Of a DNA stretch of 64,000 bases, positions 1 through 64,000 are shown piece by piece. Location: contig AP026538.1 in NCBI GenBank assembly GCA_026075535.2, positions 7,750,001-7,814,000 on the forward strand, in the 5' to 3' direction. Source of the DNA: Tricholoma matsutake. Its lineage: Eukaryota > Basidiomycota > Agaricomycetes > Agaricales > Tricholomataceae. The position numbers and the translations under genes were made by a program. A model generated the notes under the pieces. The model had not been told where the DNA came from, did no database searches, and worked only from the letters and a program-made list of their open reading frames with translations. Within the stretch, counting starts at the first letter, position 1, and every line of letters starts with the position of its first letter.

Positions 1-1205
1 AGATTCTTGTGATCTGTCCAAATTTCCACCTTGTGTTGGGCACCCTTGAGGAAGTGTCACCACTCCTCAAGCGCACGCATTATTGCCAACATCTCCTTGT
101 CATGGATCTCGTAGTTTTGCTCTATAGCACTGAGGCTTTTGGAGTAGAATGGAACAGGATGCCACTTCTGGTCCTCTGGAGACTGGTGAGACAATATGGT
201 GCCTGTTGCAAAGTCAGAACTGTCAGCTTCTACACAAAAAGGGCACAAATTGTCAGCAAAGGTAAGAATGGGAGCAGAAGTGACCATCTCCTTAAGCTTT
301 TCAAATGCCTCCTGTTGTGCATTATCTCACCTCCATGCCTCCTTTCCTGTCAAGTCGAACAGTGGTCATGCATAATGTGAGAAATCCTTGATAAAACACC
401 AATAGAAATTGATGGAACCCAGGAAAGACTGCACCTCTTTCTTGTTCATGGGCAATGGCCAAGCTGTGACCCCATTCACCTTGATAGGATCTATCTCCAC
501 CTGACCCTCTGAGATAATCAGGCTGAGGTACTCAATCTTGGTCTTCTCAAACTCGCACTTGTCCTCACAAAGGTAGAGTTTGTACCGTTGAAGCCATTCT
601 AGGATGAGGTGCATGATGCAATGGTGCTCTTCAACCATGTGAGTGAAGATGAGGATGTCGTCAAGATAGATACAAACAATGCCTTTGAGGATGAGGTCAT
701 GGAAGATGTTGTTCATCATGGTCTGAAAGGTGGCAGGACTATTAATAAGGCCAAAGAACATGATGAGCAGTTCAAAAAGACCATGGTTGGTACAAAAGGC
801 TGCCTTCCACTCATCTCCCTCCTTTATCCTCACATTATTGTATCCCCAATGGACATCGAGCTTGGTGAAGTATCGGGCTCCACGGAGTTGGTTCACAAGT
901 TCAGAGATGAGAGGTGATGGGTAGCGATTTTTGACTGTGATGTTGTTGAGCCTTCTGTAGTCTTGAACTGGGGTTGAAGTGAGCCATCCTTCTTCTTGAC
1001 AAAGAAAAAGGGAGAGGCCATGGGTGACGTTGATGGTCAAATATGTCCAGAGGCCAGGTGCTCATTGATGAACTAGTCAAGCTGTCACTGTTCTTCAGGA
1101 GAGAGAGGATAGACCTTGCAGGATGAAGGGGTTGCACCCAGGGTGAGTTCGATTGCATGGTCCCACAGCTTGCACGCAGGGAGAAAGTTGAACAATTCCT
1201 TAGTA
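1..1205 (-). pseudogene. Gypsy-1: broken Ty3/gypsy reverse transcriptase and RNase H
   Basis: Read on the minus strand, this is the middle of a Ty3/gypsy pol gene: a leader like that of Gypsy-3 (about 1205-1000), then the reverse transcriptase with FTKLDVHWGYNNV and the catalytic CIYLDDILIF around 700-620, the connection QSFLGSINFYW near 400, and the start of RNase H (EADSSDFATGTIL, HDKEMLAIMRALEEW) down to the window edge. The frame is broken at least between the leader and RT and between RT and RNase H, so no polyprotein could be made. The element continues to the left of the window (integrase side). It belongs to the same family as Gypsy-2 and Gypsy-3. Homology stops near 1205, where an unrelated repeat begins; gag and the 5' LTR are not present next to it. 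Confidence 0.9.
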
Positions 1206-2384
1206 TTTATATGTATATAACTGTTGCCCTCTCCCTCACCTGCATTTTATGTGGGCAAGGCAGGGGAATTGATGCTTCTCAAAGTGACTGTATGCACTTT
1301 GAGTGTCAACAACTCCCTTGTTGGTGAAAGGAGTATTCTCAAGGTGCTTGTATGTGCCTCAAGTGGTTGGGGTACACTGAATTTTTTTGGGATGCACCAA
1401 AGGGAATCTGAGCCTGATGGTGACAGATGGGACATACCTTGTGCAACCTGTTTGGAAGCAGGTTTCATCTTGTTCCTGTTTATTTTTTGGTAACCAGCTT
1501 GAGCCCAAAGCCCACAGTCAACTCCAACTATGCATAAGATGCACATCTAGGAGGACACTGGCTGAAGAGAATGCTTTTATGATGGAGTCTGTAGTGCTTT
1601 GCTGTAGTGCATTTCCTGCATCACATTGGTATGAGAGAGTGAGTACAATGTATTAAAGGTCCTTTTCATTGCTTTGACTCACATGCTCCATCTGTGTTGT
1701 AACTCATGTCAAGCATGCTAGCTGGAATTGAGTGGGTGATTTTTGATATGGATCATTTGAAACTGCATGCTTCTGTACTCTCAACTTATTCTATGCTTTG
1801 TACTGTAATGCTATATCATGCTGCATCATGGGCATTATCTCCCTCTGGCATCTGATGGCTAATAGCTACCCAGTGATTACTTGTGTCACTGCAGGGGTTC
1901 ATTGCAAGTGAATCATAATCATAATCATAATTACTCTGATGTCTTGGTGCTGTGTGTCATTTTTCTATCCACTTCACTACTTCACTCTCACCTGACAGTA
2001 TGCCAAACCAATTCTGCCCATGTATGCTAAGCACACCTTCAGGGGGCCACAGTATCTCCTGGGTGCCCTTCATGGTTTTCAGTAAATGTTGACTTGTGTG
2101 CACTTTGAGCTCTCCATCAAAGATTGCTCCTCCTAGAACAGGTGGGGTGTGCATGTTGGTCTCAGTTCTTCATCTACTATGTCTGACTGACTCCCTTCCT
2201 TATTTTTTGATTTCTGTGCTAATCACTCTTTTCTGAAGCCCTGTCTTTGATGTGTGCCCAAAGTGTGTACTTCGAAAGTTTTATATTTTTTTCTGGTCTC
2301 TTTCTATTTCCTTCTCACTCATTGTTTACAAGAGTTATTGGTAAAACCAAGAAGGCAAAGGTAATCAAGGTGACTGTGGTTGTT
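1206..2384. other. Unassigned repeat-like DNA with one short coding-looking stretch
   Basis: No recognisable gene. On the minus strand 2154-1957 is open for 65 codons from a true ATG and has protein-like composition (ILWPPEGVLSIHGQNWFGIL), but I recognise no family and see no neighbouring exon in phase. The rest is AT-rich or T-rich without long open frames. It may belong to the same interrupted DNA as 5796-6365. Confidence 0.35.
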
Positions 2385-2818
2385 GCATAAGGAAAAACTG
2401 GATTTGGGAATTTGACATTATTACCAGAAATTTAATGCTTATTACCTCTTATTATGGACAATAAGTTAAATAAATGCTGTTTCTGGCCATAAGATTCCCA
2501 GAAAAAAGGAACTTTTAGACTGGTTCATTTATTTTTAGCAATGAAAAATGACCATTAGTAGGAATTAAGTAGTAATTTAGGAACTCTTAACACACAATTC
2601 ACAACCATTTATTGAAATTTCCTCTGTTATTTGAATGACCAGATAAGAAGTGGTCAACAAGATGTATTTGCACCAACAACATTAACAATACAAACTACTG
2701 GTGACACCTCCGTAGTACACTCTCCTCCCTCATTCCATCATCATGTTGCCGTCTGCCCACCTGCCCATCCTCCTCCCTTGCACCCACTGCCAAAGCAAGC
2801 TGCACCCATAATCCACCC

Positions 2819-2836
2819 TATGAGCAGTTGCTCATA
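2819..2836. repeat. GAGC-type hairpin, copy 1
   Basis: TATGAGCAGTTGCTCATA is a perfect inverted repeat (8-bp arms, GT centre). It recurs at 2958-2975 and, in variant forms, in the 12.8, 13.1, 17.0-17.3, 55.7 and 56.1 kb regions. Confidence 0.85.
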
Positions 2837-2957
2837 CGCATGGAGATGGGTGCTGTGTCACTCCACATCATTGTCTGGCTCTCCTAGTGGTGCTTGGGGC
2901 CAGTGCTGATGCCGGTGCTCACACTCCCCGTTGGTCAGTATGCATCAGCTTCCCCCC

Positions 2958-2975
2958 TATGAGCAGTTGCTCATA
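2958..2975. repeat. GAGC-type hairpin, copy 2
   Basis: Identical 18-bp palindrome to 2819-2836, again preceded by a C run (CCCCCC) and lying in C-rich DNA. Confidence 0.85.
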
Positions 2976-3000
2976 GCAGAGGTGTCTGGATGCATGGATT

Positions 3001-3136
3001 GTGTGGCATGTGTGGCATTATAGTGTTGTGTTGGTGGGGATTCCTAGTCCAGGGGGTTAGGGGACTGTCAGTAATGTGGCGGGGGGTTGGTAAGTGCTTG
3101 CCTTGCAGGTATACCCCTTCACGAGTCTCCTGGTGA
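3001..3136 (+). repeat. 130-bp dispersed repeat, copy A
   Basis: Closely matches 4711-4840: both run from TGTGGCAT through GGTGGGGATTCCTAGTC, GGGACTGTCAG and GTTGGTAAGTGCTT to TCTCCTGG. A third, more diverged copy of the GTTGGT...GCAGGTAT...TCTCCTGG part lies near 17400-17450 inside the hAT-type element, so the sequence is shared between elements. Confidence 0.8.
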
Positions 3137-4570
3137 TAGGTCCACCTTGTCATTCAAGCTCAGAAAACACATCTATGATCGTTGTCAAAGCTCTACAAAC
3201 CCATACAAACCCCTCCAAAGCTCTATGAACCTCTACAAAGTCACGAAAATGCTTCGAAAATCTTCACAACACCTCGAAATTCTTTGTATGCCTTCAGCTG
3301 CTATAATACAATTCCCCTGACCTTTGTACAGCTCAGGATATACACTTAGAACATCATCAATGAGTTCCGAACCAGTTTCGAGCAATATTGCAGTGATATC
3401 GGCCTTCAAACAAGTCCGATATTTCCTCGACTGACTTCAAAAATCATCAAACATTTAAAATCAACATTGGACACTATATCGCTATCCAAATGGTCATCGC
3501 ACACATGCCAGACATATCCCCTACCATTGTTGAACAATATCGCACCGATTTCAGGCCATGAATGAAGTCCAAAGAAACTTTGAAAAACTTTGAAAAATCT
3601 TGAACCTCGAAAAACATCTTCAGACACAGTATTTCCTATTTGAACAATCTTCGGATGCATGCTGGACACATGGGACACTATCTCAAGTATATCGAACACA
3701 TTTTGACTGCATGTGCACACATACAATCTGCTTGAAGCAGTTTCTGATGTTTTATGCAATTTATAAAAAGGACAGTCCGCTTTTAGCTATTCTTTCTTAT
3801 TATTTCTTCTTCATGTGTTATATTCACACTTTATAGTCTCACTTTATTGTTCTGATATACTTCTATTGTCTTTTGCCTTGAGTTTTCCACATGTTTGCCT
3901 CATGTTCTCTAGCCTTTTTAGGTACTTTCTTTATTTTACATAAAAAGATGTACTAGATACAAAGAGAAACAAGAAAGTCATTGTCTTCCTCCCAGATCGC
4001 AGTGATTTGAGAGTACAGTTTAGTCTTATTCAGTCTGAAGTCTGGTGTTTAACACTAAACTTCTTCAAAAATCTTTGCATTATGCTAATTTTGCTCTCGT
4101 TTCCCTTGATTCGCCTTTGCTTTGCTTCTATTACTCATCTAGTCCTCTGATCTTGTGTCCGAACATATTTGCACACTCCGAATTCATTGCAACATCTCGA
4201 AAAATATTGCAATGTCTCGAAAAATATTGTGACATCTCAAAAATCCTTGCATTATGCTATTTTAGCCCTTGTTTCCCTCGATTTGCCTTTGCTTCTCTTA
4301 TACTACTCGTCTAGTCCCCTGATCTTGCATCTGAACATATTTGCACACTCCAGATTCATTGATCTAGCCACAAAATTCCTCAAAATTCCTCAAAAAAACC
4401 TCAAAAAACCTCAAAACACATTCTTTTAGCTTCGAATTGCTTCGACAAGGACTATTTGACAGTCGATCTGACAGGTGACATCTAGAGGGCCTCACATCCT
4501 TCCTCTGACTTGTGTTATACCATCTGAAGCCATTTAGTAGGTTTTCTTTGGGTTTCCGGATTGAGCATCA
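3137..4570. repeat. LTR-like, gene-free region
   Basis: No gene. The stretch is dominated by short CTTTGAA/CTCGAAA-type repeats like those in the Gypsy-2 LTR (14074-14530). Its last part (4490-4560, CCTTCCTCTGACTTGTGTTA...) has a second copy at 49789-49850, which supports a decayed gypsy LTR origin. No clean TG...CA ends were found. Confidence 0.45.
4067..4361. repeat. Tandem duplication, 172-bp period
   Basis: Copies at 4067-4189 and 4239-4361 are nearly identical from AAAAATC(T/C)TTGCATTATGCTA to ATTCATTG, separated by a short AAAATATTG-rich spacer. No coding role is evident. Confidence 0.8.
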
Positions 4571-4710
4571 TCACTGGCTGTCTCCTATCTGCTATCGTCA
4601 GCCTTGCATCCCATTTCGATGGGGAGGAGGGGGTTAGCACATGATTGAGCGTGGTTTGTGGCCATGTGTCATCCTTGGTAAATATTCAATGCTATTTGGT
4701 CATGTTGGCA

Positions 4711-4840
4711 TGGCATGTGTGGCATTGTTGTGTCATTGGTGGGGATTCCTAGTCTGGGGGGTTAGGGGACTGTCAGCAATGTGGCAGGGGGTTGGTAAGT
4801 GCTTACCTTGCAGGTATACCCTTTCATGAGTCTCCTGGCC
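4711..4840 (+). repeat. 130-bp dispersed repeat, copy B
   Basis: Second copy of 3001-3136. It is followed at 4860-4900 by a TCACATCC...GGGAGGAGGGGG stretch that recurs at 4590-4640 and 17485-17515. Confidence 0.75.
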
Positions 4841-6365
4841 ATCTCCTATCTGCTATCGTTGGCCTCACATCCTATTTTGACAGGGAGGAGGGGGTTAGCG
4901 CATGATTGAGGGTGCATTGTGTTGCATCTGCATCTGTCATTACCACTAGAATCTAACCTGAATATAATCAAACATGGTTAGTTAGGTTATAGAAACAAGA
5001 AAAGTTACCTGGGCTAGGTGTTGTGTTGGTCTTGCATGTGATGTGGCACCACTGTGGCTATGTGTCATCCTTGGTAAATGTTCAATGCTGTATTTGGTAG
5101 CCAAGAGGCTGTGATATGGCAGCTGTGGTGGTCACTGGTTAGAGAGGATGGAAGCTTGTGGAAGGGGATGGGGATGGAGGTGAAGAAGAAGCAAAGATGT
5201 GGTTGAAGAAAAACCTTTGTTTGGTCTATGTTTGATGCATGTTGAATTTCCAGCAGGGTTTGAAATGACTTGGACATCAAGATGTGAGATATGTGATGCA
5301 TGTGATGGTGGCCGCCATCGAACTTGAAGTGCATAGATTCCAAGTTAAAGTTACTACTAGTTCTTCTAGTATCCGCTCATGTAAATTACTGACTCTTTGT
5401 TACTTTATGTCAACCAATACCATACATCTTACACCATCTAGCGGAACAACCTTTAGTAGGGTCTGAAATGGTCATTTTGAGCTATTCAACCTAGGATACA
5501 TAGTCATGCAATGTTCTTTTTTGTTTTCCTTTCAGAATGTTTTTACAAGTAAAATATGGAAATCCACTGAAATTAGTGGAGTAGTAACTACCAGGCACAC
5601 CGGGGTGTTCAGATTTTCAGGATAAATTTACCAGGGTTCCTGAAAACTTATAGTGTGCTAGGGAAAACACAGCCTAAAAGCTGGAATAAGTAGTGTTTGC
5701 TGTAAATCTCTGCCACTTAGTGATGTTACTATGCATTAGTCACATTTCTGGTAATAGATGGGAATTAAGCCCAAATTAGGAAATCAGGTTTTTCCTGATG
5801 TAAGCCAAAGAAGTGCATTTTTGTCTGTCTTTGTCCCTCTGCTTGCTCCTTGTGCTGATTTCCTGTTTTGCCTGTCCAGGAACAGGCATAAAAGTCCCTC
5901 TCATGTCACCTGATGTTCCAGCTGTGGATTCCTTGCCTGAATGGCAGAACATCTCTGATGGTTTGTGCACTTCTGCAGAACTTACAGAAACTGAGCTTCC
6001 TGATGTGTCTGAATGTGTCACAATAGTGTCACTCTAAACCTGTGTTCTTACAATTCTCTTGGGGTGTAAAGTGTTATTGCTGATGTTCAGTGTGCAATTG
6101 TTGCTGTGGAAAGTAAAGGCAAATGAAGGGTCATGTTCAAGACCTAGCCTCTGGAGTGTGTTTATATCTGCTATTTCCTTGTGTCAATATGCTAATTGTG
6201 CATCACAGGGATGTCTCTAAATCTGAGAGTGGTGATGATGTTGATGGCTCAAGTGATCTTGAGTGCAAGGTCACAACTGATGGCTCATGTGTACTTTTTT
6301 GTTTTTAAATTGTCTTTTTGCAACTGAAAATGGTCTCCTGAAATGTCTTTGTCTAGCAGTAGTGT
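4841..6365. other. Gene-free region with decayed exon-like pieces
   Basis: No supported gene. Around 5880-6037 there is an open stretch ending in a stop, preceded by a T-rich tract and CAG that would suit a splice acceptor. Near 6209-6270 an acidic open stretch (SESGDDVDGSSDLEC) is likewise preceded by CATCACAG. I cannot join these into a gene or name a family. Confidence 0.3.
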
Positions 6366-6368
6366 GTC

Positions 6369-6965
6369 TTGAAGACTCCTGATGAGGCTTCCAAACCCAC
6401 CTCTACCCCTTTCAAGGTATGCACTGCCAATTGCAAGTTCTTTGGACCTGACCCAGCATGTTCCCCTGTGCCCAGCATCTCTATGCCCACACAACTGCAG
6501 GATACAAGTGCACTCATGTGCTTTCAATGTGGACAACCCAGGCATGCATGACCCAAGTGCCTGTCATTGTCACTGCCTGAAACAATTGGATGTCTGATAC
6601 ATGGACTTAGAAGAAAGACAGGGGTTTGCACAGGAGGAGTCCATGGCACTCAACATGATGGAGATGGCAGAGTGAGAAGATGATACTTTGAAGGAGGTGA
6701 AGGAGGATTTTGGCCTGGACAATGAGTGAACAGTACACCACTGCTGTCTAGTAACAATCATTTTGCAGTGTTGTCAGTAGAAGAAGTGTACGAATCAAAT
6801 TCTATTTCTTTGACTGATACTACTTTGAATGATTTGAAAGCCATACTAACTTGTTCTAGTTGGGCCATGGCTGGGCCTGGCATGTATGAGTCCTCTGAAT
6901 CAATGATCTTCTTTATCACAGACATCAGAAGAACCCAAAAATGCAAATGCAAATTTTTTGTATGT
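6369..6965 (+). pseudogene. Gypsy-2 gag C-terminus and protease leader
   Basis: Nucleocapsid end of gag with a CCHC knuckle, CFQCGQPRHA*PKC (C-x2-C-x4-H-x4-C, interrupted by a TGA where the family would have Arg). After frameshifts it reads VLSVEEVYESNSISLTD, matching the gag/protease junction of Gypsy-3 (minus strand, near 23045). It then stops against the compound insert. It cannot produce a Gag protein. Confidence 0.75.
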
Positions 6966-7228
6966 TGAGTAGAAATAAGATATCTTAGTTTTCCCTTTGC
7001 AAGCTTGTAGATAGGGGGGTGTACAGGCCCTGATGATCTCTACTTGTCCATAACATTCATAGATGTGGAATCCAGCAATTCCAGTTGGACTCTGGGGATT
7101 CTGGTTGGAATACAGATTCCAGGTACTTGACAAAAGTATACCATATTGGATAGTCAAATTTGATATATTCAAGTTTCAAGCTCTTTGAAACTTCATGAAG
7201 TGCCTACAAAATAAATTTGTGTGAAGGA

Positions 7229-7305
7229 AAGACTGAACTCAAGACCTTTTAATGGTATGATCACATATACTGTACAAGTGTGCTCAACTAGTTGAGCCAC
7301 AGGAG
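7229..7305 (-). repeat. tRNA-like SINE head, copy a
   Basis: On the minus strand: an A-box-like TGGCTCAACTAG and, about 55 nt later, a B-box-like GAGTTCAGTCT, followed by TTTTGTAGGCAC. The same order occurs at 16671-16750 (minus) and 37786-37872 (plus). It does not fold into a full tRNA, so it is a tRNA-derived repeat and not a tRNA gene. Confidence 0.6.
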
Positions 7306-8046
7306 ATTACTAGTAAAAACTATAAGGTTTGTTTATGACACTCACACTCAAAACTCTATTTTCATCTTCCTCGAGGGAGGTGCTTGTCACATAATCAAGA
7401 TCAAAAAATTGATTAACTACATCCCTCACACAAGATGTGAGGAGGGAGTACTACAATTATATACAAACCCCTCACCCATGCAAAATGCAGAGGAGGGGCA
7501 TTAAAACAAAAACAAAAACATCCCCGCCCCACACAAAATGCGGGGGAGAGGGAGATGCAGGGGAGAGGGAGATGTGGTGGAGAGGGAGATGTGGGGGAGA
7601 GGGAGACATGGTCCTGTGCGTTGGTGCCAGTGTGTCGGCCTCATGGATGTGTCATCTTGGTGCGTTGATGCAGGTGTGTTATCCTGGGCGCATGGGTCCC
7701 ACTCCCATTGTCCCTGGCCACCATCCCTAGTGGTTGGGGGTGCTATGGTGGTAGCCATTGTCATCATCTTGTTCTCCTCCCTGTCTCTCACTGTTGCCAT
7801 CCCTGTGCCTGGTTGTCCTGTAGTCTGGCCTGGTCTTTGTCCCCACCGTCTTTTTGTCATCACTGTTGTTGCTATCCACCTCCTCATTGTCATTGTCCCT
7901 GTAGCCCCCATCCTCGCTGTGTTGGTCAGCCTTTCTTGCTTGTTGCCATCCTCACCATTGTCAGTCCCTCAGTTTTGGTGGCAGTGGTGGTGGCAGTGGG
8001 TTTGGGAATTCCAGTTGTTGTTGTCAGTAGTTTGAGTTTGTAGTAC

Positions 8047-8102
8047 CTAAAAAGTTGTGTTAGTAATAAGAAAATGAAATGAAAGAGAAAAAAACATATT
8101 AC
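8047..8102 (-). other. Intron-like module i1 (56 nt)
   Basis: Minus strand: donor GTAATATG, a perfect TACTAAC branch motif, a T run and acceptor TTTTTAG. The donor GT is the last base pair of the perfect hairpin 8101-8130. The flanking DNA is low-complexity ACA-rich sequence rather than a conserved coding region. Confidence 0.6.
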
Positions 8103-8130
8103 AGGCCCAAGAGATGTCTCTTGGGCCTGT
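8101..8130. repeat. Perfect GGCCCAAG hairpin at an intron-like donor
   Basis: ACAGGCCCAAGAGA, TG, TCTCTTGGGCCTGT: perfect 14-bp arms with a 2-nt centre. The 5' splice-site-like GT of module i1 overlaps its base. Confidence 0.9.
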
Positions 8131-8398
8131 TTCATTGTCGTACAGGCCATCTCTGTCTCCTGTGCCTTCCTCATGTGCCATTGTTGTCCCACCCTGGTCA
8201 CTGCTGCCACCATTTTCATTTTGGTTGTGTCGTCCCCCTGTTGTTGTCCTGGGAGTTGTCATTGTTGTTGTCCCCATTGTTCTGTGCCTTTGCGGTGATT
8301 GTCATCATCCTCCCATGTTCCTTGCTGTCCTCGCCATTGTCCTTGTTGTCCTGGTTTGGTGCTGGGTCAGGGTTGTCGTTGTTGTCCATAGTTAATAC

Positions 8399-8455
8399 CT
8401 AGAAACTTTGTTAGCACCAAAAAAAATGAAATGAATAAGAAAAAAACTTAACTAC
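8399..8455 (-). other. Intron-like module i2 (57 nt)
   Basis: Minus strand donor GTAGTTAAG, branch GTGCTAACA, acceptor TTTCTAG. It directly adjoins an imperfect AGCCCAAGAG...CTCTTGGACC hairpin (8456-8490), as in module i1. Confidence 0.55.
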
Positions 8456-8698
8456 AGCCCAAGAGATGTCGGCAACACCTCTTGGACCCTTTTTGTTATA
8501 TGGCACTGCATCCTTTGCCTGCACTTCCCTCTTGTCCCATCCTCATCATCCCCCTCGTTGTCTGCCGCAGTCGCTATTTTTGTTATGTCATCGTCCCCGT
8601 CCCCATGTTGTGATCCATTATCCACCCTGTGAGCAGATGCTTGCAGCAGTGGCACAGGTGTGGATCTGCTGTCTTGGTGCCGTCTCATGGTAATAGAA

Positions 8699-8767
8699 CT
8701 TAAAGATCAAATTAGAACATTAGTTAGTTGGAAAGAAAATAAAAGAAAAGAACTTGAAAACCATTAC
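8699..8767 (-). other. Intron-like module i3 (69 nt)
   Basis: Minus strand donor GTAATGG right after TTGGGCCCTAA, branch CCAACTAAC, acceptor CTTTAAG. Only one arm of the GGGCCCAA hairpin is recognisable here. Confidence 0.5.
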
Positions 8768-9178
8768 TTAGGGCCCAACAAACAACTCTTTTGCATGTAC
8801 ATCGTGCTGCTGAACTTTTTGAGGAAGCATGACTCAACATGACAGTTTCCTTTTTCATTCAAAATCCACATGTCGGTAAAACCCACTGAGTGTGAAAGTC
8901 TATAAGGGGCTGAGTTGGACTGACTTCAAAATATAAGCCTGTCTTCAGACAGTGTTGAAAATCTGACATCTGCCAAACAGACATCAGACTTAACGTATCA
9001 CTTTTGCTGGCTGGTTGGTCAGGTTAAAAAGATGAGTCCTTGTACCTTGGACTCATAACCTCTCCACCCCCTCAAAATCATTTTCAAAAAGATCCAAACT
9101 GGGAGAAATAACTCCCTAAACAATATATTGTTGCTTCTCACTCAAGGGAAAACTCTTTCAAACTCCTGATACTTTTGA

Positions 9179-9480
9179 TGAATGCACTTCTTGACAGTGG
9201 TGTCACCAACCTCTTCATTATCTCTGACTTGAAACAAAATCATTTGACCACAAAGCAACTCAGTAGACCCATACCAGTGTACAATGTGGATGGTTTATCA
9301 AATGAAGCGGCTAGCATTTTGGAGGTCTGGGAAATGGTTCTATGATATTGTGACCACACTGAGCATGCAACATTGGCTATCACTGGCCTTGGAAAACAGG
9401 ATGTCATTTTAGGCCTCACCTGGCTTCAAAAACACAACCCAGAAGTCAATTGGACATTGGGTGAGGTTAAGATGAGCTGA
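9179..9480 (+). pseudogene. Gypsy-2 protease fragment
   Basis: Encodes the retropepsin start LLDSG (catalytic Asp) and a later GKQDVILGLTWLQKHNPEVNW stretch that aligns with Gypsy-3 (minus, 22900-22520). It is broken by stops and frame changes. Confidence 0.75.
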
Positions 9481-9829
9481 TGCCCCAACCACTGTTGTAC
9501 CTGCCAGAATGAAATGAATGAAGAATGCAAGGTCACCATCAAAGAGGCAGACAATATTTGAGCCTGTTGAGCAGGCCCAATGCCATCTGCAGACATTGAT
9601 GTGGAGGACATTCCAATGACATCGATGATGATGTCCACAATGAACCCTATACAGGTGAGGATGAGCTCAAAGATGGTGATCATGTCTTCATGGCCACAAT
9701 CCCCTGTGAGGCCAAGTTTATAAGAACACCCAACCTACATCATTCCACAAATCTGTCCCTACACACCTCCATGATTTTGAAGACCTCTTTGCAAAATTGT
9801 CATTCAATTGCCTCCCTGATTGCAAGGTG

Positions 9830-12047
9830 TAGGATCATACCATTGAACTGGTCCTGGGTATGAAATCTTTGAGCTGTAAGGCCTACCCCTTTGCACCTAG
9901 CAAACAGTCTGAAATGAATGAATTCATCCAGGAGAACCTCAGTAGTGGTCATATTCATCCTTCAAAATTGCTGATGGCATCCCCAGTCTTCTTTATCAAG
10001 AAGAAGGATGGCACCCTTCAACTCATACAGGGTTATCAGGCCTTGAATGCTATTACAATAAAGAACCAATACCCCTTACCTCTAATTTTGGAGCTCATAA
10101 ATCAACTTCAAGGTGCAGAGTTCTTCACAAAACTCAATGTTCAATGGGGGTACAATAATGTTCATATGAAGGAAGATGATGAGTGGACGGCAATGTTTCA
10201 TATGAATTGTGGGCTCTTCAAACCTCTGGTGATGTTTTTCAGACTTATGGACTCCCCCTCTACCTTCCAGACAATGATGAACAACATTTTGAGGATCTTA
10301 TTATGGAAGGTGTGGCCTGTGTCTACCTAGATGACATCCTCATCTTTGCAAAATCCATCAAGGAACAGCATCATGTCACTTGACTTGTACTCAAACTACT
10401 TCAAAAACACAAACTATTCCTTTGACACAAAAAATGCAAATTCAAAAAAACCTCTATCAAATATCTTGGGCTGATCATCTCCAAGGGTGAAATTTGTATG
10501 GATCCAGTCAAGGTAGCCAGCATAACAGAGTGGCCCAAACCAATGAATCAAAAGGAGGTCCAATCCTTCCTTGGTTTTGCAAACTTTTATCACAGGTTCA
10601 TCAAAGGCTTTTCCCACCATGCAAAACCAATGTGTGAACTTATGAATAAGGATCAAAAGTGGGGTTGGGGCAAAATGGAACAGTTGGCATTTGATGAAAT
10701 CAAAAATCCATCACATCCTCACCTATCCTTCATTTCATGGATGATTTGTTTCATATCAAGGCAGACAGTACCAGTTTGGTCCTTTCTCAACATTCATCCA
10801 ATGATCTTAAGTAGCACCCTATTGCCTTCTATTCAAAGTCACTCAATGCAGTTGAGCAAAACTATGAAATTCACAACAAGGAAATGCTAGTGTGGTGATG
10901 AGATTGTTAGAGGAATAGAGACACTTCCTCAAAGGCGCAAGGCATAAGGTGGAGATCTGGACAGACTACAAAAACCTTGAATACTTCATGACTGTGAAGA
11001 AGCTAAATTGCAGACAGGCTTGTTGGTCACTCTACCTTTCTGGATTCAATTTCATTGTGCACCATTGTCCAGGTAAGAGCATGGGTAAGCCTGATGCTCT
11101 TTTGCACCATGCAGATCACAACAATGGTGCAGACAATAACCACAATGCCATGCTACTTCAACCCAAATTCTTTGCCATCTGAGCATTCAAATGGATCACC
11201 ATTGAAGGAGCTGAGAGGGATTTACCTCACAAAGTCCAGAGAGGAGTATAGGACAGAAAGAACAAAGATGTGGTGATGTTGGTGATGAGGGATCTGGAAA
11301 AGTTGAAGGGCAAGACACTGCAAAGTTTGGAGTGGGCAAAGGAGTATGGACTATGGAGGTTTTGTGACCAAATTTATGTTCCTATGATCCCTGACCTATG
11401 ACACAGAATTGCTGAACAGCACCACAACTTGAAGATTGGGGGACACACTGGACATTGGAAGACCTCAAATTCATTGTGAGGAGCTACTGGTGGCCAAACA
11501 TGTCTTGCTACATTGGACAGCATTGCAAGGCATGCAATGTGTGTCTTTGAACAAAGGCCCAAAAACACAAACCATTCAGCAAACTACACCCTCTCCTGGT
11601 GCCCAAAGCTCAGTGGGACATTGTAAGTGTCAATTTCATTGTCAAACTTCCTTATTTGCACAGATTCAATGCTGCAATGGTCATAGTAGATTTGGTGAGT
11701 AAATGAAGCCATTTCATACCCATTCACAACACCATCATGGCACTGGGCTCAGCTCAACTCTACCTCCAAAATGTCTGGAAGCTGCATGGCCTCCCCCAGG
11801 TCAATGCTGTCAGATTGAGGACCCCAATTCATTTCCAAATTCATGTGTGTGCAAATTGTATCATCTGCTGGGAATCACCATCTTGGCCTCAACTGCATAT
11901 CACCCACAGTTGGATGGTCAAACCAAACAGGTTAACCAAGAGCTCAAACAGTACATTTGAATTTTTGTGAGTGAACAACAGAATGATTGGGACATACTCC
12001 TACCCCTAGGTGAATTTGCATACAATAACCACATCCACTTGTCTATG
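9830..12047 (+). pseudogene. Gypsy-2 RT, RNase H and N-terminal integrase
   Basis: RT begins with the FIQENLSSGHI...FFIKKKDG region (9915-10015), passes FTKLNVQWGYNNV, then shifts frame to the catalytic CVYLDDILIF near 10320-10350 and the connection QSFLGFANFYHRFIKGF (10560-10615). RNase H appears as EIWTDYKNLEYFM (10950-10990). The integrase zinc and core regions (11400-12040) are recognisable only in short pieces in different frames, ending in YNNHIHLS, where the hAT-type element inserted. At least four frameshifts and several stops make this non-functional. Confidence 0.85.
12040..12047. repeat. Target duplication, left (hAT-1)
   Basis: TGTCTATG, identical to 13323-13330. Removing the insert and one copy restores the gypsy integrase sequence YNNHIH(S)...QHSPFF. 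Confidence 0.93.
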
Positions 12048-12658
12048 TAGTGCTTGAAAGTCTGGTCCTCAGGACCAGAAATGGACCAAGAACCAAACCA
12101 AACTGTAACTGGTCCTATAGGACTTTCGGTTTCAGTTTGACTTCTTGAAGTGGTCAGTCCTCAGTTCTCATTCTTGTTGACACTTGGTAAAACTGTCAAA
12201 GACCAGTTAAGACTGGTCCAGGACCAAACTTACAGTCCCCAACTTACTGAGAACTGAACTGAACTGTAACCAGTCCTATAGGACTTTTGGTCCCAGTTTG
12301 ACTTCTCAAAGTGGTCAGTCCTCGGTTCTCATTCTTGTTGACACTTAGTAAAACTGTCAAAGACCAGTTAAGACTGGTCCAGGACCAAACTTACAGTCCC
12401 CAACTTAGAGGGTAACAAATATATAAATGTATCTACTAATTACATATGTAGTATAGAAAAAAATGGGGCATGCCTGAATGAACAGAGGGAGAAGTAAGCT
12501 GTTTAAATAGCACTGACCATTTGCACCTATTTTCATGGTCACATGCACTCTTGTTTTTAATGCATTTACATCTTTCATTTATATATTTACACTTATTTGT
12601 ATTGCATTGCCACAACCTGCAACAAGACTTGTGTCTCCCACCACCACTCAACAAAGCA

Positions 12659-12691
12659 GGGTCCAAACAACAACAGATGTTGTCTGGGCCC
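12659..12691 (+). repeat. GGGCCC-type hairpin next to a donor site
   Basis: GGGTCCAAACAACA and TGTTGTCTGGGCCC pair with a 5-nt loop (two G-T or mismatch positions). The donor of module i5 starts 3 nt downstream. Confidence 0.75.
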
Positions 12692-12693
12692 AG

Positions 12694-12768
12694 GTAACTT
12701 TATTATTTCATTTTCTATAATCTTATTAACACTTCTCTTTTTGTTATTGGGTACTATATTTGTGTCAG
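12694..12768 (+). other. Intron-like module i5 (75 nt)
   Basis: Donor CAG/GTAACT, branch-like TTATTAACAC, T-rich tract and acceptor TTTGTGTCAG. It lies between the GGGCCC hairpin and the GAGC hairpin in hAT-1. Confidence 0.5.
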
Positions 12769-12811
12769 CGATGCTACAGCTGGCGTCCCCTTCCCCCACT
12801 GTGTACCACTG

Positions 12812-12831
12812 CTGTGAGCCTCTGCTCGCAG
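12812..12831 (+). repeat. GAGC hairpin in hAT-1
   Basis: CTGTGAGC, loop CTCT, GCTCGCAG: an 8-bp stem with one G-T pair. Homologous to 55728-55747 and 56146-56165 in hAT-2. Confidence 0.8.
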
Positions 12832-12899
12832 GGTGGATATGATGAGTGGTAGTGCTGGTAACAAGACCAATGAAACCAAAGTATGGAGATGATGACCCC

Positions 12900-13070
12900 A
12901 GCAGGAACAGCAGCAACCCCAGCAGGAAGAAAGACAACAATGACAACAGCAGGAACAGCAAAAACAGCAACAACAACAGGAACAGCAACAACAGCAGGAA
13001 CAGCAACAACAGCAGGAACAGCAATGATGACAGCAATGACAGCAACAACAGCTATGACAGCACCAACATC
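12900..13070 (+). repeat. AACAGC/AGGAAC simple-sequence tract
   Basis: Imperfect tandem repeats of CAGCAACAACAGCAGGAA type. All long open frames across it on both strands (Asn/Ser-rich or Leu/Cys-rich) are products of this tract. Confidence 0.9.
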
Positions 13071-13073
13071 CAG

Positions 13074-13096
13074 CCCCATGAGCCACGCTCATGGGG
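13074..13096 (+). repeat. Perfect CCCCATGAGC hairpin
   Basis: CCCCATGAGC, CAC, GCTCATGGGG: perfect 10-bp arms with a 3-nt loop, at the end of the AACAGC tract in hAT-1. Confidence 0.9.
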
Positions 13097-13322
13097 TGGT
13101 ATAGTATTTTATTTTACATCAGGTAATTTACATAAAATAGTTAGTATATAGTTGTAGGACTGGTCAAAACCAGTTGAGGACTGCAGACAGAGTACTCAGG
13201 ACCAGTCCTGAGTGGTTCAGTCTGTGGTCCTGTAGAATTTTCAATACTATAGGACCGGTTTGGTCCCTGGTTTGAGCCCAGAAGGGCAAAAGACTGGGAC
13301 CAGACCGGACTTTCAAGCACTA

Positions 13323-13330
13323 TGTCTATG
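13323..13330. repeat. Target duplication, right (hAT-1)
   Basis: TGTCTATG, partner of 12040-12047. Confidence 0.93.
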
Positions 13331-14004
13331 CAGCACTCCCCATTCTTTGTCAACACTGGTAGACATCCTTGAATGGGTTTCAAACCTAATCAACATCTAT
13401 TGAAGCTTGAAGCTGTCAACAAATTTGCAGATTGGATGAAGTCTACACTAGAAAAAGCATGGGTGACCCTTTGAAATTGAAAGATGACATGGCAAGGTAC
13501 TATGATCAACAGTGAACCCCAGCACCAAAGTTTGAGGTGGGCAAAAAGGTCTTTATAGATGCTTTGGACATTAGCATGACCAGAGCCTTGAAAAAGTTTG
13601 CACATCAGTATCTCGGCCCCTACCCAATCATTCACCCAGTTGGTTCACATGCATACCATCTGAAACTACCTCCATCCATGTCATGACTCCACCCTGTCTT
13701 CCACATTGTCAAACTCATACCAGCCCTGCTGGATCCAATCATAGGTTGACAGCCATGTCCACTGCCACCACCAGATATTGTAGGAGGAGAGAAGATGTAT
13801 GAGATTGAAGAGGTGATAGATAGTTGGATGAGGGGCAGGACACTGCAGTGCCTGGTTAGGTGGAAGGGCTATGGTCACAAAGAAAATTTGGGGATCTCAG
13901 AAGGTGATCTGGACACTCCTAAGCTAATCAAGGACTTCTACAGAGCCCACCTAGCTGTTCCAGAATGTATCAATGCCCTACCTTTTGGTTGCATGGGTTT
14001 TTGA
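13331..14004 (+). pseudogene. Gypsy-2 integrase C-terminus and chromodomain
   Basis: Resumes at the CAGCACTCCCCATTC (QHSPF) point of integrase. It contains MKSTLEKAWV and, in another frame, the chromodomain YEIEEVIDSWMRGRT...YLVRWKGYGHKEN equivalent (13799-13880), with aromatic cage-type Tyr and Trp positions like those in Gypsy-3. It then ends ALPFGCMGF. Chromodomains of this class steer integration to particular chromatin. Multiple stops are present between the two parts. Confidence 0.8.
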
Positions 14005-14060
14005 CCATGATGACAGGTCTGGTCACCATGGGTTTTTTTGCACCAGGATGCTGCACCTTG

Positions 14061-14073
14061 AAGGGGGGGGTGA
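14061..14073 (+). promoter_or_regulatory. Gypsy-2 polypurine tract
   Basis: AAGGGGGGGGTGA immediately precedes the LTR start TGTAAGG, as expected for the plus-strand primer of reverse transcription. Confidence 0.8.
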
Positions 14074-14530
14074 TGTAAGGGGAACACTCAACAAGGCCTT
14101 ACAAACACCTATGAACACATATGAACACCTATGAAGTTCCCAAAACACCTTCAAACACTTTTGAAGGCCTTTGAAATACTTTGAACAACTTTGAATAGCT
14201 TTGAACAACTTTGAATAGCTTTGAACAACTTTGAACAACTTTGTATGACTTTGCCTCTCACCTATGACAACACCCATACTTTGACAATGTTGTCAAAGTT
14301 GTAGAACAACAATTCAAGCCAATCAGGACATAGCAGAACAACATCCTGATGTGCCCCTGACAGTGCTTGCTTCCTTGGTCCTGCTTCTGCATGGAGACTG
14401 AATTATTTTACTTCATCACACTGTTCCAGGTATATAGACGCACCCTCTGTAGGAAACACCTTGGACTTTTCTCTTTGGTTTTCCCTTGCAAGTATCAAAC
14501 TCAGGCTCTGATTGTAAGGTTGTCCTTACA
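14074..14530 (+). repeat. Gypsy-2 3' LTR (457 bp)
   Basis: Starts TGTAAGGGGAAC and ends TTGTCCTTACA. The interior has many CTTTGAA units. The 3' end repeats the terminal hairpin TGTAAGG...CCTTACA seen in the Gypsy-3 LTRs. No 5' partner is present. Confidence 0.85.
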
Positions 14531-15304
14531 GAAGTCAACTAGACTGCTGCATTGCCAGCCAACTTCCCACATCCTACCAGATGCCCTTGAATAGCCGGAA
14601 GAGCAAGCTCTGAAATGTAAATCAGAATCAGGTTTGAGGTACCCCTGATTCTGAGTCTAGCAGCAACACAGCTGGCATAGAGGTAGTTCAGCCCATGGGT
14701 GCCACTTGTGCCAAGCATAACACCAGCACCAAGAAGGAAGAGCATACAAAAGATGACCACACTGATAGGTCCACCTCATGGCTAAAGCTCTAGAGACACT
14801 CCCATACATTGTGCCCACCTCATATCAAACTCCCACAGTACTCCAAACCCCTATGAACCTCCCAAAACTACTGGAGTAGGGTGTGTCACCTACTCCAGGT
14901 AGTCACATGACCATAGCTAGTTAGACAGTCACATGTAGTAGAGTCACATCAGAACATCGTTGCTTGCTGCCTCCACCATAGCTAGGACTGCCTCTGGTGT
15001 GTCCATCTTGGTGATGAGAGTGCGATTCGATGCACCTACAGCTGCTTAGCTCACACTTCAGCTTTTTTTCATCACTCTAGCTTTTATTCTTGCCTGCCAT
15101 GTCACAACATGTAAATTTGCATCTAAGCTCTGCTTTCTAGTTACTGCTCTCAAGTCTCTGAGTCTGCAGCTATTGCATCCAGAACCTAGTCTACAGAACC
15201 AGCACCCAGCCCACAGAACCTTGTCAACAGAACCACAGAACCAGAACCTCAAATTACAGTCTATAGTACCACAGCAGTCTCAGTCTCAACTTTACTCTAC
15301 CAGT
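14531..15304. other. Gene-free DNA upstream of the gag-like ORF, with a strong hairpin
   Basis: No gene. It probably includes the 5' untranslated region or LTR of Copia-1, but no LTR match to the 3' side was found. At 14869-14907, ACTACTGGAGTAGG and CCTACTCCAG(G)TAGT form a 14-bp stem with one bulge and an 8-nt loop. Confidence 0.4.
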
Positions 15305-16471
15305 ATGGGAAAGAAACCAGCAGCAAAAACTGCACCAGCACCAGCATCAGTGAAGGAAGACCTTGCGACCCAGGTCCTCTGCATGCAACAGCACCAGCCA
15401 CAGCTCTATGAGGCTATTATGGCAGGAGGTTGGGAAGAAGCATATTCTGTGGTCAAAGAAGCAATTTTCAGGTCACTGGAAAAGGGGAAAATGGCACTAT
15501 TAGAAGAGGGATATAAAAAAGGACTGAAGGATGGTGAAGAACAAGGAAGAGCAGCTGAATGAGAGGCATGGGAGACAAAACATGGCCCCAGCAACTGCAT
15601 GGAGCCACGGATGCAACTACAGGCACTCAGGATCAATGAGGCCATCCAAACAGAGCCAACAACTTGTGAAACAACAAACTCCAGCACCCAGACCACTTCC
15701 ACCACCACCATCAACTTCATCACCCAAGCCACTCCCAATACCATGGAAACAGCAATGCAAACCCTCAACATGTACCATGGCACTCCCCTCAATGCTGCCA
15801 TGTCACCCCTAATGATGCCTGCACAGTCCCTAGCAACATTGACAACATTGACAACCACCACCAGCACCTCATCCCCTGCCTCAACCCTGCTGTCAACAGC
15901 CAGAAAATGATGGCACACTCTGCCGAGTCAACCCACAACCCAACAGCAGACTCCCCAGCCCCCTAACAATGCTGCCACATCACTGTCAACAATGGCAACG
16001 ACACCTGAACCAATGGCCAAAAAATGACAACTTGGGCAATGACTAGCATGCAAACAGCTGCCCCCACTTTAGAGACAGCTAACCAGGCCACAAACAATGT
16101 ACAGAGAACACCCAACACCCAGACAGTGGAGTTATGTGATGACAAGCACATTTGCTCATCAAAATGCCTTGTTTACTCAATGAAACAAACCCGCTTGCCC
16201 CAGAACTCCAAACAAAGGTCCAGGAGCCCTCCAGTAGCACCTTGCTCCCCCCAGCTTGATCCCCAGCCCCTCATTCTGCACCTTGAGCCTGCTGCCACTG
16301 CTATGTCACCCCAATGCTGCCTACACCTCACATAGCTGCCACATCACCGACAATGTTGTCTACACCCAGGGACATTATGATTCTCTCATTGCAGATTCCA
16401 TTACCCCCGCTGACCATGTGGAGTATGCTAATGCTGTGTGGCTGGATCTGGCTAGCAATCTCAAGGCCTCT
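15305..16471 (+). pseudogene. Degenerate gag-like ORF, probable Copia-1 gag
   Basis: From the ATG at 15305 (MGKKPAAKTAP) the frame runs about 200 codons to 15910 with a single TGA at 15560-15562 where CGA (Arg) is likely. The first part is alpha-helical with a K-x-GYKKGLKDGEEQGR run, the second is Thr/Ser/Pro-rich. Further open pieces continue to ...VWLDLASNLKASVD at 16471. This last part is in frame with the copia protease region at 18409 once the intervening hAT-type element is removed, which is why I assign the region to Copia-1. No CCHC knuckle is visible, which is unusual for copia Gag, so the identity of the N-terminal half is uncertain. Confidence 0.45.
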
Positions 16472-16479
16472 GTTGATTG
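16472..16479. repeat. Target duplication, left (hAT-4)
   Basis: GTTGATTG, identical to 18409-18416. Taken together the flanks read ...SVD joined to WHQRRRDIDIAAIS in one frame. TGTTGATT, one base to the left, would serve equally well. Confidence 0.8.
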
Positions 16480-16670
16480 CAGTAATTTACAGTGCCCCAC
16501 ATGTCCTAGCAGACTCCGCACAGACTGTGTGGAGTCCAAGCTAGTCCACACAGACTCTGTGGAGTCCAAGCTAGTCTGTATGCAGAATCTGGGTCAATTT
16601 GATATCTTATGAGTTCCAAGCTTTTCAGACTTTATGAAAATCATGATGTGCCTACAAAATATAGGTTTGC

Positions 16671-16750
16671 AGAGCAAGGATTGAACCCAAGACCTCCAAG
16701 TCATCACACAACAAACCAAACACATGTGATCAACCAGTTGAGCCACAGGA
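16671..16750 (-). repeat. tRNA-like SINE head, copy b
   Basis: Minus strand: TGGCTCAACTGG (A-box-like), then GGGTTCAATCC (B-box-like) and TTTTGTAGGCAC downstream. Homologous to the units at 7229-7305 and 37786-37872. Confidence 0.65.
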
Positions 16751-17004
16751 GAATTATTTGTTAGTAATACATAGTTTATTTATGACACTCAAACTCAAAC
16801 TCAATTATTTATCTCTCAAAAATTGAACAAATAAATTTTATTAACTGCATCCCTCGCATCTAACACAAGGGAGTATACAATACAATCAAAGAAATACAAA
16901 AAAAACTAATAATAACTACATTATGAACTATAGATTTTAAAAAAAACTCCCCCCGAAATGTGGGGGAGGGCTAAAAGAAAAAGAAGAAAAAAAAAACCAC
17001 CCCA

Positions 17005-17310
17005 CAACCCCATGAGCAGTTGCTCGTGAGGCTGGGGGCAGGTGGTGCACTGTCATCTCCTATCCCTGCACCTAGGTGTCGTTCCACCCACTATCCACCC
17101 CATGAGCAGTTGCTTGTGAGGCTGGGGGTGGGTGGCTTGTCATTGTTGTCGTTCCACCCACAATCCACCCCATGAGCAGTTGCTCATGAGGCTGGGGGTG
17201 GGTGGTGCATTGTCGTCATCTCCTTCCCTGCATCTGGGCATTGTTCCACCCATGTTCCACCCCACAAGCAGTTGCTCATGAGGCTGGGGGTGGGTGGCTT
17301 GTCATCGTTC
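17005..17310. repeat. Dimeric tandem array of GAGC hairpins
   Basis: Four CATGAGCAGTTGCTCATG-type hairpins start at about 17011, 17101, 17171 and 17263, so spacings alternate 90, 70 and 92 bp. Each is followed by AGGCTGGGGGTGGGTGG. Long and short units alternate, a two-monomer higher-order repeat. Confidence 0.85.
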
Positions 17311-17579
17311 ATCACCATTGTCCCCCATTTGGGTTTCTGTATTTTTTTTTTGGGGGGGGGGGTTTGGGTGCGTCAGTGTGATGTGGCATAATTACGGAGG
17401 TTGGTGGGTGCTTACTAGGCAGGTATCCCCCTTCTGGGGTCTCCTGGCATTCCTGGGCACCCTCCTAGCCCATGTCAACAGCCTCACATCCCATTTGAAT
17501 GGGGAGGAGGGGATTGGGTGGGCATGGGTGTGGGTTGCGTGTTTTTTGTCATGGCAGGTCATCCCCAGTAGCATACAAC

Positions 17580-17642
17580 CTAAAAAGCAATAAAATACAA
17601 TTAGTTGATTGATAAAACAAAAAGCAAAAAAAAAACACTTAC
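17580..17642 (-). other. Intron-like module i4 (63 nt)
   Basis: Minus strand donor GTAAGTG (a textbook 5' splice site), branch ATCAACTAATTG, long T run, acceptor TTTTTAG. Immediately upstream on that strand is a GGGCCCAAA...TTTGGGCCC hairpin (17646-17678), and about 250 bp further a TATTTAAAT box (17889-17897). Confidence 0.6.
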
Positions 17643-17933
17643 TAGGGGCCCAAACAACGATTATTGTCATTTGGGCCCATTGTGATGGCTCGGCTCATTG
17701 GGTCCTGTTGCATTGGCTCGGCTAGTTTGCTGTTTGTTGCTGTTTGTGCAAGAGGCATCAGAGGCGGGGGCTGACTGGGCAGTGGTGGTGGTAGAGGAAG
17801 ATGGGAGGCAGCGGCATCGAGAGTGATGGTGGTGATCAACATCAACAATGATTGTTGACACATCTTGAACATGCATGTGAGTCACATGATTTAAATATGG
17901 TTAGATAATGCAATTGTTTGTACTTACTGACAA

Positions 17934-18002
17934 CGGCTCTGTGGTGTAGTGGTTAACTGTGCTATTTATGCTTGGCAACAAGGCTTGGGGTTCGATTCTA
18001 CT
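17934..18002 (+). repeat. tRNA-like unit, copy e
   Basis: Plus strand: TGGTGTAGTGGTTAAC (A box region) and GGGGTTCGATTCTA (B box), 49 nt apart as in a tRNA. The 5' GGCTCTG has no complementary acceptor arm after the T arm, so this is a tRNA-derived repeat. Confidence 0.6.
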
Positions 18003-18247
18003 TTAATACATAATTTTTCTGTAGTTAACTGAGCCTCTGTTGTGCATCCATGGACTCGACTTGGACTCGACTCGGACATGTATCTGTCTGAGTCTGTCCG
18101 AGTCCGAGTAAATTGATGTTGCTCAGACAAAGTCCATGCACACTCCGAGTAAAAGTCCAAAAATAGCTTGGACTCCACAAAAGTCCATGTGGACTCTCTA
18201 GGAGTCTGAGCAATATACAGGACATTTGAGTCAAATGAGTGGGTCCA

Positions 18248-18352
18248 GTCCGAGCTAGTCTGTGCAGAGTCTGAGCTAGTCTGTGTGGAGTCCGAGCTAG
18301 TCTGTGCAGAGTCCGAGCTAGTCTGTGCAGAGTCTGAGCTAGTCTGTGTGGA
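18248..18352 (+). repeat. Five 21-bp tandem repeats
   Basis: Units of GTCYGAGCTAGTCTGTGYRGA in direct array. Related copies lie at the opposite end of the same element (16510-16580), forming its subterminal repeats. Confidence 0.88.
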
Positions 18353-18408
18353 GTCCACCAAATTCTGCATGGACTGGCTCGGAATACGTGGGGCACAGTA
18401 AAGACCTT

Positions 18409-18572
18409 GTTGATTGGCACCAAAGGAGGAGGGATATTGATATTGCTGCCATCTCTGTCATGCCTCTCGAATCTGATACATGCCTCTTGGATGCCTCTTT
18501 GTCTACCTCTCCCTTTTTGTTAGACAGTGGCTGTACAGTGCATATCTTGCCTGAATGCTCTGACTTCCTCAC
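18409..18572 (+). pseudogene. Copia-1 protease N-terminus
   Basis: Encodes DIDIAAISVMPLESDTC then the retropepsin active site LLDSGCTVHILPECSDFL at about 18520-18567. It is cut by Gypsy-3 at codon LT and continues at 32726. Protease of this type would process the Gag-Pol polyprotein. Confidence 0.85.
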
Positions 18573-19129
18573 TGTAAGGGCAACCTTACAATCAGAGTCC
18601 TAAGAACTCGATACTTGCAAGGGAAAACCAAAGTTTAGATTCAATAACTATTGAACAAGGAAAAGACCCATACCTTGCAAGGGAAAACCAAAGAGAAAAC
18701 TCTAAGGAGTCCAGTGCAAGGCCAAAGTATATATATGGAAGGCATGCGACATTCTAAAATACTTGGAGCCCCTTCCATCCTAGCACTAATTCAGATCCAG
18801 GGTCGTGTTCCCATTTGGGGAGATGGCCATCAATCAGTGATAGTGTCTGCATCAGGCCATACTCGGTAAGTGGTGTCCGCATCAGGCCATGATTGGTAAT
18901 GGGCATGCGAAGACATCCTCGATCATTTCCGCAGGGGTATTGACTGCGAGAATGGCAAGAGTACAATAGGGGCTGATGGATCAACATATCGGAATGTTTG
19001 TAGATGGTTGGCACAAGAGGCACCTCATTGCGCAAAAGGCGCTTTGTTGTGCGAACATTTGTGGGTGTGTGGAAACATTCACAAATGTGCACCAACCATT
19101 GTAGGGGCTCGTAAGGTGTTCCCCTTACA
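18573..19129 (-). repeat. Gypsy-3 3' LTR (557 bp)
   Basis: Plus-strand ends TGTAAGGGCAACC and GTTCCCCTTACA. It contains two CCTTGCAAGGGAAAACCAAAG-type repeats. It is 77 bp shorter than its partner at 32087-32720, mainly because it lacks a roughly 60-bp CACAA-rich stretch. Confidence 0.92.
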
Positions 19130-19140
19130 TCACCCCCCCT
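19130..19140 (-). promoter_or_regulatory. Gypsy-3 polypurine tract
   Basis: AAGGGGGGTGA on the minus strand directly upstream of the 3' LTR. Confidence 0.8.
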
Positions 19141-19190
19141 TAAGGCGCAGCATCCCGATGCGCAAAGTTCCATTGGTGTGGATATCGTGG

Positions 19191-19496
19191 TCAGAATCCC
19201 ATCTGTCCAAAGGTAAGTGCATTAACACATTTTGGGGCATTTGGATGAGCCCTATAGAAGTTTGCAATTAGTTTTGTGGCATTGAGATCCTCTGGAATCC
19301 AGGAATTCTCTTCATGTCCATAACCTCTCCATCTGACCAGATACTGCAACTTCCTACCCTTCATCCTGCTGTCCAGCACCTCATCCACCTCATACCTCTC
19401 CTCTCCTCCTATGATCTTGGGGGGCGGTGGTGGTTTTGCATGGCAACCTTCAATTGGGTCCATTGGCACGGGCATGAGCTTGACGATGTGGAACAC
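19191..19496 (-). pseudogene. Gypsy-3 chromodomain tail
   Basis: Reads FHIVKLMPVPMDPIEG, then the chromodomain ERYEVDEVLDSRM...YLVRWRGYGHEENSWIPE, ending ALTFGQMGF and a stop. This is the C-terminal targeting module of chromovirus integrase. It is continuous in phase with the integrase C-terminus (19757-19506) apart from one stop. Confidence 0.88.
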
Positions 19497-19505
19497 CGGA
19501 TGTAT

Positions 19506-21392
19506 TCAAGCCATCAATGGTGGCAGTTGGAGGTGATATGCATGCGAGCTGACAGGACGAATGACTGGGTATGGCCCCAGGAAGCGCTGCGCAAATTTCT
19601 TCATGGGTCTAGTTGTGCTGATATCCGAAGCATCCAGGAAGACCTTTTTGTCGATTGCAAAAATTGGTGCAGGGATTTGCCATTGGTTATAGTACCTCGC
19701 CATATCATCCTTCGATTTGGCAAGGGCGGCACGAGCCTTCTCCAACGTTGACTTCATCTGATTTGCAAGCTCGTTGACTGCCTCAAGCCTTGAGGGTCAT
19801 TGGTTGGGCTCAAAACCCATCTGCAGATGTCTGCCAGTGTCAATGAAGAAGGGGGAGTGCTGGGTGGATGAGTGGACATGGTTATTGTATGCAAATTTGC
19901 CCAGAGGGAGCAGAGTGTCCCAATCATTTTGGTGCTCATTCACAAAAATGTGGATGTACTGCTTGAGCTCTTGATTGACTCATTTGGTCTGCCCATCGGA
20001 CTGTGGGTGATATGCTGTGGATGCCGAAATGGTGATCCCCAACAAGCAATACAATTCTCGCATGAATTGCACTATGAACTGTGGTCCCCGATCTGAGAGC
20101 ATTGATTTCGGGAGGCCATGAAGCTTCCACATGTTCTGCAAGTACAATCGCGCCAATCCCAGCGCTGTAACAGTGGTGTGAGTGGGTATGTAATGGCGGG
20201 GCTTGCTCACTGAGTCTACCACCACCATCGTCGCATCGAAGCCATGGGAGTCCAGAAGTTCAGTGATGAAATCAACACTTACCACATCCCAGCAATTTTC
20301 GGGGATTGAGAGGGGGTGTAGTTCACTGAAAGGTCGGCACTTCTGCGCCTTTGTGTGAAGACACAGATCGTAGGCCTTACAGTACTGACCAACAAAGCGC
20401 AACATGTTTGGCCACCAGTAATTGCACGAGATGAGTTCAAGTGTTTTCCAGCATCCCACATGTCCACCAATCTTGGAGTCATGATGCTGTTCAGCAATTC
20501 TGCGTCGTAAGTCTGGTATGAGCGGAACATAAATGCGATCACGAAACCTCCATAATCCATCCTCCTCTGTCCACTCCAAGCTTTGCAATGTCTTGCCCTT
20601 GGCCCTATCCAACTCCTTCATTGCTAGTACCACTGCATCTTTGCTCTTTCCATCCCGAACCCCCTTTCGCACTTCATGCAAGATATTTTGCTCCACTCCT
20701 TCGATCATCACCCCTTCGAGTGCGTGAATCGTGAAGAATTTGGGGTGGAGCAGGGTAGTGTCGCAATTATCATCTGCACCATTCGCATGATCGGCTTGTC
20801 GCGAAAGCGCATTGCACTTACCCATACTCTTTCCAGGATGGTGGTGCATGACAAAGTTGAACCATGAAAGATAGAGCAACCAGTGAGCTTGTCTGCAATT
20901 TAGCTTTTTTGTGGTCATGAAGTACTCCAGATTTTTGTGGTCAGTCCAGATCTCTACCTTGTGCTGCACACCTTCAAGGAAATGCCTCCATTCCTCTAAT
21001 GATCTCATCACTGCTAGCATCTCCTTGTCGTGGATCTTGTAATTTCGTTTGACTGCATTGAGCAATTTTGAGTAGAACACGATAGGGTGCCATTTGAGAT
21101 CGTCGGCCGATTGCTGCAACAGCACTGAGCTGGTCGCATAGTCCAAGCTGTCTGCCTCAATGCGAAATGCTTTGGTGTCATCAGCAAAATGGAGAATAGG
21201 GGAGGATGTGACCTGATTCTTGATTTTGTCAAAGGCGCCTTGTTCTGAAGGTCTCCATTCCCATTTGTCCTCCTTCTTTGTGAGCTCAAAGAGGGGCTTC
21301 GCATGATGTGAAAAGTCTTCGATGAAGCACCGATAGAAATTTGTGAACCCCAGGAATGACTGTACCTCCATGCGCATTTTGGGGGTGGCCAT
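19506..21392 (-). pseudogene. Gypsy-3 RNase H and integrase
   Basis: The longest intact stretch, 470 codons from 21392 to 19980, runs from the RT connection (QSFLGFTNFYRCF) through RNase H (EADSLDYATSSVLL, HDKEMLAVMRSLEEW, EIWTDHKNLEYFM) to integrase: zinc-binding H...H and C...C, core DFITELLDSHGFDA, DRGPQF and the HPQSDGQTK region. A TGA after GQTK and another after FEPNQ interrupt the end; 19757-19506 supplies the integrase C-terminal part (MKSTLEKARAALAKSKDDM). Both stops sit where relatives have Arg, consistent with CGA to TGA. Confidence 0.9.
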
Positions 21393-22450
21393 TCAGTGAC
21401 TCCTGCTACCTTGACGGGATCCATATGAATTTCACCCTTGGATATGATGAGTCCGAGGTACTCAATCATTGTTTGCTCAAACTCACACTTGTCATGTCGC
21501 AGAAACAACTTGTGTGCACAAAGGCACTCCAGGACAAGGCACATAATGCACTGATGTTCATTGATTGATTTCGTAAAGATGAGGATGTCATCCAGGTAGA
21601 CACAGACCACTCCTTCTATAATGAGATCCTGAAAAATGTTGTTCATCATCATTTGGAATGTGGAAGGGGAGTTTGTGAGTCTGAAAAACATCACCAAGGG
21701 TTTGAAAAGCCCATGATTCATGCAAAAAGCAGCTTTCCATTCATCACCCCTTTTCATGCACACATTGTTGCACCCCCATCGCACATCGAGTTTTGTAAAG
21801 TATTTTGCGCCTTGTAGTTGATTTACCAGTTCCAAAATCAGTGGTAGCGGATATCAGTTTTTGATCGTGAGGGCATTGAGAGCATGGTAATCTTGTACAA
21901 GCCGGAGGGATCCATCCTTCTTCTTGATAAAGAAGATGGGGGATGCCATCGGTGACTTCGAGGGGCAAATGTGGCCAGTGGCTAGGTTCTCCTGGATGAA
22001 TTCGTCCATCTTGGCCTGCTCGTTGGGCACGAGGGGGTAGACCTTGCAGCTAGCAGCTTTTGCACCAGGGATGAGTTCAATCGCATTATCCCATACCTTT
22101 CGGTCAGGCAAGCAGTCAAATGAAGACTTTGCGAATAGGTCCTTGAACTCGTAGAAGTGCGCAGGGATGGATTCGTGAAAGGACTTTGGTTGTGCATTCT
22201 TATGGAAGGCCTCTGCTAGCCATTGTGAAATGTTGGATGTGGTGTGAATGAATTCCGCTTTGCAGGGAATGGTAGCGATGAAGATGCGATCTCCCTCTTT
22301 GACCGAGTTTTTGCTTGAAAGGGGCAGTTCATCATGGTCTTTGTCATTGTTATCATCATTCACCAGTTGTGGAAGGTCTGGGATGTCCTCCATCTCAACA
22401 TCAGGGGTAGGCATGGGACCCGCACAACAGGTATGAATGCTAGCAATTTC
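21393..22450 (-). pseudogene. Gypsy-3 reverse transcriptase
   Basis: Begins with the acidic linker DVEMEDIPDLPQL (about 22410) and FIQENLATGHI, passes [16 protein letters not shown] and FTKLDVRWGCNNV, and includes the catalytic CVYLDDILIF near 21600. Breaks: a stop after ALTIKN at 21854 and a frameshift near 21375, where the sequence WPPP is followed by the out-of-frame remainder. Confidence 0.88.
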
Positions 22451-22513
22451 CTGAAAAGCGCTTTTGTGCTCTTTATTTGTCTTGTTCTGACAGGTGCAGC
22501 AGTGATTCGGGCA

Positions 22514-24083
22514 TCAACTCATTTTGACCTCATTAGTTTGCCAGTCCACCTCAGGATTATGCTTGTGGAGCCAGGTGAGGCCAAGAATAACATCTTGCTT
22601 GCTGATGCCAGTCACTGCAAACATTGCATGTTCAGAGTGGTCATGAAATTGTAGTAGGACCTCTACAACTTCCAAGATATCGCCTGCTTTGTTCACTGAG
22701 CCATCAACATTGAACACAGGGATGGGTCAGCTGAGCGCTTTTGTTGCGAGGTGATTTTGCACAATGAAATCAGAACTGATGAAAAGGCTGGTGGCACCAC
22801 AATCAAGTAGCGCCTTGGTTGTGTGCACAGCGCCGGTATCAGTGGTATGCAGTGATACTTTGAGCTCAAACGAGTGGGGGCTTGGGGTCGCCGCTATGAC
22901 ATAGTGGTTGGGGAGTTGTTTCTCCCATTTAGGGTGCTTACAAAAATGTGAACGAGGATAGGGAGGGGTTAGTACAGCTTGCGCATTGTTCACAGAGAGA
23001 TCAGTCAATGAAATAGAATTTGATTCATACACTTCATCTACTGACAACACTGCAAAAATCCTCCTTTACTTCTACAATGGGCTCCTCGTTCCTCTCATTT
23101 GTGTCATTCACATCCAGCACTGCAAATTCCTCCTGCGCAAAATTGTGTCACTCTTCACCATCCATGTACCGAATGTCAAACCATCTTGGGCATTCAGGTC
23201 ATGTATGACCAGATTCTCCGCAACAAAAGCAGATGAGCACAGATCTGTCCTTTGGTTTACTGGGTGTGGAGACACTTTGTGCCAAAGGTGTGTATCGCGA
23301 TGGGGCAGTTGTGTGCGAAATCAGGGGGAGGGGCCGCGCCATGGTGGGAATGAGCTTGTGGAACATGTTCCCCGGCTGCAAGCTGGTTTCAGATCGTGAG
23401 GCCATTCGCGAAGACGTGCAAAAAGCCTCATTTGCAATGCAATTTTCATTGCAGACAATAGCAGCATTGTACCATTGCTTGGGGGTGTTATCCAAAGGTC
23501 GTCCAGTGGTGAGACAGGCAACATGGTCTTGGATCTTTGCGTTGAGACCTTGTTGGAATTTGAGGATGATATGCGAGACCTCGAAGTACTGCGCTCACTC
23601 TACCAGTTCACAAAAGTCATTGATGTACTCGTCAATGGTTCATGTACCTTGGAAGTACTTCACAGTCTCAAGCTTGGTCCACAAAGACTGGATCTTGTTC
23701 TTCAGACAGAACTCATTCATGAATTCATCCGCAAAATTGGAGTAGGAGGTGTAGGGGAGTCTTCTGCTTAGTTGGTAGTTGCACATGAGATGATCCACAA
23801 ACTGTGCAGCTCATCTGCCCTTCATGAATGAGAGGGCCCACATAATCTGCACATGCTCATCCACAAATTGATGAGGAGTGAGGGCAAAATAGAGTGTGCA
23901 TGAATTCAGGAATGCTCATCCCTGTGAACGATCACCCAAAAAGTCTGTGGGGTTTGCAGGCTTGGGGCGGTAATCTCGCGATGATGTTTCGCAATAGATT
24001 TTGTGAACTACTGGGCCAGGAGACCCTAGGTCTGTGGGGTTGGAGATGCTCAGAAGCACCTGTGGCTCTTTGTGGTCCGCTTC
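22514..24083 (-). pseudogene. Gypsy-3 gag C-terminus and protease
   Basis: Contains gag to a CCHC knuckle, CFCCGESGHT*PEC, near 23240-23195 (TGA in the place of Arg), the junction VLSVDEVYESNSISLTD (23050), the protease ALLDCGATSLF (Cys replaces the usual Ser of DSG) and ISKQDVILGLTWLHKHNPEVDW. It is joined across Gypsy-4 to the gag start at 31929-31843. Confidence 0.82.
24079..24083. repeat. Target duplication, left (Gypsy-4)
   Basis: GCTTC, identical to 31838-31842. Confidence 0.9.
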
Positions 24084-24793
24084 TGTTAAGAACTGATCCT
24101 AGAGGCCACTTTGGAATCCGACCGGACACTGTGGGTGATGATAGCGGGAGATTGTCAGGTCGATGTGGATTCTGCGGGAGGGGAAATGGATAGGACTTGG
24201 CTTCAGCTTGTAAGAAGCTGCACCCTTCACCTCGTCTGGTGTCCTAATTTCAAGTTGAAGGTCTGGAGGTAGGAGCGGGAAAGTGCAGGTAAATGCGGGG
24301 AGGAGTACGGGGGGACTTAGGTTAAGTTCAGATGAGACTAGAACTTCAGAGGGAGACTAGAGGTTGAGTCAAATGGAGTTCAGACTCTTAGAGGACAGAG
24401 GTTGGAGTAGAAGGAGGGTTTAGATTGGCAGGGTAAAGTCGAGTCTATGTCAATATATGAACTGAGGAATACAAGGCAAAACTAGCTAAACTTAAATACT
24501 AGAGTCCAGAATAAAAGTGGGATGGAAACAGGAACTGCGGCAGTGTCTCGACTGTGTAGATAAATTACCTAGCGGAGGCCACACAGGAATCCATAGTTGA
24601 ATTTGCAAAACTAGACAGCAGCCTTGGGAAGGCAGCCGTGGGTGCTGTACAAGGCAGCCTGGTGCACAGCAGTGTGGGCAGTGCAAGGCAGCCGGGAACG
24701 AAATTGGGAGGAGTAGACAAATGTCAGGTTAGACATGCGGGAAAGAGTCAAATGGAATCCAGGTTCCGATTGGGCGAGGAACAGTTCTTGACA
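24084..24793 (-). repeat. Gypsy-4 3' LTR (710 bp)
   Basis: Plus-strand ends TGTTAAGAACTGATCC and CAGTTCTTGACA. Nearly identical to 31138-31837 over most of its length; the few differences seen are largely C/T or G/A, for example CCGACCGG against CCAACCAG. Confidence 0.93.
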
Positions 24794-24927
24794 GTATTTC
24801 CCCCTTAGTGCTGAGCCTACGAGGCACGTGAGGGTTTGTATCTGAATGAGGAAGTTGGTTGAAAATTCCAGATGCAGCAATTGGTTGAAAAATTTTGTTG
24901 ACTTCCTACTCCCATCACCTATGCAAA

Positions 24928-25916
24928 ATGTCCCCCCCAGCAGGTTCTGCTCAACTCAAGCTGGTCGCAATGAAGGCTCAGTATGAACAGAGGGAGCGGG
25001 AGATGAAAGAGCAGATGGAACGGGAGGTGAGGGAACTGGAGGAGGCAGCAAGGGAGGAGGAGCGTTGGGTGCAGGAGGTGCAGAAGGCAGCAGAGGAGGC
25101 TGCGAAGGCGGAGGAGGCACGCCAGGCAGCGGTGCAGAGAAAGGAGGCTTCGGCTGCAAAACAAGCGGAGAAAAAGTGGGCGGCTGTGGCCGCGGGTCTG
25201 GAGGATGATGCAGAGGGGAGGAAGTCCCCAAAGAAGAAGAAAGTCGCCAAGTCCACGGTGCGAGTGGGGTCAGAGGAGTTGCAGAGTCCAGTGCAGGTGC
25301 AGGCCGCGTTGCCTTGCAAAAGGTGTGTACTGGTTTCCTTTCTCCGTCTTCTCTTACTGACAAGTGGCCCAGATGCAAATATCAAAAGGTCTCATGTTTC
25401 AAGATGGGTGCGAAGGGACGTGTGTGCGACAACTGCATGCACGTCAAACATAAGTGCGAGGAGGTAGTGTGGGAGGGGCAGGAAACCCCTGCAGAAAAAA
25501 CAGTGGGAACGACAGGGGTGACCAGGGATAACCCCGAGGTAATGCAACAAATGATGAAGGTGATAAGGAAGGGATTCGCTGAGGTGGCCAATGTGGTGCG
25601 GGAGTTGATGGAAGAGATCCAGGATGCTTTGGACCCAGAGTGGGTGGAGGAAGAAAGTGCCAAGGAGGAGAGCGACGAGGGTGACGAAGAGGTTGAGCGA
25701 GCGGTGCAAGAGTCCCAGCAGGAAAGATGTGGGATCCGCAAGTCTGGAGATGACTGGGCAGCCTTCCAGAGGTATCTGGAGAAAAGGCAGGCAGATGATG
25801 GGGAGGAGAGTGAGAGTGGAGGTGAGGAGGGTGAAGAGAAGGACGAGGGCAGAGAAGAGGGCGAAGTTGGGGGAGAGGGTGATGAAGACGGAGAGGGAGA
25901 AGCGGAGGTAGTGTAG
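24928..25916 (+). CDS. Antisense accessory gene of Gypsy-4: coiled-coil protein with a Zn2Cys6-type cluster
   Basis: Two exons, 24928-25322 and 25373-25916, joined across a 50-nt intron (donor GTGTGT, branch CTTACTGAC, acceptor CCCAG), give 312 residues. Residues 1-110 are a Glu/Arg/Ala-rich coiled coil followed by a basic KSPKKKKVAK patch that could be a nuclear signal. Across the splice junction lies C-x2-C-x6-C-x9-C-x2-C-x6-C, the spacing of fungal Zn2Cys6 DNA-binding clusters; unspliced, neither frame has all six Cys. The C-terminus is strongly acidic (EEGEVGGEGDEDGEGE type). The ATG lies only 134 bp from the 3' LTR, so an antisense LTR promoter is plausible. It keeps CpG and a CGA codon and has no stop, unlike the pol gene of the same element. 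Function unknown; DNA binding is an inference from the cluster. Confidence 0.75.
25323..25372 (+). other. Intron of the antisense accessory gene (50 nt)
   Basis: GT...AG with a CTGAC branch motif 12-16 nt from the acceptor. The acceptor at 25372 changes frame so that the fourth to sixth cysteines follow the first; an alternative AG at 25364 would keep the first frame and lose the cluster. Confidence 0.7.
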
Positions 25917-26019
25917 GGATCCAGTTGGATCCAAAAAAAAACTTTTCAATGAATTTTGTTTCTGAGTTCAGACTGAGTGAATAAGTAACGTGAATAGACT
26001 TCAAGCGGGTAATGGTCCA

Positions 26020-27153
26020 GGTTTCTGTGGGTAGCGAGTGTGAAAATCCGCAAGGAGTTCTTGGGCGTGGTCAAGCTCCGTAACAGGTAGCCAGGAGGTC
26101 TCCTCATCGGTTCCCTGGTAGCCTTCCCATCGGACGAGGTAGAGAATCTTGCAGCGATGTCGGTTGTCAACTTTGGAGTCGAGGACTTTGGTGATCTCAT
26201 ATTCGAGCTCATCATCGATGGTGATCAGAGGAGGTGGAGGTTGTACTCAATTTGGAATTGTGTTTGGGGAGTGTTTCTCTAGTTGAGAGACATGGAAAAC
26301 AGGGTGAATGGCCCGCATGTGATCTGGGAGCCACAGGGTGACTGAGTGAGTGGCACTGAGTGCCTGGGCAGGCGATGATTTTGAAGGGGCCATGGTGCTT
26401 TTCAGAAAGTTTCTTGGAAGGACAAGTGGTGCAGATATTTTCCGCAGTGACATAGGCAGAGTCACCAATGTTGAAGTCGGGTGCGGGTGCCCAATGTTTG
26501 TCCGCAGGACCTTGATAACACTCTTGAGTGGCCGCAAGCTGTTTCCAAAGCCCCTGATGAAGGTCATCTAAGTCAACGACGAACTCGCGGGCACGCTGTG
26601 AAGCTAAGTCGCATTCTGGAAAGACGGAAATGTTTGGGTGATAGCCTTTGTTGGCAAAGAAAGGGGATACACCTGTAGAGGCGGAAGGAGCATTGTTGTA
26701 GGCAAATTTGCCCAAGGGCAAGAGGTGAGACCAGTCGTCCTGCTGATAGTTGCAGAAGATCCGGAGGTACTGCTCCAAGGTCTGATTTAGTTGTTCTGTC
26801 TGACCATCACCTTGTGGGTGATAACTGGAAGTGAAGTGGATCTGCATGTCGAGCGCTTTTCCAAGGGAGTGGAAGAAATGGGAGACAAACTCGGATCCCC
26901 GGTTGCAAGTGACGTGCGATGGAACACCATGCTTGGAGAAGATGTGGAGGATGAACAGGTTGGCTAGTTCTTGGGCTGTGATTTCATTGACAGTTGGGAT
27001 GAAGATGCCTTGTTTGGTGAGATGGTCAACGATGACCAGGATAGCAGTGTGACCATCAGAGTCAGGTAGTTGCTCAATGAAATCCATGGAGATGGAGTTC
27101 CAAGGTCATTCCGGAACCGGAAGTTGCTTTAGGAATCCGTAGGGCTTGTGTCA
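26020..27153 (-). pseudogene. Gypsy-4 integrase core, C-terminus and chromodomain
   Basis: The integrase core starts in phase after two TGA codons (27153-27151 and 27108-27106, both at expected Arg), then MDFIEQLPDSDGH (catalytic Asp), CNRGSEFVSHFF (second Asp) and HPQGDGQTEQLNQ (Glu). A one-base frameshift near 26365 moves the frame to the C-terminal DHMRAIHPVFHVSQLE. A further TGA (26249-26247) precedes the chromodomain ELEYEITKVLDSKV...YLVRWEGYQGTDEETSW, which ends near 26005. Confidence 0.9.
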
Positions 27154-29640
27154 AGGCAATTTGGATTGCTTACAAGTTGTACAGGATCTGCAGAATTCCT
27201 GCACAAAGGTGTGGAGGTTTGGCCAAACATATTCCCGGCAGACAAGCTGCTGGGTTTTATTTTGTCCAAAGTGGCCAGAGAGGATGTGATCGTGTTTGTA
27301 CTGAAGGACCTTGAGGCAAAGATCTGCGACATCTGGAACATAAATCCGGTTGAAGTGGCAGAGGAGACCTGCCTCGTCTATGGTCCAGTTGGGGTCGATA
27401 GGTGTCGGAAGGTGTGCGGATGAAAAGGGGTCAAGAGGTAGGGAGGTGCGGATGTCGTGGTGAAGTTTCTCAACATCCATGATTACTGCTTGTTGAAGGA
27501 TGGGTGTGGCGAAATAGGTGGCACAAAGGGAAGAGGTGAGCTGTTCCTGTGTGAATACAGGTCGGAAGTTGGTTGGGTTTATGGAGGTGAAGTCGCTATT
27601 TCCCCCTTTGCGGTAGACATCCCAACGTCTAGTGAGTGCATCTGGCTTGGCCCCTAATTTTCCGGGGCAGAAGCGGATGATGAGATTGAACTGGGAAAGG
27701 TACTCAGACCAACGGGCCTGGCGGTGGGTGAGCAACTTGGTAGTGCTGAAGTACTCAAGATTTTTGTGGTCAGTGACCACATCAACCGGGTTTGCGGAAC
27801 CCTCAAAGTACTGCCACCAGTGTTTGAAGGCTTCAAAGATGGCCAAGAGTTCCTTGTCATGGGTGTCATAATTTAGTTCAGCAGGATTAAAGGAGCGGGA
27901 GTTAAAAGTGACCAGATGGATTTCTCCATCCGTAGTGTAAACCAAAAGGATTGCTGCTAGGGCATAGTTGGAAGCGTCGGTTTCAAGTACCATTTGTGAG
28001 TCAGGTACCCATTGCGTTAAGATGGGGGCGTGGGTGAATTCTTGTTTGAGCTTTTCAAAAGTGTCGCGGCACTTCTTGTTGAAGTCCCATGGTGCAGATT
28101 TCTGCGTCAAGCGGGTGAGTGGGATGACAATGTCTGAATAGCAGTTAATGAAGCGGCGGTAAAAGTTGCAAAAGCCTAAGAAGGATTGGATATCCTTAAC
28201 TTTCCTAGGCTCGGGCCAGTCAAGCACGGTTTTGACTTTATCCTTGGGCATCCGCAGTCCATCCGGTGAAAGGATGAAACCTAAATATTCGACGGTGTCT
28301 TTGTGGAACTCACATTTCTGTGGAGAGGCATAAAGTCCATTTTTCTGGAGACAGTGGAGGACTTCTTTGACGTGAGCCCCATGCTGGGACTTGTCATTGG
28401 AATAGATTAGGATGTCGTCGAGGTATACGATGACACAAACATCCAGCATGTCACTGAAGATGTCATTCATAAACCGCTGGAAGGCAGTGGGTGCATTAGT
28501 GAGTCCAAAGGGAACCACCAACCACTCGAAGGATCCATAGCGGGTGCGAAAAGTAGTTTTCCACTCATCACCATCAGCAATGCGGACTAGGTGATAAGTG
28601 TGCCGCAAGTCTATTTTGGTGAATAAGCAGGCTTTGCGGGGAGAGTCAAGGAGGTCAGAAATGAGAGGAAGTGGGTAGCGGTCTTTCTTTGTAAGGCGAT
28701 TAAGTCCTCGGTAGTCGACACAAAGTTGGAGACTACCGTCCTTCTTCTTGATGAAGAGAATTGGAGCGCCATGCAGAGACTTGGATGGGCGGATGAAACC
28801 TGAGCAGACGTTTTCGTCAATAAAGACTTGTAAGGCTTCTAATTCAGAGGGGGAGAGAGAATACATGCGGCCCAGAGGCGGAGGAGTATTGTCTTCTGTC
28901 TCTATCTTGAGGTCGTAAGACCGATGTGGAGGAAGGGTATCCGCTTTAGTCTTATTAAAGACATCAGCAAATTTGTGATACTCAGGTTGAATATCAGAGA
29001 GGTCGGATGAGTTAGCGGATTGGGTGGAGCGGGCAGATAACCCTTCTGGAGCAAAAGTCATCTGAAAAGCTACTGCCCCAGGAAGTTTGCTAGCATGCAC
29101 ATAAGCGGCAGCATTGATGAAGGAGATGTCAGGGGTTGTAAATTTAGGAGGAATGGGGGTTTCGGAAAGTGTGGAGGAGTCAAGGATTTCTACCAGAAGA
29201 TTTGGGGACAAAGGTGACGTCAGGGGTGCTGGACCTCTATGATCTGCAGAGCAGAAAGCGAGTTGGCTTGAAGACCAGTCAATCAATGGATTGTATTGCT
29301 TCAGCCAGTTATGACCAAGTATGGCGGAACAGGAAGAGTCGAGCGAGGTTACATAAAATGACAAATTGAATACTTCGCCTGCAGGGAAGGTGACCAGAAG
29401 TTTGACGATCTGAGTTATGGTGGAGTTGCAAGATCCATCAAAGAGTCATAAACCGATCAGGTTAATGGATTCCATGCTGAGTTGGTTATTCAACATGAAA
29501 GAGGAGTCAAGGAAGCAGTGGGAGGAGCCAGAGTCGATAAGGGTTTGGAAAGGGGCGGAAGAGTCAGGAAAGGTTAAAAGAATGGTTAGGGAGTCAGGGT
29601 CGGAAAGAGCGGACACGTTGAGATGAATGTAGGCAGCCAA
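27151..29640 (-). pseudogene. Gypsy-4 protease, RT, RNase H and integrase zinc domain
   Basis: A 737-codon stretch (29364-27151) carries the protease end (ILGHNWLKQYNPLIDW), RT with LCVDYRGLNRL, FTKIDLRHTYHLVRI and the catalytic VIVYLDDILIY, the connection QSFLGFCNFYRRF, RNase H (LETDASNYALAAIL, HDKELLAIFEAFKHW, VTDHKNLEYF) and integrase H...H/C...C (HDHILSGHFG, CRSCTTC). The protease start with DSGSSHC lies upstream at 29640-29449, separated by one TGA (29448-29446) in the stretch INLIGL*LFDGSCN. The same TGA is found in Gypsy-6 (61806-61808). Confidence 0.92.
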
Positions 29641-29696
29641 GTGGGTAAGGTCAACGCAACCCCCAGCCCCAATGGCTGTATCCTGAGGGTTGCGGA

Positions 29697-30964
29697 CTAT
29701 TTTTCCGAGTCCGTAGTCTCAGGAACGACAGTGGATGCACGGGCTTTTGTGGCTTTGGATTTCGGGCAGTTTCCTGCTATGTGCCCTTCCTCACCGCAGT
29801 AGAGACAAAGTTGTTCTCTCATGCGATGTTCTTGTTCCTCCCCAGTCAGCTTGCCGTTCTTCCCCAACTTATCGGAGATGGACAACTTGGGCTTGTCCTG
29901 GGAAGTGTTTTTTGTCATGGAAGACTGCTGGTTGGAGGTGTTACCGCAGGCAGAGTTTGAAGAGGCTTGGTTTGTTGACGGGGAAGGGCTTTTGGAAGTG
30001 TCCTTTCGACGAGAGTCAGTGATGTTACTGGAATTCTTTGTTTTGAAACAGGATTCATCTTCTTGCATCCAGTAGATGTCATCACTGTCCTGTGCTTTCA
30101 AGCGCAGCTCTGCAAGAGTGTTGGGTTTACCACCCCAGAGTACTTCTATGCGAAGCTGGAGCGGAAGACCGCAGAAATAGCAGTCATGAAGTGCTGCTTC
30201 GTTCCAGTTGACCCTAGAAGCTAATTCCCAGAAGTCAACATTATATTTCATGATACGACCACCTTTCTTCATTGCTAAATCAGAGAGAGCTTTCTCTGCA
30301 TCTCCAACTGGGTTGTGCAGGCCGAAGTTACTTTCCAGCTTGGTGAGGAAAGCCTCATAGTCCCACATCCAGTGTGTGGAATCTGTTGGGTCATTAAGAC
30401 CAGGCTCAAACCAACTGAGAGCTGATCCTTTAAGATAAGAAAGGATAAATATGATCTTTTTCTCACCAGAGGAAAATACGTGTGGGCGGTCGCGGAAATG
30501 AAGATTACACGAGACTAGAAAGTCTCTAAGTTTCTTTGGGTTGGAGCCATTGAAAGTGTCGGGGTCGCAAACTTTGATTTTCTCGGTCTTGGGTGCATTG
30601 TTTTGTCGGAGGGTGCAGATACTCTCCGAGAGGTTGTAAAGAACATCTATGAACCTATCCCCTGGATCAGGGTTTTCCCCCGCGGGAGGTTGATCGTCAG
30701 GATCATTGGGATCGGGGTCACCCCCAGGGTGTCCAGACCACTAGGGTCATCAGGTCCGCCGGGAGGTCCGTCCTCTAGACCACGATCTTCCAACCCATAG
30801 GGTTCAGGCTGGTTGATGCCCCTTACATACTCGAGGGGAGTTCTTGATCGAAAATCTTCTGGGTTGCTGGAAGGTTGCGGGGCACAGGTGGACATGAGAT
30901 TGGCACTGATTGAGGGGGCTCCTGAGCCAATTTGTTGGAATATGTTTGAGGGTCTAGAAGACAC
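29697..30964 (-). pseudogene. Gypsy-4 gag
   Basis: The N-terminal part (MSSRPSNIFQQIG...GLEDGPPGG, 30964 on) is acidic and Pro-rich. A one-base deletion near 30735, relative to Gypsy-6, shifts the frame. Downstream the capsid-like region (VCDPDTF...KKLRDFLVSCNLHF, WFEPGLND, WDYEAFLTKLESNFG) is open to the CCHC knuckle CLYCGEEGHIAGNC and a stop at 29697. The knuckle is intact. Confidence 0.88.
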
Positions 30965-31137
30965 TCCAAAAGTAGTGGCAGGTCAAGGGTCGGAAAGGGT
31001 GGATCGCTGGATTGCAGAGATCCCTGGAATAGTACCGGCGCATTGGGAATTTCTTGTTGTGGGCTGGCAGGTCTCGGTAGGGGTCATAGAGAGGAAATGG
31101 ACAAGTGAAGTGTGAGTTTGTATATACTGTTAAGAAC

Positions 31138-31837
31138 TGATCCTAGAGGCCGCTTTGGAATCCAACCAGACACTGCAGGTGATGATAGCTGGAGATTGTT
31201 GGGTCGATGCGGATTCTGCGGGAGGGGAAATGGATAGGACTTGGCTTCAGCTTGTAAGAAGCTGCACCCTTCACCTCATCTGGTGTCCTAATTTCAAGTT
31301 GAAGGTCTGGAGGTAGGAGCGGGAAAGTGCAGGTAAATGCGGGGAGGAGTACGGGGGGACTTAGGTTAAGTTCAGATGAGACTAGAACTTCAGAGGGAGA
31401 CTAGAGGTTGAGTCAAATGGAGTTCAGACTCTTAGAGGACAGAGGTTGGAGTAGAAGGAGGGTTTAGATTGGCAGGGTAAAGTCGAGTCTATGTCAATAT
31501 ATGAACTGAGGAATACAAGGCAAAACTAGCTAAACTTAAATACTAGAGTCCAGAATAAAAGTGGGATGGAAACAGGAACTGCGGCAGTGTCTCGACTGTG
31601 TAGATAAATTACCTAGCGGAGGCCACACAGGAATCCATAGTTGAATTTGCAAAACTAGACAGCAGCCTTGGGAAGGCAGCCATGGGTGCTGTACAAGGCA
31701 GCCTGGTGCACAGCAGTGTGGGCAGTGCAAGGTGGCCAGGAACGAAATTGGGAGGAGTAGACAAATGTCAGGTTAGACGTGCAGGAAAGAGTCAGACAGA
31801 ATGTGGGTTCCGATCAGGCGAGGAACGGTTCTTGACA
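31138..31837 (-). repeat. Gypsy-4 5' LTR (700 bp)
   Basis: Partner of 24084-24793. The sequence inside it (minus strand GTATATACAAACTCACAC) does not start with the usual TGG of a tRNA primer site. Confidence 0.93.
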
Positions 31838-31842
31838 GCTTC
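31838..31842. repeat. Target duplication, right (Gypsy-4)
   Basis: GCTTC, partner of 24079-24083. Confidence 0.9.
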
Positions 31843-32086
31843 TCATTGCGCAAATACTGCCATAGTCTGTACAAGGCCTGCAATGCTCGCTTCAATGTGC
31901 TGGAGGTGGTCCTCATTGTCTGTTTCCATGGGAAGGTTGGTAGTTGGCGGAAGAGTCAAGTGGAGGGATGATAGCAAAGCTTTCCAAAGTCACAAAGCAG
32001 GTGCAAAAATGTGCAAAATCTTTGTAAACTAAGTCGCTGGCTGTGGTAACCTACTACCTTCAGTCCACTAAAGAGAGAGTTTTCTT
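31843..32086 (-). pseudogene. Gypsy-3 leader and gag start
   Basis: Minus-strand ATG at 31929 opens METDNEDHLQHIEASIAGLVQTMAVFAQ and reaches a TGA at the Gypsy-4 insertion point; beyond Gypsy-4 the frame continues EADHKEPQVLLS. Upstream lies a 157-nt leader to the 5' LTR with no TGG-type primer site. Confidence 0.8.
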
Positions 32087-32720
32087 CTGTAATGGCAACC
32101 TTACAATCAGAGTCCTAAGAACTTGATACTTGCAAGGGAAAACCAAAGTTTAGATTCAATAACTATTGAACAAGGAAAAGACCCATACCTTGCAAGGGAA
32201 AACCAAAGAGAGAACTCTAAGGAGTCCAGTGCAAGGCTGAAGTATATATATGGAAGGCATGTGACATTCTAAAATACTTGGAGCCCCTTCCATCCTAGCA
32301 CTAATTCAGATCCAGGGTCGTGTTCCCATTTGGGGAGATGGCCATCAATCAGTGATAGTGTCTGCATCAGGCCATACTCGGTAAGTGGTGGCATCAGGCC
32401 ATGATTGGTAATGGGCATGCGAAGACATCCTTGATCATTTCCACAGGCACAATGATTGCGCAACTGGTTTGCACAAATGCACAAACTGCGACAACAGTTT
32501 GTGCAGGGGTATTGACTATGAGAATGGCGAGAGTACAATAGGGGCTGATGGATCGACATATTGGAATGTTTGTAGATGGTTGGCGCAAAAGGCGCCTTGT
32601 TGTGCAAAAGGCGCTTTGTTGCATGAAAGGCACTTTGTTGCACGAACGTTTGTGGGTGTGTGGAAACATTCGCAAATGTGCACCAACCATTGTAGGGGCT
32701 TGTAAGGTGTTCCCCTTACA
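32087..32720 (-). repeat. Gypsy-3 5' LTR (634 bp)
   Basis: Plus-strand ends TGTAATGGCAACC and GTTCCCCTTACA. Flanked outside by the CTCAC duplication at 32721-32725. Confidence 0.92.
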
Positions 32721-32766
32721 CTCACCCTTCACCCAATTTTAAATTGTGTGGTAAAAGGGGTCAATG

Positions 32767-32771
32767 GTTCT
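32767..32771. repeat. Target duplication, left (TRIM)
   Basis: GTTCT, identical to 33292-33296. Confidence 0.9.
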
Positions 32772-32788
32772 TGTTAAACAGAAAAGAT

Positions 32789-32861
32789 GACCAGACTGGG
32801 GATTGAACCCAGGCCCTCCTGGACATATACCAGATGCTCTGACCAACTGAGCTATCAGGTC
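32789..32861 (-). tRNA. tRNA-like cloverleaf in the TRIM 3' LTR
   Basis: On the minus strand it folds as a full cloverleaf: 7-bp acceptor with one U-U mismatch, D stem GCTC/GAGC, anticodon stem TCTGG/CCAGG with loop TATATGT, variable loop of 5 and T stem CTGGG/CCCAG with loop TTCAATC. The A box (TAGCTCAGTTGG) and B box (GGTTCAATCC) are intact. A discriminator-like A, then TC and a TTTT terminator follow, 10 nt before the LTR end. Position 33 is A instead of the invariant U, so it is probably not a working tRNA, though it may be a Pol III promoter. Confidence 0.65.
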
Positions 32862-33055
32862 TTATAGGGTTCAACAGAACAAGGATACCATATAACCAGA
32901 CATGGATTGCTACAACTATCACATCACTTGTGTGTGTGTGTGCAAACTATGGTCTGTTAAGCACTGATTAAGCAGTGACAGATTATATAATCCAACACAC
33001 CCCCTTAATCTGGCATATCTAAATCTGCTTAGGTAATCTGGCTGACAAAGCGCCA

Positions 33056-33067
33056 GGGCCCATAACC
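33056..33067 (-). promoter_or_regulatory. TRIM primer-binding site (initiator tRNA-Met half)
   Basis: GGTTATGGGCCC directly follows the 5' LTR. Its complement GGGCCCATAACC matches the anticodon arm of eukaryotic initiator tRNA-Met (anticodon CAU), the priming used by Drosophila copia. Confidence 0.75.
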
Positions 33068-33084
33068 TGTTAAACAGAAAAGAT

Positions 33085-33157
33085 GACCAGACTGGGGATT
33101 GAACCCAGGCCCTCCTGGACATATACCAGATGCTCTGACCAACTGAGCTATCAGGTC
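33085..33157 (-). tRNA. tRNA-like cloverleaf in the TRIM 5' LTR
   Basis: Second copy, same fold and boxes as 32789-32861; here a Pol III start would lie inside the 5' LTR, upstream of the primer site. Confidence 0.65.
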
Positions 33158-34693
33158 TTATAGGGTTCAACAGAACAAGGATACCATATAACCAGACACG
33201 GATTGCTACAACTATCACATCACTCGTGTGTGTGTGCAAACTATGGTCTGTTAAGCACTGATTAAGCAGTGACAGATTATATAATCCAACAGTTCTTTGA
33301 TCAATGCAATTGGCATAGGCTCCATCAAGCTAGTGGTTGGCAAAGGCTCACACTTGACCCTCAAGAATGTCCTCTTTATTCCTTCTGCTACTGTTTGTCT
33401 AATCTCTATTGCCTGTATCACTGATTCCACCAGCTGTGATGTCTCTTTCTCTTTCTCTTCTGTACACACTCTGGAGCTATCGTGGCATCAGGATCTCGTA
33501 CCACCTCTCAAAATTTATACTGACTCGACTGTTCTCAAGTTCAGGTTGAGCACTCCTTTTTTGGCCATCGCATCCCAAATCTTGACACTTGGCATCATCA
33601 TTTGGACATCCCAATTACCAAGCTATCTATGATATGGCTACCAAAGGCTTAGCTGAAGGTATGCCTATCAACCTATCCCTCTCACCCCCAAAATGTGAAC
33701 ATTGCATTCTTGAAAAGCAGGTCAAAACACCTGTTCCTCGAGTTCAGGTGGGGGAGAGGTTGAAGCAGAAGCTAGGGATTGTGTATGTGGACCTGACTTG
33801 GCCTGAGGAAGTTGTTTCAGCAGTGAAGAATCTCTATCTCATGAATATTGTTGATGATTACTCAAACCATCCATGGACATTCCCTATAGCACTGAAATCT
33901 GATGTGTTACCTGTTCTTCAGGCTTGGGCAAAGCATGTTGAGCATGAGAATGGTATCCCCATAGGTACCATTTGTATTGATGGTGGTGAATTGGATTCTA
34001 AGGCCATGTGTAAATGGTGTGATGACAATGGTTACACCTTACAAATGATGGCCCCCTACACCTCTGCTCAAAATGGGCATGTAGAGTGCATGCATCTTAC
34101 CATCATGAACTGCATGTGGGCCATGCAGTCTCAAACTGAGCTTCCCTAACTGTTGGGATGAGTTAGCAATGACTGCAAGTTACTTGTCCACCCAAACACC
34201 CTCTCGCTCAACTGGCCACACCCCCTTATGAGCTTTGGCATGATCAGAAGCTGGATCTCTCCCACCTTCATGAGATCAGATGCAAAGCTTTTGTGCTGAT
34301 TGATTCTGAATAAGAACAACCCCAAGATTTATCCCCATTCTTTTGAATGTGTTCTTGTGGGTTATTCACCTGATTCCAAGGCATACTGCCTTTATCACTG
34401 TCCTTCTCACAAAATTATCCAGTAGTATCATGTTTGTTTTATTGAACATCTCGATGAAGTTCCTAAATTCCCTCTTTTCCTGGTTGTATCATCAATAATG
34501 TTGCCTCTGCCCCACTCCATCTCTCTCCACTACTCCCAGCCCTTCTATCTGCACACACAAATCTGCTTCCATTGAGGAAGAACTCGACATGGATGCTCCT
34601 ATTCCTTCCCCCTCATTCAACCCTGCTGCACCTCTAGTTGAACCTATTGCTCCTTCACCAGATGCAGCCTTGTCTTGCCATTCATCACACATA

Positions 34694-35014
34694 GGGAACT
34701 GCATGGGTTTTACCCACGGGTTTCCCACGCTTTTATTTCCTAATTTGTTCAATGAGCTTTGCATGAAAAATCATAAAAAAAAGATTTTCTGGAAGCTTTT
34801 TGTTGGCTCTTTGTGATCTAATACATAAAACAATATTTGGGTGACATCTGTCATGTGACAAGGTTGAAAATAAATTATTTTGTCCCTTGTATCACAAGCA
34901 TCCATTGAATAGCTATCAGAAAATCATTTTTTCATGAGTTTTCATGCAAAACTCATTGAATAAATTAGGAAATAAAAGTGTGGGAAACCCGCGGGTAAAA
35001 CCCGTGCAGTTCCA
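34694..35014. mobile_element. 321-bp MITE with long terminal inverted repeats
   Basis: Left GGGAACTGCATGGGTTTTACC and the complement of the right TGGAACTGCACGGGTTTTACC continue as near-matching arms of roughly 80-95 bp (ATTTCCTAATTTRTTCAATGAG...). Both ends abut TA (34692-34693, 35015-35016), which suits a TA-target family such as Tc1/mariner, but the outermost base of the arms differs. It lies inside Copia-1 between integrase and RT. Confidence 0.85.
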
Positions 35015-35016
35015 TA

Positions 35017-36862
35017 ATCACACATTCCTGTCCCCAGTGAGAAGTGGGCCCTGAATGAGGGTATACAGTTTGCCTCCAGCATTGCTAAGGCAGTTGCCAA
35101 GTTGCATGCTTCTGCTACTTGGGTCTCAGAGCACCATGCTGCTTCCTGCATATTGAAAGAGCAGTGCACTGTTGGACGTGATGAGTGTCGCGCTGCAACT
35201 TTGGAGCTTTGGTGCTCACTTGCAGATCCTCACCCTGATGACTCTGTCCCAGCCACCTCATCACTTGAGGAGGAGTTTTTGCTATTGAACAAAGCTTTTG
35301 CTGCTTCTCTTGCCTCTCCTCTCATTGATGCAAATCATCCTGATGATCCTTGTACCCTTCATGAAGCTCTTTCTACCCCCAATGCAGACTCCTGGCATGT
35401 TGGTATTCAGGAGGAGCTTTCCAGCCTTTCAGCAATGGGTGTTTACAAACTAGTCCCTCATAGCTCTGTCCCCAGCAGTTGTAAAGTCCTTCATGGAAAA
35501 TGAGTTTTCCACTTAAAGTGTGATGGGGCTGGGAATGCTGTTCAGCATAAAGCTCACCTTGTGGCGAAAGGTTTCAAACAGGTCTTTGGTCAAGATTACA
35601 TTGAGACTACTTCTCCTACTGCTTGTATGGAGTCCATTCACCTTCTTCTCTGCCTTGCTGCTGTCAATGGCTGGAATGTTCATCAGGTCAATGTCAAGAC
35701 TGCTTTTCTCTATGGGCTTCTGCCTGCAAACAAAGTTGTCTTTATGGAGCAGCCTGAGGGTTTTGCAGAACCAGGAAAGGAGGACTGGGTTTGGGAGCTT
35801 CAATGGGGCCTTTATGGTATGAAGCAGAGTGGTCATATTTGGAATAAGACCATGCACACTGCTATGGTGTCCTGGGTATCAATGTCGCAAAGAGGGTATC
35901 CTTCTTGTTGCCATTCATTCTAATTGCCTCCAGCTCTGCTGCAGAGACTGCATCTTTCAAGGGCCAACTTTGTATGCTTTGGACCATTTCTGACTTGGGT
36001 GAAGCAGCTTTTTGTGTCAGCATTGCCATTTCCCATGATTGTGCTTCTCACACTATCTCCATTTCACATACTGCCCTCATTGATTGCATTATTGCAACTT
36101 TCAACCAGTCATCTGCTCACCCTGTTTCTATCCCAATGGATGACAACCTTAAGCTCCACCGCCCTACATCCAGTGAACCAGCATCCCCTGCTGAGTCTGC
36201 CCTGCCTTATCATTCTCTTGTTGGTTCCCTCATGTACCTTGCTGTTGGCATGCACCCCCAATATTGCCTATGCTGTGTCTAAGCTGACCCAATTTTTGGA
36301 TTGCTTCCATTTGTCCCATTGGACAGCTGCACTTCATGTTGTGCGCTACCTGCTTGGCACCCATACCCTTTCCCTCATCCTTGGTGGTGATGACATTGCT
36401 CTGGTTGGCTTCTCAGGCTCTTCCTATGCTGATTGTCCTGACACCCAATGCTCTTGCATGGGTTACTGTTACTCTCTTGGCAGTGCAGTGGTAACCTGGT
36501 CATTCCAGAAGCAAAAGACTGTCGCTTGCTCTACTACTGATGCCAAATATATTGCCTTGAGTGAGACCTCTCACAAAGCTATGTGGCTCTGTCAATTTCT
36601 TCATGAGCTTGGCCTTCTCTCTCCCACTCCATCTATCATTCTCTGCAACAATGATGGTGCTCGTGTCCTTGCCAATGATCCCTCCCACCATGCTCAGAGC
36701 AAGCACATTGAACTTCACTACCACTTCATTTGTGAATATGTGGAGGCTCTGGATATTGAGGTCCAATATGTCCCTACTATTGACAATCTTGCAGATGTCT
36801 TTACCAAGCCTTTGCCCCAGCCTGCTTTTGAATGCTTCTGTGGCTTCCTTGGCTTGCATTGA
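35017..36862 (+). pseudogene. Copia-1 reverse transcriptase and RNase H
   Basis: RT pieces: DSWHVGIQEELSSLSAMGVYKLVP (35390-35460), VAKGFKQVFGQDYIETTSPTA (35560-35625), VNVKTAFLYG, EQPEGFAEPGKEDWVWELQWGLYGMKQSG (35745-35830). The usual YVDD box is lost in a frame break near 35905. RNase H (36420-36862) shows the copia-type GSSYADCPDTQ, TDAKYIALSE, NDGARVLANDP, KHIELHYHFICEYV and IDNLADVFTKPLP, ending in a stop at 36862. At least three frame changes. Confidence 0.88.
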
Positions 36863-37163
36863 CTTGAGGTGTGTTCATGTGAGAAGGAGCATTTTCTGTT
36901 TTCTTATTTGTCATTGCTTCTGTTTACAAGTACTTTACACTCCACCACCTATTCCAGTTGGATTCCAGTTTGTCCAGCCAGAATTTCTGTAATTTCTGGA
37001 ATCCGGTGGAATTTTTTTTGTATGTAGTTCTCCCTATGCAGCACGATTCCAGTCAGAATAAGCATCAAATTTACACCTGGAATCCCTGGAATCTGACCAG
37101 ACTCATCACAACCAGACTAACCAGAATAACCAGAATGCACATGCTTTCCCAAATAAAACTTCG

Positions 37164-37245
37164 ATGTACAACAAGAATTGAACACTCGACCTTGGGTCTG
37201 CACACATAACAGTGCACTTAACCACTGAGCTACCAAGTAGTTATT
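37164..37245 (-). repeat. tRNA-like unit, copy d
   Basis: Minus strand: TTGGTAGCTCAGTGGTTAAG (A box region) and GTCGAGTGTTCAATTC (B box region). Acceptor arms do not pair well. Confidence 0.6.
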
Positions 37246-37509
37246 CCTCTACATACATCTAATACCTTTATTACCCAACCAAGGTGTGTAGTTAACTGCA
37301 GCCATTAATAGAATATGCATACATGCATTGCATGACACATGACATGTGACTGCCAGCTCACAACCACCACCACCACTGTCATCAATGCCATCTCCTCCTC
37401 TCCACTCTACCGCCACCACTGCATGCGCACCCACCACCATGCACCACCCCCAGCCTGACAAGTGGGGTGGATTGCAGGTGGAATGACAGACAACACACCT
37501 AGCACAGTG

Positions 37510-37700
37510 GGGTTGCATCCCCTCCCCCTCCCCCACACTTTGTGTGGGGAGGGATGTTTTTTGTACTTTTAATCATTTATTAGTATTGTGCCCCCCCTCC
37601 CCCATTTTGCATGTGGGAGGGAGGATTTTTTCTTTAAGTATGTAATCACAATCATCCCCACTCCCTCGCATTCAACGTGAGGGATGTGGTTAATTTAAAA
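37510..37700. repeat. Cluster of short GC hairpins
   Basis: CCTCCCCCACACTTTGTGTGGGGAGGG-type inverted repeat at 37525-37552, CCCTCCCCCATTTTGCATGTGGGAGGG at 37594-37620 and CTCGCATTCAACGTGAGGG at 37666-37684 (each described by its arms only). Similar hairpins lie at 7430-7560, 16855-16975 and 56065-56090. Confidence 0.75.
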
Positions 37701-37785
37701 AAATTGATCTTAATTACTTTGAAAAAAGTTAAGAGTTGTGAGTTTGAGTGTCATGAATAAACCTTATATTACTAACTAATAATTA

Positions 37786-37872
37786 TCCTGTGGCTCAACT
37801 GGTTAAGCTCACATATTTGGTTTGTCATGTGATCACTCTCATAAAGATGCCTTGAGTTCAATCCTTACTCTG
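37786..37872 (+). repeat. tRNA-like SINE head, copy c
   Basis: TGTGGCTCAACTGGTTAAGC (A box) and CTTGAGTTCAATCCT (B box), then TTTTGTAGGCAC; homologous to copies a and b. Confidence 0.65.
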
Positions 37873-38120
37873 CACAAATATATTTTGTAGGCACTTTGAC
37901 AACTTAAGACTTGAAATTTGACCATCCATTAGAGTATATACTCTAAGTTGAGCATCTGGAGTAACCAGAATTCTGTTGGAATAACTGGATTCTGGTCAGA
38001 ATAACTGGAATAACTGGAATCCGATTGGAATAGGTGGGGGAGGGTAAATTACAGCTATTTACCATACATCTTCATATTTATCTTTTCTCTTCCTCATCCC
38101 TATACTCTCTTCACAGTGAG

Positions 38121-38133
38121 GAGGAGTATTGAA
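38121..38133 (+). promoter_or_regulatory. Copia-1 polypurine tract and first bases of its 3' LTR
   Basis: GTGAGGAGGAG (from 38117) is followed by TATTG; across Copia-2 the sequence resumes GATATTAC at 49325, giving a TG-to-TA mutated LTR start. This is the same tract used by Copia-2 and Copia-4. Confidence 0.6.
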
Positions 38134-38493
38134 TGTAGAGAATTGATCCTAGATAAGAATAGACTCAGTCGATGTATAATTGACTATATACAAGCAAATA
38201 GTACCTAGATAAGAATAGACTATGGTACCATTAGTAATCTAGTATGTAAGGTTCTATGGAATGTTACTCACCTCAGTCAATGTGTAATTGACTGAGGTGT
38301 CTAACTAATATTGTAGGGTATATATACTAGAAGTCATAAAGGTAACCAGCAGAGAGTGAGTATAAAGGGAACATTCCAAAAGACTTGTTACTAATAGCTG
38401 ACATGCCATAAAGGGATGGTCAGAATGCCAACATGGGATCAATGACCATATCATCGGATACAATGATACCCATTCCCAGTGTACATCTCAACA
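38134..38493 (-). repeat. Copia-2 3' LTR (360 bp)
   Basis: TGTAGAGAATTGATCC...GTACATCTCAACA in plus orientation. It has a single ACATGCCATAAAGGGATGG unit where the partner LTR has three. Confidence 0.9.
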
Positions 38494-38534
38494 CTCCTCC
38501 TCACTGGGAACACTCCTCCTCACATGGAATTGGG

Positions 38535-41500
38535 TTAACATAGGCCCAAGAATGAGCATAGATATGTGAATTGTTTGACGTCTAGTGCTTTGGTGAATAA
38601 ATCCATGACATTATCCTTGGTATTGATATATTGGAGCTGTAAGGTGCTGGACTGAACTTGTTCCCAAAGGAAATGGTATTTGATATCGACGTGTTTAACC
38701 CTTGAGTGGAGCAAAGGGTCCTCAGACAGTGTCTTGGTAGCCATGTTATCGCAAAGAATGGTTGTGGGGGTGGACTGTGGGTATCCTATAGCATTTGGTA
38801 GAGCACATATCCAAGTACATTCCTTTGCAGCCTCAAATGCAGCAACATATTCCACTTCGCAAGAGGATACTGCGACAACTTTTTGTTTCCTGGCAGTCCA
38901 AGAAAGGGCTCCTGATCCGAGGTTGCAAGTATACCCTCCAACACTTCGATGTATATCAAGGCAATTGGCCCAATCAGAGTCGCTGAACACCAGGTAGAGC
39001 TTGAGATCACGGGTTCCCTTTAAATACTGGACTAGCCATGTTGCCGCACTCCAGTGGTCAAAAGAGTAACTGTCAAGGTATTGAGATAATTGTTGTACAG
39101 TGTATGCAATGTCAGGACATGTGGAAATGGCAAGGTAAAGAAGACACCTGATGAGGGAATAGTAAGGTAGTTTGTTGAGTTGTGACAGCTTGTCTGCAGA
39201 CATATTCTGTCAATTTGTACACCGTAATTTAATACTGGGCTCAAGAACAGATGTTGCGTCTTGTTGGCCAAATTGACCAACAATTTTATTGATGAGGGCA
39301 GTCTGTGAAAGCATGACCATGCACAGATGTCAATCCCAGGTAACTGCAATACTGACAATGAAGTGGGCAGTACCAAGCTCGGAGATTGTCCACACCTCCC
39401 ACATTTGGTTTTTAAAATGTTCATTTTTGTCCTTGGAATCAGCAATAGACAGATAATCATTGACATGTACCATGGTGATAATAATACCAGTGTCCAATTT
39501 CCTGTAATAAATGCAGGACTCGCAAGTAAGGCATGTAAACCCCCAGGTAATCATTTGAGCATTAAGAGTTTGATTCCATATCCTCCCGCTCTGCTTCATG
39601 CTGTATAACCCCTGCTGAAGCTGCCAGACCCAGTCTTCACAACCTGACTCTTCAAATCCTTTGGGTTGTTGCATGTACTGGACCTCATTGTCAGGGAGTA
39701 TCCCATAGAGGAAAGCAGTTTTGATGTCAATTTGTTGAGCATCCCATCCCAGAGAAGCGGCTATGTGAAGCAGGATCTGCCAAGATTCCATGCGTGCAGT
39801 AGGTGAGGATGTCTTTGTATAGTCCCTACCGTAAATTTGTTCAAAGCCCCAAAAAACGAGTTGAACTTTCCACCTTATGGCTTGACCACTTTCATTGCAT
39901 TTGATATGGAAAACTGGCTGGCCCCTACAAATTCATTTACCTTGAGGTACGTCACTCCTGGGAATAAGTTTATAGACTCCCATGTCCTTCAGGGACTTCA
40001 ATTCATCAAGATACCCTGCCTGCCATCATTCTGCATCCCCTGAATTCTTTGCCTCTTCCCAAGTTTTGGGTTCATTCTCAAATTGGAGTGACTTGGGATC
40101 AAAATCTGTCATCTCCAAAATTAAGGCTTGGAGTTGAAGCACCTGATCACCCAGGTTAAGGTTGTTGAATGATTGACGTAGTCCATCAATGATGTCATAA
40201 TCATGATCGACATCCCAATCATGATCGACGGTCGGTACATGATCATGATTTCCTGATCAGGTGGCAATAGTGGTGGCTCTGTGTTCGCAGTGGGCTTCTT
40301 TGATTTGGGTAGCACTGTTTTGAGATTCTTGAACAGCTGCTATTGTTCTGGTGATGTTTGGTCCTCCATTTGGATGTTTCTCAGTGGGGATAGATACCTG
40401 ATATGAGCAGCACGGAAGGGGGTCGGTAGTAATTATACCTCATTCCTCTCTGATGGAATCATTTGACTCGGTGGTGTTCAACGGGTGGAAGGATTCATCG
40501 TCCTCATTGTTGTTTGTGGGTAAAAGGGTGAAGCTGGGTTCATTCCAAATAGGTTCCTTAATGGTATTGTCCAAAGGTAGTGGTGTGGGTGGGACATGTC
40601 CATCGTGGCTTTCAAGGAAACAAATGTGATAAGAACTGTGGACTTTCCTTGTGGCCCTATTATAGCATCGGTAAGACTTGGACTTTGGGTCATATCCAAT
40701 GAGCACACATTCAATAGATCGCTCAAAAATCTTTGGGTTATCCTTCTTTGGGATGAGAACAAAGGTGCGGCAACCAATCTCGCACATATATGAATAATCA
40801 GGCTTGCATCCATGCCAGAGTTCCCAAGGTGTGCACCCTTGAAGTGATTGTGTAGTTGTTTTGGCATGTAAATGAGAAGCCATTAGATAAAATTCGTCCC
40901 AAAGGTTAGTCGGTAAACCCAAATAAATTCACATAGTGCAGGCCTTAGCCATAAGGGTACGATGCATGCATTCGACTCACCCAATATGGGCTGAAGTGTA
41001 CAGGGCCATAAAATGTTGTTCTGTTCCTCGTGTTTTAAGCCATGCTTCCATCTCGTGAGACTTTAATTCTCCATTGTCTGTGATGTAGATTCCGACTTTA
41101 AGTCCTGTTTCATTTTCCCAGGCTAATTCCCAAGCTTTCAGTTTGGGAAACGAGTCATCTTTGTTACAAAGTGGTATCAACCATGGAAAAGATGCATAAT
41201 TGTCGACGATATCCATAACATAAGAATTTCCAGTACAAGATTTGACTGCATGCAGACCTGATAAATCCACCCAAACTTTTTCCAACTTCCGTGTCACCTT
41301 ATGACCAATCCCCTCCTCATGGTTCTTTGGAACTGGTGTCTTTGTCTGTTTACCAAGGACACAAGATTCACATTTGGTTGGTCTAGATGTGGAGACAATG
41401 GGTGCATCTGTGAGTGTGCCCTTTTTGGCCATATCCCAAAGGGATTGATAATTTGCATGGCCAAGACAGTGGTGCCAGGTTTCCAGATCAGGGGACTTGT

Positions 41501-43060
41501 GGACAGTGAATGCATGGTCAGCAGTGGCTGAGCACAGATTGAGTGAATATAGTTTCTTATTGGGAAGTAGAGTTCCATGGGCAATAAGTGCTCCCATCGA
41601 TTTATCTGTGACCCAGCATGAGGAATTATCGAAATGAGCCACAGCATTCGAGTCATTGGTGAGGGAACCAACTGAGATAAGTCAGACTGCCACATTTGGG
41701 ATTTAAAGTGCATTATGTAATACGATTGATGCACCCCAAGCAATGCATAGTTTTATGTCACCGACACCAATCGCAATAATGGAGGATCCCCAACACCTTT
41801 CACAGGGCAGGGGATTGATCAAAGGGTAAGGAAGTCAGCCTTGTCTGGTGAGATGTGGACTGTCACACCTGTATCAATAATAAAAGGGAAATTGGTGAGC
41901 GAAACCTGGGAGCATTGAATTTGGTTAAGTGGTTCAACAGTGAATGCCTCTTCTCCAGGGGTTAAGGTGTTGTTGGTCCAGTCAACAGTTGTGGTTAACT
42001 CCTCCTCAATGACAAGCCAACCCTCATATTCCACCTCCTCGATTGAAGCTGTGGGAAGTGGGTCACTAGCAAGTCCAGCAAATGGAGGATAACTGTCAGG
42101 TTGGGGTTTTGCAGGGTCAGAATCCACCATAACAGTGAAGGCACATCCATTAACGTCTTTCACAGTAATTGGGACCCTTGGATTAAGGTTGGATGGATTA
42201 CCAACCTTCTTCCCTTTGTCTCAAGCCACTCTCCATGCTGCCACAGACTCTTCAATCATTTTTCCAGCCATTCCTCCCCCTGTTTTAATGCAGTATTCGG
42301 TTGAATGTCCCATTTTCTTGCAGATGGGGTTCCCACATTGAATGGCTTTGTCAATTTAATATGTGTGGTGAGAGCCACAGATAGCCGGGGGTCCATACAG
42401 TGGTCATTCTCAAGGAGGGATTGTTTGTTTTTCAAAAATGAGCAGATATCCTTTGGTGTGTAGGGGGATTCTTTTGTGGATGTGGCAATGTTGCAAGAAA
42501 TGATGGAATGTGCATGAGGGAAATTGTCGCTGAGGGAGTTTAGGAGAGCAATACAACAAAGGAGGTCAGGTTTAATATCCCCCATAGCAAACGTGCAGTC
42601 AATGAGAGCACAAATTTTGTCAGCTGTCTCAGGAAGGGGGGTCTCAGTGGTGCATTGAATAGTGAGAGCCTGTTGTAATAGCTGGACTTGACAAACTGGA
42701 CCCTCATTCTGGTGTCATTTGCAAAGCACCTCCCAATTTGCAGTCATGTCCTTTTCCATAGATATAAAAGGGCATTTGGATGGAACAATGCTAGAAGCTA
42801 GAAATGTGTATGCAAGATGGGAGTTGGCCTTCCAGTTGATTAATGCACAAGTTTTGGAAGTAGCAGGTGCAGTGATTGTGCTGGCAACATAGTCGTAGAG
42901 ACCATTCAATGAAAGGGCGATGGTAATCTCCTCGCACCATTCTTTGTAGTTTGTCAAGTTTCTTGCCGGAATACTGAACTGAGAGTTTGATTGGGGTAAC
43001 TGAAGGAGGGCTAGATTCTGTCATGTTGGGTATAGGAAAAAAATTGAGATTCAAAGAGGC
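38535..43060 (-). pseudogene. Copia-2 gag-pol remains
   Basis: Read from the right: Gag (43054-42256, LTNYKEWCEEITIALSLNGLYDYV), protease IIDTGVTVHISPDKADFL (about 41890-41830; DTG in place of DSG), GAG-pre-integrase HHCLGHANYQSLWDMAKKG and CESCVLGKQ, integrase core VWVDLSGLHAVKSCTG, DNGELKSHEMEAW, and beyond the SAHIG at 40977 LWDEFYLMASHLHAKT. RT (39791-39330) has QIDIKTAFLYGILPDNE but VHVNDY in place of YVDD, so the catalytic Asp pair is lost. RNase H (39203-38535) has KHVDIKYHFLWEQV and DNVMDLFTKALD. Multiple stops and frameshifts. Confidence 0.88.
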
Positions 43061-43211
43061 TGTCTAGGGGTTTTGATTGCACAAAGGGTAATCCGTGATC
43101 TGAAATGGGATAGTGATCAGATTTTCGATCAAAAAAAATGACATAGTAAAGCATCAAGTGGCTAAGAGATTATCTACTGTCACTCAAAAGAGATGGGAGT
43201 GGCCTATAACC

Positions 43212-43447
43212 TGTAGAGGATTGATCCTAGATAAGAATAGACTCAGTCGATGTATAATTGACTATATACAAGCAAATAGTACCTAGATAAGAATAGACTA
43301 CAGTACCATTAGTGATCTAGTATGTAAGGTTCTATGGAACATTACTCACCTCAGTTGATGTATAATTGACTGAGGTGTCTAATTAATATTGTAGGGTATA
43401 TATACTAGAAGTCATAAAGGTAACCAGCAGAGAGTGAGTATAAAGGG
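43212..43447 (-). repeat. Copia-2 5' LTR, inner part
   Basis: Matches 38134-38370; interrupted at TATAAAGGG by Copia-3 and continued at 49144-49319. The last five bases (AAGGG, 43443-43447) are the Copia-3 target duplication. Confidence 0.9.
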
Positions 43448-43719
43448 TGTTGGAGCAGACTATATACGCTGCACAGGGGAAGAGACTACACGTTCCTTAC
43501 AACCTACCTGGGGTTTAGTTAGACTTACAGCTAGGGTTAGCAGAGGTAAGAACACTGTATTCCTACTACGGTACAGGTTCTCCTTATATACATAATATTA
43601 AGGATGTCACATGACTCGGGAATGTGTTTACCGCATGTATGCACAGTAAGCGCAGTAACATGCGTATGCTGCATGTATTGCCTCATGTATACATCATGTA
43701 TCAGGGATTAATTTCAACA
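43448..43719 (-). repeat. Copia-3 3' LTR (272 bp)
   Basis: TGTTGGAGCAGACTA...TTAATTTCAACA in plus orientation; identical to 48867-49138. Confidence 0.96.
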
Positions 43720-43751
43720 CCCCCCCTCAAACTGTACAGCGCTCTAAGCAG

Positions 43752-46037
43752 CTAAGTTTGAATCTCGAAAGTAATTCCGAGAGAGTCTCTAAATTTCCTG
43801 AATAGGACGGCGCCAAGGTTCTTTGTGAACATGTCAGCCGGATTATCACTTCCAGGAATGAAAACGACTGTGACTTTGTCATTTTCTATGCATTCGCGGG
43901 TGTAGTGGTAGCGAATGTCTATATGTTTGGTCCTTCTTTCCTGAACTGGATTTGATCCAATAAAGATGGATCCTTGATTATCAGCGCAGATTGGTACGCG
44001 CTTCAGTGTATATCCAAGTTCCTGGAATAAGGACTCTATCCACACTATCTGCCGACAAGTGTCGGAGAGAGCCATGTATTCGGCTTCTGTGGATGACAGT
44101 GCTACAGTTTTTTGTAAACGGGACTGCCAGCACACAATGCCACTCGCCAGAGTAGCAAAGTAACCCGTTGTAGATCGGCGCTTGACTGTGTCAGCTGCCC
44201 AATCAGAATCTGTGAAGGCCTGTAGCCCCTCGGATTTCTCTCCATCATAGACCATACTGTACTTCTGGGTTCCCACCAGATAGCACATTATGTACATCGC
44301 TTTGTCTAGATGTTCTTGGCTAGGATTAGCCGAGAATTGCAACATCTTGATTACCGCGTAAGCGATATCAGGTCGCGTTCCGAGCATCAGATACAATAAA
44401 GATCCGATCACAGACTGATATTTTGATCTAAGCGCCGCGTTTGGCGTCGCTGTGTTCTCCGACGGTTTGTAGCCAGTCGGGAGCGGAGTGGGGACAATCT
44501 TGGCATTTGTCATCTCGAACCTCTCAAGCACTTTGGCGAGATATTCTGTTTGATCGAGTTTGACTTTTGCAGCGGTCTGGGTGACGCGCATGCCTAAGAA
44601 TTCCGTGACTTTTTCAGTACTACGGCACTCCCAATGCTTCAGGCAAGCATTCTTCTTTTCATCCACAAGTTTCTTGTTCTTGCCCATGAACAAGCCATCA
44701 TCAACATAGACTAGCGCAATAACGATGCTGCCTGTCTTAGGATCCTTGTGTATGAAGATGCCGGCATCGGAGCTGGCGCGCACAAACCCAATGGTGCGCA
44801 TAAATGCCTCTAGCTCTCTCCACCATGCTAGTGAAGCCTGTTTAAGGCCATACAATGCTCGGCGTAAGCGCATTACTTTGCGCTCTTTACCCTCGAGTTT
44901 GAAACCCTCGGGTTGATCCATATAGATCTCCTCATCAAGTTTGCCGTATAAAAATGCGGTTTTTACATCTAGACCGGTCATATACATGCCTTCTAGAGAC
45001 GCAAGGGCAAACATGAGGCGTACGGTCTCATAGCGGACTACTGGTGAGAAAATCTCATCAAAGTCAACGCCTTCGACTTGTGAAAAGCCTTTGGCCACGA
45101 GTCTGGCTCGTTTTCTTCCGTCCGATTTCACGGAGAAAACCCATCTATTTTTGATCGTTTTTCGATCATGTGGAAGATCGACGATGTCATAGACTTGTCG
45201 CCTGCGAAGAGCCTCTAACTCTTCACGACAAGCCTGTTTCCACTCAAGTTGCTGCTGCCGGGGTAGGCGCGCAATATCGCGAAATTGGTTTGGAACTAGG
45301 CTTTTTCCGCTTGATGGTGTGACTGCTTTTGACAACAGCCAGCGGATAAGCTCATCTCCTCCTTCCTTGGTTATCTTTTTAATATAACCTGCTTCGTCCA
45401 GTTCCCCCATTGGGTGATCATGTTCTTGATTATTGGAATCGGGCACACTCTCGTGGGGTGCCGAACTCGGTCCAGCAACCGGTTCTTGCTGTTGAGGTCG
45501 TGGTCGTGTTCGGTTATGATCCGAATCTTGACCCACAGACTTCTTCCAATATCGATCACGCGCAATGTCTCTCTCTATGTCAGAGGGGAGTCGCTGTTCT
45601 CCATAGGTATTGCCGGGACGGTTTGGGATTTTCCTCTGCCTGCCTGATCGACGGGGCAATTGCTGCCATTCCTGTTGATCTTCACGTCTTGGACGAAAGT
45701 CCTCAGTGCTAACTGGAGGCGGCGGAGGAGGAGCGTTAGTCGCATCGTCATGCGCCTTTTGCTCGCTTGGTAAATCATCATCATCATCTTCTAATGATGG
45801 AGGAAGGGGCGGATTTTGTGGCGGTATAGGGTCATCGCCATCCGTTCCAGATGAGTGGTCGTCATCTTCTGGTTCTGGTGGAAAATCACCAAGGTCTGTC
45901 TTGGCAGGAGTTTTAGCTCCGGGACAGCATGGGAACATCGTTTCATCAAATAGTGCCGTAGCACCAATGAATATTGCGCCATTTCGTCGCATGAAACGAT
46001 ATGCTTTAATGCCATCTTCTACTCCAAGGTACGTCAT
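43752..46037 (-). CDS. Copia-3 Pol C-terminal half: reverse transcriptase and RNase H
   Basis: 761 codons from an ATG that lies three codons after the TGA ending the upstream half, in the same frame, so this is the rest of one polyprotein. It opens with the integrase C-terminal LGVEDGIKAYRFMRRNGAIF, then an acidic Pro-rich linker. RT spans about residues 260-510: WVFSVKSDGRKRARLVAKGF, LDVKTAFLYGKLDEEIYMDQPEGF, LRRALYGLKQASLAWW and the catalytic ALVYVDDGLF. RNase H spans about 610-755: FTDSDWAADTVKRRSTTGY, TEAEYMALSDTCRQ, DNQGSIFIGSNP, TKHIDIRYHYTRE, DNPADMFTKNLG. All catalytic residues expected for the family are present. It acts in the cytoplasmic virus-like particle to copy element RNA into DNA. 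Confidence 0.95.
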   Translation of the reverse strand: MTYLGVEDGIKAYRFMRRNGAIFIGATALFDETMFPCCPGAKTPAKTDLGDFPPEPEDDDHSSGTDGDDPIPPQNPPLPPSLEDDDDDLPSEQKAHDDATNAPPPPPPVSTEDFRPRREDQQEWQQLPRRSGRQRKIPNRPGNTYGEQRLPSDIERDIARDRYWKKSVGQDSDHNRTRPRPQQQEPVAGPSSAPHESVPDSNNQEHDHPMGELDEAGYIKKITKEGGDELIRWLLSKAVTPSSGKSLVPNQFRDIARLPRQQQLEWKQACREELEALRRRQVYDIVDLPHDRKTIKNRWVFSVKSDGRKRARLVAKGFSQVEGVDFDEIFSPVVRYETVRLMFALASLEGMYMTGLDVKTAFLYGKLDEEIYMDQPEGFKLEGKERKVMRLRRALYGLKQASLAWWRELEAFMRTIGFVRASSDAGIFIHKDPKTGSIVIALVYVDDGLFMGKNKKLVDEKKNACLKHWECRSTEKVTEFLGMRVTQTAAKVKLDQTEYLAKVLERFEMTNAKIVPTPLPTGYKPSENTATPNAALRSKYQSVIGSLLYLMLGTRPDIAYAVIKMLQFSANPSQEHLDKAMYIMCYLVGTQKYSMVYDGEKSEGLQAFTDSDWAADTVKRRSTTGYFATLASGIVCWQSRLQKTVALSSTEAEYMALSDTCRQIVWIESLFQELGYTLKRVPICADNQGSIFIGSNPVQERRTKHIDIRYHYTRECIENDKVTVVFIPGSDNPADMFTKNLGAVLFRKFRDSLGITFEIQT

Positions 46038-46046
46038 TAACTCCGA

Positions 46047-46049
46047 TCA
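46047..46049 (-). other. Single in-frame TGA in Copia-3 gag-pol
   Basis: The only interruption in the reading frame, between LSP and SEL. CGA to TGA is a CpG transition and would explain it; stop-codon readthrough is the alternative. Confidence 0.85.
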
Positions 46050-48617
46050 AGGAGACAATGTTGTTGGACGTTTTTCCTTTGGTAGATAGACATAAGCACC
46101 GCAACCGAAGACCTTCAGATTGTTTAGATCTGGGCGGACCTTTGTCAGGTCCTCAAAAGGTGTCAGCCATTTCAGGCGCCTTATTGGGGTTTGGTTGTAT
46201 AAATGTGTTGCATGTTCTATGCAAAATTCCCACCATGATTGTGGTAGACAAGCGGTGAATCGCAGGGTTTGCGACTTTTCCATTATTGTCCTTATGGCGC
46301 GCTCTGCGCGCCCGTTCTGTTGATGAACGTGGGGTGCAGACATCTCTATTTTGATGCCTAAATCCTTGAGCTGTTTTTGTAGCTCACGATCCTTGAACTC
46401 CCCCCCTGGATCAACACGCCAGCGCTTGATTGTAGCGCCATATTGGGTCTTAGCCATCGCTTGAAATTGTCTAATCGCTGCAGCAGCGTCAGATTTCTTT
46501 CTGAGACATTGGACCCAAATATGTGACGTTTTGTCATCCAGAAATACAATGAAGTATTTATGTTTGTGGTACGATAGTACCGGGAGTTCCTTTAGGTCGG
46601 AATGTATTAATTCAAAGGATTTGTCAGCTCGTGAGTCTGACTCAGGAAAAGATTTTGAGGTCATTTTCCCTTCTGCACACCCTGGACATATAATTTTGTC
46701 TTTAGGAATAATTAAATTCCTTGGGAATTTTATGGTGCTTTTAGGCATTTTCCCTAGCGCCTCTTTGGATGGGTGTCCAAGTCGCCTATGCCAAGTCAAG
46801 TAGTCAGCGACATAAATGGTCGCGACATTAACCTTTTTGGTGCTCAATATATGAGTCCGAGCCCAATAGATCATGTCATTCCTCCTTAGAGGGACACAAT
46901 GCATGATTGGGTTTCCATGCTCGATGAATGAAATGTATGCGGAGGAACCACGCACATCACTTCCGTCTTGTAAAAAGACCCCCATTGACATCAATCGAGT
47001 ATTAATGTCGGGTATGTAGTAGACGGGGTATAGTCGCGTTTCACGCGTCTCTGACTTCCCATTACATACTACCTGGTGTCTAATGAAGACTGCTCCTTTT
47101 CCTACTATATGAGTAGTACCAGTGGCCGTTTGGACCAAGGTAGAGTCCTTTCTCGGTAAAGGCTCGTAAGAAGCGAAATCTTTCATTTCACCAGTGAAGT
47201 GTTTTGATGCGCCTGAATCCATGATCCAGTCGGCACCTTTCTTACAATCTCCCTTTGCACACATAGCACATATATTAAGATCTACATAATTCCATGATAC
47301 ATTTAATAGCGGTAAAATTTCACATGAAAAGTTTGCTGTATTCATAGGAATTTTAATCTTAGTGCTTGTGGCAGGGAAAAGGACTGACCTATCATCATAC
47401 GCCCCTGTGTCAAGGGGTTCATCGACGAGCATTTTGTCGACGGCTTTCCACACTTCCTCGTCAGTTACTGGAGGTTCGGATCCGAGGGAGACGGTATCGT
47501 CTTCTACCTCCTCGATCGTTGCCTCGGTTTCTGGCTCTATCCTCCTTCTCTTACCTTCTCGCACCGTAAGGTGCTCTTCCAACGGTCGCAGGTTTTTCGC
47601 GCTGCGCGGAAGTTGCATGCGCTCGAGGGTGTCTCGAGCTTGCTGGTATTCGGTGTAAACCGAGCGAGAAGAGGAGGCCGCGCCCGTGTATGCCTGTGCA
47701 GGCGGTCGGCGGCAAGGATCCCTTGTGGGAGTGTGTTCGCGTCGCTCGATGCGCTGTATGAGCGGCATCGGCGGTATGATGGTGCCATTACCATTTATGG
47801 TGGTAAAGGCATTGGAGGCGAGGTGGGTATGTTTCTCTTTTGGCTTCTCCTCCTTAGTCTTTCTGTCCCCACGTCGTCCACGTTTTCGGGACGAGTCTCC
47901 GTTGCTGTTTTGCCCTTCTTTGGGCTGCCATTTGGGGTTTCCCCCCTTGCGCTTAACAGCGGAAAGTTTGTTGGCCTGAGGCTGGCCAGCGGGCTTTCCA
48001 ACTGCTGTGCGCCTTGAGGCTTCAGCAACAATGGAGTCCTTGACATGTTTAAATGTCAAGGCGCTAGTGGCGGTCGTGTTAAGGACCGTTGCAGACAATG
48101 AGTCGTACTCGCGCGGCATCGCAGCAAGTAGAATCATCGCCTGTACTAGCTCGGGGATGGCGACATTAGCAGCCGTGAGGCGCTCAAATTTGTCAGCCAT
48201 TCTCGCAATCTCCGGTGCGGGGTTCGCAGCCGGGATTTTGATTGCTATTGCGGACCTAAAGTCCGAAAAGACTTGGGAGGGGCCGTCCACACCATAATCA
48301 GTGCGGATGAGGTCCCACACCTCCTCAGCAGTGTCCTTTGTGTTGGCACGCTGCCGAATGGAGGGGGCCAGGCGGAGCACTAGGCTACCAATAGCCTGGT
48401 CATTTTTGTTGCTCCAGGTCTGGAGCTTGGCATTAGCGTCCGCTACCAAGGTAGCGTTCGTCGCCGTCAAAGGAGGCGCCGGGGGCGGTTTTTGCTCTGC
48501 CCCGCTAGTTATTTGCCAGAGGCCCTGAGACCTGAGCCACGCCTTCATAGAGTCGGCCCATAAGATGTAATTTGATCCGTCGAAAGTTTGAACGAGTTTT
48601 TCAAGAGTTGAAGACAT
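46047..48617 (-). CDS. Copia-3 Gag, protease and integrase (N-terminal half of Gag-Pol)
   Basis: Starts at the ATG 48617 (MSSTLEKLVQTFDGSNYILW); the upstream open codons to 48650 lack ATG. Gag occupies roughly residues 1-260 with the copia-type W-x-AWLRSQGLWQI motif and a basic tail (KRGRRGDRKTKEEKPKEK) in place of a CCHC knuckle. Protease: WIMDSGASKHFTG (catalytic Asp). GAG-pre-integrase and zinc site: TWHRRLGHPSKEAL and CPGCAEGK. Integrase core: IHSDLKELP, RVDPGGEFKDREL and QNGRAERAIRTIM supply Asp, Asp and Glu. It ends PKEKRPTTLSP then TGA at 46049-46047; the next codons SEL lead straight into the downstream half. Relatives have a basic residue here, so CGA to TGA is likely. Confidence 0.94.
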   Translation of the reverse strand: MSSTLEKLVQTFDGSNYILWADSMKAWLRSQGLWQITSGAEQKPPPAPPLTATNATLVADANAKLQTWSNKNDQAIGSLVLRLAPSIRQRANTKDTAEEVWDLIRTDYGVDGPSQVFSDFRSAIAIKIPAANPAPEIARMADKFERLTAANVAIPELVQAMILLAAMPREYDSLSATVLNTTATSALTFKHVKDSIVAEASRRTAVGKPAGQPQANKLSAVKRKGGNPKWQPKEGQNSNGDSSRKRGRRGDRKTKEEKPKEKHTHLASNAFTTINGNGTIIPPMPLIQRIERREHTPTRDPCRRPPAQAYTGAASSSRSVYTEYQQARDTLERMQLPRSAKNLRPLEEHLTVREGKRRRIEPETEATIEEVEDDTVSLGSEPPVTDEEVWKAVDKMLVDEPLDTGAYDDRSVLFPATSTKIKIPMNTANFSCEILPLLNVSWNYVDLNICAMCAKGDCKKGADWIMDSGASKHFTGEMKDFASYEPLPRKDSTLVQTATGTTHIVGKGAVFIRHQVVCNGKSETRETRLYPVYYIPDINTRLMSMGVFLQDGSDVRGSSAYISFIEHGNPIMHCVPLRRNDMIYWARTHILSTKKVNVATIYVADYLTWHRRLGHPSKEALGKMPKSTIKFPRNLIIPKDKIICPGCAEGKMTSKSFPESDSRADKSFELIHSDLKELPVLSYHKHKYFIVFLDDKTSHIWVQCLRKKSDAAAAIRQFQAMAKTQYGATIKRWRVDPGGEFKDRELQKQLKDLGIKIEMSAPHVHQQNGRAERAIRTIMEKSQTLRFTACLPQSWWEFCIEHATHLYNQTPIRRLKWLTPFEDLTKVRPDLNNLKVFGCGAYVYLPKEKRPTTLSP

Positions 48618-48848
48618 GATTCTGTGGTGGCAGCTGTTAAAAGCGCTCAATCAGTCTTTTTACTCAATAAAACACGTTTAACGTTCTCAGGAGAAAACAC
48701 TCCTTCAGAGTGATTAACCCTAGTCAACCTAGGTTTCATATGCAGCTCGCAGGGAGCGCAATGCAGCTCTCGAAGAGTGCAAGGTTATAATTTGGAGACA
48801 ATGAAGTCAACGTCGTTCGCAGCTAATTAAAGCGCGTTCGCGACGTGC

Positions 48849-48866
48849 CCAGCAGGGCCCATAACC
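48849..48866 (-). promoter_or_regulatory. Copia-3 primer-binding site (initiator tRNA-Met half)
   Basis: GGTTATGGGCCCTGCTGG abuts the 5' LTR. The first 12 nt are complementary to the anticodon arm of initiator tRNA-Met, identical to the TRIM site and one base different from Copia-2. Confidence 0.8.
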
Positions 48867-49138
48867 TGTTGGAGCAGACTATATACGCTGCACAGGGGAA
48901 GAGACTACACGTTCCTTACAACCTACCTGGGGTTTAGTTAGACTTACAGCTAGGGTTAGCAGAGGTAAGAACACTGTATTCCTACTACGGTACAGGTTCT
49001 CCTTATATACATAATATTAAGGATGTCACATGACTCGGGAATGTGTTTACCGCATGTATGCACAGTAAGCGCAGTAACATGCGTATGCTGCATGTATTGC
49101 CTCATGTATACATCATGTATCAGGGATTAATTTCAACA
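48867..49138 (-). repeat. Copia-3 5' LTR (272 bp)
   Basis: Identical to 43448-43719 as read. The sequence CTCCTTATATACATA on the plus strand gives TATATAAGG on the transcribed strand (about 49014-49006), a probable TATA box. Confidence 0.95.
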
Positions 49139-49143
49139 AAGGG

Positions 49144-49319
49144 AACATTCCAAAAGACTTGTTACTAATAGCTGACATGCCATAAATGGATGGTCGGAAT
49201 GCCAACATGCCATAAAGGAATGGTCGGAATGCTGACATGCCATAATGGGATGTCGGTGATGGGATCAATGACTGTATCATTGGATATGATGATACCTGTT
49301 CCCAGTGTACATCTCAACA
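49144..49319 (-). repeat. Copia-2 5' LTR, outer part, with expanded 27-bp repeats
   Basis: Continues 43447. It carries three ACATGCCATAAWGGRATGGTCGGAATGC units where the 3' LTR has one, making this LTR about 50 bp longer. Confidence 0.85.
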
Positions 49320-49566
49320 TTGGATATTACACTGTTGCATTCATACTGTACAATCATGTTCTACCCTTACATAATCACTACTATACATCACCCATTGTTG
49401 ATACACATTCCTCAGTTGTTCTATCATAGAGACTAAGGTATGTTATCAAACTCTGGGTGTTATCCATACATTAGGACTAACTTAACTTGTACTTAGGTTA
49501 TTAGTACTAATGACTAGTCATTCTATCACAGAGACTGAGGTATAGTTTAGATATCAACTTCCAACA
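49320..49566 (+). repeat. Probable Copia-1 3' LTR
   Basis: Runs from the Copia-2 target duplication to ...ATATCAACTTCCAACA. Together with TATTG at 38127-38131 it makes an LTR of about 250 bp beginning TATTGGATATTAC. No 5' partner was found, so the right end is provisional. Confidence 0.5.
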
Positions 49567-50394
49567 TACATCATCATCATCATTCATCTATATCACCTTC
49601 CAACATTACTCATGCTCACCAAAAACCTCCCAAAATTACTTCAAACTTCTTTGAACTTTTTTGTAGCTCTTTGCAGACCTTCATACCTCTTTGGACCTTT
49701 TTCAAACATTTTCAAACCTCTTTGAAATTTTTTCATCTACTCCTGGTTGACAGCAGTGATATTTAGTACCACCTCTCACCCTTCCTCTGACTTGTGTTAT
49801 ACCATCCAAAGCCATTTTGTAGGTGTTGTTTGGGTTTCTGGGTCAAGTATCATCAATGCTAGAGTAGTATCAGTGATGACCCAAGAAATGGCCTGCAGGA
49901 TAAGCAAGGAAGGCTCTGAAGAAGGCTCTGGCCTGGTAACAAGACACTGAAATGGTTTTTACTGACATCGTGTCCAAGCCAAATTGCTTGCAAAAGGATT
50001 GCGAGGTAAAGGTGCTACCAATGAAGGTGCTATATCCAATGAGGGCACTATATCCAATGGTGGTAGCATGCAAGGACATAGACATTATGAACAGGTACCA
50101 GCCTGGGGGACCCGGTCCACCAAGTTTGGATATATCATCACGTGACATTCACATTCGCACAAATATAGTAGGGATGCTCGCAACTAGTGTGGCAGGAAAT
50201 AGACTTGAATTAGACCTTTGCAAAATAGCCTGGCTAATTAGTGGCTAATTTTCCAAAAGGTCGAAAATGTAGGTGCGAATTAGGGCAAATTTAGCGCTGC
50301 TGGGGTGAGTAAATACATAACATAAGGCTCTTGATCAATGAAAGAGTGGAGCAATTAAATTCACCTGACTTGAACTGAAAGTCCCTTTGTGTAC
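49567..50394. other. Intergenic DNA with decayed LTR pieces
   Basis: No gene. 49620-49850 contains CTTCAAACTTCTTTGAAC-type repeats and a CCTTCCTCTGACTTGTG segment that matches 4490-4560, so it is an old gypsy LTR remnant. 50100-50394 looks unique and AT-rich and would be the 3' flank of the galectin gene. Confidence 0.5.
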
Positions 50395-51085
50395 CTAAAT
50401 TGAATTATCCCGAGTAACTTGAAGAAGATTGGCAAGGGAGGGATACACGTCAACATCAAGGATGTCAGAAAACAATGGCTTATGACTTGAATTGTAGGAA
50501 ACAGCGGCTGCGTTGTCCAGAAACCTCTTCTTGAAGTAGTGGATAGTGCGATAGTTAATCATGACCTGGAATCTATCCTCATGATCGCAGATGGTGATGG
50601 AAGGCGAAAGTTCGATGTGGCCATCCTCGGATGTGAAATTCCCTTCAAACCCAACCCGCTCCTCTACCTCCCAATGATTGTCACGATAAGTATTGAACAC
50701 GATTACGTTCTCATCACGACGAAGACTGATATGAAGGACAACCTGTCCTGAAGCATTGTGGAGATTAATATCGGTGTTTTCACTGTTGAAGAGGTCGATG
50801 GTGGAAGATCGTAAAATGATGATACCGTCAGAAGTGAATTTTTTCCTAAAATAGACTATGGCCCCAGCCTGGAGTATATAATGCATGTTCGCAAGGTTAT
50901 TGGGGTCGATGGGGCCTGGGGCTTGACACATGTCAGGAGATTTATGCGGCGCTAGGAAAACTTGAGGATTGCTGACTAGTCTCTCGTGCTTCACCATGAC
51001 TGCGGTAGTAGTGGACACCACCTTGGATAGCTACGTAGCTGCCACCAGTAAGCTGTACATTCCGAGAGCTATCGAAAAGTGACAT
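50395..51085 (-). CDS. Fungal galectin with an NLR-style N-terminal leader
   Basis: Model: exon 1 51085-50995, 43-nt intron 50994-50952 (GTGAAG...CCTAG), exon 2 50951-50395, 215 residues. The galectin fold starts near residue 53 (MHYILQAGAIVYFRKKF) and contains the beta-galactoside site in order: LHISLRRDENVIVFN, NHWEVEERV (Trp, Glu, Arg) and the strand DRFQVMINYRTIHYFKKR. The His, Arg, Asn, Trp, Glu and Arg expected in the binding site are all present. Exon 1 encodes SRNVQLTGGSYVAIQGGVHYY, which resembles the short leader found in many agaric NLR-type proteins. Galectins of mushrooms bind glycans in the cytoplasm or cell wall, and some defend fruiting bodies against animals. If exon 1 is not used, the only in-frame ATG is at 50997 and would give a shorter N-terminus. 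No signal peptide is seen. Confidence 0.8.
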
Positions 51086-51288
51086 TCTGTAGATTCAACG
51101 CCTGGAAGGTGAACCAAAGGTGAACACGGACTCCAGAGATAGCACAAGACGAGCGATAATCAGCGTATTACTGGCGTGATGGCACGATGGGTGATGTCGA
51201 CAGCACAATGAAGGGTGAGAAAAAAAATGGGATCAAGCCTACCCGGTTTGAGTGTTCCAGGCTGTTCCAAGTCAGCGCTTAGTGCTGA

Positions 51289-51296
51289 GCTTTTAT
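51289..51296 (-). promoter_or_regulatory. TATA-like box upstream of the galectin gene
   Basis: TATAAAAG on the minus strand, about 205 bp upstream of the exon-1 ATG at 51085. The distance implies a leader of roughly 170 nt. Confidence 0.45.
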
Positions 51297-51519
51297 ATCT
51301 AAGTATACCCGCTCATCAATGAATGCGGTGCATAGCTATGTAACATAACTATCGTCGATGAATATTAATAGACTGTCTAAAGATAAAGCACATCCAGGCT
51401 ATAGTAGTTTGTCAGCGGGAAACTTCCGAAGCCTGGATGCTCTCGTCTACAGGTGTGTAGGAGCTCCGTCCATAATACTTTTGGAACCCTTTTAGATTTT
51501 TCTTGCCTTTAAAAGAATC

Positions 51520-52329
51520 TTACCAGTCCCATTTGAGTCCCATTCCAAACCGGTCGTCTATGTCTGCGCGGAGGTAGCAATTTATGTAGAGCCAGACAGT
51601 GTGCCGAATGTCTCCCCTAAGTAAAAGTTTGTGATCCAAATGAGATTGCACCATCTGAAACCTATCAAGAATGAGCATGTCACTGCAGGGGTGGACTGCA
51701 CTGCTCATAGTGGTATGACAATCATGCCTATGATTCACAGCAGCAAGCTTTATACGAAACGGGCGGGGATGGTACCATGTCCGTAAGAACAGATCAAACA
51801 TGACCGAGTCGCACGCCAAAGACGCGTACCATTCAAACATCCTACCCAAAAAAGAATGCCAGCACAAAGGAGGAGCTCCCTCAACCAACTCACTACTTCT
51901 TTCGATGCCCCGGGATCTCCTCGACCACGCCCAATCTTACTTTTCACGTTGTGTGAGAGTTGTGATTTCGATAGTGGGGAAAGCTTGCGAAGCTTTCCAC
52001 TGAGATGCAAGATGTGCTGTGCTAGGCGGACGTGGATGGGAGGGGAGTACCAGTGTCATAGGCGTTTTTGAGGATGGTGCTGCTATTTCAACCCTATTTG
52101 CAGTCTTCGAGTTCCATAGAGGTGTCCCGCTCACAATAGCTACACGGAAAACATGGAGCATCTTGAGACACAAGACGGGGACAGCAGTATCATAAGACAC
52201 CTGGACACGGTCATCTAACCCATTGCTTTCCCCAGACGACGACTGCGTCTGCCGATCCCTCTGATTCGCTGGAAAGCCTTTCACCCATCTTAGGACTCGC
52301 ACGGCCTGCGCCGATGTCCGCGTATCCAA
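51520..52329 (-). CDS. Unknown gene, at least two exons (5' end not resolved)
   Basis: An open stretch 52329-51941 and a second 51841-51520 join in one frame across a 99-nt intron (51940-51842; donor GTAAGA, acceptor CTTTTTTGGGTAG) and end at a stop after GLKWDW. The joined protein is 237 codons but the first stretch has no ATG near its start (first Met at codon 58), so an upstream exon is probably missing. The second exon (FEWYASLACDSVMFDLFLRTWYHPRP, HSHLDHK-type segments) has the composition of a real protein. I recognise no domain. The region is CpG-containing and shows no repeat copies within the window, consistent with a host gene on the same strand as the galectin. Confidence 0.45.
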
Positions 52330-52715
52330 CTTCCCGCGCTTCCAACCTCCGCAAAATCCTCAACAGCTCAGTTCCACTCCGAGTACTATGCGTACAATTC
52401 TGTTCTCGTCAGCGTGAACGGTGCAACATCCCGCTTTTCCCGACGATAGCGGGAAGGATGTGAGGTGGATGCGAGATGAGATGACGGGGTCAGCATCAGC
52501 GCGGACACCAGATGAAATAGATCACACAAGTTGAACAGCAAGAAGGGCCTGCAACCAATGCTTGAGACAGAAACACAACGTTGAGAGATAGCGCTTTTTG
52601 TGCGCTTTAATTCAACCCCGCGAAGTATCCGTGCCACCGTTCTTCGCAACAGCACACTTGCCCATGTGATGATCCAAGTACGTTAAAGCAACATAATTGA
52701 TCGAGACTTGGGTTT

Positions 52716-52931
52716 GTGCTGAAGCCTGAGATCCGAAAAACGCCGCTCGGCAGCGCTCAGCAAAACCCTTTAGTACTCAGGTCCGGGACTGTCGAAGTCA
52801 CGCCGTTGCAATATATTTCCGGGGAATGGTACTGCACAGGTATAGCGAACGACCTTTTTCCTGAGGTTGAGAAACATGGAACAAAATACGAGCTTTGGAT
52901 GGATAGGCTTCCCCGGTCTGTTATCTCATAG
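52716..52931 (+). CDS. Short hypothetical ORF
   Basis: 71 codons open from a GTG, no ATG at the start, containing GEWYCTGIANDLFPEVEKHGTKYELW. Composition is protein-like, but no family, intron or partner exon is evident. It could be an exon of a divergent gene. Confidence 0.25.
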   Translation: MLKPEIRKTPLGSAQQNPLVLRSGTVEVTPLQYISGEWYCTGIANDLFPEVEKHGTKYELWMDRLPRSVIS

Positions 52932-53653
52932 AGGCAAGGCGAGGATGACTGACATAATTGTCACCATGACAAGTGTGTACTCCTGCACAGCCTGGCCAGG
53001 ATCTGATTGTCCTTGCGAAGATATACATGGTCCTATTGCTACTAATAGCCGCCAGCGGCCGCGAGGAATGCTATGACAACGCGGCTACCCCGCCATCAAT
53101 TGAAATCGTTTCCATGCCCGGCGTGTCTATTCTTGTCTAGTCTCCTGTAGTCAGACAACAATGATGTAGATGACAGTCGATCTACTTCAATTGTACAACA
53201 CTCAATAGTATGACTTGTTTCTTTCGTAATAATGGTCTACACAACCTATTTGACAGTTAAAATGCATAACTGAAGCATAAATACAACTAGGACGGCAAGC
53301 CCACAACTTTGGGCAATCTCAATCGGCTTACTAATAAGGGCCCGTTCGGGTCCCCGGTATTCGCTCCCGGAGCCTTTGGTCGGCTCGGTTTAACGTGGAG
53401 AGGCCAAGACGGACTCTCACGGGTTTAGGGTGGTTTGTCACCATTTGTCACATATAGTAACGTTGGTAACACATCGTAATTATCACCAAGAATTGAATCA
53501 TGGTGACTACAACGTCTCAAAAGGACAAAGCTTTACGCAAGGCACTGGTTCGGAGATCCTCAGACAGGAGATGAAGGAATTTGGCTGTTATTGGAGCGGT
53601 TCTAGCTGCTGCTACAGTTGTTACTGGTTTTCACACTGCACAGGATCCAATCC
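52932..53653. other. No gene recognised
   Basis: Mixed-composition DNA with CpG, including a GC-rich stretch around 53340-53420. No open frame of note, tRNA or repeat copy seen. Confidence 0.4.
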
Positions 53654-54012
53654 TATAGAAAGTGGATCCTAGTACAATCAAGATCATGGCTCAGTCTCTG
53701 TATAAGTGAATCAATTAATGTGTACTGTACCTAGTACAATCAAGATTGTGCTGCAGGTACAGTAAGTATGGATCAATAAATAAGTAACTAACGAAGCTCA
53801 CCTCAGTCTCTGTATAAGTGACTGAGGTGGTAATGTAACTACCGAACATATATATATGTGTACTGTGTAACAAAGGGCAGGTATGAATAAAAACGAGACA
53901 AGGGGGAACTGTGCCACGGATCAACCACATGTATCAAAGGAAATGCTAAAAATAGCACACACATCACACACATCAACACATCAAAAGCAAGACTCACGGT
54001 GCAATTTCAACA
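53654..54012 (-). repeat. Copia-4 3' LTR (359 bp)
   Basis: Begins TATAGAAAGTGGATCC (TG mutated to TA) and ends GCAATTTCAACA; it aligns with the 360-bp Copia-2 LTR in length and layout, including the CACCTCAGTC...TGACTGAGGTG inverted repeat at 53801-53827. Confidence 0.8.
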
Positions 54013-54019
54013 CTCCTCC

Positions 54020-54643
54020 TCACCATGAATACTCCTCCTCACATGGAATTGCATTAACATAGTCCAAGATAGTTTCGAAGAAAGACAAATTGTTTGGGTC
54101 CAAGGCTTTTGTAAACATGTCAGCGACATTATCATGGGTGTTGACATAATCAATAGTGAGGTCACCTGATTGGACACGCTCTTGCAGGAAATGATATTTA
54201 ATGTCGATGTGCTTAATGTGAGAGTGAAGTAATGGGTCCTTGGATAAAGTCTTGGTAGCATTGTTGTCACAGAAAATAGTGGTAGGGAAATTTTGATGAA
54301 AGTCAATTGCGTGTAGTAGAGTATGCAACCATATACATACACTCCTTTGCACTCTCAAATGCTGCAATGTATTCCACCTTGCAAGTAGATGCTGCCACAA
54401 CCTTCTGTTTTTGTGCTGCTCAAGACACTGCACCCAATCCAAGGGAGCATATGTAACCCCCAACACTATGATGAGTGTCAAGGCAATTAGCCCAGTCAGA
54501 GTCACTATAAGCACACAAGATAATTGGAAGATGACCACCCAGATGAAGCTTCAGGTCTCTGGTTCCCTTTATGTATCGAACCAGCCATATAGTGGCATTC
54601 CAGTGCTCAAGCAAGTACGAGTTGAGATACTGAGAGAGCTGTT
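54020..54643 (-). pseudogene. Copia-4 RNase H
   Basis: Shows QLSQYLNSYLLEHWNATIWLVRYIKGTRDLKLHLG, YSDSDWANCLDTHHSVGGYICSLG, DNNATKTLSKDPLLHSHIKHIDIKYHFLQERV and HDNVADMFTKALD in two overlapping frames, i.e. one frameshift near 54420. Confidence 0.88.
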
Positions 54644-54800
54644 TGTTGTGACACCCACTATCTGCTAGCTAAGACCGTGTGGGTTCTCTCTACAAGGGGG
54701 CAGGATGCACACACATGGTGGGGAAACTGATGGTTTTGATGTGAGGGGTTATTAATAGATGAGTTTGTTGAGAAAGGTGTTTCACACCACAAGTGTAGGT

Positions 54801-54808
54801 GGAATATC
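54801..54808. repeat. Target duplication, left (hAT-2)
   Basis: GGAATATC; right copy GGAATACC (56393-56400) differs by one C/T. Confidence 0.85.
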
Positions 54809-55353
54809 TAGTGTTTCAAGGTCCAGTCTATAGGACCAAAAATGACCATAGGACCAAACTGGACCAAACTGTGGTCTGGTCTTTTTTTCAGTTGCGGTTG
54901 CCCATATTTGGGGTCATTCCAGTTGCTGGTTGCCTTATTTCGAAAATCTTTGAAAACCATTCAAAGACCAGTTGCAATCAGTTGCAACCGGTCTTTTCAC
55001 AGTATTATATACTTGTATAAAAGTAACTACTTTACAAGAAAATACAACTAATATGTACTATATTAATACTATTTGATATTTATACTAGATACTATGTCGA
55101 GGAATGGACATGGGACAAGCCCAGGGGAAGAAGCATTCAAAGAAATGAGTGCTTAAATACCCCATGGCTGCGCACAGACCATTTGGTCATGCTTGCGCCC
55201 CAAAAAACAGAAAGTGGCACCACTTACGAAACAATTCCCATGACCATCAACAACCCACAATGCTGCTTTCTCTCCACCGTTTGCTCTCACCACCAACAAT
55301 GCCTGCACTGCCTAGCTCAGAAGCACCCCCACCTCAACTAGATGACCACAAAG

Positions 55354-55391
55354 TGGGCCCAAACAATGACTAGCATGTTGTTTGGGTCCCA
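55354..55391 (+). repeat. GGGCCCAAACAA hairpin next to a donor site (hAT-2)
   Basis: TGGGCCCAAACAA pairs with TTGTTTGGGTCCCA across an 11-nt loop. Intron-like module i6 begins 2 nt later. Confidence 0.82.
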
Positions 55392-55392
55392 G

Positions 55393-55448
55393 GTATGGTT
55401 TTTATTGTTGATTTCTTCTTTTTTACTAACTAACCCTTTTCTTTTTAG
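55393..55448 (+). other. Intron-like module i6 (56 nt)
   Basis: Donor CAG/GTATGG, perfect TACTAAC branch, pyrimidine tract CCCTTTTCTTTTTAG. Intron signals as strong as those of real fungal introns. Confidence 0.65.
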
Positions 55449-55592
55449 TTTCTTACCTTTGATAATGACACCATGTGATTGCTTGACCCTGCCACATGCC
55501 CTCACAACACGGTGCTAACACCAATGGCAGCTGTGCCAATGACAACATGGCATTGCATGCAAAGCACACCCAAACGACAAGTATTGTTGTGT

Positions 55593-55655
55593 GTATGTTT
55601 TTATGATTGATCTCTTACTTCTACTAATTAACTAACCATTCTTTTTTCTTTTTAG
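55593..55655 (+). other. Intron-like module i7 (63 nt)
   Basis: Homologous to i6 from its donor (GTATGTTTTTATG) through AACTAAC to TTCTTTTTAG, and followed by the same exon start. The pair therefore arose by tandem duplication of intron plus exon. Confidence 0.62.
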
Positions 55656-55727
55656 GTTCTTGCCACTTGATAATGACATCTCCCACCCACCCTGACCTCT
55701 CTTGGTACCCCATGCCCTATGTGGCTG

Positions 55728-55747
55728 CTGTGAGCCTCTGCTCACAG
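55728..55747 (+). repeat. GAGC hairpin in hAT-2, first
   Basis: CTGTGAGC, CTCT, GCTCACAG: perfect 8-bp stem. Confidence 0.9.
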
Positions 55748-56145
55748 AGTCGCAAGGGGTCCCATTTCTGGACAATGACATGTGATTGCCATGTCACAGT
55801 GGCACCACCCTGCCTGCGAGCCACTGCTCATAGGGGGAGATGGAGGTGCTGATGACGAACAACAATGCCAACCACCAAGGATGCCAAACAGCAGGGGACA
55901 ACAAACACAGGAATGACAAACATGGGAACAATGAACACAGGAACAACAAATGCAGGAATGACAAATGGTGGTGACAACTGGTGGGGACAACAACTGGCAG
56001 GGACAACGCCCCAGGGGGAGGACGAACAGTGGGGACAAGACAACAACAGCAGCTGCCCCACCCTCGCTACAAATGCGAGATGGTGGGGTGTGTTTTTTTC
56101 TTTTTAATTCACTTTTATTTTCATTCTCTTAGTAACATCCCACTG

Positions 56146-56165
56146 CTGTGAGCAACTGCTCACAG
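56146..56165 (+). repeat. GAGC hairpin in hAT-2, second
   Basis: CTGTGAGC, AACT, GCTCACAG: perfect 8-bp stem with a different loop from the first copy. Confidence 0.9.
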
Positions 56166-56392
56166 GGTGTAAATGTAATTAGTTTTATTTACTATATAAT
56201 AGAATTTAGTTACAAAATTAGTGGTATGACTGGTTGAAACTGGTCTTTTGGGGGCAACCGAACCAAATAGAACTGGTTCTATTTGGTTTGGTTGCGGTCC
56301 ATCAAATATGGGCAACAGTTCAGACTGGTTGCGGTCCCCAGTTGCCCTCTTGGGGGTCAAAAAACCAGACCAAACTGGACCTTAAAACACTA

Positions 56393-56400
56393 GGAATACC
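56393..56400. repeat. Target duplication, right (hAT-2)
   Basis: GGAATACC, partner of 54801-54808. Confidence 0.85.
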
Positions 56401-56710
56401 TAAGAGAACACAACTGTGGTCCCCTAGGTGTATATTTAGGGTTTATATACTATGTTACATATATTGTACATTGTTGTTACTGATGCACTCATACATGTGC
56501 ATACATATTGATGTGCGAAATAAAATTCTCATGCTATCAAAGTGTAGCGTCATTCAGTGTAATGTAGCATAATTTGACATAATAAAATCAAATGAAATTT
56601 TATTAGGTAATGGGGCTGTTTCCTAACATTACCCCCCTTTTATGCCTCGACTTCCAGGTGAGAAAATATTGTATCTGTCCCCTCCATGAAATTTTGGTAA
56701 GGCTGGAATT

Positions 56711-57070
56711 TCATCCCCTCATACACCATTCTTGCAATGCAATGCAGAGCATTTGGATTACATTTAAAGAATTGGGTGATTGCATTACACGCTCGCTTAC
56801 AATTCTCCATGAATTATTTTTGTCAGTATAGTTCTTCCACTTTATTAGGAACTCCAATTTATTCCGTCGAAGATACAAGTCTAGAATTTCTTCAACTATA
56901 TATTCTGGAGCACCTTCTACTATTATCAGAGGTTGTGGAGTGGTTTGTTGGCCAGGAATAGTGGGTGGGTGGTAGGGGCATAGGCAGGAAATGTTAATCT
57001 CATGATCAGTTTTGAATGATCGGTGTAATTTTAGCACTAGTGCATTATGCAAAATTACTTTAGAGATCAT
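56711..57070 (-). pseudogene. Gypsy-5 chromodomain
   Basis: Open for 119 codons: ILHNALVLKLHRSF, a linker, then EYIVEEILDLYLRRNKLEFLIKWKNYTDKNNSWRI (written in parts elsewhere), the chromodomain with its aromatic residues. The upstream link to the integrase C-terminus (57070-57500) is broken. Confidence 0.83.
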
Positions 57071-58033
57071 GTATGGGCCAACTTATTTCTGCGTAAGTTT
57101 CCTAGAAGGTCATGGAATATTTAGGTCCTTGGTACTTAGCCATACCAAGTCACCAACATTGTACTCTGGAGCAGGAGCTCGAGTATGATCCACATGTCGC
57201 ATCATGTCATCACATGCTTTCATCAATGCTGCCTCCACTTCTTCTTGTACCTTTCACATCTTAGATACAAAGTCTTCTACTGATTGTACCTTAACTTCCC
57301 TTTGGGGTTCTATTCCCATGTGGGGATGATACCCATAATTAGTGAAGAAGGGTGACATGTGAGTAGCTGAATGGAATTTATTATTGTGGGAAAATTTGGA
57401 AATTGCCAGCCATTTGGGCCAGTTGGTTTGTCAGTAGTTGACAAACATACATAAGTACTGCTCCAACTCCTGATTCATTCTCTCTGTCTGCCCATCAGTT
57501 TATGGGTGATATGCCATAGATAATTTAGTTTGAATCCCCAATATGTTGTTTAGTTCTTGCATAAACATGGAAGCAAATTGTGGTCTGCAATCAGAGATAA
57601 TGGTATCGGGTAATCCATGTAACTGCCATACCTGATTTAGATAGAGGTGCGCCAAGCCCAATGATGAGGTTTCTGTAGTAGTAGGAATAATATGGACCTC
57701 CTTTGTGAAGTGGTTGCATACTACAAATATTGCATCATACCCTTGAGCCTCAGGTAATCCGGTGATAAAATCCACAGATATGTCTTGCCATGGCACTTTA
57801 GGTATAGGGTTTGGCATTAATTTCCCTGCAGGTTTCTCTGGAAATTTCTTCCCCCTCATGCATGTATCACATCCATTCACATACCCCAACACATATTTAG
57901 AAATTCTGGGCCACCAATAATTTCTCATTACTAATTCCAATGTCTTCCATCTTCCTGGGTGTCCAGCAGTTGGCATATTATGATGTAACTGGACAATCTC
58001 CCTTTGCGGGTCCTGATCCTTTGGTACATACAC
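57071..58033 (-). pseudogene. Gypsy-5 integrase
   Basis: The zinc domain HHNMPTAGHPGRWKTLEL with CDTC, core DISVDFITGLPEAQG (Asp) and IISDCRPQFASMFMQ (second Asp; RG replaced by CR, a CpG-type change) are open to a stop after MAYHP at 57500. The remaining core and C-terminus, including the Glu region, lie in broken frames to 57071. Confidence 0.85.
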
Positions 58034-58892
58034 CTTTCCTCAGAATAACACCAACCCTTGTTCCTCAGCCCACTCATCTCCTTTGATATTACTTTTCTTC
58101 TCTCCCTTCAGAGCTTTCACACTTCCACTACTTCATTGTCCATTTCTGAACATTGTCTAATTTTAGACAACATTTCCATTTCCAAGCTATCTATTAATAG
58201 ATGCCCTTGATACATAGCACAAATGCGAAAGTATTTGGGTTTGAGTAAGGTAACATTCTTATTGTCCTCCTCCACCCCCCTTTTGTGATCAATATGTCTG
58301 GATAATGCATCTGCCTTCCTCATTAAGCTTCCCACTTTGTGGACCAAGTGAAAATTGAAACGTGATAGGAATAATGCCCAACATGCTTGCTGGCAGTTAA
58401 GCTTTTTAGCAGACATGAAGTATTGCAGATTTTGATGATCTGTCCAGATCTCAATCTGATGCATACATCCCTCCAAATAATGTCTCCATGCCTCCAATGC
58501 TCCTATTATTCCCAACATCTCTTTGTCATGCACATCATAATTCCTTTCCACATCATTCAACCCTTGGGACAAATATGCACAAGGATGCCATTTGTCATCT
58601 TTGCACAGCATTGATAATACTGCTCCAGTAGCAAAGTTGGATGCATCTGATTCCACTCATAAGGGACGCATAAAATCTACTGGGGCTAATATTGGTCCCT
58701 CCACAAACTCCCTCTTCAACTCCTCAAACACTGTCTACTGCTGTTCTCCCCACCTCCACACTACTCCCTTTTGCATAAGGCTATGTAAGGGTGCAGCAAT
58801 TGTGGAAAAATTATGCACAAAGTGACAATAGTAATTTGCGAGTCCCAAGAAGGCTTGAAGCTCCTTGACAAAGGTGGGCACAGGCCAATCAG
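58034..58892 (-). pseudogene. Gypsy-5 RNase H and RT end
   Basis: RNase H: ESDASNFATGAVLSM, HDKEMLGIIGALEAWRHYL, EIWTDHQNLQYFM and ADALSRHIDHKRG (58656-58117). Upstream the RT connection LQAFLGLANYYCHFVHNFSTI is readable between 58660 and 58892, in a different frame, and is cut by hAT-3. Confidence 0.85.
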
Positions 58893-59431
58893 TAGTATTT
58901 GAAAGTCTGCTTCATCAAACTGAAAAAAAACCAAAACTGAGCCAAACTGGACTGCAGTTCAGATATTTTGCAGTTGCGGTTGCCCTCATTTGGCCAGCCC
59001 ATTGGTTGCAGTTGCATTGATTTGAATACTTATTTAAAGTCGATTGAAACCAGTTCTAACCAGTTCTAACTGACCTCAATCTACACACTATAGTAGATGT
59101 AATTTAATTATCATCAAATGTAATAATAATTAAAGTAAAATGATACAGGGACATGCCCAAGAGAAAGAACACAAAAAGCAAGGGTTTATATACCATGAGG
59201 CTGCACAGGGACCATTTTGTCATGTTTGCACAACCAAGAAAAGAAAGTGGCACCACTTTCAAACATCTTTCACATGACCACCAAACAACCAATGCCGTGT
59301 CACCCACCTTCCACATCAACCACCACTACACTTCCCACTACACCACCGCTACAAATGAACCAACACGGCCTTCCCAGATGATGCCAGTCACATTGTCTGG
59401 GCCTTAGGTATGTTTCTTCATTATTGATTCC
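58893..59431 (+). mobile_element. hAT-3: left part of a hAT-type element, truncated by Gypsy-6
   Basis: Starts TAGTATTTGAAAGTCTG, matching the hAT-1 end, after flank CCAATCAG. The interior is homologous to the left third of hAT-2 (CAGTTGCGGTTGCCC, GAAAGTGGCACCAC). It carries a TTTATATA box (59185-59192) and, 216 bp on, the TTGTCTGGGCC hairpin arm and a donor GTATGTTT at 59408. The rest lies beyond Gypsy-6, outside the window. Confidence 0.82.
59408..59431 (+). other. Intron-like module i8, 5' part only
   Basis: Donor TTAG/GTATGT after TTGTCTGGGCC, as in hAT-1 and hAT-2; interrupted by the Gypsy-6 LTR. Confidence 0.45.
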
Positions 59432-60137
59432 TGTCAAGAACTGTTCCTTGCCTGATTGGAACCCACATCCATCTGACCCTTTTCTGCACAACAAACCTGA
59501 CATTCGTCAACTCCTCCCATTTCATGCCTGGCTGCCTTGCACTGCCCACACTGCTTGCACCAGGCTGCCTTGTACAGCACCCACGGCTGCCTTCCCAAGG
59601 CTGCCATCTCTTTTGCAAATTCAACTACAGATTCCTGTGCGGCTCCCACTAGGCAATTTATCTATGCAGTCGAGACACTGCCGCAGTCTTCATTTCCATT
59701 CCACCTTTATTCCAGACTACAGTATTTAAGCTTACTTAGTTTCACCTTGTATTTCTCAGTTCGTATATCGACATAGACTTGACTTTAAACCTGCCAATCT
59801 GAATCTCCTTCTACTCCTACCTCAGTCCTCTAAGAGTCTGAACTTCATTCAACTCGACCTCTAGTCTCCCTCTGAAGTTCTAATCTCATCTGAACTTAAC
59901 CCAAGTCCCTCCATACTCCTCCCCGCATTTACCCACACTTCCCCACTTCTACCTCCAAACATTCACCTTGAAAGTAGGACACCAGACAAGGTGAAGGGCG
60001 CAGCTTCTTACAAGCTGAAGCCAAGTCCTTTCCATTTCCCCTTCCTCAGAATCTGCCATGACCTGACAACCTTCCGCTATCAACACCTGCAGGGTCTGAT
60101 CGGATTCCAATGTACCTTCTAGGATCAGTTCTTAACA
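59432..60137 (+). repeat. Gypsy-6 5' LTR (706 bp)
   Basis: Reverse complement of the Gypsy-4 LTRs with many transitions; almost no CpG is left where Gypsy-4 has it. Confidence 0.9.
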
Positions 60138-60470
60138 GTATATACGAACTCACACTTCACTCGTCTCATTCCTCTCTATGACCCCTACCGAGACCCACCA
60201 GCACACAACAGAAATTCCCAATGTGCTGGTACTATTCCTGGGATCTCTGCAATTCAGTGATCCATCCATCCTGACCCTCGACCCGCCACTACTTTTGGAG
60301 TGTCTTCCAGACCCTCAAACATCTTCCGACAAATCAGCTCAGGAGCCCCTTCAATCAGTGCCAATCTCATGTCCACCCATGCCCCGCACCCTTCCACCAA
60401 CCTGGAAGGTTTTTGATCAAGAACTCCCCTTGAGTAGATAGGGGGCATCAACCAGCCTGAACACTTCAGG

Positions 60471-61567
60471 TTGGAAGATCCTGGTCTAGAGGACAGACCC
60501 CCCAGCGGACCCAATGACCCTAGTAGTCCTGATGGCCCTGGAGGTGACCCCAATCCCAATGATCCAGATGATCAACCTCCCATGGTGGAAGACCCTGATC
60601 CAGAGGATAGGTTCATAGATGTCCTTCACAACCTCTCGGAGAGTATCTGCAACCTTCGTCAGAATAATGCACCCAAGACTGAAAAAATCAAAGTTTGTGA
60701 CCCCGACACTTTTGACAGTACCAATCCAAAGAAACTTAGAGACTTCCTAGTCTCCTGCAATCTTCATTTCTGTGACCATCCACATGTATTTTCCTCTGAT
60801 GAGAAAAAGATCATATTTATCCTTTCTTATCTTAAGGGATCAGCTCTCAGTTGGTTTGACCCTGGTCTTAATGACTGACAGATTCTGCACACTGGATGTG
60901 GGACTACAAAGCTTTCCTCGCCAAGCTGGAAAGCAACTTTGGCCCGCATGATCTGGTCGGAGATGCGGAAAAAGCTCTCTCTGACTTATCAATGAAGAAA
61001 GGTGGTCGAATCACAAAGTATAATGTTGACTTCTGGGAATTAGCTTCTAGCATCAATTGGAATGAGGCAGCCCTTCATGACCACTATTTCCACAGTCTTC
61101 CACTCCAACTTTGCATAGAAGTTTTCCAGGGTGGTAAACCCAATACTCTTGCAGAACTGTGCTTGAAAGCACAGGACAGCAATGACATCTACCAGATGCA
61201 AGAAGATGAATTCCATTTTGAAACAAAGAATTCCAGTAACGTCACTAACTCTAGTTGGAAGGACACTTCCAAAAGTCCTTCCCTGTCAATAAACCAAACC
61301 TCTTCAAAATCTGCCCATGGTAACACCTCCAACCAGCAGTCTTCCATGACAAAGAACACTCCCTGGGACAAGCCCAAGTCGTCCATCTCCAATAAGTTGG
61401 GGAAGAACAGCAAGCTTACTGGGGAGGAACGAGAATGTCACATGAGAGAACAACTTTGTCTCCACTGCGGTGAGGAAGGGCACATAGCAGGAAACTGCCC
61501 AAAATCCAAAGCCGCAAAAGCCCATGCATCTGCTGTCATTCCCAACACTACGGACTTGGAAAAATAG
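60471..61567 (+). pseudogene. Gypsy-6 gag
   Basis: Acidic N-terminal region from 60471, capsid-like region (KVCDPDTFDSTNPKKLRDFLVSCNLHF read in parts, WFDPGLND) to a stop at 60878 after a small indel, then WDYKAFLAKLESNFG onwards to the CCHC knuckle CLHCGEEGHIAGNC and a stop at 61567. The knuckle ligands are intact. Confidence 0.87.
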
Positions 61568-61599
61568 TCTGCAACCCTCAGGAAACAGCCATTGGGGCT

Positions 61600-64000
61600 G
61601 GGGGTTGCATTGACCTTACCCATTTGGCTGCCTACGTTCATCTCGATGCATCTGCTCTTTCCAACCCCGACTACCTAACCATTCTTTTAACCCTTCCACT
61701 CCTGTCTGAACCCTTATTGACTCTGGCTCCTCCCACTGCTTCCTTGACTCCTCTTTCATGTTGGATAACCAACTCAGCATGGAATCCATTAACCCAATTG
61801 GTCTATGACTCTTTGATGGATCTTGCAACTCCACCATAACTCAGGTCATCAAACTTCTGGTCACCTTCCCTGCTGGTGAAGTGTTCAATTTGTCATTCTA
61901 GGTAACCTCGCTCGACCCTTCCTGTTCCGCCGTACTTGGTCATAACTGGCTGAAGCAATACAATCTGTTGATTGACTGGTCTTCAAGCCAACTCACTTTC
62001 TGCTCCACAGATCATAGAGGTCCAGCACCCCTGACGTCACCCCGAACCTTCCAGTAGAGATCCTCGAATCCTCTGCACTTTCAGAACCCCCATTCCTCCT
62101 AAGTTTACACCTCCTGACATCTCTTTCATCAATGCTGCTGCTTATGCATGTGCTAGCAAACTTCCTGGGGCAGTAGTTTTTCAGATGACCTTTGCTCCAG
62201 AAGGGTTATCCACCTGCTCCGCCCAACCCGCTAACTCATCCAACATTTCCAATATTCCACCTGAGTATCATGAATTTGCTGATGTCTTTAATAAGACTAA
62301 AGCGGATGCCCTTCCTCTGCATCAGTCCAAGATAGAGACAGAAGACAATGCTCCTCCACCTCTGGGCCGCATGTATTCTCTCTCCCCCTCTGAATTAGAA
62401 GCCTTATGAGTCTTTATTGATGAAAACATCTGCTCAGGCTTCATCCACCCATCCAAGTCCCCGCACAGTGCTCCAATTCTCTTCATCAAGAAAAAGGATG
62501 GTAGTCTCTGACTTTGCATCGACTACTGAGGCCTCAACTGTCTCATGAAGAAGGACCGCTACCCACTCCCACTCATTTCTGACCTCCTTGACTCCCCCTG
62601 AAAAGCCCACTTATTCACCAAGATAGACTTGCAGCACACTTATCACCTAGTCTGCATTGCAGATGGTGACATGTGGAAAACCACTTTCTGCACCCGCTAC
62701 AGATCCTTTGAGTGGTTGGTTCCCTTTGGACTCACTAATGCACCCACAGCTTTCCAGTGGTTTATATAAGGGCAACCTAAGCCTCTAGCAAAGGGAAATC
62801 CGAAGTTAAAATTATACTACATAATACAGGCATTGGGGACACACCTAGCAAAGAGAAATCCAAAGAGAAAACTCTAAGGATCCCCTTGCTGATGCCCAGT
62901 ATATGTGAAGACAACAAAAATCAAATATAACCTAAAGATAGAAAAAGGCGGAGATAGGTGGATCAAGGCTGCCGAATGACATCATACCAAGGGGTATGTG
63001 TTGGAAGGGGTACTCTGCCTCTAAATATAAAAGTGTCAACATGTACAAACATGATAGCAAGGGAAAATTAGTAATAAAATCCGGAAAAATCATAGAAAAT
63101 GAAGAATAGAAGGAAATGAGGTGGGGAAAAATATAGGACAAACATAAAAAATAGGAAAAACACACAGGGCACCCCCCTAGTCCCCTTACAGTTTATTAAT
63201 GACATCTTCAGTGACATGCTGGATGTTTGTGTCATTGTGTACCTTGACGACATCCTAATCTACTCCGACGACAAGTCCCAGCATGGGGCTCATGTCAAAG
63301 AAGTCCTCCGCCGCCTCTGGCAGAATGGACTTTATGCTTCACCACAGAAATGTGAGTTCCACAAAGACACCATTGATTATCTAGGCTTCATCCTTTCACT
63401 GGATGGACTATGGATGTCAGAGGACAAAGTCAAAACCGTGCTCGACTGGCCCCAGCCTAGGAAAGTCAAGGATATACAATCCTTCTTAGGCTTCTGCAAC
63501 TTTTACCGCTGTTTCATCAACAGCTACTCCAACATTGTCATTCCACTCACCTGCTTGACACAGAAATCTGCACCCTGGGACTTCAACAAGAAGTGCCATG
63601 ACACTTTTGAAAAGCTCAAACAAGAATTCACTCACACCCCCATCCTAACTCAATGGGTACCTGACTCCCAAATGGTACTTGAAACTGATGCCTCTGACTA
63701 CACCTTAGCAGCTATCCTTTCAGTTTACACTGCGGATGGAGAAATCCATCCAGTCGCTTTTCATTCCCACTCCTTTAATCCTGCTGAACTAAATTATGAC
63801 ACCCATGATAAGGAACTCTTGGCCATTTTCGAAGCCTTCAAACACTGGTGGCAGTATTTTGAGGGTTCCGCAAACCTGGTTGATCACAAAAATCTTGAGT
63901 ACTTCAGCACTACTAAGTTGCTCACCCGCTGCCAGGCCTGTTGGTCTGAATACCTTTCCCAGTTCAATCTTGTCATCCGCTTCTGCCCCAGAAAATTAGG
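61600..64000 (+). pseudogene. Gypsy-6 protease, RT and RNase H start
   Basis: Protease DSGSSHC near 61715-61735, then INPIGL*LFDGSCN with TGA at 61806-61808, the same position as in Gypsy-4. RT contains DGSL*LCIDY*GLNCLMKKDRY (two TGA for Arg or Gln), [19 protein letters not shown] and, after the solo LTR, VIVYLDDILIYSDDKSQHG near 63230-63290. The connection QSFLGFCNFYRCF and RNase H (LETDASDYTLAAIL) follow to the window edge. Confidence 0.88.
62765..63190 (-). repeat. Solo LTR (426 bp) in Gypsy-6 RT, target duplication GTTTA
   Basis: Bounded by GTTTA at 62760-62764 and 63191-63195; removing it with one copy restores FQWFINDIFSDM. Plus-strand ends TATAAGGGCAACC (TG mutated to TA) and TCCCCTTACA. 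It shares the GCAAAGGGAAA...CAAAGAGAAAACTCTAAGGA layout of the Gypsy-3 LTR, so it is a minus-oriented LTR of a related chromovirus left after LTR-LTR recombination. Confidence 0.9.

Follow-up and report, generated by a model that had tools for sequence, protein, structure and literature searches.

The window analysed here is the whole stretch of 64,000 nucleotides spanning bases 7,750,001-7,814,000 of contig C1 of Tricholoma matsutake, whose genome was searched in full (161,040,721 bases on 13 contigs). Its minus strand carries a chromovirus (Ty3/gypsy) with a total length of 7,754 nt, bounded by two long terminal repeats (LTRs) of 710 nt each, the 5′ LTR at 31128..31837 and the 3′ LTR at 24084..24793 (both on the minus strand). 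As is typical of this class, the LTRs form a pair with TG...CA ends and are accompanied by a short target site duplication, GAAGC, on the 3′ side (24079..24083) and on the 5′ side (31838..31842). All coding parts of the element are read from the minus strand: a gag segment (29700..30740) that is Ty3 capsid-like and has a zinc knuckle below the Pfam cut-off; a segment comprising reverse transcriptase, RNase H and the zinc-binding part of integrase (27151..29445), which ends at an in-frame TGA; an integrase core segment (26215..27105), bounded by an in-frame TGA at 27108-27106, which matches PF00665 with an E-value of 1e-6 and 29.4 bits, slightly below the cut-off of 32.6; and the end of pol (26001..26246), which includes a chromodomain (PF00385, E-value 8.7e-9) and the pol stop codon at 26003-26001. 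Thus, gag, reverse transcriptase, RNase H and integrase follow one another in the gypsy order with a C-terminal chromodomain, as in other chromoviruses; Ty3_capsid, RVT_1, RT_RNaseH, Integrase_H2C2 and Chromo score above the Pfam cut-offs and rve marginally below.

The element is a decayed copy. Its two LTRs differ at 25 of 709 compared positions, 23 of the differences being transitions. Among 21 copies of the family that were examined, 15 have two long LTRs; 12 of these 15 have exact 5-nt target duplications, and in 14 of them the LTR pairs diverge by 3.5-7.6%, mostly by transitions. The fifteenth pair, that of copy L021, diverges by 12.2%, and its flanks do not match. A preliminary description of the window had counted at least four TGA stops and two frameshifts in pol. 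The damage is of this kind, but the count is lower: three in-frame TGA codons (29448, 27153 and 27108) were counted in the segments recognised by Pfam, and the chromodomain lies in a different frame.

Between the pol stop and the start of the 3′ LTR (24793) lies a gene on the plus strand, opposite to gag-pol. It extends over 24928-25916, from an ATG at 24928 to a stop codon at 25914-25916, and encodes 312 amino acids after splicing. Exon 1 (24928..25322, plus strand) begins with the ATG and encodes an N-terminal part rich in Ala, Glu, Arg and Lys, a basic stretch (KSPKKKKVAK) and the first cysteine, C130; exon 2 (25373..25916, plus strand) encodes the protein from C133 onward, that is, cysteines 2 to 6, a middle part and an acidic C-terminal tail, and ends with TAG. 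The intron between them (25323..25372, plus strand) is 50 nt long and has GT...AG ends and a branch-like CTRAY motif. Basic and acidic residues are unevenly distributed in the protein: segment 96-128 has eight Lys or Arg and three Asp or Glu, and 35 of the 87 residues in the tail (226-312) are Asp or Glu. The ATG is separated from the 3′ LTR by 134 nt (24794..24927), an interval with a purine-rich tract at 24806-24797 that possibly serves as a promoter or 5′ untranslated region. In 20 copies compared at both places, divergence is lower over the 100 nt upstream of the ATG (0.089) than over 400 nt of the 3′ LTR (0.122); this is a weak sign of a promoter, as the interval also holds the purine tract and the divergence of the 100-nt stretch rises to 0.137 when 47 copies are taken.

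The six cysteines of the window protein are spaced C130-x2-C133-x6-C140-x9-C150-x2-C153-x6-C160. This cluster, C-x2-C-x6-C-x9-C-x2-C-x6-C, occupies codons 130-160 (25315..25457, plus strand) and is interrupted by the intron, which splits codon 132, so that the motif is present only once the transcript is spliced, just as the preliminary description had proposed. The same is true of its general outline of an antisense, two-exon gene of 312 codons next to the 3′ LTR, which is borne out by the coordinates and by the frame-specific stop counts and substitution ratios given below.

How close is this cluster to the zinc clusters of fungal regulators? The spacing rule for Zn2Cys6 proteins is C-x2-C-x6-C-x5-12-C-x2-C-x6-8-C, and the spacing in the gene agrees with it. 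When the cluster was scanned in isolation, Zn_clus was the only matching Pfam family (the Gal4 control aside), scoring the cluster of the window gene at 9.1 and 11.0 bits and those of two distant copies at 13.9 and 15.1 bits, compared with a cut-off of 21 and a score of 40.1 for Gal4; in three of the four scanned pieces, the best Zn_clus stretch places the second half of the cluster on the first half of the profile. The whole protein, scanned against Pfam at E-values up to 1, gave no match to Zn_clus, to a bZIP family or to PF04195 (TRP28), and the only matches were weak ones below the cut-off, to UIM_2 and ZFYVE21_C. A sequence search of the PDB returned five matches at chance level (E-values 1.5-5.5) and no fungal zinc cluster, and a search of IMG/VR with the exon-2 protein returned 39 stretches matching a pattern and no relative. 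A sequence search of a protein database also found no relatives, a result that carries little weight, as T. matsutake itself was not found among the entries and the database is presumably poor in fungi. Thus, the label "Zn2Cys6-type" holds for the cysteine spacing but not for the profile score, and we would call the protein Zn2Cys6-like, as its scores do not place it in Pfam Zn_clus. The putative binding of zinc and DNA by the cluster is suggested by its spacing and conservation. Fungal Zn2Cys6 regulators bind zinc and DNA at CGG triplets, which the present protein may do as well.

A query of the genome with the gene gave 633 candidates, of which the best 40 were scored as copies. Two further words were drawn from the gene: a 32-nt word at the sixth cysteine has 414 matches in the genome and its reversed control has none, and a degenerate word at the amino-acid level has 286 exact matches, which led to more distant lineages. 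To avoid choosing loci by the gene itself, a 32-nt word in the nearby chromodomain end of pol was used as a locus marker; it has 477 matches with up to three mismatches, and the reversed word has none. All 36 exact matches of this word on contigs C1 and C2, which represent better-preserved copies, were taken as a sample of loci. The gene is present at 31 of the 36, an internally deleted remnant at three and no gene at two. Twenty loci were placed by matching coordinates to the lists of genes and words (eight aligned copies and 12 with the sixth-cysteine word only), and the sequences of the other 16 were examined, revealing 11 near-complete genes, the three deleted ones (L055, L057 and L059) and the two without the gene (L052 and L063); of the 31 gene-bearing loci, 19 are therefore aligned and 12 known by the word only. 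The five loci with deleted or missing genes are excluded from the counts on 51 aligned copies below. L057 retains an in-frame remnant of 174 residues without the cluster, and together with L052 and L063 it indicates that copies can spread without the gene or its cluster. The gene is also found in the Gypsy-6 copy (L064), which runs out of the window at position 64000; there it lies beyond the edge, split by an insertion into two pieces with 82% and 76% identity. A one-off insertion into the window copy is rejected by the presence of the gene at 31 of 36 loci of the family, in the same place as here.

The reading frame of the gene is under selection at the codon level. In the best 40 of the 633 candidates, stops average 0.8 per copy in the frame of the gene and 11.9 and 14.1 in the two shifted plus frames; pN/pS is 0.32 (pS 0.272, pN 0.086) in the gene frame and 0.85 and 0.80 in the shifted ones, and the ratios of the minus frames in this set are 0.52-1.01. 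The ratio is 0.30 in 51 copies when only transversions are counted, which avoids most of the decay at CpG. The frame is not the shadow of a sense gene, a candidate rejected on the minus frames: in the sets examined, these contain 1.6-4.5 stops per copy, and their ratios range over 0.48-1.18; the ratio of about 0.5 in one minus frame would be the expected mirror of the coding frame. The whole cysteine motif is encoded in the copy's own spliced frame in 36 of these 40 copies. Among the 51 aligned copies, each cysteine column is kept in 50 or 51 and adjacent positions vary, while synonymous changes between TGC and TGT are frequent at C150 and C160. Between lineages, the dN/dS of the gene is 0.19-0.23 at dS 0.42-0.82 and that of the shifted frame 0.90-1.09, in comparisons of two groups of hand-chosen full-frame copies (A and B) and two distant groups (D1 and D2) that include broken ones. 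These values, like the pN/pS of 0.32 obtained from copies picked partly by their likeness to the window gene, are far below 1. Thus, neither of the two outcomes that the preliminary description had named as counting against it, absence of the gene from all other copies and a dN/dS near 1 with stops in most copies, was found.

How does this constraint compare with that on the enzymes of the element? For the C-terminal piece of integrase, dN/dS is 0.16-0.25, with 0.72-1.00 in the shifted frame (three lineages). In a comparison of the same 16 copies, pN/pS is 0.32 for pol and 0.38 for the gene; codons were assigned by alignment to the window gene and stops and gaps were skipped, so frameshifted copies count by column, and the 16 are those of 21 copies that have a usable full pol piece (L012, L015, L017, L023 and L027 do not). 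By ratio, the gene is constrained about as strongly as the enzymes. The absolute values are higher in the gene: in the same lineages, its dS of 0.63-0.75 and dN of 0.12-0.16 come to almost double the figures for the integrase piece (0.30-0.45 and 0.07-0.08). They could stem from exchange within the family, from a difference in mutation or from misalignment of the repetitive parts. Several features of the aORF-3R class (antisense additional open reading frames between pol and the 3′ LTR) are shared by the gene: it lies between pol and the 3′ LTR, is antisense, is present in most copies and is conserved like other proteins of the element. An antisense transcript and a nuclear protein, also marks of this class, are predicted here.

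The selection also provides evidence on splicing. Exon 1 has a pN/pS of 0.30 (CI 0.23-0.38) in frame and 0.93 and 0.75 in the shifted frames, and exon 2 has 0.32 (CI 0.25-0.40) only in the frame that it acquires after splicing, with 0.85 and 0.89 in the shifted frames. In neither exon is any frame constrained other than that of the spliced gene, so that splicing very probably does take place, as far as can be judged from sequence. The splice signals have been kept in the 51 copies (GT in 51, AG in 49 and CTRAY in 51), the two losses of AG being due to one missing base in each of two different copies (L045 and L062), and the interior of the intron diverges almost as much as third codon positions (0.151 and 0.173, in the best 40 of the 633 candidates). 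Eight more distant copies were retrieved, and seven of them could be spliced, with introns of 48-49 nt; the lineages thus show introns of 50, 49 and 48 nt. The eighth (L072), whose intron was not cut by the splice pattern, is outside this count. Three of the seven are open over the full length and encode the cluster, two have the motif with a stop (L071 at codon 254; L069 at codon 111, with another within the cluster), one is frameshifted (L067) and one is truncated at its 5′ end and was not read in its own frame (L070). As the genomic RNA represents the other strand, retrotransposition does not remove the intron. The preliminary description had explained the orientation of the gene by this survival through the RNA cycle, and the alignment agrees with it: each of the 51 aligned copies with a gene across this site has the intron.

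Although the family retains the gene, the resident copies do not retain it in any special way. The preliminary description had contrasted the broken pol with the intact gene in the window, but the stop rates of the two match (30 stops in 16 × 764 codons of pol, a piece for which the window copy was chosen stop-free, and 15 in 16 × 312 codons of the gene), and the full-length frame is kept in only 13 of the best 40 of the 633 candidates. It had also pointed to retained CpG and a CGA codon. The window gene does have 37 CpG and CGA at codons 112 and 241; its depletion of CpG is nevertheless the same as that of pol (observed/expected 0.60 and 0.61, respectively, in the window copy). TGA in place of the CGA or CAA of other copies makes up the commonest stops in the gene (codon 79 in 16 of 51 copies and codon 112 in 10 of 51), which is the mark of CpG decay. 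Changes found in a single copy have a nonsynonymous/synonymous ratio of 2.13, where an assumed weighting of transitions predicts 2.58, and look near neutral, whereas the ratio falls to 1.23 for changes shared by two copies and 1.15 for those shared by at least three. Selection therefore acts mainly on the transposing lineage rather than on the resident copy. Retention of the window copy by selection at the level of the host is rejected on these grounds, namely, a stop rate and CpG depletion equal to those of pol and single-copy changes near neutrality.

The ancestry of the elements is not that of a single unit. Over 16 copies, the distances of the gene and of pol are uncorrelated (r 0.095; 1266 of 5000 permutations were as high), as are those of the gene and of the 5′ part of pol, in a test weakened by the choice of the copies for likeness of their gene to that of the window. 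Correlations between adjacent parts are higher (0.61 for chromodomain and exon 1, 0.60 for chromodomain and exon 2, 0.60 for the two exons), and the others are 0.32 for the two halves of pol, 0.27 for 3′ pol and exon 2, and -0.15 for 5′ pol and exon 1. Strict co-inheritance of the whole element is therefore unsupported, the linkage being only local. The elements appear to be mosaic, or else the parts of gene and pol differ in mutation or in alignment.

Taken together, a large chromovirus family of T. matsutake has an antisense protein-coding gene as a standing third gene. It is under purifying selection at the codon level, and what is constrained is the frame of the spliced gene, on both sides of a conserved antisense intron. 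We consider it probable, with some reserve, that the product is a nuclear regulator encoded by the element and acting in trans on the element's own expression or integration; in the best reading, its analogues would be HBZ of human T-cell leukemia virus type 1 (HTLV-1) or Grande gene23. An outline of how it may work is as follows: a promoter within or close to the 3′ LTR would let host RNA polymerase II transcribe the gene in antisense, and the transcript would be spliced and then translated into a protein that enters the nucleus, presumably with the help of the basic stretch before the cluster. There, the six-cysteine cluster would be the part that binds nucleic acid, probably DNA; the rest of the protein, with its acidic tail, might serve for pairing and contact with host factors. 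The effect would be to tune in trans how the element itself is expressed or integrates, in the manner of HBZ in HTLV-1. A fixed copy would lose the protein by ordinary CpG decay, with selection acting on the lineage that is still jumping. A bolder version is only a tentative suggestion: the gene may be an independent fungal counterpart of HBZ, its product a zinc-cluster protein that binds DNA at the LTRs of its own family and controls in trans how active the hundreds of sister copies are. In this version, the intron would be kept because only the antisense orientation survives the RNA cycle.

The same conservation would be seen if the protein encoded by the element worked in the transposition complex rather than in transcription, for example in nuclear import, in chromatin targeting or tethering, or in RNA packaging, and the basic stretch could serve nuclear import. 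Such a role is rather unlikely, in that the acidic tail and the Zn2Cys6-like spacing seem closer to transcription regulators than to structural proteins, and in LTR elements it is normally the sense RNA from which enzymes and structural proteins are translated. For the antisense genes of plants, nuclear entry of the pre-integration complex has been discussed as one option (PMC7264820). Antisense non-coding transcripts or roles have been described for several LTR elements and retroviruses (PMC7264820, PMC10186651), and the transcript of the present gene might likewise act as RNA, through double-stranded RNA leading to silencing or through interference with the sense transcript, with an incidental reading frame. 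The constraint on the codon frame and the synonymous changes at the kept cysteines need a protein, and they largely refute this as the sole function, which makes it very improbable, while roles of the RNA may exist in addition to that of the protein. Zinc-cluster regulators are abundant among the host genes of fungi, from which one might have been captured recently into one or a few copies by transduction. Capture of host sequence is a known route (PMC7264820), but the presence of the gene at 31 of 36 sampled loci, its sharing by lineages up to dS 0.8 apart and the retention of an intron on the antisense strand leave a recent event still less credible; capture at an ancient date may be the origin of the gene. 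Finally, a functionless open frame of low complexity, which the skewed composition (purine-rich, and rich in Glu, Arg and Ala) and the fair openness of minus frame 0 (1.6 stops per copy) might bring to mind, is refuted to the point of near exclusion by a dN/dS of 0.2-0.3 in the frame of the gene but of about 1 in most controls, and by the kept splice sites and cysteines.

An element-encoded regulator of this kind would be of interest because the family makes the question of the protein's role testable: there is evidence at the codon level, a splice junction for a strand-specific assay and a possible DNA-binding cluster. Its hundreds of copies, among them natural ones with and without the gene or the cluster, are material for comparison. 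Selection that keeps an intron inside a retrotransposon is also indicated, the antisense orientation being what allows it.

The gene shares with the Gal4-type Zn2Cys6 regulators (PF00172) the spacing class, basic residues between the second and third cysteines and a basic stretch before the cluster. It differs from them in its score below the cut-off, in the central position of the cluster, which is N-terminal in most known Zn2Cys6 regulators, in that no fungal transcription-factor middle domain was found in it, and in being carried by a retroelement. T. matsutake also harbours marY1, another abundant gypsy-group element, described as 6,047 bp long with LTRs of 426 bp (PMC10211490); the window element, with its 7,754 nt and 710-nt LTRs, probably belongs to another family, set apart by size and LTR length.

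Antisense genes of LTR elements have been described in plants, viruses and fungi. In the plant Ty3/gypsy elements (Grande gene23, RIRE2, Retand TRP28 and PvRetro13), the antisense open reading frames occupy the same place, are present in most copies, are constrained like proteins of the element and have predicted DNA-related functions, as here, as far as the accounts consulted in part describe them (PMC7264820, PMC11963269). They differ from the present gene in their plant hosts and in their domains (TRP28, SMC and others), and Retand is not a chromovirus (PMC7264820, PMC11963269). In the parts consulted, the Retand paper (PMC11963269) mentions neither "zinc" nor "intron", and the review (PMC7264820) does not mention "intron". 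HBZ of HTLV-1 is an antisense, spliced gene expressed from the 3′ LTR, whose nuclear product lowers sense expression (PMC10186651). It and APH-2, APH-3 and APH-4 resemble the T. matsutake gene in layout (antisense, spliced, on the 3′ LTR side) and in the proposed action; HBZ, however, is a bZIP protein of an infectious retrovirus (PMC10186651), whereas no bZIP domain was found in the T. matsutake protein and its transcription from the 3′ LTR is putative.

Among fungi, the preliminary description knew of no described counterpart with a zinc-cluster regulator, which is wrong for the class as such, though it may hold for a zinc cluster: brtn is an antisense gene in Boty of Botrytis cinerea (Zhao et al. 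2011, as cited in PMC8365987, PMC7264820 and PMC4227169), and a transcript resembling BRTN has been reported in Monilinia (PMC5987419). As described, Boty-like elements are, like the present one, fungal LTR elements with a chromodomain and an antisense extra gene, which the review counts among those located between pol and the 3′ LTR (PMC7264820); their host is an ascomycete and not a basidiomycete. A survey of fungal Gypsy elements including those of Agaricomycetes marks additional open reading frames, with functions not known, in some elements (PMC2864245), and the T. matsutake gene could be related to one of them. In the literature covered on antisense and zinc-cluster genes of LTR elements, which takes in few subscription journals, no case in a basidiomycete, no antisense intron under selection and no six-cysteine cluster was found. 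Thus, the gene of T. matsutake joins a known class of antisense LTR genes and differs from its described members in the cluster, the selected intron and the basidiomycete host.

The antisense gene is also carried by lineages of this element family that are more distantly related to the window copy and lie elsewhere in the Tricholoma matsutake genome (copies L065-L072: L065, L066, L068 and L071, together with L067, L069, L070 and L072), in which its DNA is 77-82% identical to that of the window copy and the encoded protein differs from that of the window by a quarter to a third. The intron of the gene is 48-49 nt long in the seven of these copies in which it was measured. Two family copies, L052 and L063, are devoid of the gene. 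In L063, the end of pol is directly followed by the sequence beside and within the 3′ LTR, and thus about 1.1 kb including the antisense gene is missing from this copy. Another copy (L057; contig C2, 5312205-5313705) has a shortened gene: an in-frame internal deletion removes the basic stretch, the intron and the entire cysteine cluster, leaving 174 residues with the start and stop retained. Such a short product lacking the cluster could interfere with the full-length antisense protein.

The correlation of distances between copies, including the window copy (24084-31837), holds only locally along the element: that with the gene is about 0.6 for the chromodomain and about 0 for 5′ pol. Such a pattern suggests that family members have recombined or that templates were switched between them. 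Two copies on contig C10, L020 (2.43 Mb) and L021 (2.39 Mb), lie 45 kb apart in opposite orientations. Their antisense genes are equally identical to that of the window and have the same number of stops, and the two copies have a common 3′ flank; their pol lesions differ, the flanks of L021 are unmatched, and its LTRs differ by 12%. Duplication or exchange may have been involved.

As for the surroundings of the window copy, broken pieces of a chromovirus-like pol are found as minus-strand ORFs at 19191-22513, and the sequences at about 18754-19221 and 32300-32600 resemble each other as judged by eye. The window copy, again judged by eye, is thus nested within another element at about 18754-24078 and 31843-32600. 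An 85-nt unit occurs at 17063-17309 in three tandem-like copies (78-85% identity to the first).

Differences between paired LTRs are predominantly transitions across the family. The window copy has 23 transitions among 25 differences and L013 has 36 among 36, and the share is lowest in L028, with 40 of 52. Stops in the antisense genes of family copies originate at CGA codons. Together, these LTR transitions and stops point to decay of methylated CpG sites in this fungus.
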